This document shows positions 1 through 64,000 of a stretch of 64,000 nucleotides of DNA, in pieces (the stretch's first letter is position 1; each line of letters starts with the position of its first letter). This DNA is from Bacteroidales bacterium (GTDB lineage: Bacteria > Bacteroidota > Bacteroidia > Bacteroidales > G3-4614). The DNA lies in assembly GCA_017559955.1 (NCBI GenBank), contig JAFYPQ010000030.1, positions 1 to 64,000 on the forward strand, written 5' to 3'. The notes under the pieces were generated by a model. That model saw nothing but the letters and a program-made list of their open reading frames with translations. It had not been told where the DNA came from and ran no database searches. Both the position numbers and the translations under genes were made by a program.

Positions 1-683
1 CTATTTGAGGGGTCTATAGCTATTGCATATTCAATAGCATCAAAAGCTTTATCGGTCTCAGACAGATAAATATACAACTCTATTGCTTTTATCCAATCGA
101 GATATGAGTATGGGTCTAAATCAAGAATTTTCTCCACAACCTTTAGTTGCCATTGAAACTCTGATTCCTCTTCAAGAATTTTCATAAATTCTCTCAAGAC
201 ACTCAGTTTTTGAGGATAAGGCAACCTTTCTACCGCATTATATATCGACAAGAACAAGTCCGAATATAATTTATAATCGGCACATAAATCTATCACATTA
301 AGAATATGCTCAGCTTGCAAACTATTATCATCCAAGAGTTCCTTTATTATTGCTATTGCCTCATCAACTTCTCCTGAAATCAAACGCAATTCGGCTCTTA
401 TCGATTGTGCCTCTTCTGTTTTATCAGTAACTACAGAAATAATATTCTCAGCATCTTCTATTTGTCCTGTAATTAAAAGATAATACGCTTTTCTTGTAAG
501 CAACTCTTCCGACATCGGATGATACTTTAGACCTGTTTCTATTGCCTTTATAGCATCAGATAGCATTGAAGCCATCTCGTACTCCAATGCTATCTCTTCG
601 TATGCTTCTGTATCGAACCACTCTCCTCTCTCTCCGTGCAACATACTCTCATATCGCAACAACAAATCAGATTTTTTTTTCAT
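1..683 (-). CDS. TPR-repeat protein, 3' end cut by the window edge
   Basis: An open frame of 227 complete codons runs from an ATG at 683 to the left edge with no stop, so the C-terminus lies outside the window. No signal peptide is visible; the N-terminus is a short lysine run. The chain is acidic and alpha-helical with repeated pairs of helices spaced about 34 residues apart (for example an A-A-Y-Y-L-L-x-x-G pattern and I-D-P-S-N at the visible end), which is typical of tetratricopeptide repeats. It starts 44 bp after the glnS stop on the same strand and is probably co-transcribed with it. Nine A's directly follow the ATG, a spot prone to indels. TPR proteins usually scaffold protein contacts; the partner here is unknown. 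Confidence 0.75.
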   Translation of the reverse strand, partial: MKKKSDLLLRYESMLHGERGEWFDTEAYEEIALEYEMASMLSDAIKAIETGLKYHPMSEELLTRKAYYLLITGQIEDAENIISVVTDKTEEAQSIRAELRLISGEVDEAIAIIKELLDDNSLQAEHILNVIDLCADYKLYSDLFLSIYNAVERLPYPQKLSVLREFMKILEEESEFQWQLKVVEKILDLDPYSYLDWIKAIELYIYLSETDKAFDAIEYAIAIDPSN

Positions 684-727
684 ATTTTAAAGAGGCAAGC
701 AGTTCTACTAAAAAATCTTATATGCTT

Positions 728-2419
728 TTATGCTTTATAACCGTCTTTCAACGATACTGTTCGGTTAAATACTAATTTACCTGAGCAAGAATCTTTATCT
801 ACAGTAAAGTATCCTATGCGTTGGAACTGGTATCTGTCTCCGATTTGTGCTGTTTCAGCAAGATATTGCTCGGCATATCCCTTAACAATTACCAATGATT
901 CGGGATTAAGCAATTCTCTGAAATCTTTTTCTTTCTCCTCTGCAGGATTTTCAACTGTAAACAAGCGGTCGTATAATCTAACCTCTATTTCTTGATTATA
1001 TTGAGCCGATACCCAATGCAGTGTTCCTTTTACTTTGCGGGCACTTTCTGGCATTCCGCTTCGTGTTGCAGGGTCGTATTCACAGTAAACCTCCTCAAGA
1101 TTGCCATCAGCATCATATTTACATCCTGTACACATAACTATATATGCTCCTTTAAGACGGACCTCTTTTCCGGGAGTCATACGGAAGAATTTTTTAGGGG
1201 CATCTTCCATAAAATCCTCACGTTCTATATAAAGTTCACGAGTGAATGGCATTTTATGAGTACCTGAATTCTCTTGTTCAGGATTATTTTCCATATCAAC
1301 ATACTCAACTTCTCCTTCGGGATAGTTGGTTATGATAAGTTTAACTGGGTTTATTACAGCTGATACACGAGTTGCATTTTTATTCAAATCCTCTCTAATG
1401 CTGTGTTCCAATAACGAAACGCTAATCAAACCATCATATTTTGTATATCCTATTTTATCTACAAAACTACGGATTGATTCAGGGGTATATCCTCTACGAC
1501 GCAAACCACATATAGTTGGCATACGAGGATCATCCCATCCTCGCACCAATCCCTCTTGCACTAATTGCAATAGTTTACGTTTGCTCATAACTGTATATGT
1601 TAAGTTCAAACGGTTAAACTCCATTTGGCGAGGACGGTATGTTTCGTCAGCAATGCGATCGATAAACCAATTATATAATGGACGGTGTACCTCAAATTCC
1701 AATGTACAGATTGAATGTGTTACTCCTTCGAAAAAGTCGGATTGCCCGTGAGCATAATCATACATAGGATATACATTCCAAGTAGTTCCTGTACGATGGT
1801 GAGGATGTTTGATTATTCGATACATAATAGGATCACGGAAGTGCATATTTGGCGATGCCATATCTATTTTTGCACGCAACACCATACTACCCTCCTCAAA
1901 CTCTCCTTTATTCATCCTTTCAAAAAGGTCGAGTGTCTCCTCTATGGGTCTATCACGGAAAGGAGATGGAGTTCCAGGTTGTGTAGGAGTGCCTTTTTGT
2001 GCAGCAATTTGCTCAGCCGATTGTTCATCAACATATGCGTACCCCTCTTTTATTAAGCGAATTGCTAAATCCCATAATTTTTGGAAATAATCAGAGGCAT
2101 AATACAATCGATCTTCCCAATCAAAACCGAGCCATTTAATATCCTCCATTATTGCATCGACATACTCGGTATCCTCTTTGGCAGGATTGGTATCGTCAAA
2201 ACGCAAATTACAAGTACCTCCAAATTTTTGAGCAATACCAAAATCCATACAAATAGCTTTGGCGTGTCCTATATGAAGATACCCGTTTGGCTCGGGCGGG
2301 AAACGAGTATTTAATCTACCTCCGTTTTTACCTGCTGCCAAATCTTCCATAACAGCTTGCTCTATAAAATTCAAGCTTTTAGCTTTACCTTCCTCAATAG
2401 GTTCAATTGTAGTTGTCAT
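728..2419 (-). CDS. glnS: Glutamine--tRNA ligase
   Basis: Class I aminoacyl-tRNA synthetase of 563 residues that charges tRNA-Gln with glutamine in the cytoplasm; the E. coli enzyme is 554 residues. The N-terminus carries the class I signature P-P-E-P-N-G-Y-L-H-I-G-H-A-K at about 41-54, with HIGH at 49-52. A KMSKS-equivalent V-M-S-K-R-K lies near 276-281, and the GlnRS-type beta-barrel anticodon-binding region fills the last 200 residues. The GlnRS-specific run of R-F-D-D-T-N-P near 73 separates it from glutamate ligases by context, though GluRS2-type enzymes share it. ATG at 2419 is preceded by a good -7 box 32 nt upstream. A TPR gene follows after 44 bp. Confidence 0.97.
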   Translation of the reverse strand: MTTTIEPIEEGKAKSLNFIEQAVMEDLAAGKNGGRLNTRFPPEPNGYLHIGHAKAICMDFGIAQKFGGTCNLRFDDTNPAKEDTEYVDAIMEDIKWLGFDWEDRLYYASDYFQKLWDLAIRLIKEGYAYVDEQSAEQIAAQKGTPTQPGTPSPFRDRPIEETLDLFERMNKGEFEEGSMVLRAKIDMASPNMHFRDPIMYRIIKHPHHRTGTTWNVYPMYDYAHGQSDFFEGVTHSICTLEFEVHRPLYNWFIDRIADETYRPRQMEFNRLNLTYTVMSKRKLLQLVQEGLVRGWDDPRMPTICGLRRRGYTPESIRSFVDKIGYTKYDGLISVSLLEHSIREDLNKNATRVSAVINPVKLIITNYPEGEVEYVDMENNPEQENSGTHKMPFTRELYIEREDFMEDAPKKFFRMTPGKEVRLKGAYIVMCTGCKYDADGNLEEVYCEYDPATRSGMPESARKVKGTLHWVSAQYNQEIEVRLYDRLFTVENPAEEKEKDFRELLNPESLVIVKGYAEQYLAETAQIGDRYQFQRIGYFTVDKDSCSGKLVFNRTVSLKDGYKA

Positions 2420-2451
2420 ATATAGTGTGAAATCTTTATTTTCTAAGTTTG

Positions 2452-2459
2452 CAAAGTTA
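2452..2459 (-). promoter_or_regulatory. glnS -7 promoter box
   Basis: Read on the minus strand this is TAACTTTG, a full match to the Bacteroidota -7 consensus TAnnTTTG. It predicts a leader of about 28 nt before the glnS ATG at 2419. No clear TTTG is present at -33. Confidence 0.55.
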
Positions 2460-2679
2460 GATAAAATTTTCGAAAAAAATTATTCCTCAAAAGGCAAAAT
2501 TTAATAGAAATCAGATAATCCTGAATTTATTATTGAGTTTTCATAAACATATAGCCTGATTATTTATTATTATCGCACCAAACAATAATAATATATTAAA
2601 ATAATTTTAGCGGTAACGCTATTGCTATAATTTTATTTGGCAATCTTTATCACATCCTTTTTTATACTTTATGTCCACT

Positions 2680-2694
2680 TACTTCTAAGAAGTA
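2680..2694. promoter_or_regulatory. Perfect 7-bp palindrome upstream of mutS2, possible operator
   Basis: TACTTCT-A-AGAAGTA is a perfect inverted repeat with a one-base centre, ending about 31 bp before the mutS2 -7 box. That places it directly upstream of the -33 region. The symmetry suits a dimeric regulator, but one short palindrome in AT-rich DNA may be chance. Confidence 0.3.
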
Positions 2695-2725
2695 GATAAC
2701 GTTTTTATTATAGAAATAAAATAAC

Positions 2726-2733
2726 TATCTTCG
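2726..2733 (+). promoter_or_regulatory. mutS2 -7 promoter box
   Basis: TATCTTCG fits the TAnnTTTG consensus in its TTCG variant, which recurs before several genes of this window. It lies 29 nt before the GTG start of mutS2 and predicts a leader of about 25 nt. Confidence 0.5.
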
Positions 2734-2762
2734 CATTAAATTTCTATTAAAATCTATCAGAA

Positions 2763-5231
2763 GTGATTTACCCCAATAATTTTGAACAGAAGATAGGATT
2801 TGATAAAATCCGAAATAAAATAAAAGAACTTTGCCTTTCTCCTCTTGGACAAGAGGCTACAGATAAAATTACATTCTCGACCAACTACAATAATATTATA
2901 AAAATGGTCGAAGAGTGTAACGAATTTTTATCGATTATTGAAAGCGAGAAAGATTTCCCATGCGACCACTTCTACGACGTAAGAGTTGCTCTCAAAAGAT
3001 TAAAAGTCGTTGGTACATATATAGACACCAATGAACTTTTTGATCTTCGTCGTTCGCTTGCTTCAATAATTAATATTATCAATTTCCTTCGCACAGGAGA
3101 AGATGAAGAAAGAATTCAATATCCAAGACTTAAATCTCTTACCGACAATATTATAACATTCCCATATATTCTTAAAGAATCAGATAGGATAATCGATAAA
3201 TTCGGACATATTAAAGATAGTGCTTCTCCTGCTCTATACGATATTAGACGGGAGATAACGAGTAAGGTTAACTCCATATCAAGAAACCTTGCAAACATTC
3301 TCCGCAAGGCTCAAGAAGAAGGTATTGTAGAGAAAGATGTTACTCCAACTATGAGAGATGGCAGATTGGTTATTCCCGTGATGCCTGCACATAAGCGGAA
3401 AATAAGAGGTATTGTTCATGATGAATCGGCAAGTGGAAAAACTGTTTTCATTGAACCTGCCGAAGTTGTTGAAGCCAATAACAGAATTAGGGAATTAGAG
3501 AGCGAAGAACGAAGAGAAATCATTAAAATTCTTACCGAATTTTCCGATAACATACGCCCCTATATCGACGATATGATATATTCATATCTGTTTATGGGAG
3601 AGATTGATTTAATCAGAGCAAAGGCTCTTTTTGCCAAATCGATTGGTGCTGTAATGCCAAAAATTGATAATTATTGTCAAATAGATTGGTATGGTGCTGT
3701 TCATCCACTACTTTTCTTGTCGTTAAAAAAACAGAGCAAAAAAGTTGTTCCGCTCGATATTACCCTTGATAAGGAGAATAGAATATTAATTATTTCAGGT
3801 CCTAACGCCGGAGGCAAATCGGTTTGCTTAAAAACCGTAGGTTTATTGCAATATATGGTTCAGTGCGGCATGCTTGTTCCAATGTTCGACAATTCAAGAG
3901 TAGGTATTTTTAATGACATCTTTATTGATATAGGCGATGAGCAATCCATTGAAGATGATCTCAGTACATACAGTTCACATCTTACAAATATGAAAAACTT
4001 TGTAAGAAACTGCAACGACAAATCAATTCTGCTAATCGACGAATTTGGAGGTGGTACCGAGCCAAGAATAGGCGGAGCCATAGCAGAGGCTCTACTTAAC
4101 AGATTTAATGCAAAAAAATCCTTTGGAGTTATTACAACGCACTATCAAAATCTTAAACAATTTGCCGAGGATAATGCAGGTATAATTAACGGAGCCATGC
4201 TATATGACCGTCATATGATGCAACCTTTGTTTAAATTATCTATTGGAAACCCAGGAAGTTCGTTTGCTATTGAAATTGCAAGAAAAATAGGATTGCCTGA
4301 AGATGTTATAGCCGAAGCTTCTGATATTGTCGGACAAGAGTATGTTTCAATGGACAAGTATCTGCAAGATATTGTCAGAGACAAGAGATATTGGGAACAA
4401 AAACGTCAAAATGTAAGACTATTAGAAAAACGTCTTGAAGATAGCATTGTAAGGTACGAGAAAGATATTTTAACTCTTGAAAGAGAGAGAAAAGATATTA
4501 TTAAGGGGGCAAAGGTTGAAGCATCGAACATATTGAGCGAGACAAACGCTAAAATAGAAAACACTATACGACAAATCAAAGAAGCTCAAGCAGAAAAAGA
4601 ACGCACAAAGGCCATCAGAGAGGATATACGTAAGTTCAAGAGTGAAATTACGGATAAAGAGGCAATTGACGATAAACTATCAAAAAAAATTGAAAGACTA
4701 AACAAAAACTACAAGAATAAAAAAAGAGACAAAAAAGTTGTTCCTCCGACAGATGAGACTCCTTTAATTATTGGCGATGTTGTTAAATTAAAAGATGGTG
4801 GCAGTGTTGCCGGTGAAATTTCAGAAATAAACGGCAAAAATGCAACCGTTGTGTTTGGAGCCATCAAGAGTGTCGTAAAAATCGACAAACTTGAAAGAGC
4901 TAACCGTTCTCAACTCAAAAAACAGAATACCAAAACACAATATTTCAGTTCATCCACTACCGATATGATACGGAACAAGCAACTCTCTTTCAGTAGCGAG
5001 TTGGATGTAAGAGGATTAAGAGGAGATGAAGCTATTGAAAGTGTTGCAGCATTTATTGATACAGCAATTCTTTCGGGTTATTCAAATCTGAGAATATTGC
5101 ACGGAACAGGCAATGGTATTTTGCAACAATTAATAAGAAGTTACCTAAAAAAAATTCCTGCAATTAAAAGTTTCAGAGAAGAAGATGTTCAACTTGGAGG
5201 AGCCGGCATTACCGTTGTTGAACTCTATTAG
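2763..5231 (+). CDS. mutS2: MutS2 family ATPase/nuclease with Smr domain
   Basis: This 822-residue protein has the MutS2 layout: helical core and clamp (about 1-320), ABC-type ATPase (about 330-520), a long coiled coil rich in K, E and R (about 520-640) and a C-terminal Smr domain (about 740-822). Walker A G-P-N-A-G-G-K-S lies near 346 and Walker B L-L-I-D-E-F-G-G-G near 420. The Smr motifs L-D-V-R-G near 746 and H-G-T-G-N-G near 779 are present. The family acts on branched DNA to suppress recombination, or on collided ribosomes in some bacteria; it is not part of classical mismatch repair. Translation begins at GTG: the in-frame codons upstream reach a stop 5 codons earlier, and M-I-Y-P-x-N-F-E-Q-K is the family's usual N-terminus. 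Confidence 0.95.
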   Translation: MIYPNNFEQKIGFDKIRNKIKELCLSPLGQEATDKITFSTNYNNIIKMVEECNEFLSIIESEKDFPCDHFYDVRVALKRLKVVGTYIDTNELFDLRRSLASIINIINFLRTGEDEERIQYPRLKSLTDNIITFPYILKESDRIIDKFGHIKDSASPALYDIRREITSKVNSISRNLANILRKAQEEGIVEKDVTPTMRDGRLVIPVMPAHKRKIRGIVHDESASGKTVFIEPAEVVEANNRIRELESEERREIIKILTEFSDNIRPYIDDMIYSYLFMGEIDLIRAKALFAKSIGAVMPKIDNYCQIDWYGAVHPLLFLSLKKQSKKVVPLDITLDKENRILIISGPNAGGKSVCLKTVGLLQYMVQCGMLVPMFDNSRVGIFNDIFIDIGDEQSIEDDLSTYSSHLTNMKNFVRNCNDKSILLIDEFGGGTEPRIGGAIAEALLNRFNAKKSFGVITTHYQNLKQFAEDNAGIINGAMLYDRHMMQPLFKLSIGNPGSSFAIEIARKIGLPEDVIAEASDIVGQEYVSMDKYLQDIVRDKRYWEQKRQNVRLLEKRLEDSIVRYEKDILTLERERKDIIKGAKVEASNILSETNAKIENTIRQIKEAQAEKERTKAIREDIRKFKSEITDKEAIDDKLSKKIERLNKNYKNKKRDKKVVPPTDETPLIIGDVVKLKDGGSVAGEISEINGKNATVVFGAIKSVVKIDKLERANRSQLKKQNTKTQYFSSSTTDMIRNKQLSFSSELDVRGLRGDEAIESVAAFIDTAILSGYSNLRILHGTGNGILQQLIRSYLKKIPAIKSFREEDVQLGGAGITVVELY

Positions 5232-5276
5232 TCAAAGTGGCAGAATTTAAAGACAATATTTTTTTGTTTTATTAAT

Positions 5277-5456
5277 ATGAGAAAAAGAAAATTTACTCCA
5301 TTCAACATAATTTGCCTCATTGCATTATGGTTGATACTGTGTTTTTTTGTAATAAAAGGCAACGAGATAAACGGACCTATAATTTTCGCCATAATAGCAT
5401 CAGGGATAATAGTTTTTGTTCCTATATACAAATCATTTAGAAAAAATGATAAATAA
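5277..5456 (+). CDS. Small two-helix membrane protein of unknown function
   Basis: A 59-codon frame starts with ATG 45 bp after the mutS2 stop. It encodes a basic N-terminus (M-R-K-R-K), a hydrophobic segment at about 10-26, a short polar turn K-G-N-E-I-N-G-P at 27-34, a second hydrophobic segment at about 35-51 and a basic tail ending K-N-D-K. This is a classic hairpin of two membrane helices with positive, presumably cytoplasmic, ends. I do not recognise a family. The clean amphipathic design, in an AT-rich context where random frames rarely look this orderly, argues that it is real. It is likely read from the mutS2 transcript. Confidence 0.6.
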   Translation: MRKRKFTPFNIICLIALWLILCFFVIKGNEINGPIIFAIIASGIIVFVPIYKSFRKNDK

Positions 5457-5539
5457 TACTTTGTATCGGATTTGAAATAGATACGAAATATTTTGGTATG
5501 ATTTTAATGTTAAAATTTTTCTAAATGGACAAAATAAGG

Positions 5540-5547
5540 TATTTTTG
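5540..5547 (+). promoter_or_regulatory. dxs -7 promoter box
   Basis: TATTTTTG matches TAnnTTTG and lies 45 nt before the dxs ATG. No good -33 TTTG is at the right distance, so it is supported by one element only. Confidence 0.45.
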
Positions 5548-5592
5548 CATTATATATATAGTTATAGTTCGAGAAATCGGACATAAAAAGAT

Positions 5593-7479
5593 ATGAGCAA
5601 AACAACAGAAAACATATTACAAACCATATACTCTCCAGAGGATTTGAAAAAGGTAAATATCAACGATTTACCTCAATTATGTAAAGAGATAAGAGAGTAT
5701 ATGCTTAATATTCTTTCAAAGCATCCCGGGCACTTAGCTTCGAGTTTGGGGGCTGTTGAATTAACCGTTGCTATTCACTATGTTTTTAATACGCCTTATG
5801 ATAGAGTTGTTTGGGATGTAGGACATCAAGCATACGTTCATAAAATTTTAACAGAACGCAAAACTCAATTTGAGACAATTCGTCAATTCAACGGATTAAG
5901 TGGATTCCCCACCCCTTCGGAGAGTGAATATGACACATTTACTGCAGGACACGCTTCAAATTCTATCTCTGCAGCATTAGGAATGTCTGTTGCGGCAAAC
6001 TTAAACAACGAAGAGCGTAAAGTCGTTGCTGTAATTGGAGATGCTGCTATTTCGGGAGGTTTGGCGTTTGAAGGATTAAACAATGCTTCGTCAAGCCCCA
6101 ATGACCTTCTTATTATATTAAACGATAACGATATGGCTATTGACCATAACGTTGGTGCTTTAAACAAATACTTGGTAAAAATCACCACATCTCCAAGATA
6201 TAACAGGTTTAGATATAATGCCTACTCATTTTTACGCAAACACAAAATTATTAGAGATAATCACAAAGGCATTTTTACCAGATTTACCAATAGCATAAAA
6301 TCATTAATAAGCCGTCAACAAAACATTTTTGAAGGTTTAAATATCAGATACTTCGGCCCTATTGACGGGCATGACACCAAGAGCATTATTAAGGTTCTTT
6401 CTGATATAAAAAAAATAAAAGGACCAAAACTTCTGCATCTAAAAACCATAAAAGGCAAAGGTTATCTGCCTGCTGAACAAGATGTAACTACATGGCATGC
6501 CCCGGGCAAATTTAATGTCGATACAGGAGAAAGAGTTGTAGGCAGCAATCCTATGGTTCGCTATCAAGATGTTTTTGGGGAAACATTAGTTGAGTTAGCT
6601 GAAGAAGATGAGAAAATCGTAGGAATAACTCCAGCAATGCCCTCCGGTTGTTCAATGAATTTAATGAGGGATAAATTCCCCAATAGATTTTTTGATGTGG
6701 GTATAGCAGAAGAACATGCCGTTACATTTTCGGGAGGTCTTGCAAAAGAGGGTTTAAAGCCATTTTGCAATATATATTCATCTTTTTTACAAAGGGCTTT
6801 TGATGAAATTATTCACGACGTGGCAATTCAAAATCTTCCTGTTGTTTTTTGTATAGATCGTGCAGGAATTGTTGGAGAAGATGGTGTTACTCATCACGGA
6901 AGTTTAGATATTGCATATCTGCGTTGCATACCAAATATGATAATTTCGGCACCAATGAATGAACACTATTTAAGGCATTTAATGTTTACCGCTGCAAATA
7001 ACCAAACCTCTCCTTTCTCTATAAGATACCCAAGAGGCAATGGTAATATTGCAGAGTGGAAATGCGAACCAAAAGTTTTAGAAATTGGCAAAGGAAGGAA
7101 AATATGCGACGGCAAAAATATTGCCATACTAAGCATTGGAACCATTGGAAATGAAGCTTTAAAAGCTATTGAACAAGCTAAAAATGATGGTATTGATGTT
7201 GCTTTGTACGATATGATTTTTGTCAAGCCAATTGATATGGATATTTTAACCTCCGTAGCAAAAGAATACGACAAAGTAATAACAATTGAGGACGGAACCA
7301 TAAACGGAGGCTTTGGCAGTGCCGTTTCTGAAATATTTTCTAAAAACGGCTATAATGGTAAAATAAAAATGATAGGAATACCCGACAAGTTTATTACCCA
7401 TGGTAAACCTTCGGAACTATATAATATATGCAATATGGATAGCAATGGTATATACGATGCCATTGTTGGCAAGTGGTAA
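5593..7479 (+). CDS. dxs: 1-deoxy-D-xylulose-5-phosphate synthase
   Basis: Thiamine-diphosphate enzyme of 628 residues that joins pyruvate and glyceraldehyde 3-phosphate in the first step of the MEP isoprenoid pathway. The N-terminal half has the transketolase-like TPP site: [10 protein letters not shown] near 43-52, V-W-D-V-G-H-Q-A-Y near 75-83 and the G-D-A-x-(28)-N type Mg/TPP motif with G-D-A-A-I-S-G-G near 149. The pyrimidine-binding domain includes [10 protein letters not shown] near 370, and [15 protein letters not shown] near 420. Length equals the family norm. trkA follows after 20 bp. DXS uses TPP, and thiamine-related genes lie at 33-34 kb. Confidence 0.97.
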
Positions 7480-7499
7480 AATAATAATTATTCAATTTT

Positions 7500-8837
7500 A
7501 TGAAAATAGTTATTGCCGGAGCTGGAGAAGTTGGCACACATTTAGCTAAAATGCTTTCTAAAGAGAAGCAGGACATTATACTTCTTGACACAAAAGTTGA
7601 GAAATTACAATGGATTGATGCCAATTACAACCTGATGACAGTTGTTGGCGACCCTTCATCGTTTAGTGCTTTAAAAAGTGCCGAAGCCGGTAAGGCCGAT
7701 TTATTTATTGCGGTTACACCTTCTGATGACAAAAACATTACCGCATGTATGTTAGCATCAAAGTTAGGAGCCCAAAAAACCGTAGCCCGCATAGATAATT
7801 ATGAATATATGCTTGCTGAAAATCGTGCATTCTTTAAGGATATGGGTGTAGATGAATTAATTTACCCCGAGATGCTTGCTGCCGAAGAAATCCTTAATGC
7901 ACTGAAAATAACATGGGCTCGAAAATGGTTTAGCCTATGTAATGGCAAATTAATTTTAGTTAGCACAAAAATCAGAGAAAACTCATCAATAGCCAACAAC
8001 AAACTTTGGGAATTGACAAAAGAGCACAACTACTACCACGTGTCTGCAATAAAACGCAAAGACGACATTATTATCCCTCGTGGTAGCGATGAGATTTTAA
8101 TTAACGACATTGTATATTTTACGACAACTCCTGAACATCTTAACGATATTAGAGATATCACCGGTAAAAGAGATATTACAGTCGATAGTATCATAATTTT
8201 AGGAGGCAGTAGAATTGCCATACAACTTGCCCGTATTCTCCCCGACTCTATTTCAATGAAAATAATTGAACAGGATTATGAGAAGAGCTTAAAGTTAGCA
8301 GAGAGACTACCCAATGCTTATATTGTTCATGGTGATGCAAGAGAAACAGATTTATTAATTGAAGAAGGCATAAAAAACATCGATGCTTTTGTTGCATTAA
8401 GCGACAACTCAGAAACAAATATCTTATCGTGCCTTACTGCAAAGAAATTAGGAGTAAAGACAAAGACTGTTGCAGAAGTTGAAAATTTACAATTTATATC
8501 TACTGCTGAAAGTCTGGATATTGGTTCTATTATAAATAAAAAAATCATTGCCGCCAGCAAAATATATCAACTACTAATTGATACAGATATTAGCGATGCA
8601 AGATGTCTTGCCACATCTGATGCCGAAGTTGTTGAAGTTATAGTTAAAGATGGAGCTAAAATAACACGAGGGAAAATAAAAGATTTAGATATACCCAAAG
8701 GTTTGACATTGGGTGGATTGGTTAGAGATGGTGTCGGAATGATTATTAATGGAGAGACAGAAATTCAAGCTAATGACCGTGTTTTAATAATATGTATTAA
8801 TGACATATTATACAAAGTTGAAAAACTATTCGGATAA
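7500..8837 (+). CDS. trkA: Trk potassium uptake NAD-binding regulator TrkA
   Basis: Cytoplasmic peripheral subunit of 445 residues that gates the TrkH potassium channel in response to nucleotides. It is a tandem RCK protein: RCK-N (about 1-120) with a dinucleotide-binding G-A-G-E-V-G near 7-12, RCK-C (about 140-215), then a second RCK-N (about 228-345) and RCK-C (about 365-445). In the second RCK-N the glycine motif is degenerate (G-G-S-R-I-A), so that site may not bind nucleotide normally. The gene lies 20 bp after dxs and only 3 bp before trkH, a tight pair that confirms the role. Confidence 0.95.
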   Translation: MKIVIAGAGEVGTHLAKMLSKEKQDIILLDTKVEKLQWIDANYNLMTVVGDPSSFSALKSAEAGKADLFIAVTPSDDKNITACMLASKLGAQKTVARIDNYEYMLAENRAFFKDMGVDELIYPEMLAAEEILNALKITWARKWFSLCNGKLILVSTKIRENSSIANNKLWELTKEHNYYHVSAIKRKDDIIIPRGSDEILINDIVYFTTTPEHLNDIRDITGKRDITVDSIIILGGSRIAIQLARILPDSISMKIIEQDYEKSLKLAERLPNAYIVHGDARETDLLIEEGIKNIDAFVALSDNSETNILSCLTAKKLGVKTKTVAEVENLQFISTAESLDIGSIINKKIIAASKIYQLLIDTDISDARCLATSDAEVVEVIVKDGAKITRGKIKDLDIPKGLTLGGLVRDGVGMIINGETEIQANDRVLIICINDILYKVEKLFG

Positions 8838-8840
8838 TAT

Positions 8841-10298
8841 ATGTTGAATATAAACTTTAAAGCAATAGCAAAAATAATCGGCGTGTTGTTATGCGTCGAA
8901 GCTATTTTTATGCTATTTCCTCTCTTTACATCAATATTTTATCACGAAAAAGATACCTTCCCATTCTTATATAGTTTTATAATTACAGCCGCTATCGGAA
9001 CCATAATGTTATTCTTATCATTAAAGAACAACGAAAGAACAGGTAAAAGAGATGGCTTTATGGCTGTAACTTTTAGTTGGATTGCTATTTCATTAATGGG
9101 TTCTCTTCCGTTTATATTTAATGGAGACGCATCAAATTTTACAGATGCTTTTTTTGAATCGATGTCGGGTTTTTCAACAACAGGTATGAGTATCTTGGAT
9201 GATATTGACAACTCTTGCCATGGTATCCTATTATGGAGAAGTTTAAGCCAATGGTTAGGAGGTATGGGAATAATATTGTTTTCATTAGCAATTATGCCAA
9301 TACTTAATTATGGTTCGGGCTTATACCTATTCAGTGCAGAGATGACAGGTGTTACTCACGAAAAATTAGGGCCACGCATAAGTCAAACCGCAAAAAAATT
9401 GTGGGGATTATATCTGATATTCACCATACTACTCTTTATATTGCTTGCGATAGGTCCCATGGATACGTTTGATGCTATATGCACTGCCATGACAACTTAT
9501 TCGGCAGGTGGATTTTCAACAAAACAAGCAAGTATTGCATATTGGGACTCGGCATATATCGAATATGTAATAACATTCTTTATGCTTTTATCTGGTATGA
9601 ACTTTGCCTTAGTATATCGTTCTGTTTTCAGAAGTCCTAAATATCTATTTCAAAACGAAGAGCTTAAGTATTATATATATATAACTATTATCGGAACTAT
9701 TATAATAGCATTATATCTTCTTTTAGAATATACTTCAAGTTACGAATGGAGCTTTAGAACAGCATTATTTACAGTAGTTTCAGGATTAACAACAACCGGA
9801 TATTCTATTACCGACTTCTGTAATTGGGGCTCATTCTTCTTCTTCTTTATATGTTTGTGTATGCTGTGTGGAGCGTGTGCCGGATCAACCTCTGGTGGTG
9901 CAAAAATGATTAGGACAATAATTTTAATGAAAAATACCACTGCTGAATTTTTCAGACAAATCCACCCAAATACTATACGCCCCATAAGAGTAAACAACAA
10001 TACAGTTTCTCACGAAATTGTATCTAAGGCATTGGCCTTCTTTGTATTTTATGTGCTAATTATTTTAATAAGTTGCATAGCTCTATCTCTGTTAGGATTA
10101 GACATTGAAGAGAGCATAGGTTTGGCCATTTCAAGTATAAGCAATTGCGGACTTGGCATTGGTGGAGATAACCCTGATGCTATATTTACAACTTTACCCC
10201 AAATAGGCAAATGGATTGTTTTATTTAATATGTTAGTGGGAAGGTTGGAAATATTTACTGTATTAATACTCTTCTCTCCGTACTTCTGGAAGAAATAA
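8841..10298 (+). CDS. trkH: Trk-type potassium transporter membrane subunit TrkH
   Basis: Polytopic inner-membrane protein of 485 residues with about ten to twelve hydrophobic segments in the TrkH/KtrB arrangement of four pore repeats. Filter-like glycine motifs follow pore helices: S-G-F-S-T-T-G-M-S near 110, T-Y-S-A-G-G-F-S-T near 219, T-T-T-G-Y-S near 319 and S-N-C-G-L-G-I near 433. It imports potassium and pairs with TrkA, whose gene ends 3 bp upstream. A run of phenylalanines (F-F-F-F-F near 335) sits in one membrane segment. The next gene, ftsK, is 115 bp away with its own -7 box, so this operon probably ends here. Confidence 0.95.
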   Translation: MLNINFKAIAKIIGVLLCVEAIFMLFPLFTSIFYHEKDTFPFLYSFIITAAIGTIMLFLSLKNNERTGKRDGFMAVTFSWIAISLMGSLPFIFNGDASNFTDAFFESMSGFSTTGMSILDDIDNSCHGILLWRSLSQWLGGMGIILFSLAIMPILNYGSGLYLFSAEMTGVTHEKLGPRISQTAKKLWGLYLIFTILLFILLAIGPMDTFDAICTAMTTYSAGGFSTKQASIAYWDSAYIEYVITFFMLLSGMNFALVYRSVFRSPKYLFQNEELKYYIYITIIGTIIIALYLLLEYTSSYEWSFRTALFTVVSGLTTTGYSITDFCNWGSFFFFFICLCMLCGACAGSTSGGAKMIRTIILMKNTTAEFFRQIHPNTIRPIRVNNNTVSHEIVSKALAFFVFYVLIILISCIALSLLGLDIEESIGLAISSISNCGLGIGGDNPDAIFTTLPQIGKWIVLFNMLVGRLEIFTVLILFSPYFWKK

Positions 10299-10341
10299 CA
10301 ATTTTTTAGATGATTTTTAAGGAGAATTTATCCTTTTTGTT

Positions 10342-10349
10342 TATTTTTG
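10342..10349 (+). promoter_or_regulatory. ftsK -7 promoter box
   Basis: TATTTTTG, a match to TAnnTTTG, lies 64 nt before the ftsK ATG in the gap after trkH. The -33 element is not clear. Confidence 0.45.
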
Positions 10350-10413
10350 CATAAATAGGTAATTTTATTTATACCAAAAAGAGGGATATATTACTTCTTT
10401 CAATTATTTAATT

Positions 10414-12786
10414 ATGACAAGAAAAAAAAATTCTAAAAACAATTCTACTATAAATAATATTAGAGACTTTTTTAAAAAAGATAGCGTTAAGGTATCAATA
10501 GGAATTATTCTAATATTATTTACAATTTATCTTATTATAAGCCTTACCTCATTTTTAATATCAGGCTTTGCCGACCAAAGTCTTTTAGATGCATCGGCAA
10601 ATGCCGAGAATGTTACCAACAAGGGCGGCTCGACAGGTTCAAGATTAGCAAATGTTCTAATTAACAAATGGATAGGTGTTTCAACATATCTGTTTATTCC
10701 TTTACTTATTGCCATAGGATTAAAACTTATTGGAGTACTGAAAAAGCCATTAACTAAAATGTTTGTCTATTCGTGTTGTATAGCTATTGTTCTGTCAGTT
10801 ACATTAAGTTTCTTATTTGTTAACGGAGAAACCGGCTATTCTATATATTGGGGAGGAATGCATGGTTATTACATTTCAGAATTCTTAGAGACAAATATCG
10901 GTTGGATAGGAACTTTATTAGTGATAATTGCTTCAATAATAGTATTATCAATATTTGCATTTAACACAACCATTGATATTATTAGGAATTTATTCTCATT
11001 CAAATATTTAAAGAAAAAAATAAATATTGAAGAGTGCGATGCACCTTCTCCCATTATTGAAGAAAATAATTTTAACGAAATAAGTTTTACATCACCGAAA
11101 GAAGAGTCGCTTATTGTAGAGGATATTAACGACAATATTAATTTAGATGAAAATAAAGAGACAAATGATATTGAGATAGTTGAAAATAACAATCCCGAAA
11201 ACGATGACGATGTTGAATTTACCATAAATGTTGGTAAAGATGATGACATAACAAAAAAAAGTATTACCGATTTAGGAGAGTATGATCCAAAATTAGATCT
11301 TGCTCACTACAAGATGCCAACCTTCGACCTGCTAAAAAAACAGAATGAGGGAGAAGTCTCTATTGACAACGAAGAGCAAAATGCTAACAAACAGCGTATT
11401 ATTGAGACATTAGGGAATTATGGGATTAAGATATCTTCAATTAGTGCAACAGTCGGACCAACAGTAACATTATATGAGATTGTCCCTGAAGCCGGTGTAA
11501 GAATTTCAAAAATTAGAAATCTTGAAGATGATATAGCCCTTAGTCTCTCTGCATTAGGCATTAGAATTATAGCCCCAATACCTGGTAAAGGCACAATTGG
11601 TATTGAAGTACCTAACAAAGATGCTAAAATTGTATCGATGCACTCTGTTATTGCCTCTCGAAAATTCCAAGAGAGCAAGTACGAACTTCCTATTGCCCTT
11701 GGTAAAACCATATCTAATGAGGTATTTATGATTGACCTTGCAAAAATGCCTCACGTTTTAGTTGCTGGTGCAACAGGTCAAGGAAAATCTGTTGGATTGA
11801 ACGCAATAATAACCTCTTTATTATACAAAAAACACCCATCACAACTAAAACTTGTACTTATTGACCCAAAGAAAGTTGAGTTTAACATCTACTCTGATAT
11901 AGAGAAACATTTCCTTGCCAAGAATCCGGAAACAGAAGAGGCAATAATTACAGATATACCCAAAGTCGTAAATACTCTTAAATCTCTTACTAAAGAGATG
12001 GACAACAGATACTCTCTTTTACAAAAAGCTCATGCCCGAAATATCAAAGAGTATAATGCTAAATTTATTGCACGACAACTTTCGCCTCTTAACGGACACT
12101 ATTATATGCCGTATATAGTGGTTATTGTTGATGAGTTTGGTGATTTAATTATGACTGCAGGCAAAGAAGTTGAACTGCCAATTGCACGTATTGCACAATT
12201 AGCTCGTGCGGTAGGTATTCATATGATAATTGCCACACAACGTCCATCAACAAATATTATAACCGGTGTGATTAAAGCCAATTTCCCTGCTCGTATAGCG
12301 TTTAAGGTTTCGGCAATGGTTGACTCTCGAACAATTCTTGATTGTCCAGGAGCAAACCAATTGATTGGACGTGGAGATATGCTATTTTCCCAAGGAAGCG
12401 AACTGATACGTGTTCAATGTGCATTTGTTGACACACCTGAGGTTGAAGATATTTGTAACTATATAGGAAAACAGCAAGGTTACCCTGAAGCATACGAATT
12501 GCCAGAATTCACTGAGGATAATTCTGATTCATCAGGCAATAACGTCAATCTTAAAGATAGGGACGAATTGTTTGAAGAGGTTGCTCGTTTAGTTGTTTCT
12601 GAACAACAAGGCTCAACATCTCTTATTCAAAGAAAATTCTCTTTGGGATATAACAGAGCCGGAAGAATTATGGACCAACTTGAAGCAGCAGGTATTGTCG
12701 GACCAAGCAAAGGAAGTAAACCTCGTGATGTGTTAATGATAGATTTAATAGCATTAGAGAATTTACTTGATAATATGAAAGGATAA
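10414..12786 (+). CDS. ftsK: DNA translocase FtsK/SpoIIIE
   Basis: Septal DNA pump of 790 residues that clears and resolves chromosomes at division. Four hydrophobic segments fill about 25-200 (membrane anchor); an acidic, low-complexity linker rich in E, D and N covers about 205-300. The RecA-like motor follows, with Walker A G-A-T-G-Q-G-K-S near 452 and Walker B V-V-I-V-D-E-F-G-D-L near 570. The C-terminal gamma winged helix is visible as S-L-I-Q-R-K-F-S-L-G-Y-N-R-A-G-R near 735, the part that reads KOPS sites and activates XerD. The linker is short compared with E. coli FtsK. A run of nine A's lies at codons 3-6. lolA begins 1 bp after the stop. Confidence 0.96.
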   Translation: MTRKKNSKNNSTINNIRDFFKKDSVKVSIGIILILFTIYLIISLTSFLISGFADQSLLDASANAENVTNKGGSTGSRLANVLINKWIGVSTYLFIPLLIAIGLKLIGVLKKPLTKMFVYSCCIAIVLSVTLSFLFVNGETGYSIYWGGMHGYYISEFLETNIGWIGTLLVIIASIIVLSIFAFNTTIDIIRNLFSFKYLKKKINIEECDAPSPIIEENNFNEISFTSPKEESLIVEDINDNINLDENKETNDIEIVENNNPENDDDVEFTINVGKDDDITKKSITDLGEYDPKLDLAHYKMPTFDLLKKQNEGEVSIDNEEQNANKQRIIETLGNYGIKISSISATVGPTVTLYEIVPEAGVRISKIRNLEDDIALSLSALGIRIIAPIPGKGTIGIEVPNKDAKIVSMHSVIASRKFQESKYELPIALGKTISNEVFMIDLAKMPHVLVAGATGQGKSVGLNAIITSLLYKKHPSQLKLVLIDPKKVEFNIYSDIEKHFLAKNPETEEAIITDIPKVVNTLKSLTKEMDNRYSLLQKAHARNIKEYNAKFIARQLSPLNGHYYMPYIVVIVDEFGDLIMTAGKEVELPIARIAQLARAVGIHMIIATQRPSTNIITGVIKANFPARIAFKVSAMVDSRTILDCPGANQLIGRGDMLFSQGSELIRVQCAFVDTPEVEDICNYIGKQQGYPEAYELPEFTEDNSDSSGNNVNLKDRDELFEEVARLVVSEQQGSTSLIQRKFSLGYNRAGRIMDQLEAAGIVGPSKGSKPRDVLMIDLIALENLLDNMKG

Positions 12787-12787
12787 T

Positions 12788-13420
12788 ATGAAAGCATATA
12801 TTTATTCAATTCTAATGTTTATTTCTTTAATGATTACACCTGCTATGTTGGCTCAAAACGGAAGATGTAACAATATATTAGATAAAGTTATTAAAGAATA
12901 CGATAATGCAAATGGAGTTAGTGCAAACTTTAATATACACTCCGAAAGCAATGGATATGCCTCAGAAATTGGAGGTAAAATAGTTTTAAATGGAAGGATG
13001 TTTGCTTTTACAACCAATGAAATGGAGTGTGGTTATGACGGCGAAACATTATGGACATATATCAAAAATAATGAAGAGATAAATCTTTCTATCCCTGAAG
13101 AGGAAGAAATAATAAATATCAACCCATATCTATTATTCAGTAATTACAACAATAGATTTAAATGTTCATACGAAGGGAAGAATGGCGATTTAGAGACCAT
13201 TGTAATGTCGCCAAAGAACTCAAACGACAATATTTCAAATGTTAAGGTTGTAATAAACAGCAAATTACTATATCCTTCAAGAATAGAAATTAAAAATAAG
13301 GATAATTCAAAATTTATAATCATAGTATCGAATTACAACAGTAGAGTTAATATTGATAAATCGGAATTTAAATTCGACGAAAAAAGACACCCAAATATTG
13401 AAATAATTGATTTAAGATAA
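12788..13420 (+). CDS. LolA-like periplasmic lipoprotein carrier
   Basis: Secreted protein of 210 residues with a signal peptide of about 22 residues (hydrophobic stretch then M-L-A-Q). The mature part matches the LolA/LolB fold by pattern: an early helix D-K-V-I-K-E-Y-D-N-A-N-G-V-S-A-N-F, then alternating beta strands with G-G-K-I-V-L-N-G-R-M-F-A-F and D-G-E-T-L-W-T-Y. LolA carries lipoproteins from the inner to the outer membrane. It sits between ftsK (1 bp gap) and trxB (6 bp gap), an order known in Bacteroides. Sequence identity to proteobacterial LolA is low, so the role is assigned from fold pattern and context. Confidence 0.8.
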   Translation: MKAYIYSILMFISLMITPAMLAQNGRCNNILDKVIKEYDNANGVSANFNIHSESNGYASEIGGKIVLNGRMFAFTTNEMECGYDGETLWTYIKNNEEINLSIPEEEEIININPYLLFSNYNNRFKCSYEGKNGDLETIVMSPKNSNDNISNVKVVINSKLLYPSRIEIKNKDNSKFIIIVSNYNSRVNIDKSEFKFDEKRHPNIEIIDLR

Positions 13421-13426
13421 TATATT

Positions 13427-14365
13427 ATGGAACGTATTAAATGCTTAATAATAGGATCAGGACCGGCAGGATATACTGCTGCCATATATGCTGGCAGAGC
13501 TAATCTATCTCCTGTCGTTATTGAAGGTATTCAACCCGGAGGACAACTTACAACAACTACTGATATCGAAAATTTCCCGGGATATCCCCAAGGCATATCA
13601 GGCAATGAAATGATGGAGGATTTAAAAAACCAAGCTCTTAGATTTGGAACAGACATAAGACGAGGAATTATAACCTCCGTAGATTTTTCTACCCCACCCT
13701 ATAAATTAACAATAGATGGAGAAACTGAGATTGAGGCAGATACTGTTATTATTGCAACAGGAGCCTCAGCTAAATATCTCGGTTTAGCCGATGAAAATAA
13801 GTACAAAGGATTAGGTGTATCGGCTTGTGCAACATGCGATGGTTTCTTTTACAGAAGAAAAGTTGTTGCTGTTGTAGGTGGTGGCGACACAGCTTGTGAG
13901 GAGGCTGCTTATCTATCAAATCTTGCAAGTAAAGTATATATGATTGTTCGCAAAGACTACCTAAGAGCTTCAAGCATTATGCAAGACAGAGTTAAGAATA
14001 ATCCTAAAATAGAAATTCTTTTCAATACCCAAACAGAAGGTCTCTTTGGTGAAGAAGCTTTGGAGGGTGCTCATTTAGTAAAATTTAAAGGCACAGAGAA
14101 TGAGGAAAAATTTGATATAGCTATTGACGGATTTTTCCTTGCCATAGGACACAAACCCAATACTGATATTTTTAAACCATATCTTGAACTTAACAACGAA
14201 GGTTATATAATAACCAAGGGTATTACCAGCGAAACAAATATTGCCGGAATTTTTGCAGCAGGCGATGTTGCCGATACCCGATACAGACAAGCTATTGTTG
14301 CAGCAGGAGGTGGATGTAAAGCAGCTATGGATGCAGAGAAATACATAACAGAAAATAATTTGTAA
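13427..14365 (+). CDS. trxB: Thioredoxin reductase
   Basis: FAD/NADPH flavoenzyme of 312 residues that reduces thioredoxin in the cytoplasm. The FAD-binding G-S-G-P-A-G-Y lies at about 10-16 and the redox pair C-A-T-C at 134-137 is followed by D-G. The NADPH site V-V-G-G-G-D-T-A-C-E-E-A lies near 155, and the second FAD motif G-I-F-A-A-G-D-V-A-D near 278. Length equals the family norm. The gene follows the LolA-like gene after 6 bp and precedes a Crp/Fnr regulator by 5 bp, so the four genes from ftsK probably share a transcript. Confidence 0.97.
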   Translation: MERIKCLIIGSGPAGYTAAIYAGRANLSPVVIEGIQPGGQLTTTTDIENFPGYPQGISGNEMMEDLKNQALRFGTDIRRGIITSVDFSTPPYKLTIDGETEIEADTVIIATGASAKYLGLADENKYKGLGVSACATCDGFFYRRKVVAVVGGGDTACEEAAYLSNLASKVYMIVRKDYLRASSIMQDRVKNNPKIEILFNTQTEGLFGEEALEGAHLVKFKGTENEEKFDIAIDGFFLAIGHKPNTDIFKPYLELNNEGYIITKGITSETNIAGIFAAGDVADTRYRQAIVAAGGGCKAAMDAEKYITENNL

Positions 14366-14370
14366 TACAT

Positions 14371-15072
14371 ATGGTACGACAAACACTTGTTAAGAACGTT
14401 ATTAAAGGCGAAATGGCCGATATTTGGAATCTCTTTACACAAGAAGAGAAATCTGAAATGCTTGCCCATTTTGAAGTAAGATCGTTTAAAAAAGAGTGTA
14501 CCATATATAAAGAAGGAGAAGACTCTAAATTCTTAATGTGTCTTATAAGAGGCAAAGTTAAACTAACCAAGGAGGGCGTTGGTGGAAGATACCAAATTAT
14601 AAGACTCATAAGACCTCTGCAATATTTTGGATTTCACGCATATTTCGCCAACATACCATACACTGCAAATGCAATAACAATAGAGTCGTCTGTTGTTGCA
14701 TTTCTTCCTATGAATATTCTCGAAAGTTATATGTATAAAAACAGTAAACTTTCACACTTCTTTGTTAAACAAACAGCCGGAGAGTTATTACACTCCGACA
14801 ATATGATTGTCTCTTTAACTCAAAAACATATTAGAGGAAGATTAGCCGAATCGCTATTCAGATTACGTGATTTTTACGGATTATCGGATGATGGGTCGAT
14901 TGATGCCAAATTCTCACGTGAAGATCTTGCAAATCTCTCAAATATGACCACATCAAATGCTATACGCACTTTATCGGCTTTTGCAAAAGAGAACCTTATT
15001 GATGTAAATGGACGTAATATAAAAATTACAGATGAGGAGAGATTGTCTAAAATAAGCAAATATGGGTGGTAA
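14371..15072 (+). CDS. Crp/Fnr family transcriptional regulator
   Basis: Regulator of 233 residues with an N-terminal cyclic-nucleotide-type beta-roll (about 20-130; K-E-G-E-D-S-K-F-L-M-C-L-I-R-G-K-V-K-L near 46) and a C-terminal winged helix-turn-helix (about 165-225; F-S-R-E-D-L-A-N-L-S-N-M-T-T-S-N-A-I-R-T-L). No four-cysteine Fnr iron-sulfur set is seen, and the cAMP-contact R-S pattern is absent, so the ligand is unknown. It starts 5 bp after trxB, which suggests, but does not prove, a link to redox or oxygen response. A strong terminator follows. Confidence 0.9.
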   Translation: MVRQTLVKNVIKGEMADIWNLFTQEEKSEMLAHFEVRSFKKECTIYKEGEDSKFLMCLIRGKVKLTKEGVGGRYQIIRLIRPLQYFGFHAYFANIPYTANAITIESSVVAFLPMNILESYMYKNSKLSHFFVKQTAGELLHSDNMIVSLTQKHIRGRLAESLFRLRDFYGLSDDGSIDAKFSREDLANLSNMTTSNAIRTLSAFAKENLIDVNGRNIKITDEERLSKISKYGW

Positions 15073-15111
15073 TGCTTTTATTACTGATAATAAGAGACTT
15101 ATTCTATAACT

Positions 15112-15146
15112 AAAAAACTAATTGGCAATGCCTATTAGTTTTTTTT
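15112..15146 (+). terminator. Rho-independent terminator after the Crp/Fnr gene
   Basis: Arms A6-CTAAT-T-GGC and GCC-T-ATTAG-T6 pair around an AAT loop with one T-T mismatch, followed by a run of T's. It closes the ftsK-lolA-trxB-crp transcript. Confidence 0.8.
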
Positions 15147-15274
15147 AATGCTATCTTATATAATTCTCATTGGTTTATTATTCAACAAAAACCTCAATAA
15201 ATATACGAATAAGCGAAGAAGAGTATACTCAAGGTTTAGCTCAAATATCGAAATAAATACAATGGGTTCTTATT

Positions 15275-16072
15275 TTAGTAATTTAAATTAAATTGCTTAC
15301 GGTGAAATATAAAGTTTCGTCCCAAATATTTTTCCCTGACTATTGGGTCTGACGCCAACTCTTCTGATGTTCCTTGAAACAATATTTTTCCCTCAAACAG
15401 AAGATAAGCTCTATCAGTAATACTTAATGTTTCCGGAGCATTATGGTCTGTTATTAAAATACCTATGTTTTTCTCTTTTAGTTTATATACTATATATTGT
15501 ATGTCCTCAACAGCAATAGGGTCAACTCCTGCAAATGGTTCGTCAAGCATAATAAATTTAGGACCTATAGCCAGACATCGTGCAATTTCTGTTCTTCGAC
15601 GCTCTCCTCCAGATAGTTGATCTCCTAAGTTTTTACGGACCTTTTCAAGACGAAATTCCGCAATTAACTCTTCTAATTTTTGATGTTGTTTGGCTTTATC
15701 GGGTTCTGCTATTTGAAGTATTGAATATATATTATCTTCGACACTCATTTTACGAAATACCGATGCCTCTTGTGCCAAATACCCTATTCCGTGTTTAGCA
15801 CGTTTATATACGGGGAATTTTGTTATCTCCAAGTCATTCAAAAAGATTTTACCTTCATTTGGTGTAACCAATCCTGTTGTCATATAAAACGTGGTTGTTT
15901 TCCCTGCGCCATTGGGGCCTAACAAACCTACAATTTCACCTTGTTTTACGTTTATCGATACATGGTTGGCAACAACTCTTTGCCCATATTTTTTTACCAG
16001 ACCTTCGGTTCGTAAAACCATCATATCGTCGGTATATGTTAATTGCTCGCTGGCGTTTTCTTTTTGAGACAT
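15275..16072 (-). CDS. lptB: LPS export ABC transporter ATPase LptB
   Basis: ABC ATPase of 265 residues that powers LPS extraction from the inner membrane with LptFGC. Walker A G-P-N-G-A-G-K-T is at 52-59, the signature L-S-G-G-E-R-R-R at 153-160 and Walker [13 protein letters not shown] from 174. The run [13 protein letters not shown] and the -F-A-G-V-D-P ending are typical of LptB rather than other ABC ATPases. It has an extra 16 or so polar residues before M-V-L-R-T-E-G-L; translation could instead begin at one of the two Met codons at 17-18. It stands alone, converging on the Crp/Fnr gene. Confidence 0.94.
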
Positions 16073-16090
16073 ATTTCAAATTTTATTATG

Positions 16091-16098
16091 CGAAGTTA
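16091..16098 (-). promoter_or_regulatory. lptB -7 promoter box
   Basis: On the minus strand this is TAACTTCG, the TTCG variant of the -7 consensus, 18 nt before the ATG at 16072. That fits the longer N-terminus as the true start. Confidence 0.45.
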
Positions 16099-16193
16099 AG
16101 CAAATTTGAATTATTATAAAATAATATCTATTATAAATATTCTAAAAAGTATAGATATATTCACTTTATCAATCATAGTTGTAATATTTTTTA

Positions 16194-16201
16194 TAAATTT
16201 G
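16194..16201 (+). promoter_or_regulatory. mlaE -7 promoter box
   Basis: TAAATTTG, a full match to TAnnTTTG, lies 30 nt before the mlaE ATG. No clear -33 TTTG is seen. Confidence 0.5.
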
Positions 16202-16231
16202 CCATTGATAACTAATACAATATTATAGGTA

Positions 16232-16993
16232 ATGAAACTTCTTAATATTTTTATATTTGACAATCTTGCCAAATTCGGAAGATACATAATGCTTCTTGGT
16301 AAGGTTTTTACAAAACCCGATAAATGGAGAGTATTTTTTAAAAGATATATCGATGAGGTTTACAAACTTGGAGTTGATTCTATTGCCATCGTTTTTACAA
16401 TATCTATTTTTATTGGGGCTGTTATTGCTATTCAAACCCAAAAAAATATAACTTCACCATTTATTCCGTCATACACAATTGGTATGCTAACTCGAGAAAC
16501 TATATTGTTAGAGTTCTCTTCAACAATTATGGCACTAATTCTTGCGGGTAAAGTCGGTTCAAGTATTTCTTCTGAAATTGGGACCATGAGAGTTACCGAA
16601 CAGATTGATGCATTGGAAATTATGGGTGTAAACTCTGCCAACTTCTTAATACTTCCTAAAATCTCAGCATTGGTTACATTTATTCCATTCTTGGTTGTTA
16701 TAAGTATGACAACGGGACTAATTGGAGGTTACTTGGTTGGAGAATTTACCGATATGTTTGCCCCTACTAAATATATATATGGATTACAAGCATATTTCCA
16801 AGAGTTTTACGTATGGTATTCTATTATTAAATCGTTATTCTTTGCATTTATCATATCTACCGTAGCTTCGTTCTACGGATATACCGTTAAAGGTGGAGCG
16901 ACCGAAGTTGGTAAAGCAAGCACCGATGCTGTTGTTGTCAGCAGTGTATCAATTCTATTATTAGATGTTTTACTTACAAAAATTTTATTGTAA
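16232..16993 (+). CDS. mlaE: MlaE-type ABC permease for phospholipid transport
   Basis: Integral membrane permease of 253 residues, the MlaE/YrbE family that moves phospholipids between inner and outer membranes to keep outer-leaflet asymmetry. About five to six hydrophobic segments are visible; the family hallmark region is G-S-S-I-S-S-E-I-G-T-M-R-V-T-E-Q-I-D-A-L-E-I-M-G split over about 108-132, which contacts the ATPase. The stop codon overlaps the mlaF start by one base, so the two are translationally coupled. No mlaD substrate-binding gene follows; it must be elsewhere. Confidence 0.93.
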   Translation: MKLLNIFIFDNLAKFGRYIMLLGKVFTKPDKWRVFFKRYIDEVYKLGVDSIAIVFTISIFIGAVIAIQTQKNITSPFIPSYTIGMLTRETILLEFSSTIMALILAGKVGSSISSEIGTMRVTEQIDALEIMGVNSANFLILPKISALVTFIPFLVVISMTTGLIGGYLVGEFTDMFAPTKYIYGLQAYFQEFYVWYSIIKSLFFAFIISTVASFYGYTVKGGATEVGKASTDAVVVSSVSILLLDVLLTKILL

Positions 16994-17760
16994 TGATCGA
17001 AGTTAAGAATATTATAAAATCTTTTGAAGGCAAAAGAATTTTACACGATATATCAACGACATTTTATGCAGGTAAAACAAACCTCATAATAGGACAAAGC
17101 GGTTCGGGTAAAACAGTTCTTATGAAATCGATTGTAGGATTGCTACGCCCGGATAGTGGAGAAATTTTATATGACGGCAGGGATTTCTTGAAATATAAAA
17201 AAGAAGAATTAAAAAAATTAAGAGTTGAAATTGGTATGTTGTTTCAAGGCTCAGCTCTATTTGACTCTATGACTGTTTTGGAGAATGTAATGTTTCCGTT
17301 AATGATGTTTACAAAACAGAGTTACGCCGAACGCAGAAAACGTGCTGAATTTTGTTTGGAGAGGGTTAATCTTAAAGGTGCTAACAATTTATTACCCGCC
17401 GAACTAAGTGGAGGTATGCAAAAACGTGCAGCCATAGCACGAGCTATTGCCCTTAATCCAAAATATCTTTTCTGCGATGAACCCAACTCAGGAATAGACC
17501 CCAAGACATCATTGGTTATAGATAAATTGATTAATGACATTACTCACGAATATAACATAACAACAATTATAAACACACACGATATGAACTCGGTTATGGG
17601 TATTGGCGAGAATATTATATTCCTAAACAAAGGTCATCTTAGCTGGGAAGGGACAAAAGAGGATATATTTGCATCAAAAGATGAAGCATTTAATGAATTT
17701 GTGTTTGCTTCGGAAATAATGAAAGAGGTTAAAAGCTATGTAAATAGTCAAAACAGATAG
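16993..17760 (+). CDS. mlaF: MlaF-type ABC ATPase for phospholipid transport
   Basis: ABC ATPase of 255 residues that energises MlaE. Walker A G-Q-S-G-S-G-K-T is at 34-41, the Q-loop L-F-Q-G-S-A-L-F-D near 83-91, the signature L-S-G-G-M-Q-K-R at 138-145 (the M-Q-K-R ending is characteristic of MlaF) and Walker B L-F-C-D-E-P-N-S-G-I-D-P at 159-170. The start ATG shares a base with the mlaE stop. A tRNA gene with its own promoter follows, so the operon ends here with two genes. Confidence 0.94.
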   Translation: MIEVKNIIKSFEGKRILHDISTTFYAGKTNLIIGQSGSGKTVLMKSIVGLLRPDSGEILYDGRDFLKYKKEELKKLRVEIGMLFQGSALFDSMTVLENVMFPLMMFTKQSYAERRKRAEFCLERVNLKGANNLLPAELSGGMQKRAAIARAIALNPKYLFCDEPNSGIDPKTSLVIDKLINDITHEYNITTIINTHDMNSVMGIGENIIFLNKGHLSWEGTKEDIFASKDEAFNEFVFASEIMKEVKSYVNSQNR

Positions 17761-17851
17761 CATTTCTCTATATCTCAATAGATTGACATATACAAATAGA
17801 TATTCGTTTCAGATATTTACAATTTTTAAATTAAATATTATCTCAATATTC

Positions 17852-17882
17852 TTTGCATAGATAATTTTTTTTATTACCTTTG
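17852..17882 (+). promoter_or_regulatory. tRNA-Cys promoter (-33 and -7 elements)
   Basis: TTTG at 17852-17855 and TACCTTTG at 17875-17882 are separated by 19 bp, a textbook Bacteroidota promoter with both elements. The predicted start lies about 20 nt before the mature tRNA. Confidence 0.75.
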
Positions 17883-17908
17883 CAGTGCCTTACAAAAAGG
17901 GGCGATTT

Positions 17909-17979
17909 GGTTCCTTGGCCGAGCGGTTAGGCACCGGTCTGCAAAACCGTTTACAGCAGTTCGAATCTGCTAGGAACCT
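17909..17979 (+). tRNA. tRNA-Cys (GCA)
   Basis: A 71-nt cloverleaf is visible. The acceptor arms GGTTCCT and AGGAACC pair fully; the discriminator is T at 17979, the identity base of cysteine tRNAs. The anticodon loop CTGCAAA carries GCA at about 17940-17942. The T arm AGCAG-TTCGAAT-CTGCT is canonical. CCA is not encoded, so it must be added after transcription. The gene has its own promoter and a terminator directly behind it. Confidence 0.97.
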
Positions 17980-17981
17980 CA

Positions 17982-18015
17982 AAAAAAGTTCTGATTAAAA
18001 TCAGAACTTTTTTTA
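17982..18015. terminator. Bidirectional terminator between tRNA-Cys and a TPR gene
   Basis: An A7-GTTCTGATT arm pairs with AATCAGAAC-T7 around a two-base loop. Flanking A and T runs make it functional on both strands: for tRNA-Cys (plus) and for the TPR gene ending at 18037 (minus). Confidence 0.88.
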
Positions 18016-18036
18016 TATCCATACAAAATGTATATA

Positions 18037-18885
18037 CTAACGAAATCTGTTCTTTTTAGACTCAGATTGCAAATCGAACAATATTTTTTCAGCCTTTTCC
18101 TTTGAAAAACCTAACTCCACTGCTTTATTAAAATCATTTATGGCAGACTCTTTTTCAAATTGGCCCCACTCTACTTTTGCTCTTAATATATATAAGAAAG
18201 GATCTGTATCGTCAATCTCCATTGCCCTCTTTATATCCTCTCGAGCTTTTGCCATTTTACCAAGATAAAAATATGATTCCGCTCTTCCAAAATATGCATC
18301 ATAATCTTTTTCATTCAACTTAAGTACCTTTGAATAAATATCGACAGATTCATCATAATAGTTACGATATTTCATTAGTGAAGCAAATCCCATATGGGCA
18401 TTACGACTTGATGGATTAATTTTTATTAAATTTTCGAAATCGTACCGAGCAGACAAAGTATCTCGTTTTTGCAGATATACAAGCCCCCTCTCATATAAGG
18501 CATCTTCAACGTTATTATCTAAAGCTATTAATTGAGAATAATCAGATATAGCCTTATCTAAGCTATCGATTGAAGCATAAAGCGATGCTCTGTTTTTTAA
18601 TATAGTTACAGACCGAGGTGTTATCATAAGAGCATTAGTATAAGACTTTATGGCATCATCTGTTTTTCCCATATACCTCTGTATCGTACCGAGATTTGAT
18701 AGCAATAGTGAGTTTTGAATATTACCCGGCTCGCTTTTTAAGGCCTTAATTATATTCTCCTCTGCACACAACCAATCTTCGTTTTCGATACAATCGAACG
18801 ATTTTTCAACCAATTTGTTATATTCTTGCGAAACAAGAACATAACTATACAGAACTAATACTATTATTATTAATAATCTCTTCAT
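18037..18885 (-). CDS. Secreted tetratricopeptide-repeat protein
   Basis: Protein of 282 residues with an N-terminal signal peptide (about 1-19, L-L-I-I-I-V-L-V-L-Y followed by V-S-Q) and seven or so consecutive TPR units covering about 25-270. Repeats show the usual pattern, for example G-K-T-D-D-A-I-K-S-Y-T-N-A-L near 75, A-L-Y-E-R-G-L-V-Y-L and A-Y-F-G-R-A-E-S-Y-F-Y-L-G-K near 203. It probably scaffolds protein contacts in the periplasm; the partner is unknown. It is a single-gene unit on the minus strand, with a -7 box only 8 nt before the ATG and a shared terminator at its 3' end. Confidence 0.85.
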   Translation of the reverse strand: MKRLLIIIVLVLYSYVLVSQEYNKLVEKSFDCIENEDWLCAEENIIKALKSEPGNIQNSLLLSNLGTIQRYMGKTDDAIKSYTNALMITPRSVTILKNRASLYASIDSLDKAISDYSQLIALDNNVEDALYERGLVYLQKRDTLSARYDFENLIKINPSSRNAHMGFASLMKYRNYYDESVDIYSKVLKLNEKDYDAYFGRAESYFYLGKMAKAREDIKRAMEIDDTDPFLYILRAKVEWGQFEKESAINDFNKAVELGFSKEKAEKILFDLQSESKKNRFR

Positions 18886-18893
18886 TTCATCTG

Positions 18894-18901
18894 CGAAAAT
18901 A
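18894..18901 (-). promoter_or_regulatory. TPR gene -7 box very close to the start codon
   Basis: On the minus strand this is TATTTTCG, a TTCG-type -7 box. Only 8 nt separate it from the ATG at 18885, so the predicted leader is about 2-5 nt. Confidence 0.4.
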
Positions 18902-19152
18902 AATAATTTAATTGAGTCTGAAAATTATTTATTAATTTTTATAGACCAAAACCTACTTTTTTAGAATAAGTTTTTATATCTTTACAAATTGCAAGATGTA
19001 TGCTTTTATTACACTATTGCAACTCTTACATACATATAAAAGCTATAAATATATAATAGCATAATCCCATTATTTAGGGATACTTATATTAATGAAATTG
19101 AATACGATTGATTTCATTACCGGAGAGAAAAAATAAATAAAAATATATATAA

Positions 19153-20898
19153 ATGACAAGTAAATGGAACTACTTACCTCTTTCAGAACAACAACAGCAA
19201 ATAAAGGAGAGCCTAATAAAAGAGTTAGGCATATCTCACGTTATTTGCGAGTTATTGGCTCTCCGGGGGGTAAAAAATGCAGAAGAGGCACAAAAGTTCT
19301 TTTCTCCACAATTATCTGACCTTCATGATCCGTTCCTTATGGACGGAATGAAGGAGGCTGTGGAAAGACTTAATCATGCCATTGGTGAAAAGGAGAGAAT
19401 TTTAGTTTATGGCGACTACGATGTTGACGGAACAACTGCCGTAGCATTGGTATATAAATACCTAAAACCATATTGTTTCAATATCGAATATTATATCCCT
19501 GACAGATATGAAGAGGGATATGGTATATCAATGAAAAGTATTGATTATGCTTACGAAAATGGTGTGAAGCTAATCATTACATTAGATTGTGGCATTAAGG
19601 CAATAGACAAAGTAGCGTATGCGAAGAGCAAAGGTATCGATTTTATCATATGCGATCATCACGTACCAGATAATAAACTACCCGATGCCGTAGCTATTTT
19701 AAATCCAAAATTAGAGAACTCAAACTATCCATTCTCTGAACTTTCAGGTTGCGGTGTAGGATTTAAGTTTATGCAGGGTTTTGCAAAGGACAATGGCATA
19801 GACGAATCTTCGCTATACCCCCTACTAGACTTTGTTGCATTGAGCATTGCTTCAGATATTGTTCCGATAACAGGAGAAAACAGAATACTCGCTTACCACG
19901 GTTTAAAAAGATTAAACGAAAAACCAAGCCACGGATTAAAAGGAATAATAAATATTTGTGGGTTACAAAACAAGCAAATAAATACTGCGGATATTGTATT
20001 TAAAATTGGTCCACGTATTAATGCTTCGGGAAGAATGGAGCAAGGCAAAGAGGCTGTAGATCTACTTTTATCTACCGATTTTGAATGTGCAAAAGAGCGT
20101 AGCAAAAACATAAACCAATATAACGAAGAGAGAAAAGCTCTTGACAAAACCATTACGGAAGAGGCAAATGAAATCCTTTCCAAAATGGAAGATTTAGATA
20201 AGTACAAATCGATTGTGATATACAACCGCTCATGGAAACGTGGCATTATTGGTATTGTAGCATCGAGATTAACAGAACTATACTATAAGCCTGCTGTGGT
20301 TTTAGCATACTCAAACGGGATAGTTACCGGTTCTGCCCGATCGGTTCAAGGATTTGACATATACAAAGCAATAGAATCGTGCCGAGACCTATTAGAGAGT
20401 TTTGGAGGGCACACATACGCCGCAGGATTATCTTTGAAAGAGGAAAATATTCCTTTATTTGTTGAACGCTTTGAAGCATATGTCAAAGAGAATATTGAGA
20501 AAAAACAAACCGTTCCGCAAATTGACATCGATGCCATACTATCATTTAAGGATATTACTCTTGAGCTACACAAACAGCTTATGAATCTTGCCCCTTTCGG
20601 ACCGGGTAATTCTAAACCAATTTTTGCCACCCATAATGTAAGGGATTATCAGGATAGCAAATTGGTCGGGAAAGATGGCAAACACATTAAATTGGAGATG
20701 ATAGATGATAGTTCTGCCAATATTTTGAACGGTATTGCCTTCGACCAAAAAGAGCATTTTGAATATATTAAAGCTAACAAGCCTTTTGATATTTGTTATA
20801 CATTAGAAGAGATGAAATACAACTTGAAAGGTTATGGCATCGGAAGCATACGCAACCAGCTTCAATTAGCTGTAAAAGATATAAATAGCGACAAATAA
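19153..20898 (+). CDS. recJ: Single-stranded-DNA exonuclease RecJ
   Basis: 5'-3' single-strand exonuclease of 581 residues used in recombination and repair. DHH-family motifs are in order: Y-G-D-Y-D-V-D-G-T-T near 91-100 (motif I), I-T-L-D-C-G near 145, I-C-D-H-H-V-P near 170-176 (the DHH), and D-I-V-P-I near 236. The DHHA1 region carries G-H-T-Y-A-A-G-L near 419-426, and a C-terminal OB-like domain follows. Length fits the family. A possible -7 box (TATCTTTA, 18977-18984) would give a long leader of about 165 nt that holds a 14-codon frame, M-K-L-N-T-I-D-F-I-T-G-E-K-K, at 19092-19136 and a weak hairpin at 19064-19081. Confidence 0.95.
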   Translation: MTSKWNYLPLSEQQQQIKESLIKELGISHVICELLALRGVKNAEEAQKFFSPQLSDLHDPFLMDGMKEAVERLNHAIGEKERILVYGDYDVDGTTAVALVYKYLKPYCFNIEYYIPDRYEEGYGISMKSIDYAYENGVKLIITLDCGIKAIDKVAYAKSKGIDFIICDHHVPDNKLPDAVAILNPKLENSNYPFSELSGCGVGFKFMQGFAKDNGIDESSLYPLLDFVALSIASDIVPITGENRILAYHGLKRLNEKPSHGLKGIINICGLQNKQINTADIVFKIGPRINASGRMEQGKEAVDLLLSTDFECAKERSKNINQYNEERKALDKTITEEANEILSKMEDLDKYKSIVIYNRSWKRGIIGIVASRLTELYYKPAVVLAYSNGIVTGSARSVQGFDIYKAIESCRDLLESFGGHTYAAGLSLKEENIPLFVERFEAYVKENIEKKQTVPQIDIDAILSFKDITLELHKQLMNLAPFGPGNSKPIFATHNVRDYQDSKLVGKDGKHIKLEMIDDSSANILNGIAFDQKEHFEYIKANKPFDICYTLEEMKYNLKGYGIGSIRNQLQLAVKDINSDK

Positions 20899-20914
20899 AG
20901 CTATTCATTGACAT

Positions 20915-20949
20915 AAAAAAAGTTTGGTTTAAAAACCAAACTTTTTTTT
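20915..20949. terminator. Bidirectional terminator between recJ and DUF5606 gene
   Basis: An A7-GTTTGGTTT arm pairs perfectly with AAACCAAAC-T8 across a two-base loop. It lies between convergent genes and can act on both strands. Confidence 0.88.
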
Positions 20950-20963
20950 ACTTTAATAGAGAT

Positions 20964-21368
20964 TTATTCTTCTGAATTCTTTTCTACGAACTCTGTAATT
21001 CCTGCATTTACAATAATATTGTACCAATCTACAATTCTTTTAATATCATTGGGATAAACCCTTTCTCTATCATAATCGGGTATTACACTCTCAACATATT
21101 TACGATACTCCTCTGCCGATGCTCCTTTGGAAATCTCAATTGCCTTTCCCAACTCTTTCTCTTTAATTGTTTCGAAGACTTCTGCCAAAGGACGATCCTC
21201 TTCTTCAGTATAAATTGAGATATCTCCCAACGAGATGATTTTATCATAAGAATATGCCGGAATTCTTTTTCCTGTAACAAGAGATTCTACAACCAACATA
21301 CCCTTAGCTTGCGATACTAACTTGTACAATCCGGGTTTACCTGAAATAGATAAAATTTCTTTTAACAT
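20964..21368 (-). CDS. DUF5606 family protein
   Basis: Small soluble protein of 134 residues. The pattern M-L-K-E-I-L-S-I-S-G-K-P-G-L-Y-K-L-V at the start, then G-M-L-V-V-E-S-L and I-S-L-G-D-I-S-I-Y-T, matches the DUF5606 family, which I know from Bacteroidota genomes. The first 60 residues look like a small SH3-like beta barrel; the rest is helical and acidic, ending E-F-V-E-K-N-S-E-E. Function is unknown. It has its own -7 box upstream (21419-21426) and a shared terminator downstream, so it is probably a single-gene unit rather than the tail of the coaE operon. Confidence 0.82.
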   Translation of the reverse strand: MLKEILSISGKPGLYKLVSQAKGMLVVESLVTGKRIPAYSYDKIISLGDISIYTEEEDRPLAEVFETIKEKELGKAIEISKGASAEEYRKYVESVIPDYDRERVYPNDIKRIVDWYNIIVNAGITEFVEKNSEE

Positions 21369-21418
21369 AGTTATTAGATTTTAATATAGTTCTATTATTA
21401 TTCTCTTTTTGCTAATTG

Positions 21419-21426
21419 CGAAGATA
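21419..21426 (-). promoter_or_regulatory. -7 promoter box of the DUF5606 gene
   Basis: On the minus strand this is TATCTTCG, in the gap after coaE. It predicts a leader of about 45 nt. Confidence 0.45.
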
Positions 21427-21455
21427 GTAAAATTCTACTATATAAATAGCATATA

Positions 21456-22019
21456 TCACAATAATTTTATTATCTGCCTTAATAGAGAAGAATTACCACT
21501 ATTATCAATTGTATAATCAGATAATCTTATTATATCTTCATCTGGTGTTTGCGAATTAATACGGGATAGAACTTCGCTCCTGCTTAAACCATTACGCTCC
21601 ATAACCCTATCTATTCTAACCTCTTTATCTGCAATAACACACCAAACTTCATCAACCATATTACCCAAACCCGATTCATGCAGTATAGCCGACTCAATAA
21701 ATACTATATCTGAATTTTGCTCTAACCTCCACTTATTAAAATGTGCAAATACTTCGGGATGAACAATAGCATTAACTCTATTCCTATTTACTTCTGAGGA
21801 GAATATAAATGATGACATTTTTACTCGGTTTATCTCATCGTTTTTATAAACATCTTCTCCTATCAGTGTTTTTAATCTCGATTTTAGAACATCAGACTCA
21901 GTCATTAATGTTTTTGCCTGACTATCTGTATCATATATAGGATAGTTTAGAACTTTGAGTATCTTACACACAACACTTTTACCACTACCTATACCTCCGG
22001 TTATTCCTATGGTTTTCAT
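21456..22019 (-). CDS. coaE: Dephospho-CoA kinase
   Basis: Cytoplasmic kinase of 187 residues that phosphorylates dephospho-CoA in the last step of coenzyme A synthesis. The P-loop G-G-I-G-S-G-K-S is at 8-15, and the substrate-binding D-T-D region (Y-D-T-D-S-Q-A-K) is at about 30. V-H-P-E-V near 87 and the lid region R-V-M-E-R-N-G-L-S near 138 are as in the family. It is slightly short at the C-terminus compared with E. coli CoaE (206) but complete. It starts 1 bp after the ybbR stop, in the nusB-yajC-ybbR-coaE cluster. Confidence 0.95.
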   Translation of the reverse strand: MKTIGITGGIGSGKSVVCKILKVLNYPIYDTDSQAKTLMTESDVLKSRLKTLIGEDVYKNDEINRVKMSSFIFSSEVNRNRVNAIVHPEVFAHFNKWRLEQNSDIVFIESAILHESGLGNMVDEVWCVIADKEVRIDRVMERNGLSRSEVLSRINSQTPDEDIIRLSDYTIDNSGNSSLLRQIIKLL

Positions 22020-22020
22020 A

Positions 22021-23052
22021 TCAATTTTCTAACGAATCTGTAACAATAGTCGAAACCGCTTTTCGTTCCAATATATACTCTACACTATCGGGGATGATTG
22101 ATATACGCTCTACATAATCGGGAATTTTAGTTAATTCCAATGGTAATTTTTTATTATCATTCTTATAGTGTCTAAAATCAACATTAAGTTGAAATTTGTA
22201 TTTATCTGTTTTAGGAAATTGCGATATAGGAATCATCACCTCTATATCAGCATTTGCAGGAAACGTTAAAACTGAAATATTTTCAGGGAAATTTATATGT
22301 CCGATTGGTAATTTAATTCTTTTCGAAATAAGTTCCTCGACAGGCACCATTATCTCCACCTCATCAGGTTCAATTTTTACGCCATATATCTCTTTTAGTT
22401 TCAACTTTACCACAGTTGTATCAGAAATATCCTTCAATGACAAAAACTCTGTTTCGATTTCGTTTATATTTGAAAGAATTGATGAATCGGCATACACAGT
22501 TACCAATGATGGAGTTATTAATATTGAATCGTTTTTTATAGAATTATACGAAATGGCTATATGTGAGTTTAACTTTACAGGCTTGCTTACTCCTTTTTTA
22601 TTAGCATATAAAAGTGTTATCGAATCGGAGTATAATGTTATTAATTCGGTAGAAGATTTTAACCCCTCACTAACTATCGGTATTAAATCTTCACGATGAA
22701 TAACAACTCTCCCATTTTTTCCCTTAAAAGCCGACAAATCGATAGTTATAGGACTTACCCTGCCAAATGAATAATTTATCAAATTTAATCCTTTATCTCG
22801 CAATTGTACATTAATTGAAGTGGGAGGTTCTTTTGCAAATATAACATCGTTAGGAATATTTACATACTCCAAAGGCAATGACACATTTATATTCCCCTTG
22901 TCATTGAGTGATTGCAAGAACCAAAACATTGTCGATATAAATAAAAACAGAAGAAAGACCAATATTTGCTTATTACCACCTTTATTATATGGCATCAAAA
23001 CAGCTTTAACAACTGATACGAATGTTGCTATTGAATTAAATATCTTCTTCAT
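22021..23052 (-). CDS. YbbR-like domain protein (CdaR-related)
   Basis: Membrane-anchored protein of 343 residues. One hydrophobic segment at about 30-47 (L-V-F-L-L-F-L-F-I-S-T-M-F-W-F-L) is followed by a large extracytoplasmic region of beta-rich YbbR repeats; the pattern W-F-L-Q-S-L-N-D-K-G-x-I-x-V-x-L-P-L-E-Y near the membrane exit and V-T-V-Y-A-D-S later are typical. In Firmicutes the related CdaR regulates the c-di-AMP cyclase CdaA; no cyclase gene is in this window, so a role here is inferred only from the name. coaE follows after 1 bp. Confidence 0.82.
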   Translation of the reverse strand: MKKIFNSIATFVSVVKAVLMPYNKGGNKQILVFLLFLFISTMFWFLQSLNDKGNINVSLPLEYVNIPNDVIFAKEPPTSINVQLRDKGLNLINYSFGRVSPITIDLSAFKGKNGRVVIHREDLIPIVSEGLKSSTELITLYSDSITLLYANKKGVSKPVKLNSHIAISYNSIKNDSILITPSLVTVYADSSILSNINEIETEFLSLKDISDTTVVKLKLKEIYGVKIEPDEVEIMVPVEELISKRIKLPIGHINFPENISVLTFPANADIEVMIPISQFPKTDKYKFQLNVDFRHYKNDNKKLPLELTKIPDYVERISIIPDSVEYILERKAVSTIVTDSLEN

Positions 23053-23153
23053 TTTTATTCACTTTTAATACTTTGAAAAAAATAGGGTTTTCGATAATTA
23101 ATGGTCCAATCCATAATCACACGAAAACCCTTAAATGTGTTTAAAATATCAGC

Positions 23154-23492
23154 TTATTTTTGAGGTTGCTCTGACGCATCAGGAGCCGATGCATATACCG
23201 AAGATTTTTCGATGGTAATATTCATTCCATCAGCTATTTCCAATACAACAGTATTCTCTTTTACATTTTTAATTTTTCCGTGAATACCTCCTGCTGTAAT
23301 AACTTTATCGCCTTGTTTTAATCCATCACGGAATTTTTTAATTTCTTTTTGACGTTTTGATTGTGGACGTATCATAAAGAAATAGAATATTGCAACTAAT
23401 GCTACAATAAAGATAATATTAGTCCAAGAGCCTCCTGTACTTTCTGCTGCTGGCGCAGCGTCTTGTAATAAAATTGACATAATTGTACTCAT
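23154..23492 (-). CDS. yajC: Preprotein translocase accessory subunit YajC
   Basis: Small inner-membrane protein of 112 residues, partner of SecDF in protein export. A transmembrane helix at about 23-42 (W-T-N-I-I-F-I-V-A-L-V-A-I-F-Y-F-F) is followed by the hallmark M-I-R-P-Q-S-K-R-Q-K-E and then a beta-rich domain with G-D-K-V-I-T-A-G-G-I-H-G-K-I. An alternative ATG at 23480 would give M-S-I-L-L-Q. It lies between nusB and ybbR, an order seen in Bacteroides. Confidence 0.94.
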   Translation of the reverse strand: MSTIMSILLQDAAPAAESTGGSWTNIIFIVALVAIFYFFMIRPQSKRQKEIKKFRDGLKQGDKVITAGGIHGKIKNVKENTVVLEIADGMNITIEKSSVYASAPDASEQPQK

Positions 23493-23559
23493 TTTAATTT
23501 ATTAATTTAGTTTTAAATAATTATTTTATATTATATGGTTCTAAGATAATAAAAGATTT

Positions 23560-24483
23560 TTAATCTTTATCTATTTTACCCTCTTTTTTCATTTTTTTAA
23601 TAATAGCATCCAATACTCCGTTAATAAATGTTGCACTTTTGTCGGAGCTATACGATTTTGCAAGTTCGATGTACTCACTTAATGTAACATTAATAGGAAT
23701 TGAGGGGAACATTCTCGCTTCGGTTAATGCCATACACATTATTACAAAATCCATATTTGCAATACGATCGGCCTCCCAATTCTTAGCCGCCGCAGAGATA
23801 TGCTTAACATTTGCGTCAAAATCAAGGATTGTATGACTCAATAATTTACCTGGAAAGTCAGAGTCGGCATCAGCATCGAACGAATCGATTAATTTGGCTT
23901 CAGAAGTTGAATCCTCATTAAATAACTTAATTGTTTTTAATGCAAAAGTTACAATTATATCTATATCGTTATTCCAATATAGCGACTCTCCCTCTAACAC
24001 CTCATCAATTTCGGGTTCATCCGCCCAACTTTTAAGAATTTTTTTCCAAAAGTTTTTATCTGTCTCATACGAATCTTCTTGCTCCAAATATTCGGCATAT
24101 ACATCTCCTTGTAAAATAGAGTCGAGAAGAGATTTTATTAATCGGGGATTTAAAACGGCATTAACATCTGGATTTTTCTCTAAATATTCGTTTAACTGAA
24201 TATTATCAGACAATTGTTTAGCCAATCTGTTTTTAGCAAATCGCCAATCAATATCCTTATCTGCAACCGGATTAATATATCTTCCTCTTAATCTTTCAAT
24301 CCTCTCATTTTGCTCATCGGTTAATTTAACTATCAACTGTAATAACAAAATATATAAGTCGTATGTTTTTTGGATACTATGAACATACTCCATCTCCGAT
24401 TGAGCAATTGTTTTATCTCTATCGATAAATGCAGAAAATACTATTTGAAGTATCTTATTTCGTATTAAAACACGGTTTGTCAT
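23560..24483 (-). CDS. nusB: Transcription antitermination factor NusB, long form
   Basis: Protein of 307 residues, about twice the size of E. coli NusB (139). The N-terminal I-R-N-K-I-L-Q-I-V-F-S-A-F and the C-terminal W-x-x-D-R-I-A-N-M-D-F-V-I-M-C-M-A-L-T-E, then P-I-N-V-T-L-S-E-Y-I-E-L-A-K-x-Y-S and F-I-N-G-V-L-D-A-I, are NusB signatures. Between them lies a long charged helical insert (about 60-200). NusB binds boxA RNA with NusE (S10) for rRNA antitermination. The long form is usual in Bacteroidota. Promoter at 24529-24536; the cluster continues into yajC after 67 bp. Confidence 0.9.
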   Translation of the reverse strand: MTNRVLIRNKILQIVFSAFIDRDKTIAQSEMEYVHSIQKTYDLYILLLQLIVKLTDEQNERIERLRGRYINPVADKDIDWRFAKNRLAKQLSDNIQLNEYLEKNPDVNAVLNPRLIKSLLDSILQGDVYAEYLEQEDSYETDKNFWKKILKSWADEPEIDEVLEGESLYWNNDIDIIVTFALKTIKLFNEDSTSEAKLIDSFDADADSDFPGKLLSHTILDFDANVKHISAAAKNWEADRIANMDFVIMCMALTEARMFPSIPINVTLSEYIELAKSYSSDKSATFINGVLDAIIKKMKKEGKIDKD

Positions 24484-24528
24484 CTCTAATTTTTATTTGT
24501 TTTCATTTCCCTTCCTCTAAAGGTTGCA

Positions 24529-24536
24529 CAAAGATA
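24529..24536 (-). promoter_or_regulatory. nusB -7 promoter box
   Basis: On the minus strand this is TATCTTTG, a full match to TAnnTTTG, predicting a leader of about 40 nt. Confidence 0.5.
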
Positions 24537-24768
24537 CTAATTTTTTACGAAATATTGAATTAATAATTATATGCTATTTAATTTTATTTATGATGCTACA
24601 TCGATTAACGGATATAGATACATTATTAATGGCTGTAATATGATTTTAAATATACAAAACAAAAACTTTCAAATGTAAATTTATGGTTAAATAATACGAA
24701 AATATTAATTAATGTTAAAATTAAAAATAAAAGATTAGAAAACTTTTTAATTACATATTTTTATATAT

Positions 24769-24776
24769 TATATTTG
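24769..24776 (+). promoter_or_regulatory. -7 promoter box of the DUF3276 gene
   Basis: TATATTTG matches the consensus and has a T-rich stretch about 20 bp upstream in place of a TTTG -33 box. It lies 29 nt before the ATG. Confidence 0.5.
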
Positions 24777-24805
24777 CAATATAACATTTTTTAAGCAAAT
24801 GAAGT

Positions 24806-25078
24806 ATGGATACAAAAATTGAGAGCGAAAATAGACCACTTGAGAAGGATATGATGTTTTCAAAAGTTATCAAAGCCGGAAGCAGAGTATATTACATTGA
24901 TGTAAAAAGGAGCAAAAAGGAGGACCTATACATTACGATTACAGAGAGCAAAAGAGTTTCGGCTAAGGACGAAGAAGTACCCAGATTTGAAAAGCATAAA
25001 CTATTCTTATACAAAGAGGATTTTGAAAAATTCAAAGAGGCTCTAAACGAAGCTATTGACTATACCAATAAAGATTGA
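24806..25078 (+). CDS. DUF3276 family PUR-alpha-like nucleic-acid-binding protein
   Basis: Protein of 90 residues that fits the DUF3276 family, a single PUR-repeat protein of Bacteroidota related to eukaryotic PUR-alpha. The repeat shows beta strands F-S-K-V-I-K-A-G-S-R-V-Y-Y-I-D-V-K (about 19-35), D-L-Y-I-T-I-T-E-S-K-R (about 40-50) and H-K-L-F-L-Y-K-E-D-F-E-K-F-K-E-A-L near the end, closing with a helix. A Borrelia relative (BpuR) binds DNA and RNA; the target here is unknown. It has its own promoter and converges with uvrA. Confidence 0.9.
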   Translation: MDTKIESENRPLEKDMMFSKVIKAGSRVYYIDVKRSKKEDLYITITESKRVSAKDEEVPRFEKHKLFLYKEDFEKFKEALNEAIDYTNKD

Positions 25079-25129
25079 TAGTTTGTTTGCTTGTTCATAC
25101 TCCCAAGTATTTACAAAGAAAGCTTATAT

Positions 25130-27946
25130 TTATATCTCTTCTTTTAAATACTTGGTTGTATGGGTTGTGTAATTTTTACATACCTCTTGCGGAGTACCTA
25201 CACACAAAATTTTTCCACCACCTACTCCTCCCTCAGGACCCATATCTATAATATAGTCGGCAGATTTTATTATATCAAGATTGTGTTCAATAACCAATAT
25301 TGTATTTCCTTTATCGGCAAGTTTGTTTAGTACCTTTAACAGAACTCTTATATCTTCAAAATGTAGCCCTGTTGTTGGTTCATCCAATAAATACAGCGTA
25401 TTACCTGTGTCTTTTTTTGACAATTCGTATGCCAATTTAACTCGTTGACTTTCTCCACCCGATAAGGTTGTTGAAGGTTGTCCTAATTTTATATAACCCA
25501 AACCTACATCTTGAAGCACCTTTATTTTATTTAATATTGTTGGAACATTTTCGAAGAATTCTACAGCTCTGTTTATTGTCATATCCAATATATCTGCTAT
25601 AGATTTTCCTTTGTAACGCACCTCTAAGGTTTCACTGTTATAACGCTTTCCATGACACACATCGCATAAAACCATTACATCGGGTAAAAAATTCATCTCA
25701 ATAGTTTTATATCCGTTTCCGCCACACGCTTCGCATCTCCCCCCCGATATATTAAACGAAAAACGTCCCGATTTATATCCTCGAATTTTTGATTCTGGCA
25801 ACTCTGTAAATAGATTTCGAATATCAGAAAACACATTAGTATATGTTGCAGGATTTGAACGTGGCGTACGTCCTAATGGCGATTGATCGATTGTTACAAG
25901 TTTGTCGATATTCTCTATTCCCTCTATCGCCTTATATGGCAATGGTGCTTTTAATGAACGATATAACTTAGAACTTATTATGGGTTGTAATGTCGAGTTT
26001 ATCAATGATGATTTTCCACTTCCCGAAACGCCTGTTAAACAAATAAACTTACCCAGAGGTAATTCTAAATCGACATTTTTAAGATTATTACCCGTAGCCC
26101 CTATTAATTTTATAGTTTTTCCATTACCCTCTCTATACTTTTTGGGAGCCTCTATTTTTAGTGTTTCGTTTAAATATTCTGCTGTGATTGTATTTGAACG
26201 CAACATCTCTTCGGGCGTTCCGGCAAAAACCACCTCACCACCTTTTCGACCTGCTCCGGGACCCATATCTATAATATAATCAGCAGCAAGCATCATCTCT
26301 TTATCGTGTTCAACAACAATAACAGTGTTACCGATATCTCGTAATTTTTTTAATGAGTCAATAAGTTTTATGTTGTCTCGCTGATGCAATCCAATACTTG
26401 GCTCATCTAAAATATATAATACGTTAACAAGACGTGTTCCTATTTGCGTTGCCAACCTTATTCGTTGACTCTCTCCTCCAGATAGAGAAACCGATGTCCT
26501 ATTCAAACTCAAGTATGACAAACCAACATCAATAAGAAACTTCAAACGAGTTTTTATCTCTTTTAGAATTTCTCCTGATATAGATTTTTGTTTTTCTGTT
26601 AAATGGGACTCAATATCAGAAAGCCATTGATACAACGAACTAATATCCATATTGGCTAACTCTGCAATATTTTTATCTGCTATTCGATAGTGTAATGCTT
26701 CTTTATTTAATCTCATACCATTACACTCGCTACATTGAACGACAGAGACATATTGTCCAGCCCATTTTTGTGCTTGAGATGAGGCATCAGACGAATTCTG
26801 CATCTCAATATATTTTATTAGCCCTTCATAAGGGGTGAAGAAGCTTGACGATGAACCCAATACGTGGTCTTTAATTACTAAACGTTCTGTTGTACCATTC
26901 AAAATTTCATCTAATGCTTCGTCAGGAATATCTTTTATTGGTGTTTTTAATGTAACGCCATACTTATCACATATTGCCTCGATTTGCCAAAATACCAAAC
27001 TGTTTTTATACTTACCTAAAGGTTCGATACCGCCTTGGTATATCGAAAGATTTGTATCGGGGATGATTTTTGTTTTATCTATTATATTAACATAACCCAA
27101 ACCTTTACAACAAGGACAGGCTCCGTTTGGAGAGTTGAAAGAAAAATTATGAGGTGCCGGTTCGGAATACGACAGACCCGTTTTGGGGTCCATTAACATT
27201 CTACTGTAATGGCTGACCTCTTGTGTCTCCATATCTAAAATCATAACCAACCCCTCTCCTCGTTTCATTGCATTACGCAAACTCTCTCTCAATCGGCGTT
27301 CATCAACAGAAGAGACACGCAATCTATCCACTACAAGTTCAACACTATGATTCTTATACCTATCAAGTTTTAATCCGGGAAGAATTTCTCTTACCTCGCC
27401 ATCAACTCTTACATATAAATAGCCCTTTTTCCTTACTTGTTCGAAGAGTTCTTTATAATGCCCTTTTCTGTTTCGAACCAATGGTGCTAAAATTGCAATC
27501 TTCTTATTGGCAAACTTTTCTAAAACCAATGCTATTATTTGCTCTTCGCCATATTTAACCATCTTTTCTCCCGACAAATAGGAGTATGCTTCTCCGGCTC
27601 TTGCAAATAACAGACGCATAAAATCGTAAACCTCAGTCGTTGTCCCTACTGTTGAGCGTGGATTTTTATTTGTAGTTTTTTGTTCTATGGCTATCACGGG
27701 CGATAGACCTGTTATCTTATCGACATCGGGACGCTCCAATGCACCTAAAAAATTTCGAGCATAAGATGAAAAGGTTTCAATATATCGACGTTGACCTTCG
27801 GCATATATTGTATCAAAAGCCAACGATGATTTACCACTACCACTTAAACCTGTGATAACAGTTAAACTATTTCTCGGAATTACAATATCAACATTCTTCA
27901 AATTGTGAACTCTCGAGCCTATAACCTCTATATAACCTTTTGACAT
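25130..27946 (-). CDS. uvrA: Excinuclease ABC subunit A
   Basis: Damage-sensing ATPase of nucleotide excision repair, 938 residues. Both ABC modules are present: Walker A G-L-S-G-S-G-K-S-S near 33-41 and G-V-S-G-S-G-K-S-S near 636; signatures L-S-G-G-E-S-Q-R-I near 485 and L-S-G-G-E-S-Q-R-V near 825. Zinc-binding C-x-x-C pairs appear near 273 (N-G-A-C-P-C-C-K-G), near 405 (Q-C-S-E-C) and near 735 (R-C-E-A-C-G with C-D-V-C-H). It works with UvrB, whose gene is at 50.6 kb. The next gene starts 11 bp after the stop. Confidence 0.98.
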   Translation of the reverse strand: MSKGYIEVIGSRVHNLKNVDIVIPRNSLTVITGLSGSGKSSLAFDTIYAEGQRRYIETFSSYARNFLGALERPDVDKITGLSPVIAIEQKTTNKNPRSTVGTTTEVYDFMRLLFARAGEAYSYLSGEKMVKYGEEQIIALVLEKFANKKIAILAPLVRNRKGHYKELFEQVRKKGYLYVRVDGEVREILPGLKLDRYKNHSVELVVDRLRVSSVDERRLRESLRNAMKRGEGLVMILDMETQEVSHYSRMLMDPKTGLSYSEPAPHNFSFNSPNGACPCCKGLGYVNIIDKTKIIPDTNLSIYQGGIEPLGKYKNSLVFWQIEAICDKYGVTLKTPIKDIPDEALDEILNGTTERLVIKDHVLGSSSSFFTPYEGLIKYIEMQNSSDASSQAQKWAGQYVSVVQCSECNGMRLNKEALHYRIADKNIAELANMDISSLYQWLSDIESHLTEKQKSISGEILKEIKTRLKFLIDVGLSYLSLNRTSVSLSGGESQRIRLATQIGTRLVNVLYILDEPSIGLHQRDNIKLIDSLKKLRDIGNTVIVVEHDKEMMLAADYIIDMGPGAGRKGGEVVFAGTPEEMLRSNTITAEYLNETLKIEAPKKYREGNGKTIKLIGATGNNLKNVDLELPLGKFICLTGVSGSGKSSLINSTLQPIISSKLYRSLKAPLPYKAIEGIENIDKLVTIDQSPLGRTPRSNPATYTNVFSDIRNLFTELPESKIRGYKSGRFSFNISGGRCEACGGNGYKTIEMNFLPDVMVLCDVCHGKRYNSETLEVRYKGKSIADILDMTINRAVEFFENVPTILNKIKVLQDVGLGYIKLGQPSTTLSGGESQRVKLAYELSKKDTGNTLYLLDEPTTGLHFEDIRVLLKVLNKLADKGNTILVIEHNLDIIKSADYIIDMGPEGGVGGGKILCVGTPQEVCKNYTTHTTKYLKEEI

Positions 27947-27957
27947 ATACTCTTCAA

Positions 27958-28896
27958 TTAATCAATTACCCATCTTTTATCATATACTTCCTGAGAATTG
28001 GTGCTGTAAAACAGATCGTCAATATATGGAATTAAAATCATATACGAATTGCCCTCTTGAACCGGAAGTTTTTGAGAACGCAACCATAAGTTAAACTCTT
28101 TTAATTGAGAAAAAGAGATGCCATTATCGATAGCAAATCGAGGCAAATCCGATATTGTATTTGTTACCTCTATCTCCTTAAATCTTATCGAAGGATAAAG
28201 CTGCGATGAGCGTATAGCGAAACCATAATATACAGGATTTTCCATTATCATTTTAATTGCCATAAGACGAAACATATAACGTGATGTCTCGACGTTGAGC
28301 CACAAATCAAATGCATGATTCTGTAATTGACGTGTCATCTCTGTAGATATTCGATTTTGACCTGCATTATATGATGCAGCAGCAGTAATCCAGCTACCAT
28401 ACTTTTCGTACGCTTTTTTCAAATACTCACAGGCCGCTCTTGTCGATTTTATAATATTATATCGCTCATCTACATTATCATTAACCTCCAGCCCATACTC
28501 TTTTGCTGTTGCAGGCATTATTTGCCATAATCCGACAGCTTTTGCAGGGGATTGAGCTCTTGGATTTAACGAACTCTCTATCGCTGCCAAATATATAAAA
28601 TCGGCTGGCAACCCCATCTCCTCTATTATGGGTTTAATTATTGGGAAATATCTGTTAGCCCTCTTTATAATCATTAGAGTATTGATATGCCCGTAACAAA
28701 AAGATATCATCTCTCTATCAAAACGCTCACGCATATCATACCTGTCCAACATTATCTTCTCCCCTCCCCACTCAACATATTGCGGAATATATGGTGATGC
28801 CGATATTGTATTTATTTGAGCTATATTTTTTTGAGAGTAAGAGTCGAACGCAAATAATATAACAAATGAAACGAATAATATATATCTACTCTTCAT
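27958..28896 (-). CDS. Lytic transglycosylase, SLT/MltD-like
   Basis: Secreted peptidoglycan lytic transglycosylase of 312 residues with a signal peptide (about 1-21, ending D-S-Y-S-Q). The SLT domain covers about 85-215: the catalytic Glu lies in A-A-I-E-S-S-L-N-P near 106, followed by A-V-G-L-W-Q-I-M-P-A-T-A near 120 and A-A-S-Y-N-A-G-Q-N-R-I near 172. It cleaves glycan strands with formation of 1,6-anhydroMurNAc. The C-terminal 90 residues lack a clear LysM domain. The start overlaps the end of the upstream T9SS-type gene by 11 bp, suggesting translational coupling. Confidence 0.92.
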   Translation of the reverse strand: MKSRYILFVSFVILFAFDSYSQKNIAQINTISASPYIPQYVEWGGEKIMLDRYDMRERFDREMISFCYGHINTLMIIKRANRYFPIIKPIIEEMGLPADFIYLAAIESSLNPRAQSPAKAVGLWQIMPATAKEYGLEVNDNVDERYNIIKSTRAACEYLKKAYEKYGSWITAAASYNAGQNRISTEMTRQLQNHAFDLWLNVETSRYMFRLMAIKMIMENPVYYGFAIRSSQLYPSIRFKEIEVTNTISDLPRFAIDNGISFSQLKEFNLWLRSQKLPVQEGNSYMILIPYIDDLFYSTNSQEVYDKRWVID

Positions 28897-30214
28897 ATGT
28901 TTCTTTACCTCTTAAAATGTTTATATGTCCCTTCAACTCATATTTTTTACCGTCAGAACCTTTTGCTTGAATTACATAAAAATATACCCCTGATGGCACA
29001 TACTTACCTCTATACTTTCCATCCCAACCCGATGCAGGGTCATTAAAATCGAACATTTTAACTCCCCACCTGTCAAATATTGCACACTTAAATTCAACTA
29101 TCGATTTATATGCCACTTTCCACTCATCATTTACTCCTGGTGATACTCCGGGAGAAAAGACATTTGGAGCATCAATAAATGATTCACTGACGTTAATAGT
29201 AAATGTTATATCCTTACTGCAAGTTTCATTCTCGGCGTGCAATCTCACATAAGTTATTCCTGCATCTTTAAATGTGTATTCAAGCGTTTGGTCAAGATAT
29301 GTTGCATATATCACAGGAGTTGGGTCGTCGGGACCATTCGCACTTTTAAAGAATTGCCAACAAAAATAGTTGTCTTCATTTACATATGCCTCAAAAGTCA
29401 TATCTACAGGAGCAGAACCTCCGTATGAGCCTGCCTCGGTATCGACCTCAACTTCGTTTGTCGCCTCTCTCTCCGTTTGAGTTACAACAGCCTCCGCAAA
29501 TATTGCCTTTGGAACAAACTCCTCACTTATTGAAACCTCTCTCTCTTTTTCTCCCCACGCTTTTGGTATTTCATCTATTAGTGTAATTATTGTCGTTTCA
29601 TAAGGCGATTCAAATACTATCTTGTTATCCGATGAAGGAGTAACTTCAATCTCTTTCTCAACTGAAGTCTCAGGCATTTCTTCGGTTTCATTCCATACCC
29701 ACGTATAATATTTAACTTTTCTCGGAAAAGATGAAACCGAACCATATATAGTACGATACTCTATCGTAACACCATCACCCATTATCCTTACATTATCGCA
29801 CATATTGGAATATGAATAATCACATTCGAGCGATGTTATGGGTTTATATGCAGATATCCAAAAATTATATGTTGCAGAACCTTGTTCTATAATATATCCG
29901 CAATCCTTCTCTCCCCCCGTATAGGTTAAAAGATTACCTTGTTGGGTAACACCTATTATCTGTTGCTTTTGAGATGAACCATAATCATAAAATCGATAAA
30001 GATTCATAGGCTCGTTGCTATTAGATGTAAAGGTAAACGAAAGAGGCATATCGTTTTGAACCACATAGCACCCCATATTCAATCCTGTTGTAGAAACATT
30101 AGGTTGATACCTATACGATTTACCACCATTTACAAGCAATGATGTTTGCGAATATATAGTAATTGAGAATAGAAACGAGACTATTATAAATATCAATTTT
30201 TTCATTGAAAGCAT
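28886..30214 (-). CDS. Secreted protein with gliding/T9SS type B C-terminal domain
   Basis: Protein of 442 residues with a signal peptide (M-K-K-L-I-F-I-I-V-S-F-L-F-S then Y-S-Q), an N-terminal beta-rich region of unknown family, a PKD/Ig-like segment (about 255-345) and a C-terminal domain of about 90 residues. The latter reads F-S-P-G-x-S-P-G-V-N-D-E-W near 355, F-D-R-W-G-V-K-M-F near 383 and G-W-D-G-K-Y-R-G-K-Y-V-P-S-G-V-Y-F-Y near 398, the gliding-associated C-terminal (CHU_C, type B sorting) pattern. Such domains direct secretion by the type 9 system. Two ATGs (30214, 30205) are possible. The lytic transglycosylase gene overlaps its 3' end by 11 bp. Confidence 0.85.
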   Translation of the reverse strand: MLSMKKLIFIIVSFLFSITIYSQTSLLVNGGKSYRYQPNVSTTGLNMGCYVVQNDMPLSFTFTSNSNEPMNLYRFYDYGSSQKQQIIGVTQQGNLLTYTGGEKDCGYIIEQGSATYNFWISAYKPITSLECDYSYSNMCDNVRIMGDGVTIEYRTIYGSVSSFPRKVKYYTWVWNETEEMPETSVEKEIEVTPSSDNKIVFESPYETTIITLIDEIPKAWGEKEREVSISEEFVPKAIFAEAVVTQTEREATNEVEVDTEAGSYGGSAPVDMTFEAYVNEDNYFCWQFFKSANGPDDPTPVIYATYLDQTLEYTFKDAGITYVRLHAENETCSKDITFTINVSESFIDAPNVFSPGVSPGVNDEWKVAYKSIVEFKCAIFDRWGVKMFDFNDPASGWDGKYRGKYVPSGVYFYVIQAKGSDGKKYELKGHINILRGKETYEE

Positions 30215-30232
30215 ATAAAATATAATTTAGTG

Positions 30233-30240
30233 CGAAGATA
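30233..30240 (-). promoter_or_regulatory. -7 promoter box of the T9SS-cargo/transglycosylase pair
   Basis: On the minus strand this is TATCTTCG, 18 nt before the ATG at 30214. It faces away from the LysM gene promoter. Confidence 0.45.
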
Positions 30241-30336
30241 CAATTTTAAATAGTAATTTTATTGAAAATGATATGTAAAATATAATATAAAATAAGTTTA
30301 TAATATTAAACGTGAAGAGAGTTAAAATATTAGCAG

Positions 30337-30367
30337 TTGCATTAATAAGGTTTTTTTCATAACTTCG
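30337..30367 (+). promoter_or_regulatory. LysM gene promoter (-33 and -7)
   Basis: TTG at 30337-30339 and TAACTTCG at 30360-30367 are separated by 20 bp. The ATG follows 32 nt downstream. Confidence 0.55.
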
Positions 30368-30399
30368 CACTCTGTAATGATATATAAAAATATCGAGTT

Positions 30400-32298
30400 A
30401 TGAAACTATTATTAAGCAAAATATCGGTAATAGCCATATTTCTACTATTTATAAGTTTTAATTCTTATAGTACAGAAAACTATAAGAAGACGACCATAAA
30501 TGGTACAGAATGTTATGTATATTATGTTCAACCGGGAGAAGGTTTTTATAGTATAAGCAAAAAATTTGCAACCACCCGTGATGATGTTGTCAAATTTAAC
30601 CCTGAGACAAAAAAGGGACTAAATAAAGGGCAAAAAATATATATTCCCATCTCAAGCGAAACAGAAGGAGCCGGTGGTAAAACCGTTAAGGAGCCAATAA
30701 AACATATTGTACAAAAAGGAGAAAGCTTATATTCAATATCAAAGCAATACAATATTTCAATTAACGAGCTTAAAGAACTTAATAAGCTGAATTCAAATTC
30801 GATAAAAGTAGGGCAACTATTAATAGTTGGAGATTCGAAGTCAAAAGAGATAGAGGCATCTGCTAATAAAATAGAAGAAACGACAAACAAAGAAGAGGAG
30901 ACAAAACAAGAAGATATTGTAAAATCTGAGAGCAAAGCAGAAGAACAAAAATATACTATACCCGACGACAAAGTAGTTATTGACGGAGTGACATACAATA
31001 CCGAAAAATATGTTGTAAAAAGGAGAGAGACACTATATAGCATATCTCAAAAATTCAACACTACGGTTGATGCTATAATTGCGTGCAATCCCAACTTAAA
31101 AAGTCTTATGAAAGACGACATATTGAATATACCTATGACAAGAGAGGTTTTAAATGTCGTTGACGAATATGAGGCTGAAAACAAACATATCATTATTAAT
31201 GAACACGAAAGCAATGATGCTACTTCAAAAGAGCTTAATATCGCTGTAATATTGCCATTTAAATTAGAGATTTCAGGATGTCAATCGCCATATGCCGATT
31301 ATTACAAAGGCCTTCTATTGGCCTTAGACAGTTTAAAAAACAATGGTCTAAATGCCAATGTGTATACTTTTGATACTAATGGCAACACAGAAACTATAAA
31401 TGAGATTTTACAAAAGCCAGAAATGAAAGACATTGATATTATTTTCGGTTCTGACAAGAACGAAGATATCAAACTTTTAGGCGATTTTGCAAGAGGAAAT
31501 AAAATATATCTTGTAAACTCTTTCTCGGTAAAAAACAGAGAGTACGAAAACAATCCTTACATAATACAAGGGCACATACCAAGTTCGATATTCTTCTCTG
31601 CGGCAAGCAAACATTTAATTGAGGCAACTGCTTACAAGGAGGTTATTTTCCTTATTGACAATCAAGAATCCAACGATAAACAAGAGTTTGTAAATGCAAT
31701 CTGTACAGGATTAAAACTTAGCGGCAAAGAGTACAAAAGATTTTCATTTAACGACATTACAGACTACGAAGTTCTTAATAGCTCAATAGCGGATAATTCG
31801 GACATTGTACTTGTTGCATCTTCATCGAGTAAAATCGGAGTTGCAAAAACTTGTGCAATAGCCACACGTATAAAAGAGAGTAATCCCACGGTAAATGTGT
31901 CGGTTTTCGGATATCCCGAATGGCAAACATATATTAAAGATTATTTGGATACTTTTCATTCTCTAAATACTACCATATTTACACGTTTTTATATTCAACC
32001 GACAAAAGCAAATTGGAAAGATTTTAATAAAAACTTCAGATATTGGTACGGAGAAGAAAAGAGTTCGATACTACCCTCTCCTAATGTTTTAGGATTTGAT
32101 ACAGGCATCTATTTAATCAATGGTCTGCTTCGCCACAATAACAATTTCGAACAATATTTAGAGACTATAGAATCGCAAAGCATACAAACCGATTTTTCGT
32201 TCAACAGAATATCTGACGTTGGCGGTTTAGTAAATACAAATCTCTATTTTGTTACATTTACCCCCGAATACAAAATAGTTAAAGAGAAGGTTAAATAA
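30400..32298 (+). CDS. LysM protein with periplasmic-binding-protein-like domain
   Basis: Secreted protein of 632 residues. A signal peptide (about 1-25) is followed by three LysM modules: about 38-82 (V-Q-P-G-E-G-F-Y-S-I-S-K-K-F), 104-143 (V-Q-K-G-E-S-L-Y-S-I-S-K-Q-Y) and 203-246 (V-K-R-R-E-T-L-Y-S-I-S-Q-K-F). A charged E/K/S/T linker separates the second and third. From about 276 a type 1 periplasmic-binding-like domain follows: L-N-I-A-V-I-L-P-F-K-L, D-Y-Y-K-G-L-L-L-A-L-D-S-L, and later I-V-L-V-A-S-S-S-S-K-I. It probably anchors to peptidoglycan while the C-terminal domain binds a ligand or partner. A PorT-like gene overlaps the stop by one base. Confidence 0.88.
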   Translation: MKLLLSKISVIAIFLLFISFNSYSTENYKKTTINGTECYVYYVQPGEGFYSISKKFATTRDDVVKFNPETKKGLNKGQKIYIPISSETEGAGGKTVKEPIKHIVQKGESLYSISKQYNISINELKELNKLNSNSIKVGQLLIVGDSKSKEIEASANKIEETTNKEEETKQEDIVKSESKAEEQKYTIPDDKVVIDGVTYNTEKYVVKRRETLYSISQKFNTTVDAIIACNPNLKSLMKDDILNIPMTREVLNVVDEYEAENKHIIINEHESNDATSKELNIAVILPFKLEISGCQSPYADYYKGLLLALDSLKNNGLNANVYTFDTNGNTETINEILQKPEMKDIDIIFGSDKNEDIKLLGDFARGNKIYLVNSFSVKNREYENNPYIIQGHIPSSIFFSAASKHLIEATAYKEVIFLIDNQESNDKQEFVNAICTGLKLSGKEYKRFSFNDITDYEVLNSSIADNSDIVLVASSSSKIGVAKTCAIATRIKESNPTVNVSVFGYPEWQTYIKDYLDTFHSLNTTIFTRFYIQPTKANWKDFNKNFRYWYGEEKSSILPSPNVLGFDTGIYLINGLLRHNNNFEQYLETIESQSIQTDFSFNRISDVGGLVNTNLYFVTFTPEYKIVKEKVK

Positions 32299-32987
32299 TG
32301 AAACGCATATTAGCTATTTTAACTATTATATTATTTACTACATCACTCTCTTTTGCTCAAAAGAAAATTGACAAAGAGTTATGGTTTGGAGCAAAAGGGG
32401 GTGTAACATTTTCGCAACTTTCGATAAGCCCCAACATAAAGCAATCGATGCAGATGGGATATTTGGGGGGTGTTTCGATGAGATACGCCGAAGAGCGTTT
32501 TTTTGGGATTATATTAGAACTTAATTACGCACAAAAGGGTTGGAAAGAGAAATTTATCGATAACGACGCAAAATATAAATATAGCAGAACTTTAAACTAT
32601 ATTGAACTCCCCTTTTTGGCTCATATATATTTTGGTAAAAAAAGTTTCCGTTTTTTTGTAAACCTTGGTCCACAAATAGGAATATGTGTCGGAGAAAATA
32701 CCAAATCGAACTTTGACTTGAATGAAATACCCAAGTTTGCCGTAAACAGAGAAACGACTCACTACAATATGGGTGTTGACAAACCTTTTGATTATGGATT
32801 AACAGGTGGGTTAGGATGCGAAATTAGAGTTAAAGATAGACACGCTATCATGGTTGAAGGTAGATACTATTTCGGACTTTCCGATATTTTCAATAACAAA
32901 AGTGCCGATTATTTTTCAGTATCATCAAACCAATCGATACTTGTCTCACTATCATATATGTATAACATAAAAGGGAAAAAGAGATAA
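32298..32987 (+). CDS. PorT-like outer-membrane beta-barrel protein
   Basis: Protein of 229 residues with a signal peptide (about 1-20, ending L-S-F-A-Q) and an eight-stranded barrel pattern: F-G-A-K-G-G-V-T-F-S-Q-L, M-Q-M-G-Y-L-G-G-V-S-M-R-Y, F-F-G-I-I-L-E-L-N-Y-A-Q-K-G-W, Y-I-E-L-P-F-L-A-H-I-Y, F-V-N-L-G-P-Q-I-G, and a final strand I-L-V-S-L-S-Y-M-Y-N-I. This matches the outer-membrane protein beta-barrel family named after PorT. PorT itself is a T9SS part, but most relatives have no known role. The ATG shares a base with the preceding LysM gene's stop, so the two are coupled. Confidence 0.85.
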   Translation: MKRILAILTIILFTTSLSFAQKKIDKELWFGAKGGVTFSQLSISPNIKQSMQMGYLGGVSMRYAEERFFGIILELNYAQKGWKEKFIDNDAKYKYSRTLNYIELPFLAHIYFGKKSFRFFVNLGPQIGICVGENTKSNFDLNEIPKFAVNRETTHYNMGVDKPFDYGLTGGLGCEIRVKDRHAIMVEGRYYFGLSDIFNNKSADYFSVSSNQSILVSLSYMYNIKGKKR

Positions 32988-32991
32988 TATC

Positions 32992-33618
32992 TTATTGGTA
33001 TGCCAAGAACAAGAGGTATTCACCCTCAGCCTTAATTGAAAATCTTTCAGAAGAACATCTATTGAGCGTTCCTTGCCAAAGCGAGGTGAAATCGTATATA
33101 GGATACTTCAATCCTTCAGACGAGAACGATTTGGCATTTACATTAAATATTGAGATTTGCATTCCCTCTTTTGACGGCATAGCAATTTCATCTTTACATG
33201 GTATAAAATATCCATAATCGGTATAGCTTCTGACATCAACTCCCATTCTCTTATAATCAGAAAGAAGCGATACATTGCCTATCGTATGATCTTCACGTTT
33301 CCCTGTTGCACCTACAATTGCTATGGTTTTGTAGCCTTTTGATATTAAGAAGTTAATTGCCTTGGTTTGATCGTTGGTCTCTTGATCGGGAACATAATAG
33401 TTTATATTTGAAAAACGCTCACGGTTTTCGGCACTGATAGAATCTCCATCTCCAATTATTGCATCAGGAATAAAACCCTTGTCTATATAGGTATCCGCCC
33501 CTCCATCACAACATACCACATACTTTGCATTATGCAATATTTGCAATGGCAATTGATGAGAAGGATAGTCGCCATTAGCCAAAACTACAGCCTCTATATT
33601 ATCTATGAATTTATCCAT
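32992..33618 (-). CDS. Thiamine pyrophosphokinase
   Basis: Kinase of 208 residues that converts thiamine to thiamine diphosphate using ATP. Motifs: C-C-D-G-G-A-D near 35-41, P-D-A-I-I-G-D-G-D-S-I near 51-61, D-Q-E-T-N-D-Q-T-K-A near 76-85 and V-G-A-T-G-K-R-E-D-H-T near 98-108. The C-terminal beta domain ends in S-I-K-A-E-G-E-Y-L-L-F, as in the family. It lies 12 bp after a PnuC-type transporter gene, a pairing that marks the transporter as thiamine-specific (PnuT) in many Bacteroidota. No TPP riboswitch is visible in the short gap. Confidence 0.93.
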   Translation of the reverse strand: MDKFIDNIEAVVLANGDYPSHQLPLQILHNAKYVVCCDGGADTYIDKGFIPDAIIGDGDSISAENRERFSNINYYVPDQETNDQTKAINFLISKGYKTIAIVGATGKREDHTIGNVSLLSDYKRMGVDVRSYTDYGYFIPCKDEIAMPSKEGMQISIFNVNAKSFSSEGLKYPIYDFTSLWQGTLNRCSSERFSIKAEGEYLLFLAYQ

Positions 33619-33630
33619 TTAATTATAAAT

Positions 33631-34221
33631 CTAGGAGGTTTGCATAATTCTTTTCCACTTAATATATCCAAATATTGCTATTACGGCATACAAGGCATAT
33701 AAAGCAGCTGTAGGATATAAATCTTTATAGATATACAAGCCTACCGACACTAAATCAACAACTATCCATACCAGCCATTGTTCGACATATTTACGTGCCA
33801 ACATCCACATTGCCACTATACTAAGCGATGTTGTAAATGAATCGAGACATGGCACATTGCTTGGTGTAAATTTTATCAACACATAAGTTATTGATATTTG
33901 CAATAATATATATAAAGCAAAAAGTCTAATCCAAAGATGTTTTGGCGTACGTGTTATTTTTAATTCCTCAACTACTTCCTTATTCTTCTTGCTTGAAAAA
34001 AGTTTAAAACCATACTTCCACGCAAACCAACCATATAGAGCTATAAGCAGATAATAAATATTTATGGCAAAATCGGCATATAATCCTGCATCATAAAAGA
34101 TATAGAGATATATTGCAGGCATTATGATACTTACCACCCAAAGATATATATTTGCTTTGTATTCAAGCCATAAATATATAATACCTACAATAGCACCTAA
34201 TATTTCGATATATAAGTCCAC
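33631..34221 (-). CDS. pnuT: PnuC-family transporter, probably thiamine-specific (PnuT)
   Basis: Inner-membrane facilitator of 196 residues with about seven hydrophobic segments. The N-terminal G-A-I-V-G-I-I-Y-L-W-L-E-Y-K-A-N and the central A-L-Y-G-W-F-A-W-K near 62-70 (the W-x-x-W motif) are PnuC signatures; N-I-Y-Y near 54 is also as expected. PnuC proteins carry nicotinamide riboside, riboflavin or thiamine without energy coupling, trapping the substrate by phosphorylation. The adjoining thiamine pyrophosphokinase gene, 12 bp away, supports thiamine. Substrate is inferred from context only. Confidence 0.85.
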   Translation of the reverse strand: MDLYIEILGAIVGIIYLWLEYKANIYLWVVSIIMPAIYLYIFYDAGLYADFAINIYYLLIALYGWFAWKYGFKLFSSKKNKEVVEELKITRTPKHLWIRLFALYILLQISITYVLIKFTPSNVPCLDSFTTSLSIVAMWMLARKYVEQWLVWIVVDLVSVGLYIYKDLYPTAALYALYAVIAIFGYIKWKRIMQTS

Positions 34222-34237
34222 TTATACTCTAAATCTA

Positions 34238-35626
34238 TTACTTTTTAATGTTTGGAGCCTCCAAACCATACGATTTTGCTCTATCCTCTTTCTTTAACCA
34301 ATATGCAAACAGCATTGATACAACGCCCAACGATGCAAATACCAACATTGGTGTTGTATAATCATATACCTTAACAAATCTATTATCGACTAAAGCCAAA
34401 GATGTAATACAATATTTATCGAGGAGAAATCCTATTAAAAGAGGAAATCCCATAAGTCCCCAATTTTGCACCCAGAATATTAATGAATATCCTGTTCCAA
34501 GCTCCTTATCGTTAATGATTTTTGGCACCGAAGGCCACATGGCAGAAGGAACAAGAGAAAATGCTGCTCCCAATACAAACATCAATATTAGAGCAAACCA
34601 CCAATAATTTAAGATAGGCAATGCAAACAATAAATGAACAATTACTAACAGCAACGAGCCAAAAATCATTATTGATGCACCATAACCTATGCGGTCGTAT
34701 AAAGTTCCGAACAGAGGTGTAAGAACCATTGTTCCGAAAGGTAATACAGATGGGATTATTCCAGCCAATTCAGGTTCTACATTATATTTGTGAACCATCA
34801 AATCGGATGCATACTTTAAAAACGGGAAAACTGCAGAATAGAAGAACACACAAATAATGGCTATCAACCAAAAGCCCTTATTGGTAACAACCTTTTTAAC
34901 ATCTGATATTTTAAATTTCTCCTCATCTCCATCTTCGTTGAGTGCTCCGTTTGTCTCTTTATCTAACTTTTTATCAAAGAATGTATAACCTATAAATCCT
35001 ACAAAACCTATACATAAGAACAATAAGCACATTAAAATAGGCATTGATTGATTATAATCTACCAACTTGCCACCCTCCATAATACCAAAGTATTCGGCAA
35101 TAGGCATTGCAAACATAAGTGCCATAATTGTTCCTATTCGGGCAATAGCAACCTGTAAGCCCAACGCAAGAGCTATCTCTTTTCCTTTAAACCATTTAAC
35201 AATAATTTTAGTTACGGTAATATTCATTATTTCACAACCTACACCAAATATCGCAAATCCAAGTGATGCATAAAATACCTGACTATTTATTCCAAATATC
35301 TCAGAAGTAGTAGGAAGTGCATCTATTGCAAAATATTTAATGGCAGCTCCTATTATCATTAACATTGCCGAGGTTAATCCTGTAAAACGAATTCCCAATT
35401 TATCAAGAATCAATCCCCCGAAAATAATCATTAATAAGAATACGTTCAGGTATCCGTAGGCACCCGAAAATATTCCATAATCGGTACTATTCCATCTTAA
35501 TTCATTCTCCAATACCTCCTTCATCGGAGCCATAACATCGGTTAGAATATAACCACACATCATTGTGAATGACACAATTATCATCACACCCCATCTGACC
35601 GAAGCTTTATCTATCAATTTTTGCAT
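34238..35626 (-). CDS. Major facilitator superfamily transporter
   Basis: Inner-membrane transporter of 462 residues with twelve predicted helices in two halves separated by a charged loop near 220-245 (D-K-K-L-D-K-E-T-N-G-A-L-N-E-D-G). MFS signatures include G-G-L-I-L-D-K-L-G-I-R near 70 and the matching T-P-L-F-G-T-L-Y-D-R-I-G-Y-G near 303. The substrate cannot be told from sequence. The gene lies 24 bp after rlmD and 16 bp before pnuT, so it may be part of a vitamin- or metabolite-uptake transcript, but the neighbours alone do not fix its role. Confidence 0.85.
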   Translation of the reverse strand: MQKLIDKASVRWGVMIIVSFTMMCGYILTDVMAPMKEVLENELRWNSTDYGIFSGAYGYLNVFLLMIIFGGLILDKLGIRFTGLTSAMLMIIGAAIKYFAIDALPTTSEIFGINSQVFYASLGFAIFGVGCEIMNITVTKIIVKWFKGKEIALALGLQVAIARIGTIMALMFAMPIAEYFGIMEGGKLVDYNQSMPILMCLLFLCIGFVGFIGYTFFDKKLDKETNGALNEDGDEEKFKISDVKKVVTNKGFWLIAIICVFFYSAVFPFLKYASDLMVHKYNVEPELAGIIPSVLPFGTMVLTPLFGTLYDRIGYGASIMIFGSLLLVIVHLLFALPILNYWWFALILMFVLGAAFSLVPSAMWPSVPKIINDKELGTGYSLIFWVQNWGLMGFPLLIGFLLDKYCITSLALVDNRFVKVYDYTTPMLVFASLGVVSMLFAYWLKKEDRAKSYGLEAPNIKK

Positions 35627-35650
35627 TTTATTTACTTATTTAATTGTTAT

Positions 35651-37060
35651 TTATCTTTTTTCGAACAACATTACATTCTCAACATGATGAGTATGGGGGA
35701 ACATATCTACCGGTTGAACTTTGGTAATTTTATATGCACTCTCCAACATTGCTGCATCACGAGCCTGAGTTGCAGGATTACAACTTACATATACTATTTT
35801 TTCTGGTGCAGCTGCAAGAATAACATTTACTACATCTTCGTGCATACCAGCCCTTGGAGGGTCGGTAATAATAACATCCGGACGTCCGTTTTTCTCGACA
35901 AAATCATTTGTAAGAATATCTTTCATATCTCCGGCTATGAAATATGTATTTTCAATGTTGTTTAATTTCGAATTTACTTTTGCATCCTCAATAGCATCGG
36001 GAACATACTCTATACCAATAACCTTTTTTGCCTTTTTTGCCACAAAGTTTGCTATTGTTCCGGTTCCTGTATATAGGTCATACACAAACTCATCTCCCGA
36101 AAGATTTGCAAAATCTCTTACAACGCTATACAAACGGTATGCTTGCTCTGAATTTGTTTGGTAAAACGATTTAGGTCCTACTTTAAATTTCAAATCCTCC
36201 ATCTGCTCTATTATATGGTCTTTCCCGCTCCACGTAAGAATTGGCAAATCGCTTATTATATCGTTGCATTTTTGATTTATAACATACATTAACGATGTTA
36301 TTTGAGGGAACGATGATGATATATGTTGCATCATATTTACAATTTTATCTTTATCGTCAGTTGCAAAAATAACAATAAGCATAATCTCTCCTGTTGAAGA
36401 TGTGCGAACTATAATACCACGCATATCTCCCACTTGTGCTCTCAAATCGTAAAACGAATATCCGTTTTCAATGGCAAATTCTCTTATCGAGAGACGTATT
36501 TTATTTGAGATATCATCTTGTAAATGACACTCTTTAATATCAAGAACCTTATCGAACATTCCTGGGATGTGAAAACCTAATGCATCCCGTGAAGAGAACT
36601 CCTCTTTTGAGTCTAACTCCTCTTTTGTCAACCATGAACGATTTGAAAAGGTAAACTCTAACTTATTTCTATAATAATATTGTTTTTCTGAACCCAATAT
36701 TGGAGATACCTCAGGAAGCTGAACCTTACCTATACGAGTAAGATTATCTATCACTTGTTGTTGTTTATACTCAATCTGTTTTGAGTAATCGAGGTGCTGC
36801 CATTTACAACCTCCGCACACTCCGAAATGACTACATTTTGGTTCTACCCTGAATGGCGAATACTCTTTAACAGTTATAACTTTTCCTTCGGCATAACTGT
36901 TTTTTTTACGAGTAAGTTGAATATCCGCTATATCGCCCGGTGCGGCATAAGGTATAAACACCACCAAATCATTAACTCTTGCTATAGCCTTTCCCTCGGC
37001 TGCAACTCCTTTTATTTCAACGCCTTCAATTAAAGGCAATTCCTTTTTTTTACGTGCCAA
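35651..37060 (-). CDS. rlmD: 23S rRNA (uracil-5-)-methyltransferase, RlmD/TrmA family
   Basis: SAM-dependent RNA methyltransferase of 469 residues. An N-terminal TRAM domain (about 12-70) is followed by the iron-sulfur cysteines C-x-x-x-x-x-C-G-G-C (about 80-90, K-C-S-H-F-G-V-C-G-G-C-K-W-Q). The SAM-binding region V-Y-D-L-Y-T-G-T-G-T-I lies near 325, and the catalytic motifs T-D-P-P-R-A-G and Y-V-S-C-N-P-A-T are near 395 and 425. The family methylates U747 or U1939 of 23S rRNA, or U54 of tRNA; the exact target cannot be set here. It heads a run of four same-strand genes with short gaps. Confidence 0.9.
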   Translation of the reverse strand: MARKKKELPLIEGVEIKGVAAEGKAIARVNDLVVFIPYAAPGDIADIQLTRKKNSYAEGKVITVKEYSPFRVEPKCSHFGVCGGCKWQHLDYSKQIEYKQQQVIDNLTRIGKVQLPEVSPILGSEKQYYYRNKLEFTFSNRSWLTKEELDSKEEFSSRDALGFHIPGMFDKVLDIKECHLQDDISNKIRLSIREFAIENGYSFYDLRAQVGDMRGIIVRTSSTGEIMLIVIFATDDKDKIVNMMQHISSSFPQITSLMYVINQKCNDIISDLPILTWSGKDHIIEQMEDLKFKVGPKSFYQTNSEQAYRLYSVVRDFANLSGDEFVYDLYTGTGTIANFVAKKAKKVIGIEYVPDAIEDAKVNSKLNNIENTYFIAGDMKDILTNDFVEKNGRPDVIITDPPRAGMHEDVVNVILAAAPEKIVYVSCNPATQARDAAMLESAYKITKVQPVDMFPHTHHVENVMLFEKR

Positions 37061-37114
37061 TTTATTTATATTTTATTGTAAACAATTTACTATTTTCTAC
37101 TCAAAAAAACCTTT

Positions 37115-37122
37115 CAAAGTTA
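37115..37122 (-). promoter_or_regulatory. rlmD -7 promoter box
   Basis: On the minus strand this is TAACTTTG, a full match to TAnnTTTG, giving a leader of about 50 nt. Confidence 0.5.
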
Positions 37123-37192
37123 CACATAATTAGCCTAATTTCAGCCATAAATTATTTTTTTTATTTTTTTTATCATTTAGCCCTCATCCCTC

Positions 37193-37223
37193 TTGCAAAA
37201 TCAGACAGATATTATTACTTTTG
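37193..37223 (+). promoter_or_regulatory. ppdK promoter (-33 and -7)
   Basis: TTG at 37193-37195 and TACTTTTG at 37216-37223 are separated by 20 bp, matching the Bacteroidota layout. The leader to the ATG is about 58 nt. Confidence 0.65.
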
Positions 37224-37286
37224 TAGTTGGTTTGAGATAGAACAATTACTTAATTTTTTATATATTAACTAAACACATCTTAAAGA

Positions 37287-39998
37287 ATGAAGAGAGTTTA
37301 TACCTTTGGTAACGGACAAGCAGAAGGCCGTGCCGATATGAAAAATCTTCTTGGAGGTAAAGGTGCTAACCTTGCAGAGATGAACTTAATTGGAGTTCCT
37401 GTTCCTCCGGGCTTTACCATTACAACTGAAGTTTGTACTACTTACACAAAAGAGGGTAAAGAGGCAGTTGTTGCAATGATTAAAGAAGAGGTTGAGAATG
37501 CAATCGCTTATGTTGAGAGTCTAATGGGAACAAAATTCGGAGATCCCAAGAACCCACTATTGGTGTCAGTTCGTTCAGGAGCACGAGTTTCAATGCCCGG
37601 TATGATGGATACAGTACTTAACCTTGGTATTACTGAAGAGGTTGCTGAAGGTATTGCTGAGAAATCAGGCAATCCTCGTTTTGCGTGGGACTCATACCGT
37701 CGTTTCGTACAAATGTACGGAGACGTTGTTCTTGGAATGAAACCCAAAAGCAAAACAGACATCGATCCATTCGAGGAAGTAATGGACAAAGTAAAAGAGG
37801 CTAAAGGAGTAAAACTAGATACTGAACTTGACGTTGAAGATCTTAAAGAGTTAGTAAAACTTTTCAAGAGTGCAGTAAAAGAGAGAACAGGTAAAGATTT
37901 CCCCGATAATCCTTGGGAGCAACTTTGGGGTGCTATCTGTGCAGTATTTGACAGCTGGATGAACGAGCGTGCTATCTACTACCGCCGTATGAACCAAATT
38001 CCTGAAGAATGGGGAACTGCTGTTAACGTACAAGCAATGGTATTCGGAAACATGGGAGAAACATCTGCAACAGGTGTAGCATTCACTCGTGATGCTGCTA
38101 CAGGTGAAGACATCTTCAATGGAGAGTACCTAATCAACGCACAAGGAGAGGACGTTGTTGCAGGTATCCGTACTCCACAACAAATCACTATCGAGGGTTC
38201 TCGCCGTTGGGCAAAACTTCAAGGAATAAGCGAAGAAGAGCGTGCTGCTAAATATCCTTCACTTGAAGAGGCTATGCCTGAATGTGCTAAAGACCTTATC
38301 GAGACTCAACAAAAATTGGAAGACTACTTTACAGATATGCAAGACCTTGAGTTTACTATCCAAGATGGTAAATTGTGGTTATTGCAAACTCGTAACGGTA
38401 AACGTACAGGTGCAGCCATGGTAAAAATCGCTATGGATATGCTTCGTGATGGACAAATCGACGAAAAAACTGTATTGAAACGTATGGAGCCTCAAAAACT
38501 TGATGAGTTGCTACACCCAATCTTCGATAAAGTAGCTCTTAAAGAGGCACAAGTAATGGCTAAAGGTCTTCCTGCATCTCCTGGTGCTGCATCTGGTCAA
38601 ATCGTATTCTTCGCTGACGATGCAGAGGCTTGGGCAGAGAAACGTAAAAAAGTTATCCTTGTTCGTATCGAAACTTCTCCTGAAGACCTTCGTGGTATGA
38701 ACGTTGCACAAGGTATCCTTACAGCTCGTGGCGGTATGACTTCTCACGCTGCCGTAGTTGCTCGTGGTATGGGTAAATGTTGTGTGTCAGGTGCAGGAGA
38801 AATCATTATCGACTACAAAGCTCGTACAATTGAGATGAGCGGTAAAGTATATAAAGAGGGCGATTGGATTTCATTGAACGGATCTACAGGTGAAGTTTAT
38901 GACGGTCAAGTAAGAACAGTTGAAGCTGACTTGAGCGGAGATTTTGGTGCTATCATGGACATCGCAGAGAAATTTACTCAAATGGATGTTCGTACGAACG
39001 CTGATACTCCTCACGATGCTGAGGTTGCTCGTAAATTTGGAGCTAAAGGTATCGGTCTTTGCCGTACAGAGCACATGTTCTTCGAGGGAGATCGTATCAA
39101 AGCTATGCGTGAGATGATTCTTTCTAAAGACGAAGAGGGACGCCGCGAAGCACTTAAAAAACTTCTTCCAATGCAACGTCAAGACTTCTACGGAATCTTC
39201 AAAGCAATGGATGGATTTGGTGTTACTATCCGTCTTCTTGATCCTCCTCTACACGAATTCGTACCTCATCAATTAGCAACTCAAAAAGAGCTTGCAGAAG
39301 AGATGGGATTGACTATCGAAGAGGTTAAAAATGCAGTTGATGCTCTTGCAGAGTTCAACCCAATGCTTGGACACCGTGGTTGCCGTCTAGGATGTACTTA
39401 TCCTGAGATTACAGAGATGCAAGCTCGCGCTATCATCGAGGCAGCAATGGACGCTCAAGCTGAAGGAACAGTTGTAACTCCTGAGATCATGGTTCCTCTT
39501 GTAGGTTCTTTGAACGAGCTTAAAATGCAAGCTGAGGTTATCACAGCTACAGCAGAGCAAGTATTTGCAGAGCGCGGAGCAAAAGTTGACTATAAGATTG
39601 GTACAATGATCGAGGTTCCTCGTGCAGCTCTTACTGCTGACGAGATTGCTAAAGTTGCAGACTTCTTCTCATTCGGTACTAACGACCTTACTCAAATGAC
39701 ATTCGGATTCTCTCGCGACGACGCTGGAAAATTCTTGAAAGTTTACCAAGAGAAAGGTATCTTGAAAAACGATCCATTCCAAATCTTAGACCAAGAGGGT
39801 GTTGGACAACTTGTTAAGATGGGTACTGAAAAAGGACGTTCAACTAAGAGCCACTTGAAAGTTGGTATCTGCGGTGAGCACGGTGGTGAGCCTTCATCAG
39901 TTAAATTCTGTGCTTCACTTGGTATGAACTATGTAAGCTGTAGCCCATTCCGTGTGCCTATCGCACGTGTAGCAGCTGCTCAGGCTGCAGTTGAATAA
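37287..39998 (+). CDS. ppdK: Pyruvate, phosphate dikinase
   Basis: Cytoplasmic enzyme of 903 residues that interconverts pyruvate, ATP and phosphate with phosphoenolpyruvate, AMP and pyrophosphate, central to glycolysis/gluconeogenesis in anaerobes. The ATP-grasp domain fills about 1-340 (L-G-G-K-G-A-N-L-A-E-M near 22). The swivelling domain carries the phospho-His in G-G-M-T-S-H-A-A-V-V near 483-492. The PEP/pyruvate TIM barrel ends with G-I-C-G-E-H-G-G-E-P near 862, which holds the catalytic Cys. Codon use is unlike its neighbours: CGT, CTT, GCT and C-ending ATC/AAC dominate, a mark of very high expression. It is a single-gene unit with a promoter and a strong terminator. Confidence 0.98.
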   Translation: MKRVYTFGNGQAEGRADMKNLLGGKGANLAEMNLIGVPVPPGFTITTEVCTTYTKEGKEAVVAMIKEEVENAIAYVESLMGTKFGDPKNPLLVSVRSGARVSMPGMMDTVLNLGITEEVAEGIAEKSGNPRFAWDSYRRFVQMYGDVVLGMKPKSKTDIDPFEEVMDKVKEAKGVKLDTELDVEDLKELVKLFKSAVKERTGKDFPDNPWEQLWGAICAVFDSWMNERAIYYRRMNQIPEEWGTAVNVQAMVFGNMGETSATGVAFTRDAATGEDIFNGEYLINAQGEDVVAGIRTPQQITIEGSRRWAKLQGISEEERAAKYPSLEEAMPECAKDLIETQQKLEDYFTDMQDLEFTIQDGKLWLLQTRNGKRTGAAMVKIAMDMLRDGQIDEKTVLKRMEPQKLDELLHPIFDKVALKEAQVMAKGLPASPGAASGQIVFFADDAEAWAEKRKKVILVRIETSPEDLRGMNVAQGILTARGGMTSHAAVVARGMGKCCVSGAGEIIIDYKARTIEMSGKVYKEGDWISLNGSTGEVYDGQVRTVEADLSGDFGAIMDIAEKFTQMDVRTNADTPHDAEVARKFGAKGIGLCRTEHMFFEGDRIKAMREMILSKDEEGRREALKKLLPMQRQDFYGIFKAMDGFGVTIRLLDPPLHEFVPHQLATQKELAEEMGLTIEEVKNAVDALAEFNPMLGHRGCRLGCTYPEITEMQARAIIEAAMDAQAEGTVVTPEIMVPLVGSLNELKMQAEVITATAEQVFAERGAKVDYKIGTMIEVPRAALTADEIAKVADFFSFGTNDLTQMTFGFSRDDAGKFLKVYQEKGILKNDPFQILDQEGVGQLVKMGTEKGRSTKSHLKVGICGEHGGEPSSVKFCASLGMNYVSCSPFRVPIARVAAAQAAVE

Positions 39999-40025
39999 GT
40001 AACAACTTAAACAACTATAAACGTT

Positions 40026-40060
40026 AAGAGGTCGGTTCAAAAAACCGACCTCTTATTTTT
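40026..40060 (+). terminator. Rho-independent terminator after ppdK
   Basis: AAGAGGTCGGTT pairs with AACCGACCTCTT across a short A-rich loop, followed by ATTTTTAT. The long GC-containing stem makes this one of the strongest terminators in the window. Confidence 0.9.
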
Positions 40061-40103
40061 ATAAGCAAATTTCTTAAATCATTTAGACATAATAAATCTA
40101 TAA

Positions 40104-40889
40104 TTAAGGAATACAAACAATCCTAAATCCTATTATAGAAGCTGTAGCTGAGGGATGTTGAAAATTACGAGACACAACCCTGCAACTTGAGGAATAATCT
40201 CTCCAACAGCCCCCTCTTATTACTTTTGATTCTCCTCTAAAATTATTATCTTCATTATTAATATACTTATAAGACCTATAAGTATCACTACACCACTCAT
40301 AAAGATTACCACTCATATCATACACCCCCAATTCATTAGGTTTTTTACTTCCAACAATATGAACCTTTTTTTGGCTATTTGAATTATACCAAGCAACTTT
40401 ATCTATATTATCATCACCACTATATCTACATATATTACTTTTTATACCACCACGAGCCGCATATTCCCACTGTTCTTCAGTTGGTAATTGATAATTCTTT
40501 CCTGTCAACAAACTTAACTTATTACAAAAAGAGTTTGCATCATACCAACTGACATTATTTATAGGCAAATCACCTTCTTCATTATTAAGATCATTTCCTT
40601 CCATTATTATATTCCATTGTTTTTGAGTTACCTCAAAGCATCCTATATAATAAGAATTTATTGAGAGTTCTGTTGCAGGACTTTCATCTTTATATCCTTC
40701 TACTTTAGAGTCATTTCCAATTTTAAACAAACCTCCCTCCACATATATCATTTTTAAATTAATACCGTTTACATTCTCAATATAATTTTGAACTTTAATA
40801 AAAGAGGTACGTTTATTGATATTTTTCTTTGCATTTATTACCAATACTATTGACATTATCATAAGGATAAAAAACAAAACATTTCTCAT
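40104..40889 (-). CDS. SUMF/FGE-like domain protein, probably non-catalytic
   Basis: Membrane-anchored or secreted protein of 261 residues with an N-terminal hydrophobic segment (about 4-19). The rest is one formylglycine-generating-enzyme-sulfatase (SUMF) domain: G-G-L-F-K-I-G-N near 53, C-F-E-V-T-Q-K-Q-W near 83, P-I-N-N-V-S-W-Y-D-A-N-S-F-C near 109, Q-L-P-T-E-E-Q-W-E-Y-A-A-R-G-G near 139, G-V-Y-D-M-S-G-N-L-Y-E-W and the closing R-G-G-C-W and G-F-R-I-V-C. Aligned with human SUMF1, the residue matching Cys336 is Asp and only the Cys341 equivalent remains, so formylglycine synthesis is unlikely. The fold also serves in lipoproteins and gliding proteins (GldJ/GldK type). The gene is AT-rich and stands alone. 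Confidence 0.85.
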   Translation of the reverse strand: MRNVLFFILMIMSIVLVINAKKNINKRTSFIKVQNYIENVNGINLKMIYVEGGLFKIGNDSKVEGYKDESPATELSINSYYIGCFEVTQKQWNIIMEGNDLNNEEGDLPINNVSWYDANSFCNKLSLLTGKNYQLPTEEQWEYAARGGIKSNICRYSGDDNIDKVAWYNSNSQKKVHIVGSKKPNELGVYDMSGNLYEWCSDTYRSYKYINNEDNNFRGESKVIRGGCWRDYSSSCRVVSRNFQHPSATASIIGFRIVCIP

Positions 40890-40933
40890 ATTTCTTAATT
40901 TTATATAAACTATATCGACTTATTGTGAGTTAC

Positions 40934-41059
40934 AAAAAAGGTGCATTCCTGCATCTCGTACCATACAGATAGAGACACAGAAACACACCTCCATAAATGG
41001 GGTGCATTCGCTTGTATTTTCTCTATGTGTATTCTGAAAGGTTGGTCGTTTTCGATTAC
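40934..41059. repeat. Unknown element, copy A (126 bp)
   Basis: It begins AAAAAAGGTGCATTCCT and ends TTGGTCGTTTTCGATTAC, and shares both ends and an internal ACAGAAACACACC (40977-40989) with copy B. GGTGCATTC recurs inside at 41001-41009. A small hairpin CACC-T-CCA-TAAA-TGG-GGTG is possible at about 40986-41005. Read on the minus strand the element would end GGAATGCACC followed by six T's, like the 3' end of a small RNA. No transposase or target-site duplication is seen. Confidence 0.55.
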
Positions 41060-41140
41060 GAGAAATCAGCGATGCTTAATATCAAAGTTTTATATTATAT
41101 TCTGATGTTTTTTAGTTTTTATATTTCTTATTATAAAATA

Positions 41141-41295
41141 AAAAAAGGTGCATTCCTACGCTCGTTCTAAGTAACCGAGGTACGACCAAGCACCCAAACA
41201 CATATAAAACAAGCTACAGAAATACACCCCATATAGGAGCATACTCGTACTGCTTGTTCATCAGTGTTTCCTCTATTTTGGTCGTTTTCGGCTAC
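41141..41295. repeat. Unknown element, copy B (155 bp)
   Basis: It begins with the same 17 bases as copy A and ends TTGGTCGTTTTCGGCTAC (two differences in 18). The internal ACAGAAATACACC (41217-41229) has one difference from copy A. The region between the first and second shared blocks is longer than in A. Starts of the two copies are 207 bp apart, in the same orientation. Confidence 0.55.
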
Positions 41296-41375
41296 TAATG
41301 AACAATAACGATAGTATTTATTGCAAAAATAATATTAATTTTTTATTTATTCATTTTACAGATAATTTTTATTAC

Positions 41376-41411
41376 AAAAAAAATACGAGCCACACTTTGT
41401 ATGGCTCGTAT
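41376..41411 (-). terminator. Terminator of the phosphohexomutase gene
   Basis: ATACGAGCCA and TGGCTCGTAT (41383-41392, 41402-41411) form a perfect 10-bp stem. On the minus strand it is followed by seven or eight T's. Confidence 0.85.
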
Positions 41412-41434
41412 CAAACTTTATGTTTAAATGTTTA

Positions 41435-43183
41435 TTATACTCCAAGTGATGCAGCTACTGCTTTTATCTTATCCTCGGCTTGTGCATTTACTGCTTCATA
41501 CTCAGCGGGTGATGATAATGTTCCACGTACTTCAACATAGAATTTGATTTTTGGTTCTGTTCCCGAAGGACGTATTGATACTTTTGTTCCATCCTCAGTA
41601 AAGTATTGTATCACATTTGCAGTTGTTGGCATATCCAAAGTGAATGTTTCTCCTGCTAATACATCTGTTCCTTTTAGAGTAGCAAAGTCTTTTATTAATA
41701 CTACTTTTGAACCTGCTATTTCGCTTAATGGATTGGCACGGAAATTTTTCATCATTGCCTCAATCTCCTCTGCTCCACTCTTTCCTTTGCGTACCACTGA
41801 AATTCCTTTTTCTTTTGAGAATCCGTATTTAACGTAGATATCTTGTAACATCTCATATACGCTCTTTCCGTTCTCTTTTGCCCACGCTGCTGCCTCTGCC
41901 ATCATTGGTATTGCAGATACTGCATCTTTATCACGAACGAAATCTTCGACCAAGAAACCGTAGCTCTCTTCTCCTCCTCCGATGTAACGCTCTTTTCCTT
42001 CTAACTCACGAATTACTGATGCTATCCATTTAAAACCTGTGTAACAATCGTAGCATTTGATGTCGTTTTTATCTGCAATTGTTTTTATCAATTCGCTTGT
42101 TACAATTGTTTTTACTATAAACTCGTTTCCTTTTAATGTTCCCATTTCTCGAGAACGAGTCATAATATAGTTCAATAATAGGATTGCTATTTGGTTTCCG
42201 TTTATTAATACAAATTCACCTTTATCGTTTTTAACCGCTACTCCAAGACGGTCGGCATCGGGGTCTGATGCCATAATGATATCTGCATCTACCTCTTTTC
42301 CTTTCTCTATTGCCATATTCAATGCAGCGGGTTCCTCTGGGTTGGGAGATGCTACTGTTGGGAAGTTTCCGTCAGGGATATCTTGCTCTGGAACATTGAT
42401 GATATTTGTAAATCCAAATGCACGAAGTGCAGCAGGTACCAATTTTACTCCTGTTCCGTGAATTGGAGTATAAACTATCTTCATATCACTATTGCGTGCC
42501 ACCAAGTCGGGAGATAGTGATAGTTCTTTAATTTTGTTTACATAGATGTCATCAATCTCTTGACCAATTACTTCAATCAATTCAGGATTGCCTTGGAATT
42601 TTATATCTTCAATTCCTGCAACTTTATTTACCTCTGCTATAGTGTTTTTATCGTGAGGAGATATCATTTGTGCACCATCGTTCCAATATGCTTTGTATCC
42701 GTTATACTCTTTTGGATTGTGCGATGCTGTTAAGATAATTCCGCTTTGGCATCCCAACTCACGTATTGCAAACGACATCTCGGGGGTTGGACGCAACGAC
42801 TCAAACAAATATACTTTAATTCCGTTTGCTGAGAATATATCGGCTGATATTTCAGCAAATTTACGGCTGTTGTTACGGCTGTCGTGGCCAATTACAACTT
42901 TAATTTGGTCTAACTCTGCAAACTCTTTTTTTAGATAGTTTGAAAGTCCTTGTGTTGCTGCTCCTACTGTATAAATGTTCATACGATTGGTTCCTACTCC
43001 CATTATTCCACGTAGTCCACCTGTTCCAAACTCTAAATCACGATAGAATGCATCTATTAACTCTGTTTTGTCCTCTTGCTCTAAAAGTTTTTTTACTTCG
43101 GCACGAGTCTCTGCATCGTAACCTTCGCCCATCCATATTTGAGCTCTTTCGGTTACTTGTTTCAATAATTCGTCGTTTTGCAT
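41435..43183 (-). CDS. Phosphoglucomutase/phosphomannomutase family enzyme
   Basis: Alpha-D-phosphohexomutase of 582 residues that shifts phosphate between C1 and C6 of hexoses. The phosphoserine loop G-I-I-L-T-A-S-H-N-P-K-E-Y-N-G-Y-K lies near 136-152, the metal loop D-P-D-A-D-R-L-G-V near 310-318, the sugar loop G-G-E-E-S-Y-G near 408 and the phosphate-binding R-P-S-G-T-E-P-K near 545. The long size and G-T-G-G-L-R-G-I-M-G start fit the PgmB/PMM2-like group. The longest frame reaches an earlier start at 43216, but that falls inside a -7 box; ATG at 43183 (M-Q-N-D-E-L) is the better start. The substrate, glucose or mannose phosphate, is not certain. Confidence 0.93.
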   Translation of the reverse strand: MQNDELLKQVTERAQIWMGEGYDAETRAEVKKLLEQEDKTELIDAFYRDLEFGTGGLRGIMGVGTNRMNIYTVGAATQGLSNYLKKEFAELDQIKVVIGHDSRNNSRKFAEISADIFSANGIKVYLFESLRPTPEMSFAIRELGCQSGIILTASHNPKEYNGYKAYWNDGAQMISPHDKNTIAEVNKVAGIEDIKFQGNPELIEVIGQEIDDIYVNKIKELSLSPDLVARNSDMKIVYTPIHGTGVKLVPAALRAFGFTNIINVPEQDIPDGNFPTVASPNPEEPAALNMAIEKGKEVDADIIMASDPDADRLGVAVKNDKGEFVLINGNQIAILLLNYIMTRSREMGTLKGNEFIVKTIVTSELIKTIADKNDIKCYDCYTGFKWIASVIRELEGKERYIGGGEESYGFLVEDFVRDKDAVSAIPMMAEAAAWAKENGKSVYEMLQDIYVKYGFSKEKGISVVRKGKSGAEEIEAMMKNFRANPLSEIAGSKVVLIKDFATLKGTDVLAGETFTLDMPTTANVIQYFTEDGTKVSIRPSGTEPKIKFYVEVRGTLSSPAEYEAVNAQAEDKIKAVAASLGV

Positions 43184-43213
43184 ATATTTTTGTTTTAAAA
43201 ATTGTCTAATCCA

Positions 43214-43221
43214 CAAATTTA
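43214..43221 (-). promoter_or_regulatory. Phosphohexomutase -7 promoter box
   Basis: On the minus strand this is TAAATTTG, a full consensus match, 30 nt before the ATG at 43183. It rules out the longer open frame as the start if used. Confidence 0.55.
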
Positions 43222-43261
43222 GAGAATTAATTTTTTAATTCAAATATTTTATTGCCATTTT

Positions 43262-44947
43262 TTAATAGGTTAATTTGAATTTACTCTCATTTTTGTTCCC
43301 ACAATTGTCGATAGCTACAAATTTTATTGTATGTATGACTCCTTGTTTGAATTTTTCCTTGTCTATTTTGTATCGGGCTATTTTATCTTTTATGTCGTAT
43401 GTAAACAATACAAATTGTCCGTCTATCTCCCCAATAAAGTATTTTAATCCGCTTTCGCTATCTTTTACAGTAATTCTAATCTCTCCGTCAGCTACTCCAT
43501 GATATTTAAGATATGGATTTGTCAAATCGGCTTTTACTACATATTTACCAAATGTTTTTACTTGCGTTGTAAGCCATCCCTCTTGATATGTAGATATATA
43601 CTCTTGAGATATTTTACCTATATTCTTTCCAACACTATGAATTGAGGCTATGTAGTATTTGCTTTTATCGCTCAGGGTATCAACATCGATTTTTATTGAG
43701 AGTTTACAATTTTTATCCACACCTGCGTAATATGGTTCGAGTGTGTGTATTACCGAATAGTTATCTTTTAATAATGTATCGGCTTTTGTATATTCAATGG
43801 TATAATCGTCATAAAGTGCATATGCCGGTATGGTTATTTTAAATTTCAACTCTTCAATGCTTTGTTCTTTATTATATTTTAGTTTGGGTTGTGATTGGGA
43901 TATTTTACTCTCCTCGCCCTCTATCTCAAACGAACATATATCTTTATTCCCGAAATAGTCTGCTACTTCGTAACGAAACTTATATATTCGTTCTTCGTCG
44001 ATTGTTATTATACCCCTGTTTTTTATTTCATCCTCTTCGTAAAAGTTAAGTCTGTTTGCTTGCGATATATAGCTAAGCATAAATAGCGAACGCTCTTTAT
44101 GCCACTCTTCGGTATCGATATAACTATTAATTTGACGACCTGTTTCAAATGATAATGTATCGATATGAGATGAGTATATTAACTCTTCGTCTTTATATAG
44201 TTTTACATAATGTACGCCATATATGTTATTCATTCCAGGCATATAGTCGAAGGCTTTTAATGCAAGTAATATATCGCCCCAAGCTTTTATTTTTGTTTTG
44301 ATTTTTTTGTTTCCATTCTCTACAACTACCTGTTCAATTGTTTTATTGCTTGAATTATTTACAACTCCGTTATATGGTATCACCGATATTGCTTTTATTT
44401 GCGGAGAACGGGTATCTTTTATTTTATCTTTTATATAGTTTATGGGGTCGAGTAGATTTTCTGTTTTTGTATCTCTAATCTCGAAATGAAGATGCGGTCC
44501 ACCACTACTCCCTCTGTTTCCTGTATATGCTACCACCTCGCCTTGTGCAACTTTTATTTCGTCGAGCGAAAATGTAAGGTTTACTGCATAATATTTTAGT
44601 TGATATTGTTTTTCGGTCAGGATCTTCTCTATTTTAGGAGAATAGCTATTTAGGTGTGCATATACGCTTGTTGTCCCTGAAGGGTGCGTTATATAGAGAG
44701 CATTCCCATAGCCTCCTGCATCAACAGATATACGAGATACATATCCCGAATCTACTGCATATACAGGTGTTCCGATAGCTGCTCTGAAATCGAGCCCTGT
44801 ATGAAAATGGTTTGTTCGCAACTCTCCAAAATTACCTGTTAATTGCAGACTCCTTTTCAATGGAGGTATTTGTTGTGCCTTACATATACAATTTACTGCA
44901 CATAACATTGCTATTATGCACAGTAAACTTATTTTCTTTTTTATCAT
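43262..44947 (-). CDS. M23 family metallopeptidase (LytM-type)
   Basis: Secreted peptidoglycan peptidase of 561 residues from the ATG at 44947. A signal peptide is clear (M-I-K-K-K-I-S-L-L-C-I-I-A-M-L, then C-K-A-Q). The LytM domain comes first: H-F-H-T-G-L-D-F-R near 48-56 gives the zinc H...D pair, and G-P-H-L-H-F-E-I-R near 144 the H-x-H. The remaining 400 residues are beta-rich with Ig-like patterns and no family I recognise. An upstream GTG (44974) would overlap the previous gene and spoil the signal peptide. The gene follows the AGCS symporter gene after 17 bp. Confidence 0.9.
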   Translation of the reverse strand: MIKKKISLLCIIAMLCAVNCICKAQQIPPLKRSLQLTGNFGELRTNHFHTGLDFRAAIGTPVYAVDSGYVSRISVDAGGYGNALYITHPSGTTSVYAHLNSYSPKIEKILTEKQYQLKYYAVNLTFSLDEIKVAQGEVVAYTGNRGSSGGPHLHFEIRDTKTENLLDPINYIKDKIKDTRSPQIKAISVIPYNGVVNNSSNKTIEQVVVENGNKKIKTKIKAWGDILLALKAFDYMPGMNNIYGVHYVKLYKDEELIYSSHIDTLSFETGRQINSYIDTEEWHKERSLFMLSYISQANRLNFYEEDEIKNRGIITIDEERIYKFRYEVADYFGNKDICSFEIEGEESKISQSQPKLKYNKEQSIEELKFKITIPAYALYDDYTIEYTKADTLLKDNYSVIHTLEPYYAGVDKNCKLSIKIDVDTLSDKSKYYIASIHSVGKNIGKISQEYISTYQEGWLTTQVKTFGKYVVKADLTNPYLKYHGVADGEIRITVKDSESGLKYFIGEIDGQFVLFTYDIKDKIARYKIDKEKFKQGVIHTIKFVAIDNCGNKNESKFKLTY

Positions 44948-44964
44948 ATTTTTTATTGAAATTT

Positions 44965-46356
44965 TTACCAACACTCTATATCGGGAGTATCAAGTTCTTT
45001 GATATTACTCTTTTTAAAGAGCGGTGTTTTTATTCCTTGCTGCCGTTGTGCTTTGTAATCGTTTAAAAGCATATATACTTTATTACCCAATTTTGTAATT
45101 GACAACATATTTATCAGCACAATGAATATCATAAAGAGGTCGGCCATTGCCCATACTACATCTAATGGTATTACCGCTCCTGCCATTACTATCAATATCA
45201 TCAGCACTCGAAATATGTTTACCAATGTGTCATTATCCTTTATAAAACGAATGTTTGCTTCGCCATAATAGGAGTTGCTCAAGCAGGTACTAAATCCAAA
45301 GAAAAAGATTATTATTGCAATAAAATGGTATGCCCATTCCCCTGTCTTCGAACTTAAAGCATATTGTGTAAGAGCTATTCCTTCTAAATCGGCAAGTGCA
45401 TCTGCTCCTCCAATGAATATTAGAAATGCTGTGCAACTACATATTATCAAAGTATCGACAAATACTCCCATTGCTTGAACGAAACCTTGATTTATTGGGT
45501 GCTTTACATCGGCTGTTGCCGCAGCATTCGGAGCCGAACCCATACCTGCCTCGTTACTAAAAAGTCCTCGTTTTACACCCATCATAATTGCCATTCCTAC
45601 GCCTCCGGCAGCTACCTGTTTTATTCCGAAAGCACTATCGACGATTAAGGAGAATATTGCGGGGATTTGATTAATGTTTGCCAACACTATACACACAACA
45701 ACCAAGATGTAGGCAAATGCCATTAATGGTACCAACATCGAAGTTACTTTTGCTACACGCTCCACGCCTCCGAATATGGTCAGAGACATTAATACACCTA
45801 TTATTATTGCACTCCATATAGGAGATATTCCAAATGCCTCTTCTCCTGATATTGCTATGGTGTTTGATTGTACCGAACAGATTATAAAACTGAATGTTAA
45901 TACAGATAGTATTGCTACTACTATTGCAAGAGATCTGCTCTTTAATCCTTTATTAATATAATATGCAGGACCTCCTATAAAGAAATTTCCGTCTCGAGAT
46001 TTATATAACTGTGCAAGTGTTGATTCGACAAATGATGTTGCAGCATTCAATATTGCCATTATCCACATCCAGAATATAGCCCCGGGACCTCCTATAGTTA
46101 TTGCCAATGCGACTCCAGCAAGGTTACCTACTCCTACCCTGCTTGCCAACGAAATTAGAAAGGCTTCAACCGAAGAGATACTTTTACCTTCTCCTGACTG
46201 TTTTTGTGTTGTTCCCTTTAATGTTCGCAACATTTCGGGGAACATTGTTATTTGTACGGCTTTGGTTTTGATGGTAAACCATAAGGCTAATACCACCATA
46301 ACCTCAACCATAATATTATTCCACAAAAAATCGATTATCGATAAAAATAGTTCCAT
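44965..46356 (-). CDS. Sodium:alanine symporter family (AGCS) protein
   Basis: Inner-membrane transporter of 463 residues with about eleven hydrophobic segments. Signatures: V-E-A-F-L-I-S-L-A-S-R-V-G-V-G-N-L-A-G-V-A near 62-82, G-P-G-A-I-F-W-M-W near 89, and G-M-G-S-A-P-N-A-A-A near 270-279 after R-G-L-F-S-N-E-A. It brings in alanine or glycine with sodium. It begins 7 bp after the valS stop and is followed by the M23 gene, so a valS-symporter-peptidase transcript is likely. The pairing with a cell-wall peptidase hints at D-/L-alanine recycling, but that is inference. Confidence 0.93.
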   Translation of the reverse strand: MELFLSIIDFLWNNIMVEVMVVLALWFTIKTKAVQITMFPEMLRTLKGTTQKQSGEGKSISSVEAFLISLASRVGVGNLAGVALAITIGGPGAIFWMWIMAILNAATSFVESTLAQLYKSRDGNFFIGGPAYYINKGLKSRSLAIVVAILSVLTFSFIICSVQSNTIAISGEEAFGISPIWSAIIIGVLMSLTIFGGVERVAKVTSMLVPLMAFAYILVVVCIVLANINQIPAIFSLIVDSAFGIKQVAAGGVGMAIMMGVKRGLFSNEAGMGSAPNAAATADVKHPINQGFVQAMGVFVDTLIICSCTAFLIFIGGADALADLEGIALTQYALSSKTGEWAYHFIAIIIFFFGFSTCLSNSYYGEANIRFIKDNDTLVNIFRVLMILIVMAGAVIPLDVVWAMADLFMIFIVLINMLSITKLGNKVYMLLNDYKAQRQQGIKTPLFKKSNIKELDTPDIECW

Positions 46357-46363
46357 TCGTTGT

Positions 46364-49105
46364 TTATTCTTTCAAAGCCTTTATTCGCTCCTCAATAGAT
46401 TTTATTTTACTCTCGGCATCGCTCTGTTTTTTACGCTCCAACTCCACTACTTTTTCGGGTGCATTTGCAACAAATCGCTCATTAGAGAGTTTTCCCATTA
46501 CTGTTCGCAAGAATCCTTGTTGATATTTTAATTCTTCTTCAAGTTTCTTCAACTCGGCTTCGACATCTATGTTTCCTTCCATTGGCACGGCATACTCTGT
46601 TGTGCCTACCATAAAGGTTATTGATGTTGCAGACTTCTCTTGAACAACTTCTATTGATGAAAGGTTTGCCAATTTTGCAATTATTGCATCGGCATAGTTG
46701 TTATGCTCACCCAATATTTGCAATGATAATTGGTTTTTATTTGGAATATTTTTTTGTAAACGTATTGTTCTTACTCCTGCAATTATATTCTTTGCCGACT
46801 CGATATTTGTTACAATTGTTTGGTTATACTCTGCAACTTCAGGCATTTGTGCAACCATAATCGACTCTCCGTCTTTTCGCTCTGCAATGTGTTGCCACAA
46901 CTCTTCTGTAATAAATGGCATAAAGGGGTGCAATAATCGCAACAATATATCGAAATATTCTAATGTTTTAGTGTATGTTACACCATCGATAGGCATTCCG
47001 TATGCAGGCTTAATCATTTCCAAATACCACGCCGAGAACTCATCCCAGAATAGTTTATATACAGCCATTAATGCTTCAGAAAGGCGGTATTTTGAGAATA
47101 GATCGGCTACCTCGGCATTTACTTTTTTCAATTCTGAATCGAACCATTCAACTGCTATTTTTGCACTCTCAGGTTGTTCTATTGTATTATCTACTTGCCA
47201 ACCATTTACTAAACGGAATGCATTCCATATTTTATTGTTGAAATTACGTCCTTGCTCACATAGTGCATCATCGAAAAGAATATCGTTTCCAGCAGGAGCA
47301 GACAACATCATTCCCATACGAACTCCATCGGCTCCGTATTTCTCAATAAGGTCTAAGGGGTCAGGTGAGTTTCCAAGCGATTTTGACATTTTACGTCCTA
47401 TCTTGTCTCGTACAATTCCTGTGAAATATACGTTTCTGAAAGGCATATCTCCTTTATACTCGTATCCTGCCATAATCATACGTGCAACCCAAAAGAATAT
47501 AATATCTGGACCTGTTACCAAATCGGCTGTTGGATAGTAGTAATTTATCTCCTCGTTATCGGGGTTGTTTATTCCATCAAATAGAGATATTGGCCACAAC
47601 CATGATGAGAACCAAGTATCTAAGGCATCGTCATCTTGACGCAACTCATCTTTTGTTATATTCTCATATCCGGGCATTGCTTTTGCCAACTCCAATGCAT
47701 CATCAATATTCTCTGCAACCACATATTTTTCGTCGCCTTCGGCTGTTGGTAAGAAGTATGCGGGAATACGGTGTCCCCACCACAATTGACGACTGATACA
47801 CCAATCCTGTATATTTTCCAACCAATTTTGGTAGGTTGTTTTATATTTTGTAGGATAGAATTTCAGTTCGTCATTCATTACCGGTGGTAATGCAATATCT
47901 GCAAAATGTTGCATCTTTAAGAACCATTGCATACATAAACGTGGCTCTACTGCTGTATCTGCATTACGTTCTGAATATCCTACTTTATTATCATAATCCT
48001 CAACTTTTTCAAGCAAGCCTGCGGCTTCTAAATCTATGGCTATTTGTTTACGAACCTCCATACGATCCATTCCGACGTATAATCCTGCGGCTTCGCTTAA
48101 TGTTGCATCTGCATTAAATATATCGATGGTCTCAAGATTATGAGTTTTACCTAACATATAGTCATTAGTATCGTGGGCAGGTGTTACCTTCAAACATCCT
48201 GTACCAAACTCTATCTCTACATAGCGGTCTTCAATAACAGGTATAACTCTGTTTACTAATGGCACTATTACTTTTTTCCCTTTTAACCAAGAGTTTTTAG
48301 GATCTTTGGGATTGATACACATTGCTGTATCTCCCATAATGGTTTCGGGACGAGTGGTTGCGACTACCGCATAACGACGACCATCATTATCACGATGTAG
48401 AATTTGATGTTTTACTGTTGCATCGAAAGCATCTGTTGGTGCGAGAGTTACTGCATCACTTTCCTCTCCGTCGGTTGAGCCCGCTACCTCATCTACATAA
48501 TATCTTAGATAATAAAGTTTACTCTTTTCATCTTTATATATTACCTCTTCATTACTGAGGGCTGTTTGAGCTTTAGGGTCCCAATTGACCATTCTCAATC
48601 CACGATATATAAGACCTTTATTGTATAAATCGACAAATACTTTTATTACGCTTTCGCTACGTTTTTCATCCATAGTAAAGGCTGTTCGGTCCCAATCGCA
48701 ACTTGCTCCCAATTTACGAAGTTGTTTAAGTATTATGCCTCCGTGTTCGTCGGTCCACTCCCACGCATGTTTCAAGAACTCTTCACGTGTTAGATCGCTT
48801 TTCTTGATACCTTGCTCAGATAATTTCTTTACAACTTTTGCTTCTGTTGCAATTGATGCGTGATCGGTTCCGGGAACCCAACAAGCGTTTTTCCCTTCCA
48901 TTCTTGCTCGACGAACCAATATGTCTTGTATGGTATTGTTAAGCATATGTCCCATATGCAATACGCCTGTTACGTTTGGAGGGGGAATTACCACTGTATA
49001 TGGCTCTCTTCCATCGGGTTTTGATTTAAACATTTGATTGTTTAACCAATACTCATACCATTTCTTCTCTACCTCAGAGGGGTCGTATTTTGATGCTATT
49101 TCCAT
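46364..49105 (-). CDS. valS: Valine--tRNA ligase
   Basis: Class I synthetase that charges tRNA-Val; 913 residues from the ATG at 49105. H-M-G-H (in [14 protein letters not shown]) lies near 41-54, the editing domain covers about 190-430 ([11 protein letters not shown] near 250) and K-M-S-K-S-L-G-N-S lies near 555. The C-terminal coiled coil characteristic of ValRS is present ([11 protein letters not shown], then [16 protein letters not shown]). A TTG six codons upstream extends the frame, but M-E-I-A-S-K-Y-D-P is the usual family start. Confidence 0.97.
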
Positions 49106-49128
49106 TGTCTTATTTAAAAGCAATAAAA

Positions 49129-49161
49129 GGAGTTGAGTAAAAAAATTTTTTATTCAACTCC
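49129..49161 (-). terminator. Hairpin between rpoZ and valS, likely terminator
   Basis: GGAGTTGA and TCAACTCC form an 8-bp outer stem; the A-run and T-run inside extend the pairing. On the minus strand the stem is followed by TTTTATTGC. It would end the bamD-rpoZ transcript just before valS. Confidence 0.7.
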
Positions 49162-49193
49162 AATATTAGAAATTTTTATTTTTCGTTTGTTTT

Positions 49194-49538
49194 TTAGTCT
49201 TTCTTTATAGTCATCTCCTCGTCAGCATTACGGAAATATACTTCACCTGATTTATACTCCTCTGTTGCTATCAAGGTTGGTTTTGGCATACGCTCGTAGT
49301 ACTTTGAAATCTCAATTTGTTCACGATTTTCAAATACCTCCTCTAATGAGTTGTCTGATGCCGATGATGCATAATCTTGCAACTTTTTCTCCAAGTCAGT
49401 CTTCATCTCTGCGGCAATTTGATTTGCTCTTTTCGAGATTATCGCTACTGTTTCATAAATGTTTTCTGTGTCTTTACACAACTCTATAACATCTCTTGTT
49501 ACTGTTGATGTAGGAACATTTGCTTTCTTGTAATCCAT
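49194..49538 (-). CDS. rpoZ: RNA polymerase omega/Rpb6-type subunit
   Basis: Small cytoplasmic protein of 114 residues. The Rpb6/omega motif is visible as E-T-V-A-I-I-S-K-R-A-N-Q-I-A-A-E-M (about 31-47), the conserved helix that clamps the beta-prime C-terminus. The C-terminal half is divergent and acidic, as in the Bacteroidota version. It lies 12 bp after bamD, an order known from Bacteroides. Omega helps polymerase assembly. Confidence 0.85.
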   Translation of the reverse strand: MDYKKANVPTSTVTRDVIELCKDTENIYETVAIISKRANQIAAEMKTDLEKKLQDYASSASDNSLEEVFENREQIEISKYYERMPKPTLIATEEYKSGEVYFRNADEEMTIKKD

Positions 49539-49550
49539 ATCTTATTTATG

Positions 49551-50360
49551 TTAATCGTTTACGTATTTTTGTGCTGTTTTTAATATCTTTTCTGCCTCTT
49601 TAAGGTATTTCCCCTCCGGAAATTCATTTACATAATTATAATACTCGTCTATCACGCCTCTGAAACGTTCTTTCTTTTTCTCTATAACACTTTGTTGTGC
49701 CTCTTGATATCGAGAACGTAATATAAACATTTCAAAATCCTCTTTGTGCTTTGTATAAGGATAATCCATTATGGCATTGTTGGCTGTTATTATCGCTGCC
49801 TGATAGTTATTACCTCTATAATTTCCTAAATTGTAATAGAGTTTTACTGTTAACAACTCTTTTTCTGCCAACTTCTCTTGCAACTCAAATATAAGAGCTT
49901 CTACCTCTTCTACTTTATCACTTTTGGGATAGTAATCTATGAAGTTCTTCAACTCTTCTATCGCCTTATATGTATCTGTTTGATCCAATTTTGGCTCAGG
50001 CGATGCTTTTGAATATCCTATACCGGTATAATATCGAGACAACTCGGCATACTCTCCTCTTGGGTAGTTGCGATAATATGCCTCGAAATATGCTCCAGAC
50101 GCTTGATAATCCTTTTGCATAAATGCACTGCGTGCAAGCAAATATAATGATTCTTCTGCTTTATCAGTTCCTTTATATAGGGTTATAACATCTTTAAGCA
50201 AATTGTATGTTCGTGCATATTTACCTTGCTCAAAATATGTTTTGGCATATTCATAACGCAATTCATAATCGGTACTTTTCAATAATTTATTGTACTCGCT
50301 ACACGATGTTACGAATATACAAATTGCTACTGCTGATAATATTTTTGCTATCTTAGACAT
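49551..50360 (-). CDS. bamD: Outer-membrane assembly lipoprotein BamD
   Basis: Lipoprotein of the Bam complex, which folds outer-membrane barrels; 269 residues from the ATG at 50360. The signal ends in the lipobox F-V-T-S-C with the lipidated Cys at 20. TPR-like repeats follow: Y-A-K-T-Y-F-E-Q-G-K-Y near 38, A-E-E-S-L-Y-L-L-A-R-S-A-F near 65 and A-E-L-S-R-Y-Y-T-G-I-G-Y near 102, then P-K-S-D-K-V-E-E-V near 145. A TTG four codons upstream extends the frame but lies inside the -7 box. rpoZ follows after 12 bp. Confidence 0.92.
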   Translation of the reverse strand: MSKIAKILSAVAICIFVTSCSEYNKLLKSTDYELRYEYAKTYFEQGKYARTYNLLKDVITLYKGTDKAEESLYLLARSAFMQKDYQASGAYFEAYYRNYPRGEYAELSRYYTGIGYSKASPEPKLDQTDTYKAIEELKNFIDYYPKSDKVEEVEALIFELQEKLAEKELLTVKLYYNLGNYRGNNYQAAIITANNAIMDYPYTKHKEDFEMFILRSRYQEAQQSVIEKKKERFRGVIDEYYNYVNEFPEGKYLKEAEKILKTAQKYVND

Positions 50361-50369
50361 AATTCGGTG

Positions 50370-50377
50370 CAAATTTA
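50370..50377 (-). promoter_or_regulatory. bamD -7 box very close to the start codon
   Basis: On the minus strand this is TAAATTTG, a full consensus match, followed by only 9 nt before the ATG at 50360. The predicted leader is about 3-5 nt. Confidence 0.5.
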
Positions 50378-50573
50378 CAAAAAAATAGCATAATTACGAA
50401 ATGAGAAATGGATTTTTATCTCTTATTTTTTATATAGTATAAACAATTATATTTTAATAGAGTTTCGATTTTTATACTTATCTATTATTCTATATTTGTG
50501 GCTGCCCTCGAATATACTCTCGCTCGCTGTAAAATATACAAGCAAGCTTGATATTATTTTGCTCGCTTATTCG

Positions 50574-50581
50574 TATATTTG
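50574..50581 (+). promoter_or_regulatory. uvrB -7 box very close to the start codon
   Basis: TATATTTG is a full consensus match and ends only 8 nt before the ATG at 50590. If used, the uvrB mRNA would be nearly leaderless. It lies inside the longer TTG-started frame, which argues against that start. Confidence 0.5.
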
Positions 50582-50589
50582 CAATTAAT

Positions 50590-52626
50590 ATGGACTTTAT
50601 TCTTAAATCGGATTTCAAACCCACAGGAGACCAACCCGAAGCTATAAACGAGTTGGTTAATGGTATTGAACAGGGATTGCCTGCTCAAACTTTGTTGGGC
50701 GTTACGGGTTCGGGAAAAACATTTACTATGGCAAATGTTATTGAAAGAGTAAAAAAGCCCACTCTTATTTTAAGCCATAATAAAACTCTTGCTGCTCAAC
50801 TCTATAACGAATTTAAGGGGTTCTTCCCTGATAATGCCGTAGAATATTTTGTCTCGTATTATGATTACTACCAACCCGAAGCTTATATTCCAAGTTCTGA
50901 TTTATATATTGAAAAAGACCTTGCTATAAACGAAGAGATTGACAGATTAAGGTTATCTACTACATCGGCTCTGCTATCTGGTAGAAGAGATGTGGTGGTG
51001 GTTTCGTCTGTTTCGTGTTTATATGGTATTGGTAATCCTCAAGATTTCAACAGCAATTTACTTCACATAAGTTGTGGGGATAAAATGGAACGTAACAACT
51101 TTTTAAGGTTGTTGGTAGATTCTCTTTACTCACGTAACGAGATTGAGGTTGTCAGAGGAACTTTCAGGGTCAAAGGCGACACCGTTGATATTTATCTAGC
51201 ATACGACAATATTATTTTGCGAGTTATGTTCTGGGGTGATGAGATTGACTCAATTGAAACATTAGACCCCTCGACAGGAAGTGTTACAGGTAATTTTTCA
51301 TCATTCAATATATATCCTGCAAATCTATTTATCACATCGAAAGAGCGTATAAATAATGCTCTTGCTCAAATTGATATTGATTTAAGCAAACAGGTTGTTT
51401 TCTTTAATAGTGTTGGTAAAGAGATGGAAGCCAAAAGAATATACGAGCGTGTTTCGTATGATATGGAGATGATTAAGGAGATTGGCTACTGCTCAGGAAT
51501 TGAAAACTATTCGAGATATTTTGATGGCAGAGAAGAGGGTTCTCGTCCTTTCTGCTTACTCGATTATTTCCCTAAAGACTTTTTACTTATTATTGATGAG
51601 AGCCACGTTACTGTTCCTCAAATAAGAGGTATGTACGGCGGAGACCACTCACGTAAATTAAATTTAGTTGAATATGGATTCAGACTCCCCGCAGCCATAG
51701 ATAACAGACCTCTTAAATTTAATGAGTTTGAATCTCTTACCCCTCAAACCATATATGTTAGTGCTACTCCTGCCGACTACGAATTAGAGAAATCGGAAGG
51801 TGTGGTTATTGAACAAATTATACGACCTACCGGTTTGTTGGACCCAATTATCGAAGTCAGACCAAGTCTTAACCAAATTGATGATTTATTAGAGGAAATT
51901 CAACTACGTATCGAGCGAGACGAAAGGGTTATGGTTACTACGTTAACTAAAAAAATGGCCGAAGAACTTAACTCTTATCTTCTACGTTTGGGTATTAGAA
52001 GTAATTATATTCACTCTGATATTGAAACTTTTGACAGAGTTGAAATTTTAGCTGGTTTAAGGAATGGAGCCTATGATGTTTTAATTGGTGTAAACTTGCT
52101 AAGAGAGGGATTGGATTTGCCTGAGGTTTCGCTTATGGTTATATTGGACGCTGACAAAGAGGGATTTTTACGTAACGAACGTTCGCTTACACAAACAACA
52201 GGAAGGGTTGCTCGTAATCTTAACGGTATGGTTATTATGTATGCCGACAAGATTACGCCAAGTATGAAAAAGACCATCGACGAAACTAATCGTCGCAGAG
52301 AGAAACAGATGAAATACAACAAAGAGCATGGTATTACTCCTCAGGCTATCAAAAAATCTCAAACTTTGGCATTAGCAGGCAATAGTTCTTCGAAACTTAA
52401 AAACGAGAACTTACAATATAGCCAAGAGTTTGAATATGACGTAAATATTGCAGCAGATCCTGTTGTTGCGTATATGGACAAAAATTCATTGAAAGCCTCA
52501 ATCGAGAAGTGTCGTACAGCTATGGCTAATGCAGCCAAAGAGTTGGAATTCATCGAGGCAGCACGTTTAAGAGATGAGTTATTGAAATTAGAAGAATTAT
52601 TTAAAGAGAAATTCGGAAATATTTAA
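50590..52626 (+). CDS. uvrB: Excinuclease ABC subunit B
   Basis: Helicase-like core of nucleotide excision repair; 678 residues from the ATG at 50590. Walker A G-V-T-G-S-G-K-T is at 37-44; the beta-hairpin that locks damaged DNA reads Y-Y-D-Y-Y-Q-P-E-A-Y near 91; the DEAD-like I-I-D-E-S-H-V-T is near 335. Motif VI T-G-R-V-A-R-N is near 538 and the C-terminal UVR motif (L-E-F-I-E-A-A-R-L-R-D-E) near 655. The open frame extends 14 codons upstream to a TTG, but family proteins begin M-D-F-x-L-x-S-x-F-K-P-T-G-D-Q-P. The ygiQ gene starts 1 bp after the stop. Confidence 0.97.
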   Translation: MDFILKSDFKPTGDQPEAINELVNGIEQGLPAQTLLGVTGSGKTFTMANVIERVKKPTLILSHNKTLAAQLYNEFKGFFPDNAVEYFVSYYDYYQPEAYIPSSDLYIEKDLAINEEIDRLRLSTTSALLSGRRDVVVVSSVSCLYGIGNPQDFNSNLLHISCGDKMERNNFLRLLVDSLYSRNEIEVVRGTFRVKGDTVDIYLAYDNIILRVMFWGDEIDSIETLDPSTGSVTGNFSSFNIYPANLFITSKERINNALAQIDIDLSKQVVFFNSVGKEMEAKRIYERVSYDMEMIKEIGYCSGIENYSRYFDGREEGSRPFCLLDYFPKDFLLIIDESHVTVPQIRGMYGGDHSRKLNLVEYGFRLPAAIDNRPLKFNEFESLTPQTIYVSATPADYELEKSEGVVIEQIIRPTGLLDPIIEVRPSLNQIDDLLEEIQLRIERDERVMVTTLTKKMAEELNSYLLRLGIRSNYIHSDIETFDRVEILAGLRNGAYDVLIGVNLLREGLDLPEVSLMVILDADKEGFLRNERSLTQTTGRVARNLNGMVIMYADKITPSMKKTIDETNRRREKQMKYNKEHGITPQAIKKSQTLALAGNSSSKLKNENLQYSQEFEYDVNIAADPVVAYMDKNSLKASIEKCRTAMANAAKELEFIEAARLRDELLKLEELFKEKFGNI

Positions 52627-52627
52627 T

Positions 52628-54481
52628 ATGACACCAAATAAGAAACCTGATTTGAAATTATGGTTACCCACCACAAAAAAAGAGATGGAAATTCGTGGGT
52701 GGGATTATGTAGATGTTATTATCTTTAGCGGTGATGCATACGTTGATCATCCATCTTTTGGTGCGGCTGTTATTGGCAGGACTCTTGAAGCTGAAGGTTT
52801 AAGGGTTGCTATTGTACCTCAGCCTAATTGGAGGGATGATTTACGAGATTTTAAGAAATTAGGTAAGCCTCGTCTCTTTTTTGGTGTATCGGCAGGAGCT
52901 ATGGACTCTATGGTAAACCATTACACTGCAAATAAAAGATTGAGAAGCGATGACGCATATACTCCTGATGGGAAAGCCGGTATGCGACCCGATTATCCTA
53001 CTATAGTTTATAGTAATATTTTAAAGGATATTTACCCCGACACGCCAATTATTATAGGTGGCATTGAAGCTTCGATGCGAAGATTGGCTCACTACGACTA
53101 TTGGCAAGACTCTTTTAGAAAGAGTATTATAATTGACAGCAAAGCCGACATATTGGTTTATGGCATGGGCGAAAAACCTATTATAAAAATTGCCCAAGAA
53201 TTATCACGAGGCAAAGATGTTTCGGAACTTAAAGATATTCCTCAAACAGCTGTATTATGCAACGTGAATGATGTTAAATCAGATGAAAAAAACATTACGC
53301 TTCACTCATTTGATGTTTGCTTAAAAGATAAACGCAAAGAGGCTGAAAACTTTAAAATAATTGACGAGGAGAGTAATAGAGTAACCGACATTACCTTATG
53401 GCAGAAATATAGTGATTGTGCCGTTAAGGTTAACCCTCCTTTTGCTCCAATGACAGAAGAGGAGATTGATGCTTCGTTTGACCTGCCATACACAAGACTT
53501 CCACACCCTAAATATACAGGGAAAAGCCTTTCGGCATACGAAATGATAAAATTCTCTGTTAATCTTCATCGTGGATGTTTTGGCGGTTGTGCCTTTTGTG
53601 CTATCGCCGCTCATCAAGGGAAACAGATAGCCTCTCGTTCGGAACGTTCTATTTTAGAAGAAGTTAAAAAACTAACCTTAATGCCTGATTTCAAAGGTTA
53701 TCTCTCGGACTTAGGAGGACCTTCTGCCAATATGTATAAAATGGAAGGTAAGAATAAGGAGATGTGTAGAAAATGTAAAAGACCATCGTGTCTTCACCCG
53801 AAAATGTGTAAAAATTTAAAATGCGACCATTCTCACCTTATCGAATTATACAAGAAAGTTGATAATATAAAAGGTATTAAAAAGAGTTTTATTGGCAGCG
53901 GTATTAGATATGATATGCTTATGTATCGTTATGATGATGAAAATATGAACATCGCCGCAAAGAGATATACCGAAGAGGTAATCCGTAATCACGTTTCGGG
54001 CAGATTGAAAGTTGCACCTGAACACACTTCAGAGAAAGTCTTGAATATTATGCGAAAACCTTCATTTTCAATGTTTGGAGAGTTTAGAAAAGTTTTTGAC
54101 AAAACAAATCTAAAATATGGTTTAAATCAACAACTGATACCATACTTTATTTCGAGCCACCCGGGATGTTCGTTAGTTGATATGGCAGAGCTTGCCGTTA
54201 TTACCAAAGATTTGAATTTCAGACTCGAACAGGTACAAGACTTTACCCCTACTCCTATGACCCTTTCAACAGAAATATTCTACACAGGAATAAATCCTTA
54301 TACTGGAGAAGAGGTATATACAGCAAAAAACAGAAACGACAAACTTGCCCAAAGAGAGTTTTTCTTTTGGTACAAACCCGAAAACAAAAACAATATCAGA
54401 ACAATGTTAAAACGTATTGGAAGAGAAGATTTGGCTAATAAACTTTTAGGTACAAAGAAAATAAAAGAGAAAAGACAATAA
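52628..54481 (+). CDS. YgiQ family (UPF0313) radical SAM protein
   Basis: Protein of 617 residues. A B12-binding-like N-terminal region (D-V-I-I-F-S-G-D-A-Y-V-D-H-P-S-F near 30-45) precedes a radical SAM core with the cluster motif C-F-G-G-C-A-F-C near 316-323, then A-P-E-H-T-S near 463. A second cysteine set (C-R-K-C-K-R-P-S-C and C-K-N-L-K-C) sits near 378-400. The substrate is unknown for the family. It is coupled to uvrB by a 1-bp gap, although a repair role does not follow from that alone. Confidence 0.93.
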   Translation: MTPNKKPDLKLWLPTTKKEMEIRGWDYVDVIIFSGDAYVDHPSFGAAVIGRTLEAEGLRVAIVPQPNWRDDLRDFKKLGKPRLFFGVSAGAMDSMVNHYTANKRLRSDDAYTPDGKAGMRPDYPTIVYSNILKDIYPDTPIIIGGIEASMRRLAHYDYWQDSFRKSIIIDSKADILVYGMGEKPIIKIAQELSRGKDVSELKDIPQTAVLCNVNDVKSDEKNITLHSFDVCLKDKRKEAENFKIIDEESNRVTDITLWQKYSDCAVKVNPPFAPMTEEEIDASFDLPYTRLPHPKYTGKSLSAYEMIKFSVNLHRGCFGGCAFCAIAAHQGKQIASRSERSILEEVKKLTLMPDFKGYLSDLGGPSANMYKMEGKNKEMCRKCKRPSCLHPKMCKNLKCDHSHLIELYKKVDNIKGIKKSFIGSGIRYDMLMYRYDDENMNIAAKRYTEEVIRNHVSGRLKVAPEHTSEKVLNIMRKPSFSMFGEFRKVFDKTNLKYGLNQQLIPYFISSHPGCSLVDMAELAVITKDLNFRLEQVQDFTPTPMTLSTEIFYTGINPYTGEEVYTAKNRNDKLAQREFFFWYKPENKNNIRTMLKRIGREDLANKLLGTKKIKEKRQ

Positions 54482-54484
54482 GTG

Positions 54485-55414
54485 TTAGCTGTTAGCTGAT
54501 AGTTGTAATATTTCAGCTACTTTATCGTCAAGCGACAAGTTATAGTCAATCCAATTTATCTTAAAGCCTCGTCGTTCCATTCCTCTAAACCATGTCATTT
54601 GCCGTTTGGCAAATTGGTGTATTGCTATTTCTAACGACGATACCATATCTTCATAGCTCCTTTTTCCGATTATATATTCGGTTAAGTATTTATACTCCAA
54701 ACCATAATATATCAAATCATCAGGGGATATTCCTTCGTTTAATAATGCTTCGACCTCTGCGACCATTCCTTGTTCTAAACGTTCGTGCAAACGTCTTGTA
54801 ATATTTGCACGTCGTGTTTCTCTATCAATATCTATTGCTACAAGCAGTGTTTCAATAGGTGTATCTTCCAACTCGGGCTGTGGCAGTGTTTTATAATATT
54901 CCGCTATCTCTATTGCCCTTATTGCTCGTTTACAACTATCAACATCGGTAGTATTATGCAGAGTTTTGTATTGCGATAAAATCAATGTAAGTTCTTCTAA
55001 TGTTTTTTCGGAGAGTCGCTCTCGCAATTCTCTGTTTTCTGGGACTTCGGGCATCGCATATCCTTTTAAAACTGTCTCTACATACAGACCTGTTCCTCCA
55101 CATATTATAGGCAAACGCCCCCTTACCTGAATATCGTTCATACAAGTTGTAAAATCTCTTTTATACTGATAGAGATTATACTTATATCCCGGCTCGCAAA
55201 TATCGATGAGATGATATGGCACAGCAATTCCATTATAGGAGTATTCCGATAAATCTTTTCCGGTTCCCAAATCCATACGACGATATACTTGACGTGAATC
55301 TGCAGATAGTATTTCACCTGCAGTTTCATACGCCAATTTTACAGCCAAGGATGTTTTTCCTGACGCAGTTACCCCTACAATGGTAATAGACCTTGCTCCA
55401 GTATCTTTATTCAC
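54485..55414 (-). CDS. miaA: tRNA dimethylallyltransferase
   Basis: Enzyme of 309 residues that adds a dimethylallyl group to A37 of tRNAs reading UNN codons. The P-loop reads G-V-T-A-S-G-K-T-S at 14-22 (Val where Pro is usual) and the substrate motif S-A-D-S-R-Q-V-Y-R follows near 37-45. G-G-T-G-L-Y-V near 104 and the basic D-I-D-R-E-T-R-R region near 196 also fit. The prenyl donor comes from the MEP pathway begun by dxs in this window. It overlaps the end of an upstream orphan gene by 8 bp and converges on ygiQ with a 3-bp gap. Confidence 0.95.
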   Translation of the reverse strand: MNKDTGARSITIVGVTASGKTSLAVKLAYETAGEILSADSRQVYRRMDLGTGKDLSEYSYNGIAVPYHLIDICEPGYKYNLYQYKRDFTTCMNDIQVRGRLPIICGGTGLYVETVLKGYAMPEVPENRELRERLSEKTLEELTLILSQYKTLHNTTDVDSCKRAIRAIEIAEYYKTLPQPELEDTPIETLLVAIDIDRETRRANITRRLHERLEQGMVAEVEALLNEGISPDDLIYYGLEYKYLTEYIIGKRSYEDMVSSLEIAIHQFAKRQMTWFRGMERRGFKINWIDYNLSLDDKVAEILQLSANS

Positions 55415-55919
55415 ATTGAATGTCTAAATCCAAGTTTGGAATTATATTGTCTTTTATAAATGCAATTTCTCCAAACAACATTCTATTATTTAGAATGTCG
55501 TCTGTTGCAACTTCACCTGGATATAGAACCACCTCTTTTTGTAGGCTCTTTGCCTCCTCTACACTTTGTCTGACATAATACAAACGAACAACGGTATTGT
55601 ATTTTCCGCTTTCATTTTTGTACTGAGTTACAAAATGTTTCTCTACTGTTGGAAGTGCGTCATTTATGCGAGCAAATGCAGTTGCATAATCTTCATCATA
55701 TCTCAATATTGTAGAATACTGAGTATCATACGCACTTTCATCAAAAAATACATCACTAGACAAAATAAACTCCTTGTTTTCAGAGATTGGTAAAACCCTT
55801 ATACAAAAAACTTTGTAATTTGCAGGATTTTTCACATACTCCGACATTAATACAGAGTCAATCACGTCATTACAATCATTCACTACTGCTAATAAGCAAT
55901 CTTTATTCGGTTCACTCAT
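55407..55919 (-). CDS. Conserved-looking protein of unknown function upstream of miaA
   Basis: Soluble, acidic protein of 170 residues with no signal peptide or membrane segment. It has mixed alpha/beta content, with strand-like runs Y-K-V-F-C-I-R-V-L-P near 34, V-V-R-L-Y-Y-V-R near 110 and K-E-V-V-L-Y-P-G near 127. Four cysteines (near 8, 16, 37 and 169) are scattered, with no metal-site spacing. I do not recognise a family. Its 3' end overlaps the miaA start by 8 bp, so the two are translationally coupled, which suggests but does not show a tRNA-related or ribosome-linked role. Confidence 0.7.
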   Translation of the reverse strand: MSEPNKDCLLAVVNDCNDVIDSVLMSEYVKNPANYKVFCIRVLPISENKEFILSSDVFFDESAYDTQYSTILRYDEDYATAFARINDALPTVEKHFVTQYKNESGKYNTVVRLYYVRQSVEEAKSLQKEVVLYPGEVATDDILNNRMLFGEIAFIKDNIIPNLDLDIQCE

Positions 55920-56028
55920 CTAAATAAAATCTTATCTAAATAAAATCTTATATAAATAATTAATTTTTATTTTTTTATCAATAATTGTTAACCTATTCCA
56001 TAGTATGACAAATAGAACTCATCATACA

Positions 56029-58188
56029 TTATCGAGTATTACGACTTATAAACTCACATATTCGAGTATATAAATGTAAACGATTATTATAACCCAAAAT
56101 TGAATGATTACAATCAGGGTATAATTGCATTTCAAATTGTTTTCCGGCATTAATCAATGCCGTGGTATATTGCATCGTATTTATAAAACGCACATTATCA
56201 TCCGCAGTTCCGGTTATTAGTAATAGATTACCTTTCAAATCACCGGCTTTCAACAAAGGAGAGGTTATGTTATAACCCTCTTCATTTGCTTGCGGGGTAT
56301 TCATATATCGCTCTGTATATATTGCATCATATAAACGCCAATCGGTAACGGGGGCCACTGCAACACCATTTTTAAAAATACCGTTGCCGGTTGACATACA
56401 CATCAAAGTATTGAAACCGCCAAAACTCCAACCATATAATGTTATGTTATCTTTATCGATATATGATTTTGTTGACAAATATTTGGCTGCAGATATTTGA
56501 TCTTTACTTTCATTTATTCCCATTTGGCGATATATACAATGAGAAAAAGTTTCACCTCTTCCTCCTGTTCCACGAGAATCTACACAAACAACTAAATATC
56601 CTTTCTGTACCATATAATGAAGCCAATCTAATGACTCCCAACGATTAAGAACTCTTTGTGATCCAGGCCCACTATATTGCATCATTATTACCGGATACTT
56701 TTTATTCTCTGTAAAATCGAGAGGTTTTAATATATACCCGTTTAACTCTGTGCCGCTCTCATTAGTAAATGTAAAAAACTCTTTTTCTACAAACTTTAAT
56801 CCTTTTAAAGCTTTGTTGTCTGAGAATGTTTTTACCCTCTTTCCTGAAACAGAATTCAATGTTACTTCATAGGGAGTTGTTACATTAGAATATGACATTA
56901 TAAAGTATGTTGCTGTCGGGTTTAATTCTGCTGTAACATAGCCTCCTTTATTACTTAATGCTGTAGTCTTTCCAGCTGTATCAACTTTATATAATCCACT
57001 ATATATCGCTCCCTCGGGATTTCCGATATAATAAAAGTTCTTTTTACCATCCGAACCCAAGAACGACAATACATCCCATTTGCCTGATGTTAATTGACGT
57101 ATAAGTTTTCCTTTTGTTGAATATTGATACAGGTGGCGATTTCCATCTCTCATTGATGGCATTACAAAATATGAGTCAAAAAACACAATATTATTATAGC
57201 TTTTCTCATCCACCCATGTTTTACTACTCTCTTTTACTAAAAGTTTTGAGACTCCTGATTTAGGATTTACGCTATATACATTCAATATGTTTTGCTCTCT
57301 GTTAAGAGTCATAACTGCAAGAGATGTTGAATCGGGAGTAAATACTATTCGAGGAATATACCCTCCATTTTCAACAGGAACATCCATTTTCTTGACAACT
57401 CTTGACTCTACAGAATATGTATATACCTCAGTTACCGAACAATCTTTTCCCGAAACAGGATACTTATAGTTATATTCTTCAGGATATGGATTTGATATAT
57501 TTTCTCCTTGGTTATAAATTTGCATAGATGTATTATCGACATCTCCCTCATTTGTTCGAAGGAATGCCAATGTTTCGCTATCAGATGACCAAGTCATTGA
57601 ATTTACAAAGCGAAACTCCTCTTCATATGCCCAAGATGTTATTCCGTACATTAATGTATCTTGTTTTGCACCTCGTGTTACTTCTGATTGAGAATCGTAA
57701 TCCAACTTTTTAAGATATATATTTCCGTCCATTACAAACGCAACCATACGCCCATTTGGCGATAGCGTGGCAATCTGTTGCTTACAAGTATCCTTTGTTA
57801 AAGGTTTTACTAAATTACGTTTAACCTCAACAGTATAGTATTTTGCCTTATACGACAGACGATATATCTTCTCTTTATCTGTATGAAGTAATATATATCT
57901 GAAATCACGACTCATTTCAAATCCGTCAAAAGAGCTAAACTTACAATCACGAGCAGTTGCAGTATTAAAAAGAGTATCCACAACTTTTCCTGTCGCATAC
58001 TCATATTTAAATATCATTGTCTTTTCAGGATTTGCTATAGCAAAATATTTACCATCTGCCGATGATATTAGTTTAGGCATGGTTTCTGCCTTATATTTAT
58101 TTGACACTATATCTTCTAATGTAAGGGTTGCAGAAAGGTTGAAAACCAATAACATTAGTACAAATAGTGTTGATAATATTCTCTTCAT
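56029..58188 (-). CDS. Dipeptidyl peptidase IV-like S9 family serine peptidase
   Basis: Secreted exopeptidase of 719 residues that removes X-Pro or X-Ala dipeptides. A signal peptide (about 1-20) is followed by the eight-bladed DPPIV N-terminal propeller (about 60-460) and an alpha/beta hydrolase domain. The nucleophile is Ser588 in G-W-S-F-G-G; the acid is in G-T-A-D-D-N near 665 and the His in D-C-N-H-S near 700. The S9B double-Glu for the free amino group is probably in A-Y-E-E-E-F-R-F near 204. It feeds peptide uptake and is common in peptide-using Bacteroidales. It has its own -7 box and no close partner. Confidence 0.93.
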   Translation of the reverse strand: MKRILSTLFVLMLLVFNLSATLTLEDIVSNKYKAETMPKLISSADGKYFAIANPEKTMIFKYEYATGKVVDTLFNTATARDCKFSSFDGFEMSRDFRYILLHTDKEKIYRLSYKAKYYTVEVKRNLVKPLTKDTCKQQIATLSPNGRMVAFVMDGNIYLKKLDYDSQSEVTRGAKQDTLMYGITSWAYEEEFRFVNSMTWSSDSETLAFLRTNEGDVDNTSMQIYNQGENISNPYPEEYNYKYPVSGKDCSVTEVYTYSVESRVVKKMDVPVENGGYIPRIVFTPDSTSLAVMTLNREQNILNVYSVNPKSGVSKLLVKESSKTWVDEKSYNNIVFFDSYFVMPSMRDGNRHLYQYSTKGKLIRQLTSGKWDVLSFLGSDGKKNFYYIGNPEGAIYSGLYKVDTAGKTTALSNKGGYVTAELNPTATYFIMSYSNVTTPYEVTLNSVSGKRVKTFSDNKALKGLKFVEKEFFTFTNESGTELNGYILKPLDFTENKKYPVIMMQYSGPGSQRVLNRWESLDWLHYMVQKGYLVVCVDSRGTGGRGETFSHCIYRQMGINESKDQISAAKYLSTKSYIDKDNITLYGWSFGGFNTLMCMSTGNGIFKNGVAVAPVTDWRLYDAIYTERYMNTPQANEEGYNITSPLLKAGDLKGNLLLITGTADDNVRFINTMQYTTALINAGKQFEMQLYPDCNHSILGYNNRLHLYTRICEFISRNTR

Positions 58189-58215
58189 AGTAACGTCTAA
58201 TTCCTTTCTAACTTA

Positions 58216-58223
58216 CAAATATA
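58216..58223 (-). promoter_or_regulatory. -7 promoter box of the DPP-IV-like gene
   Basis: On the minus strand this is TATATTTG, a full match to the consensus, 27 nt before the ATG at 58188. Confidence 0.45.
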
Positions 58224-58401
58224 TAAAATTTTATATATTTAGTAATAATATTCTTGAAATAAAAAGCAAACAAAAATAAAAAATTTATTTACACCCGATA
58301 AAAGAGGATAAAATCGACATATTACAAGCTATAAACTAATCTTTTTTTCTTCGATATCTAATTTTTGATTAACTGTCAATAGCAACAATTCTTTTATGAT
58401 T

Positions 58402-59169
58402 TTATTTTTTAAGCATTATACCATTAAATATACGACCCGATTTGATACCTAAACGTCGAGCTGAGAAAAATTCTTTATAATTATAATATGTACATATTCC
58501 CGAAATATGAATTTTTTCACTTTTAACTCCGCAACTTAACAATTGAATTCGATTTGCCTCCCATAAATCGATATGCCACTTTTCTTGTTGTCGGGCAATC
58601 AGATTCATATCAAACCCGGCATCTGAAAAGGCTTTATACACCTCATCCCCCACTTCAAATGATTTTAAGCTAATACCCGGACAGATGACAACTTTTATAA
58701 ATTGAGCATTACTTGAATACTCTTTTTGTAAAAATTTAATTATCTTTACAACAATATAATTAAGAGTTCCACGCCAACCTGCATGAATGGCGGCAACAAC
58801 CTTATTAATCTCATCATATAATAAGATTGGGATACAATCTGCAGTTGAAACACCTATACAAACTTGCGGCAGATTAGTTACAACCGCATCGACACCATAT
58901 AACTTTTGTATGCGTTCTTTATTTGTTAAACTAAAAAAATTCTCATTAATGGAAACAATATTTGTTTGGTGTGTCTGATAAGGCAATATAAGCTTATCAT
59001 CTGAAATATTAAGTTCACGACACAACTCTTCTCGACATCTGGCAACATGTTCCTCGCTATCTCCGCAATAATGAGTAATATTAAAGGTCGCATAATTACC
59101 ATTTCCTCCCCCTCTCTTGGTTGAAAATGCTATTATTTCATCTGAAATATTATACTTTAATAAATTCAT
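58402..59169 (-). CDS. pgeF: PgeF/YfiH laccase-domain protein (COG1496)
   Basis: Protein of 255 residues from the ATG at 59169. Family motifs: F-S-T-K-R-G-G-G-N-G-N-Y-A near 15, L-P-Y-Q-T-H near 68, S-T-A-D-C-I-P-I near 114-121 (the zinc Cys), A-A-I-H-A-G-W-R-G-T near 131-140 (the zinc His), and C-P-G-I-S near 167, then the closing F-F-S-A-R-R-L-G. In E. coli the family edits peptidoglycan muropeptides by removing wrongly placed L-Ser; others report purine nucleoside activity. The open frame extends to a TTG (59220) that overlaps mgtC, but family N-termini begin close to M-N-L-L-K-Y. Confidence 0.92.
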   Translation of the reverse strand: MNLLKYNISDEIIAFSTKRGGGNGNYATFNITHYCGDSEEHVARCREELCRELNISDDKLILPYQTHQTNIVSINENFFSLTNKERIQKLYGVDAVVTNLPQVCIGVSTADCIPILLYDEINKVVAAIHAGWRGTLNYIVVKIIKFLQKEYSSNAQFIKVVICPGISLKSFEVGDEVYKAFSDAGFDMNLIARQQEKWHIDLWEANRIQLLSCGVKSEKIHISGICTYYNYKEFFSARRLGIKSGRIFNGIMLKK

Positions 59170-59212
59170 TATCAAAAGCAATTTGACGTTGTTTTTATTT
59201 TTAAGCCTCTTA

Positions 59213-59890
59213 TTAATCAACCTTCTCTAATAAAACATCGGGCTGTTGTTGTATATAATTTATTATATAGGATTCAGTTTCAGAATTGATTGAACGAATA
59301 ACTATATTTACTCTATACACACTATTCTCGTCCGTTCCTATCTTTTCAGCACTATAACTAACCAAACGTCCGTTACAACGAGAAACCTCTTCATTTATAT
59401 TTTTAATATTCGAATAGTTTGTTGTTGAATATTGAACCAATAGGGTATGAATTCCTGCATTCTTAAATATCAGAGGGAACAACTCCAACCCCAAAAGAGT
59501 TAAAATTGTTGTTACAATACCTATTGCATACATTCCACTTCCGACAGCCAATCCAATTCCTGCCGTTGCCCACAACCCTGCCGCAGTAGTAAGACCTCGA
59601 ACTATATGTTTCTGTAAAATTATTGTACCTGCTCCTATAAATCCAATTCCGCTTACAACTTGCGCTGCTATTCGTGCAGGATCATAGCGAGTTGTATCCA
59701 CTCCAACTAAATCTTCAAAACCGTATTGCGATATTATCATTATTAATGCACTTCCTATCGACACCAAAATATGAGTACGAAATCCTGCATCTTTCGCTCT
59801 AAACGTTCGGTCAAGTCCTATGATTGCACCTAAAACAAAAGCCACCGAAAGGCGAAGGGTAAATTCCCAAAATTTAGGATGTAGTTCCAT
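59213..59890 (-). CDS. MgtC/SapB family membrane protein
   Basis: Inner-membrane protein of 225 residues from the ATG at 59890. The MgtC core covers about 8-130 with five hydrophobic segments; the hallmark G-A-I-I-G-L-D-R-x-x-R-x-K-D-A-G-F-R-T-H lies near 18-37, followed by V-S-G-I-G-F-I-G-A-G near 84. A soluble C-terminal ACT-like domain of about 85 residues follows. MgtC proteins help growth at low magnesium, partly by acting on the ATP synthase; the exact role here is unknown. A TTG two codons upstream extends the frame. pgeF follows after 43 bp. Confidence 0.9.
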   Translation of the reverse strand: MELHPKFWEFTLRLSVAFVLGAIIGLDRTFRAKDAGFRTHILVSIGSALIMIISQYGFEDLVGVDTTRYDPARIAAQVVSGIGFIGAGTIILQKHIVRGLTTAAGLWATAGIGLAVGSGMYAIGIVTTILTLLGLELFPLIFKNAGIHTLLVQYSTTNYSNIKNINEEVSRCNGRLVSYSAEKIGTDENSVYRVNIVIRSINSETESYIINYIQQQPDVLLEKVD

Positions 59891-60051
59891 AAACAATATA
59901 TATTAATGTATATTGCGAATATACAAATTATTTATTCATTTATAAAGCATCGGTATTTTTTTGTAATAATTATACAACAAATTACTTTGATAATCGGTCA
60001 TTACGAACATTATTACAGCAAATGACAATAAGATTATTTAATTTTTTTTAG

Positions 60052-60059
60052 TAATTTTG
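60052..60059 (+). promoter_or_regulatory. -7 promoter box of the CDP-alcohol phosphatidyltransferase gene
   Basis: TAATTTTG matches TAnnTTTG, 59 nt before the ATG. The leader contains a direct repeat of CAATTGT. No -33 TTTG is clear. Confidence 0.45.
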
Positions 60060-60118
60060 CACCCGAAATAACCAAAAGTTGTCAATTGTATGGCAATTGT
60101 TTTATAAAATAGGAAAAA

Positions 60119-60820
60119 ATGGGAAAAGAAAAATCAGAAAGAATTCAAACTTCAATTTTAAATAGGCTTGAAAAAAAGGCTCTCGTTTGGTTGGCTAACA
60201 GACAACCAAAATGGATGACTTCAGATATGCTAACATATATAGGTGTATTAGGAGCAGTAATATGTGCAGCAGGATTTGCTCTTTCAAGATGCAACATACT
60301 ATGGTTATGGCTATCATCTTTTGGTTTGGTGGTAAATTGGTATGGAGATAGCTTAGATGGCACACTGGCACGTGTAAGAAATATGCAACGTCCGACATAC
60401 GGCTTCTTCATCGACCACTCTTTAGATGCCATTACAATTTGTATTATGTGTATAGGTGCAGGATTATCTCCCGTATTTAGAATGGATATTGCAATGTTGC
60501 TTCTTGTCGGATACTTGGTATTATCAATATACACCTACATATGCACTATTATCAAAGATGAATTCAGATTAACTTATGGAGGAGGTTTCGGTCCAACCGA
60601 ATTACGTTTAATCATTATCATCTTAAATACTATCGTTATGTACACACCTTGGATAGAAATCTACATTCCTTGTAATTTATATGGTTTCGATTTAGGTGTC
60701 GGTGTATATGATATTGTTGGCTTCGCATTCTCAGTAATTATATTTACTATGTGGTTCCAACAATTCTATAAAGACCGTAAAATGTTGGCAAAAAAAGATC
60801 CTGTAAAGAAAGCAAACTAA
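60119..60820 (+). CDS. CDP-alcohol phosphatidyltransferase
   Basis: Integral membrane enzyme of 233 residues that moves a phosphatidyl (or similar) group from a CDP-activated lipid to an alcohol. The family motif D-x-x-D-G-x-x-A-R-x(8)-G-x-x-x-D-x-x-x-D is complete: D-S-L-D-G-T-L-A-R near 77-85 and G-F-F-I-D-H-S-L-D near 94-102. Six hydrophobic segments are likely. The N-terminus (P-K-W-M-T-S-D-M-L-T-Y-I-G) resembles the eukaryotic-type branch more than PgsA, so the product may be a phosphoinositol, phosphoethanolamine or sphingolipid headgroup; I cannot tell which. gtrA follows after 12 bp. Confidence 0.88.
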   Translation: MGKEKSERIQTSILNRLEKKALVWLANRQPKWMTSDMLTYIGVLGAVICAAGFALSRCNILWLWLSSFGLVVNWYGDSLDGTLARVRNMQRPTYGFFIDHSLDAITICIMCIGAGLSPVFRMDIAMLLLVGYLVLSIYTYICTIIKDEFRLTYGGGFGPTELRLIIIILNTIVMYTPWIEIYIPCNLYGFDLGVGVYDIVGFAFSVIIFTMWFQQFYKDRKMLAKKDPVKKAN

Positions 60821-60832
60821 AGATATTTCGAC

Positions 60833-61252
60833 GTGTTTATTAAATACCTAAAATTTGTATTAACCAGACTGTTAGGAACGGGTGTTGACACGTTGGTCCT
60901 ATGGATATTTTCTGACTTTATATTTTCATCATCATATTTTGGCAGAAATATAATATCTCCAACTATTTCATTCGAAGCCGCTGTTATTTGTAACTTTTTC
61001 TGCTCTTACTATTGGATATGGAAAAATAACACTGATAAAAGAGGTAAAAAATCTTTCTTATTTAAATTTGCGGTGTTTAACCTGTCCGCCATATTAGGGT
61101 TCTTAATAAAGATGGGATTCCTACTGCTCTTCGAAGCAATTTTTGGTTGGGACGTTGTTGTTTGTAATTTAGTAGCCCTTCTGATTTCGGGTTTGTTAAA
61201 TTTTGGTTTCGATATATTGATATTCAAAAAGCCGAAGACCAAAACCAACTAA
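60833..61252 (+). CDS. GtrA family membrane protein
   Basis: Small membrane protein of 139 residues with four hydrophobic segments. The start R-L-L-G-T-G-V-D-T-L-V-L-W and the mid-protein C-N-F-F-C-S-Y-Y-W-I-W near 53 are GtrA hallmarks (the family's usual N-F-x-x-x-R-x-W-V-F equivalent). GtrA proteins flip or assist lipid-linked sugars and related polyprenyl-phosphate carriers. It starts at GTG, 12 bp after the phosphatidyltransferase stop; no ATG fits without losing the first helix. The pair suggests a shared role in a modified lipid or glycan. Confidence 0.85.
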   Translation: MFIKYLKFVLTRLLGTGVDTLVLWIFSDFIFSSSYFGRNIISPTISFEAAVICNFFCSYYWIWKNNTDKRGKKSFLFKFAVFNLSAILGFLIKMGFLLLFEAIFGWDVVVCNLVALLISGLLNFGFDILIFKKPKTKTN

Positions 61253-61278
61253 AAATTTCATACTACATTATATATAAT

Positions 61279-61328
61279 AAAGGAGACTATGTCAAAATAA
61301 GAAATTTTGCTTAGTCTCTTTTGTTTTT
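61279..61328 (+). terminator. Terminator after gtrA
   Basis: AAAGGAGACTA pairs with TAGTCTCTTTT (one G-U), with an inner CAAAAT/ATTTTG stem, and is followed by GTTTTT. It ends the phosphatidyltransferase-gtrA transcript. Confidence 0.75.
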
Positions 61329-61397
61329 ATGATTAACAAAACATCTTTTTTGTCAATTATAAAACCGTTACTATTAGAAATATGTTTATTAATTATT

Positions 61398-61405
61398 ATC
61401 TTCGC
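61398..61405 (+). promoter_or_regulatory. -7 promoter box of the DUF151 gene
   Basis: TATCTTCG, the TTCG variant, lies 43 nt before the ATG at 61449. Confidence 0.45.
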
Positions 61406-61448
61406 ACTAAGAAGTTGTTTCTAAGGGAACAGTTAGAAATTTTATATT

Positions 61449-62033
61449 ATGGCAAATAAAATTAAAGTCGATGTTTTAGGCATCTCGTTCAGTAATCACA
61501 TAGGACAAAACATTCCATACATAGTCATACTTGGCAAGCCGGAAGACAAAGTACGAATTCCTATTATTATAGGTTCGAGCGAAGCACAATCTATTGCTGT
61601 TGCATTAGAGAAGGTTCCTGCTCCTCGACCCCTGTCTCACGATGTATTAGCTTCATTTACAAAAGAGTTTAATATATCTGTGATAGAGGTAATAATATAT
61701 GAATATAACGAAGGGGTATTTTTAGCTAAAATTGTATGTGAAAACGGCAACCACACAAAAGAGATTGAATGCAGACCTTCCGACGGAATTGCCATTGCTT
61801 TAAGATTAAATATTCCTATTTTCACATACCAAAATATTTTTGATGAGGCAGGTGTTAATATCGACGATAAAAAAGCAGCCAAAACAAAAAATCAAATAAA
61901 AGAAGAAGAAGAAAAACCCATTGAGGAGCTAAATTCAAGCCAACTCCGAAAACGTTTGAATAAAGCCATTGAGGCTGAGGATTATGAGTTAGCTGATGCT
62001 ATCAATAAAAGGCTCAAACAATTAGGCTCTTAA
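61449..62033 (+). CDS. Bifunctional nuclease (DUF151) with C-terminal UVR motif
   Basis: Cytoplasmic protein of 194 residues. The DUF151/BFN domain covers about 1-135: I-P-I-I-I-G-S-S-E-A-Q-S-I-A near 37-50, R-P-L-S-H-D near 59 and the closing C-R-P-S-D-G-I-A-I-A-L-R near 108. A charged linker (about 140-160) leads to a UVR motif, Q-L-R-K-R-L-N-K-A-I-E-A-E-D-Y-E-L-A-D near 161-179, the helical hairpin used by UvrB and UvrC to contact each other. BFN proteins are reported to have RNase and DNase activity. The UVR module suggests contact with Uvr proteins or another UVR protein. Confidence 0.9.
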   Translation: MANKIKVDVLGISFSNHIGQNIPYIVILGKPEDKVRIPIIIGSSEAQSIAVALEKVPAPRPLSHDVLASFTKEFNISVIEVIIYEYNEGVFLAKIVCENGNHTKEIECRPSDGIAIALRLNIPIFTYQNIFDEAGVNIDDKKAAKTKNQIKEEEEKPIEELNSSQLRKRLNKAIEAEDYELADAINKRLKQLGS

Positions 62034-62038
62034 CTTTT

Positions 62039-62078
62039 AGAGGTTGTTTAATTTTTTAATAGAATTTAAACAACTTCT
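62039..62078. terminator. Long hairpin after the DUF151 gene
   Basis: AGAGGTTGTTTAA and TTAAACAACTTCT pair over 13 bp with one G-U wobble. The stem begins 6 nt after the stop. There is no T-run behind it, so it may stabilise the mRNA end rather than terminate; it overlaps the likely -33 region of rsmE. Confidence 0.55.
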
Positions 62079-62102
62079 TAAAGTAATATTATATTTTTAC
62101 AC

Positions 62103-62110
62103 TATCTTTG
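62103..62110 (+). promoter_or_regulatory. rsmE -7 promoter box
   Basis: TATCTTTG, a full consensus match, 46 nt before the ATG. Confidence 0.5.
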
Positions 62111-62156
62111 TATATTATATTCTTTAGACAAACAATCTTTTGATAAGGATAGAAAT

Positions 62157-62855
62157 ATGCAACTCTTTTATGCCCCCGATATAGAATCGACCAATACTCT
62201 TCCCGAAGGAGAGTCGCAACATTGCATTAAAGTATTAAGATTAAATCAAGGCGACACAATTAATATAACTAATGGAAAGGGAAAGCTTTTTAAAGCAGAA
62301 ATTTCGAACCCACATCCAAAACATTGCGAAGTTATTATATTAGAGAGCCAAAAGGTTGATACTTCGTGGGGTTGCAAAATTGAGATTGCAATTGCTCCTA
62401 CAAAAAACATTGACCGTATCGAATGGTTTACCGAAAAATGTGTCGAAATGGGCATCGACACTATTTCTCCAATTAATTGCAGATACTCCGAACGAAAAGA
62501 GATAAAATCGGAAAGAATTGAAAAGGTTATTATTTCAGCGATGAAACAATCTCTAAAATTCACAAAACCCATACTATCAGAAATGGTAAAATTCAATGAT
62601 TTTGTTAAACGACCTTTCGACGGTAAAAAATATATTGCTCATTGCCACGACGGAGAAAAAACTCTATTAAGGGATGCTTACAAAAAAGGTGATAATTGTC
62701 TAATTCTTATTGGTCCTGAAGGAGATTTCAGCGAAGAAGAGGTTATTCTTGCCAAAGAAAATGGTTTTGAGGCAATATCGCTTGGTGAAAGTCGCCTACG
62801 AACCGAAACCGCAGGAATTGTTGCTTGCAGTACAATTCAGATAATTAATCAATAA
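62157..62855 (+). CDS. rsmE: 16S rRNA (uracil-1498-N3)-methyltransferase
   Basis: SPOUT-class, SAM-dependent rRNA methyltransferase of 232 residues. An N-terminal PUA-like domain (about 1-70; H-C-I-K-V-L-R-L-N-Q-G-D near 23-34, the H-x-x-x-V-L-R motif) is followed by the knotted domain with W-F-T-E-K-C-V-E-M-G near 90, L-I-G-P-E-G-D-F-S near 185 and L-G-E-S-R-L-R-T-E-T-A near 210, all RsmE signatures. Start ATG follows from the usual M-x-x-F-Y. It precedes the MATE gene by 64 bp. Confidence 0.95.
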   Translation: MQLFYAPDIESTNTLPEGESQHCIKVLRLNQGDTINITNGKGKLFKAEISNPHPKHCEVIILESQKVDTSWGCKIEIAIAPTKNIDRIEWFTEKCVEMGIDTISPINCRYSERKEIKSERIEKVIISAMKQSLKFTKPILSEMVKFNDFVKRPFDGKKYIAHCHDGEKTLLRDAYKKGDNCLILIGPEGDFSEEEVILAKENGFEAISLGESRLRTETAGIVACSTIQIINQ

Positions 62856-62919
62856 TCATAAATTTATGAATGTAAATCTTTATAAATTTAATTTTTGACG
62901 ATTTTTCTATTATAATTCA

Positions 62920-64000
62920 ATGGAAACAAAAAAATCTCCCCATATTTTAGGAACCGCTCCTATTGGCAAACTATTAGCTGAATATTCTATTCCCGCCATT
63001 ATCGGTATGACGGTAACATCTCTTTATCATGCTATTGATAGTATATTTATTGGCAAAGGAGTTGGAGCATACGCCTTATCAGGTATTGGTGTTACTCTTC
63101 CACTAATGAACTTGATTATAGCATTTTGTATGCTTATCTCAATTGGAGGAGCAACCATATCTTCGATATATATGGGACAAAAGGATATGGAGCGTACAAC
63201 AGCGGTTTTACACAACGTAACAATTCTTTTAATATTGGTAGGTATTGCTGTTGCTGCTTGCACCATACCTTTCTTGAATGAAATTCTCCTCTATTTTGGA
63301 GCAAGTGAACTAACACTTCCATACGCATACGATTTTATGCTGATAATTTTGCTTACCAATCCGATAGCATACGTTTTTGTCGGATTAAATAATGTTATGC
63401 GTTCGACCGGTTATTCGCTAAAAGCAATGTATTCTGCCCTATTAAGTGTTATTGTCAACGTCATATTGGCACCTATATTTATATTTACTCTTGATATGGG
63501 TATTAAAGGTGCTGCTTGGGCAACTGTTGTATCTCAATTATGCGGTATGATATGGGTGGTAGGACACTTTGTAAATAAAAAGAGTTTTATACATTTTAAA
63601 AAAGGATATTTCTCGCTTCAAAACAAAATAATAAAGAGTATTCTTGCTGTTGGATTGGCTCCGTTTTTACTTAACGTATGTGCCTGTATTATGGTAATAT
63701 TTCTAAACAGCCGTTTAAAAGAGAATGGTGGCGATTTGGCAATTGGTGCATATGGCAGTATAATAAACCGTATGTTAATGCTGATTGTAATGATTGTTGC
63801 CGGTCTTAATCAGGGTATGCAACCAATATTGGGATACAACTATGGAGCAAAACAATATTCAAGAATGTGGAAAACTCTATTTGCGGGAATATTTGTTGGA
63901 ACAATTATTACCACATTGGGCTGGACAATGTTTGTATTCTTCCCCGATCAGGTAGTTAAAATATTCTCAGACGATGCAACACTAAACGAGATTGCATCAA
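62920..64000 (+). CDS. MATE family efflux transporter, 3' end cut by the window edge
   Basis: An open frame of 360 codons runs from the ATG at 62920 to the right edge without a stop, so the C-terminal helices are missing. About nine to ten hydrophobic segments are visible. Signatures of the MepA-like MATE branch are A-I-D-S-I-F-I-G-K-G-V-G near 39-50, G-G-A-T-I-S-S-I-Y-M-G near 77-87, N-N-V-M-R-S-T-G-Y near 153 and G-M-Q-P-I-L-G-Y-N-Y-G-A near 299-310. MATE pumps expel drugs or metabolites using Na+ or H+ gradients; the substrate here is unknown. Confidence 0.92.
   Translation, partial: METKKSPHILGTAPIGKLLAEYSIPAIIGMTVTSLYHAIDSIFIGKGVGAYALSGIGVTLPLMNLIIAFCMLISIGGATISSIYMGQKDMERTTAVLHNVTILLILVGIAVAACTIPFLNEILLYFGASELTLPYAYDFMLIILLTNPIAYVFVGLNNVMRSTGYSLKAMYSALLSVIVNVILAPIFIFTLDMGIKGAAWATVVSQLCGMIWVVGHFVNKKSFIHFKKGYFSLQNKIIKSILAVGLAPFLLNVCACIMVIFLNSRLKENGGDLAIGAYGSIINRMLMLIVMIVAGLNQGMQPILGYNYGAKQYSRMWKTLFAGIFVGTIITTLGWTMFVFFPDQVVKIFSDDATLNEIAS

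Follow-up and report, generated by a model that had tools for sequence, protein, structure and literature searches.

The window, a stretch of 64,000 nucleotides from a Bacteroidales bacterium (contig JAFYPQ010000030.1), contains a tandem pair of related elements on the minus strand, in the gap between a phosphoglucomutase gene and the gene of a SUMF1-like protein. The features of the locus are given below from high to low coordinates, with bit scores from a covariance model built from copy 2 (R1) and from the refined model (R3).

41383-41411, minus strand: terminator hairpin of the upstream phosphoglucomutase gene, an inverted repeat followed by T8 on the minus strand, which separates that gene from the leader
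41324-41331, minus strand: promoter-like -7 box of copy 2, TATTTTTG (Bacteroidota TAnnTTTG), invariant in five of five orthologues
41142-41306, minus strand: copy 2, the intact family member and leader RNA core (R3 138.3 bits, E 3.4e-30 in the window; R1 177.7 bits)
41135-41146, minus strand: U-run of copy 2, a T-run typical of family members
40934-41085, minus strand: copy 1, a shortened relative (R1 20.4 bits only; fold z-score -5.4), kept in five species
40104-40889, minus strand: downstream gene, encoding a signal-peptide-like protein with a SUMF1-like (FGE-sulfatase) domain (Pfam FGE-sulfatase, E 5e-48)

The first-pass annotation had described two copies in the same direction, 207 bp apart, and this duplication is real: both copies, at 40934-41059 and 41141-41295, have the same orientation. 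At the places given there, the left ends are identical over 17 bases, the inner block of 13 bases carries one change (ACAGAAACACACC and ACAGAAATACACC) and the right ends of 18 bases carry two. The global alignment score of the copies was 77 compared with 13.7 +/- 4.8 (maximum 34) for 2000 dinucleotide shuffles, a comparison that somewhat overstates the score because the match itself was used to set the copy ends. The minus strand is indeed the sense one, and both copies finish with GGAATGCACC followed by a T-run. While the positions were right, the bounds were too tight. On the minus strand the copy 2 unit runs from 41306 to 41142, and copy 1 reaches about 41085.

When copies were sought in related genomes, the pair was found at the same locus in five of the eight same-genus genomes (G000, G001, G003, G005 and G006), where the whole tandem is kept at 75-81% identity; it is absent from the orthologous intergenic regions of G002 and G007. 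The SUMF1-like gene is the same neighbour of the pair in G001, G003 and G006 and is the candidate regulated gene. BLAST of the pair across the genus returned nothing convincing outside the syntenic locus, and a third pattern match in the genome (C30:54883) was a single 14-base match without the remainder of the element.

The wider family was revealed by covariance models only, not by BLAST. Computation with these models established that copy 2 is a member of an uncatalogued structured RNA family of about 165 nt, present in many Bacteroidota and in some other bacteria. R1 matched 56 of 393 sampled Bacteroidales genomes, mostly at E values of 1e-6 to 1e-17 and with up to five copies each, and R3 matched 53 of 395 genomes sampled across the phylum. 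All eight genomes of the genus carry R3 matches, with 5-13 copies each; the genome of the window has eight, of which copy 2 is the best. Named hosts confirmed by R3 include Bacteroides fluxus, Parabacteroides goldsteinii, Dysgonomonas, Odoribacter lunatus, Alistipes, Flavobacterium, Aquimarina and Spirosoma. Outside the phylum, R3 matched Desulfonema magnum and uncultured Lentisphaeria, Verrucomicrobia, Kiritimatiellae and Ignavibacteria. As a specificity control, most pattern matches in unrelated bacteria (Arthrobacter, Mesorhizobium, Roseiflexus, Clostridia) failed the covariance model. In Desulfonema magnum, two Acido-Lenti-1 RNAs (RF01687; L216:5407-5452 and 6576-6621) lie near the family member.

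Among mobile DNA, the phage collection gave no match and the plasmid collection one weak partial match. The latter is a partial BLAST match to copy 2 in a Parabacteroides distasonis entry classed as a 250-kb plasmid (L385:2501-2568), with an acyltransferase gene downstream on the same strand. The core pattern occurred in 15 viral contigs; only four of these, from IMG/VR (L370, L378, L380 and L383), carry a full-length member, and a fifth has a weak, cut-off match. Phages or misassigned bacterial contigs may thus spread the family.

The strands of copy 2 that take part in folding are as follows.

41297-41305, minus strand: P1 5' strand, TTGTTCATT, pairs with 41254-41262 (covariation)
41289-41295, minus strand: P2 5' strand, GTAGCCG, pairs with 41171-41177 (double changes in six of six pairs, 99.2% of cells paired)
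41278-41285, minus strand: P3 5' strand, ACGACCAA, pairs with 41182-41189 (99.2% paired, double changes in six of eight pairs)
41264-41269, minus strand: P4 5' strand, AAACAC, pairs with 41196-41201 (97.6% paired, double changes in six of six pairs)
41254-41262, minus strand: P1 3' strand, GATGAACAA, which overlaps the P5 5' strand at 41252-41258 (covariation)
41236-41244, minus strand: H5, the 5' strand of the apical hairpin (H5:H3 covariation, p about 1e-11)
41217-41230, minus strand: H3, whose partner is either H5 (apical hairpin) or T (terminator-like helix); both pairings covary
41179-41194, minus strand: conserved core GGTGC-TTGGTC-GTACC, which holds the P3 3' strand (41182-41189) and a local hairpin, P6 (P6 covariation)
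41171-41177, minus strand: P2 3' strand, CGGTTAC (covariation count)
41147-41160, minus strand: strand T, CGTAGGAATGCACC, the 3' arm of the terminator-like helix (H3:T covariation)

In the alignment of the Bacteroidales R1 loci (A6), the RNA forms a rod of helices P2, P3, P4 and P5 with the apical hairpin H5:H3. What the first-pass annotation called the right end of the element is the 5' arm of these long helices. RNAalifold reported compensatory double changes in 36 of 38 pairs; a direct count gave 97% of cells paired and double changes in 35 of 37 pairs. The covariation score was 0.764 compared with 0.197 for shuffled alignments and at most 0.105 when slid. Since A6 had been fitted to a model with the rod structure, an alignment-free test was also run, and each 5' arm found a better partner in the 3' arm of the same member than in those of other members. 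Both the count and the alignment-free test were repeated on other loci (A8), where the covariation score was 0.829 compared with 0.206 shuffled; the core pattern had served to find most of these loci, and the core columns (P3b and P6) are therefore conditioned on it. That the family is a structured RNA is near certain.

The strand of the RNA follows from the mismatches. Read in the minus-strand sense, G-U pairs outnumber A-C mismatches by 221 to 10 in A6 and by 207 to 25 in A8, so the folded molecule is RNA of the minus strand. The minus-strand fold of copy 2 has a z-score of -4.7 against shuffles. A plus-strand RNA was rejected on its weaker folding, with z-scores of -2.4 and -3.0 compared with -5.4 and -4.7 for the minus strand.

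The possibility was considered that the element acts as DNA, as an integron attC-type site, as the arms of an invertible promoter or as a small nonautonomous transposon. In favour of this, the element is multi-copy and palindromic and often lies beside accessory genes. However, the 221:10 asymmetry marks one RNA strand, the orientation to the gene is constant, and the genus combines synteny with highly diverged paralogues; attC boxes (RYYYAAC and GTTRRRY) were found at both ends in none of 64 members. A DNA element is consequently scarcely credible. The integron attC site was rejected on the missing end boxes, and the MITE or nonautonomous transposon on the lack of near-identical dispersed copies, those present being syntenic and highly diverged. 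Of the two identities first proposed, small RNA or mobile element, the RNA nature held and the mobile element did not.

A type I toxin mRNA was likewise rejected. The short hydrophobic ORF MLMNKCYKYAPIWGVFLLLVLMHLGAWSYLGYIG (window 41160-41260; orthologues L035, L036 and L037) is intact only in G001, G005 and G006, broken in G000 and G003, and absent elsewhere in the family, in agreement with the earlier remark that the small ORF is not conserved. No ORF is shared among 60 loci taken from the R1 matches in Bacteroidales. In copy 2 of the three near-identical genomes, the MLMNKCYKYAPIWGVFLLLVLMHLGAWSYLGYIG frame resembles a tiny membrane protein.

The genes next to the family members indicate how it may act. 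The downstream gene lies on the same strand in 104 of the 107 members with a called gene, at a median gap of 62 nt, which exceeds the two-thirds seen for the upstream gene (p 6e-15); genes were called with a simple ORF script rather than a trained gene finder. At one locus (L149) two divergent copies each face their own gene. A run of five or more T follows the element in 91% of members, compared with 16% in a control stretch further downstream, and the TAnnTTTG box occurs 60-110 nt upstream of the model start in 19 of 64 members, compared with 3 of 64 for its reverse complement.

A promoter-like box and a U-run of its own would also suit a trans-acting small RNA that lies before genes by chance. 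Its 5-13 paralogues per genome recall FopS of Bacteroides (PMC11697453), and the loop of copy 1 is complementary to copy 2. Nevertheless, free small RNAs have no need of the same-strand gene found at 104 of 107 loci, and the loop arms vary along with their own partners without keeping a common seed. A trans-acting RNA is for these reasons unlikely; the small-RNA reading of the first-pass annotation was right as to RNA, and a free-standing small RNA is improbable. The family is very probably cis-acting.

By a simple heuristic, 45 of 79 downstream genes have a signal-peptide-like start, compared with 5 of 51 upstream genes. The downstream genes are diverse and include those of BspA-type leucine-rich-repeat, OmpA, PKD and BACON proteins, response regulators and small HTH proteins. 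Apart from the many secreted proteins and one small HTH family that recurs, the regulon is not functionally coherent, and this mixture gives no clue to a ligand; coherence is common among riboswitch regulons, though it does not strictly define them. The recurrent HTH protein starts MIHIG or MVHIG directly after the U-run. Proteins of this type have 66-80 aa (L129, L130, L135, L136, L158, L159, L160, L182, L184, L188, L246, L248, L333 and L364); in Pfam, three typical members had no match and a fourth, L248, weakly matched HTH_26. At some loci the M[IV]HIG gene is followed by a gene for a secreted protein. Eight genus copies, mostly before BspA-type surface genes (L334, L350, L352, L353, L356, L357, L368 and L369), have about 50 bp of upstream DNA in common and also a GTTATGCGTGAGGTT stretch after the U-run. 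Promoter, leader and gene thus seem to duplicate together in these copies.

Besides the rod, the alignments contain pairings that cannot coexist with all of it. P1, H3:T and P6 each covary and each is incompatible with parts of the rod. For P1, pairing was better with the own partner in 98% of members (p about 1e-11), with double compensation in G003. H5:H3 covaries with p 8e-12 (p 1e-11 on held-out loci) and H3:T with p 3e-10 (p 5e-8 on held-out loci), whereas the control pairings H5:T and P1b:T were null for covariation. P6 (GGUGC-UUGGUC-GUACC), which would exclude P3, is 96.9% paired, with 17 double-change cells compared with 2.6 in shuffles.

Rod versus terminator is how an attenuator is laid out, but the energetics speak against it. 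In 98% of members the fold of lowest computed energy is the rod; with P3 broken, the folds lose about 10 kcal/mol and show H3:T in only 20%. The terminator fold thus has to arise kinetically, through an effector or as a pseudoknot with the rod (P2/P3). The terminator-like H3:T helix would also enclose about 55-70 nt in its loop, a length unusual in intrinsic terminators.

It is also conceivable that the U-run is incidental and that the fold governs translation or RNA stability. In members of the HTH subfamily 0-12 nt separate the end of the U-run from the start codon, and in some members there is extra pairing past it. An additional complementary pair outside the element, with GATGGCA to the 5' and TGCCATC beyond the U-run, was seen in L226, L222, L187, L225, L236, L167 and L173, so that the transcript past the U-run may belong to the fold. 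A post-transcriptional leader is nonetheless highly improbable, given that the U-run of at least 5 is so strongly enriched (91% vs. 16% nearby) and directly follows the covarying H3:T helix.

The reading that is considered probable is a cis-acting two-state leader, a candidate attenuator or riboswitch whose alternative ends are the rod and the terminator. Copy 2 would be transcribed on the minus strand from the promoter just upstream, ahead of the same-strand gene for the SUMF1-like surface protein. The nascent RNA could form the 5' hairpin P1 and would then choose between two ends. In the first, P2, P3, P4, P5 and H5:H3 would form the rod, strand T would stay unpaired and RNA polymerase would read on, presumably the ON state. 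In the second, the H3:T helix beside the U-run would end transcription before the gene. A putative effector, either a small molecule or a protein, would presumably decide between the two ends, as happens in riboswitches and attenuators.

A rival reading, in which the effector is a protein and the rod is recognised by a processive-antitermination or RNA-binding factor, much as in EAR, put and LoaP/UpxY-type systems, is a minor possibility. It would suit the mixed regulon, in which surface genes and small HTH regulators are frequent, as well as the conserved unpaired patches within the rod, AAA / ACC and GGGUGC. EAR and put RNAs are not known to have a U-run at their own end, and this was counted against a protein effector.

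Copy 1 had no R3 match at E<=1. It lacks P4b-P6-P3b-P2b and retains P1, the P2a/P3a loop, H3 and T. Two of its features bear on a possible role.

40940-40992, minus strand: predicted terminator hairpin of copy 1, arms 40978-40992 and 40940-40951, U-run 40934-40939
41042-41059, minus strand: loop of copy 1, GTAATCGAAAACGACCAA, complementary to the copy 2 3' arm TTGGTCGTACCTCGGTTAC (predicted duplex energy)

The strong, terminator-like hairpin is the minimum-energy fold of copy 1 and, having lost the 3' arm of the rod, copy 1 would be able to form the terminator only. The predicted duplex between its conserved loop and copy 2 has an energy of -19.1 to -21.7 kcal/mol in five of five species, compared with no better than -11.5 kcal/mol for the best partner of the loop inside copy 1. 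In three of the five species, which are near-identical, the loop pairs with the 3' arm of copy 2 better than the 5' arm of copy 2 itself does. These predicted energies suggest the hypothesis that copy 1 is a duplicate whose loop may pair with the exposed 3' arm of copy 2 and so bias its folding; we infer this role from the complementarity.

No match overlapping the element was found in Rfam 15 at the gathering score, either for the window or for 20 further members, and low-threshold scans gave chance-level matches only. Literature searches returned no description of the family, and a string search with the core motif gave nothing relevant. MasB / BTnc201 (RF04177), a narrowly conserved Bacteroides sRNA of about 100 nt (PMC10994844), resembles copy 2 in ending in a GC hairpin and then a T-run, but the Rfam match between them is at chance level (16.3 bits, E 4; gathering score 105). 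Like FopS and GibS, the family consists of multi-copy Bacteroidota RNAs linked to surface genes. However, FopS RNAs are 65-70 nt long and act in trans through a shared 5' seed (PMC11697453), whereas family members are about 165 nt long and cis-oriented with covarying arms. The survey of Fremin and Bhatt (2021; PMC8040213) gives 3161 computational structured-RNA candidates of human microbiomes, of which 15 precede HTH_XRE genes and some come from Bacteroidetes; these candidates may include a fragment of the family. The closest parallel is with transcription-attenuating riboswitches and leaders, which also have a structured 5' leader, the next gene on the same strand and, as proposed here, two exclusive folds, both supported by covariation and one of them against a U-run. 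The family differs from the known ones in having no Rfam match, a mixed surface-gene regulon and a long-range terminator helix.

A broader proposal is possible, if rather doubtful. The family would be a new riboswitch class, widespread in Bacteroidota and represented also in Desulfobacterota, Lentisphaerota, Verrucomicrobiota, Kiritimatiellota and Ignavibacteria. It would respond to a general signal by changing between its two covarying folds, and in each genome it would control many genes for cell-surface and small HTH proteins; in the window, a truncated copy would modulate the intact one through loop pairing.

Few cis-regulatory RNA classes are known that centre on Bacteroidota, a dominant gut phylum. 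In the genus of the window, this family recurs 5-13 times per 2-Mb genome, often ahead of genes for surface or secreted proteins. With a sharply specific covariance model, a defined pair of folds and named hosts, the family can be tested directly as a candidate orphan riboswitch or attenuator, and it would make a so far hidden regulon easy to map.
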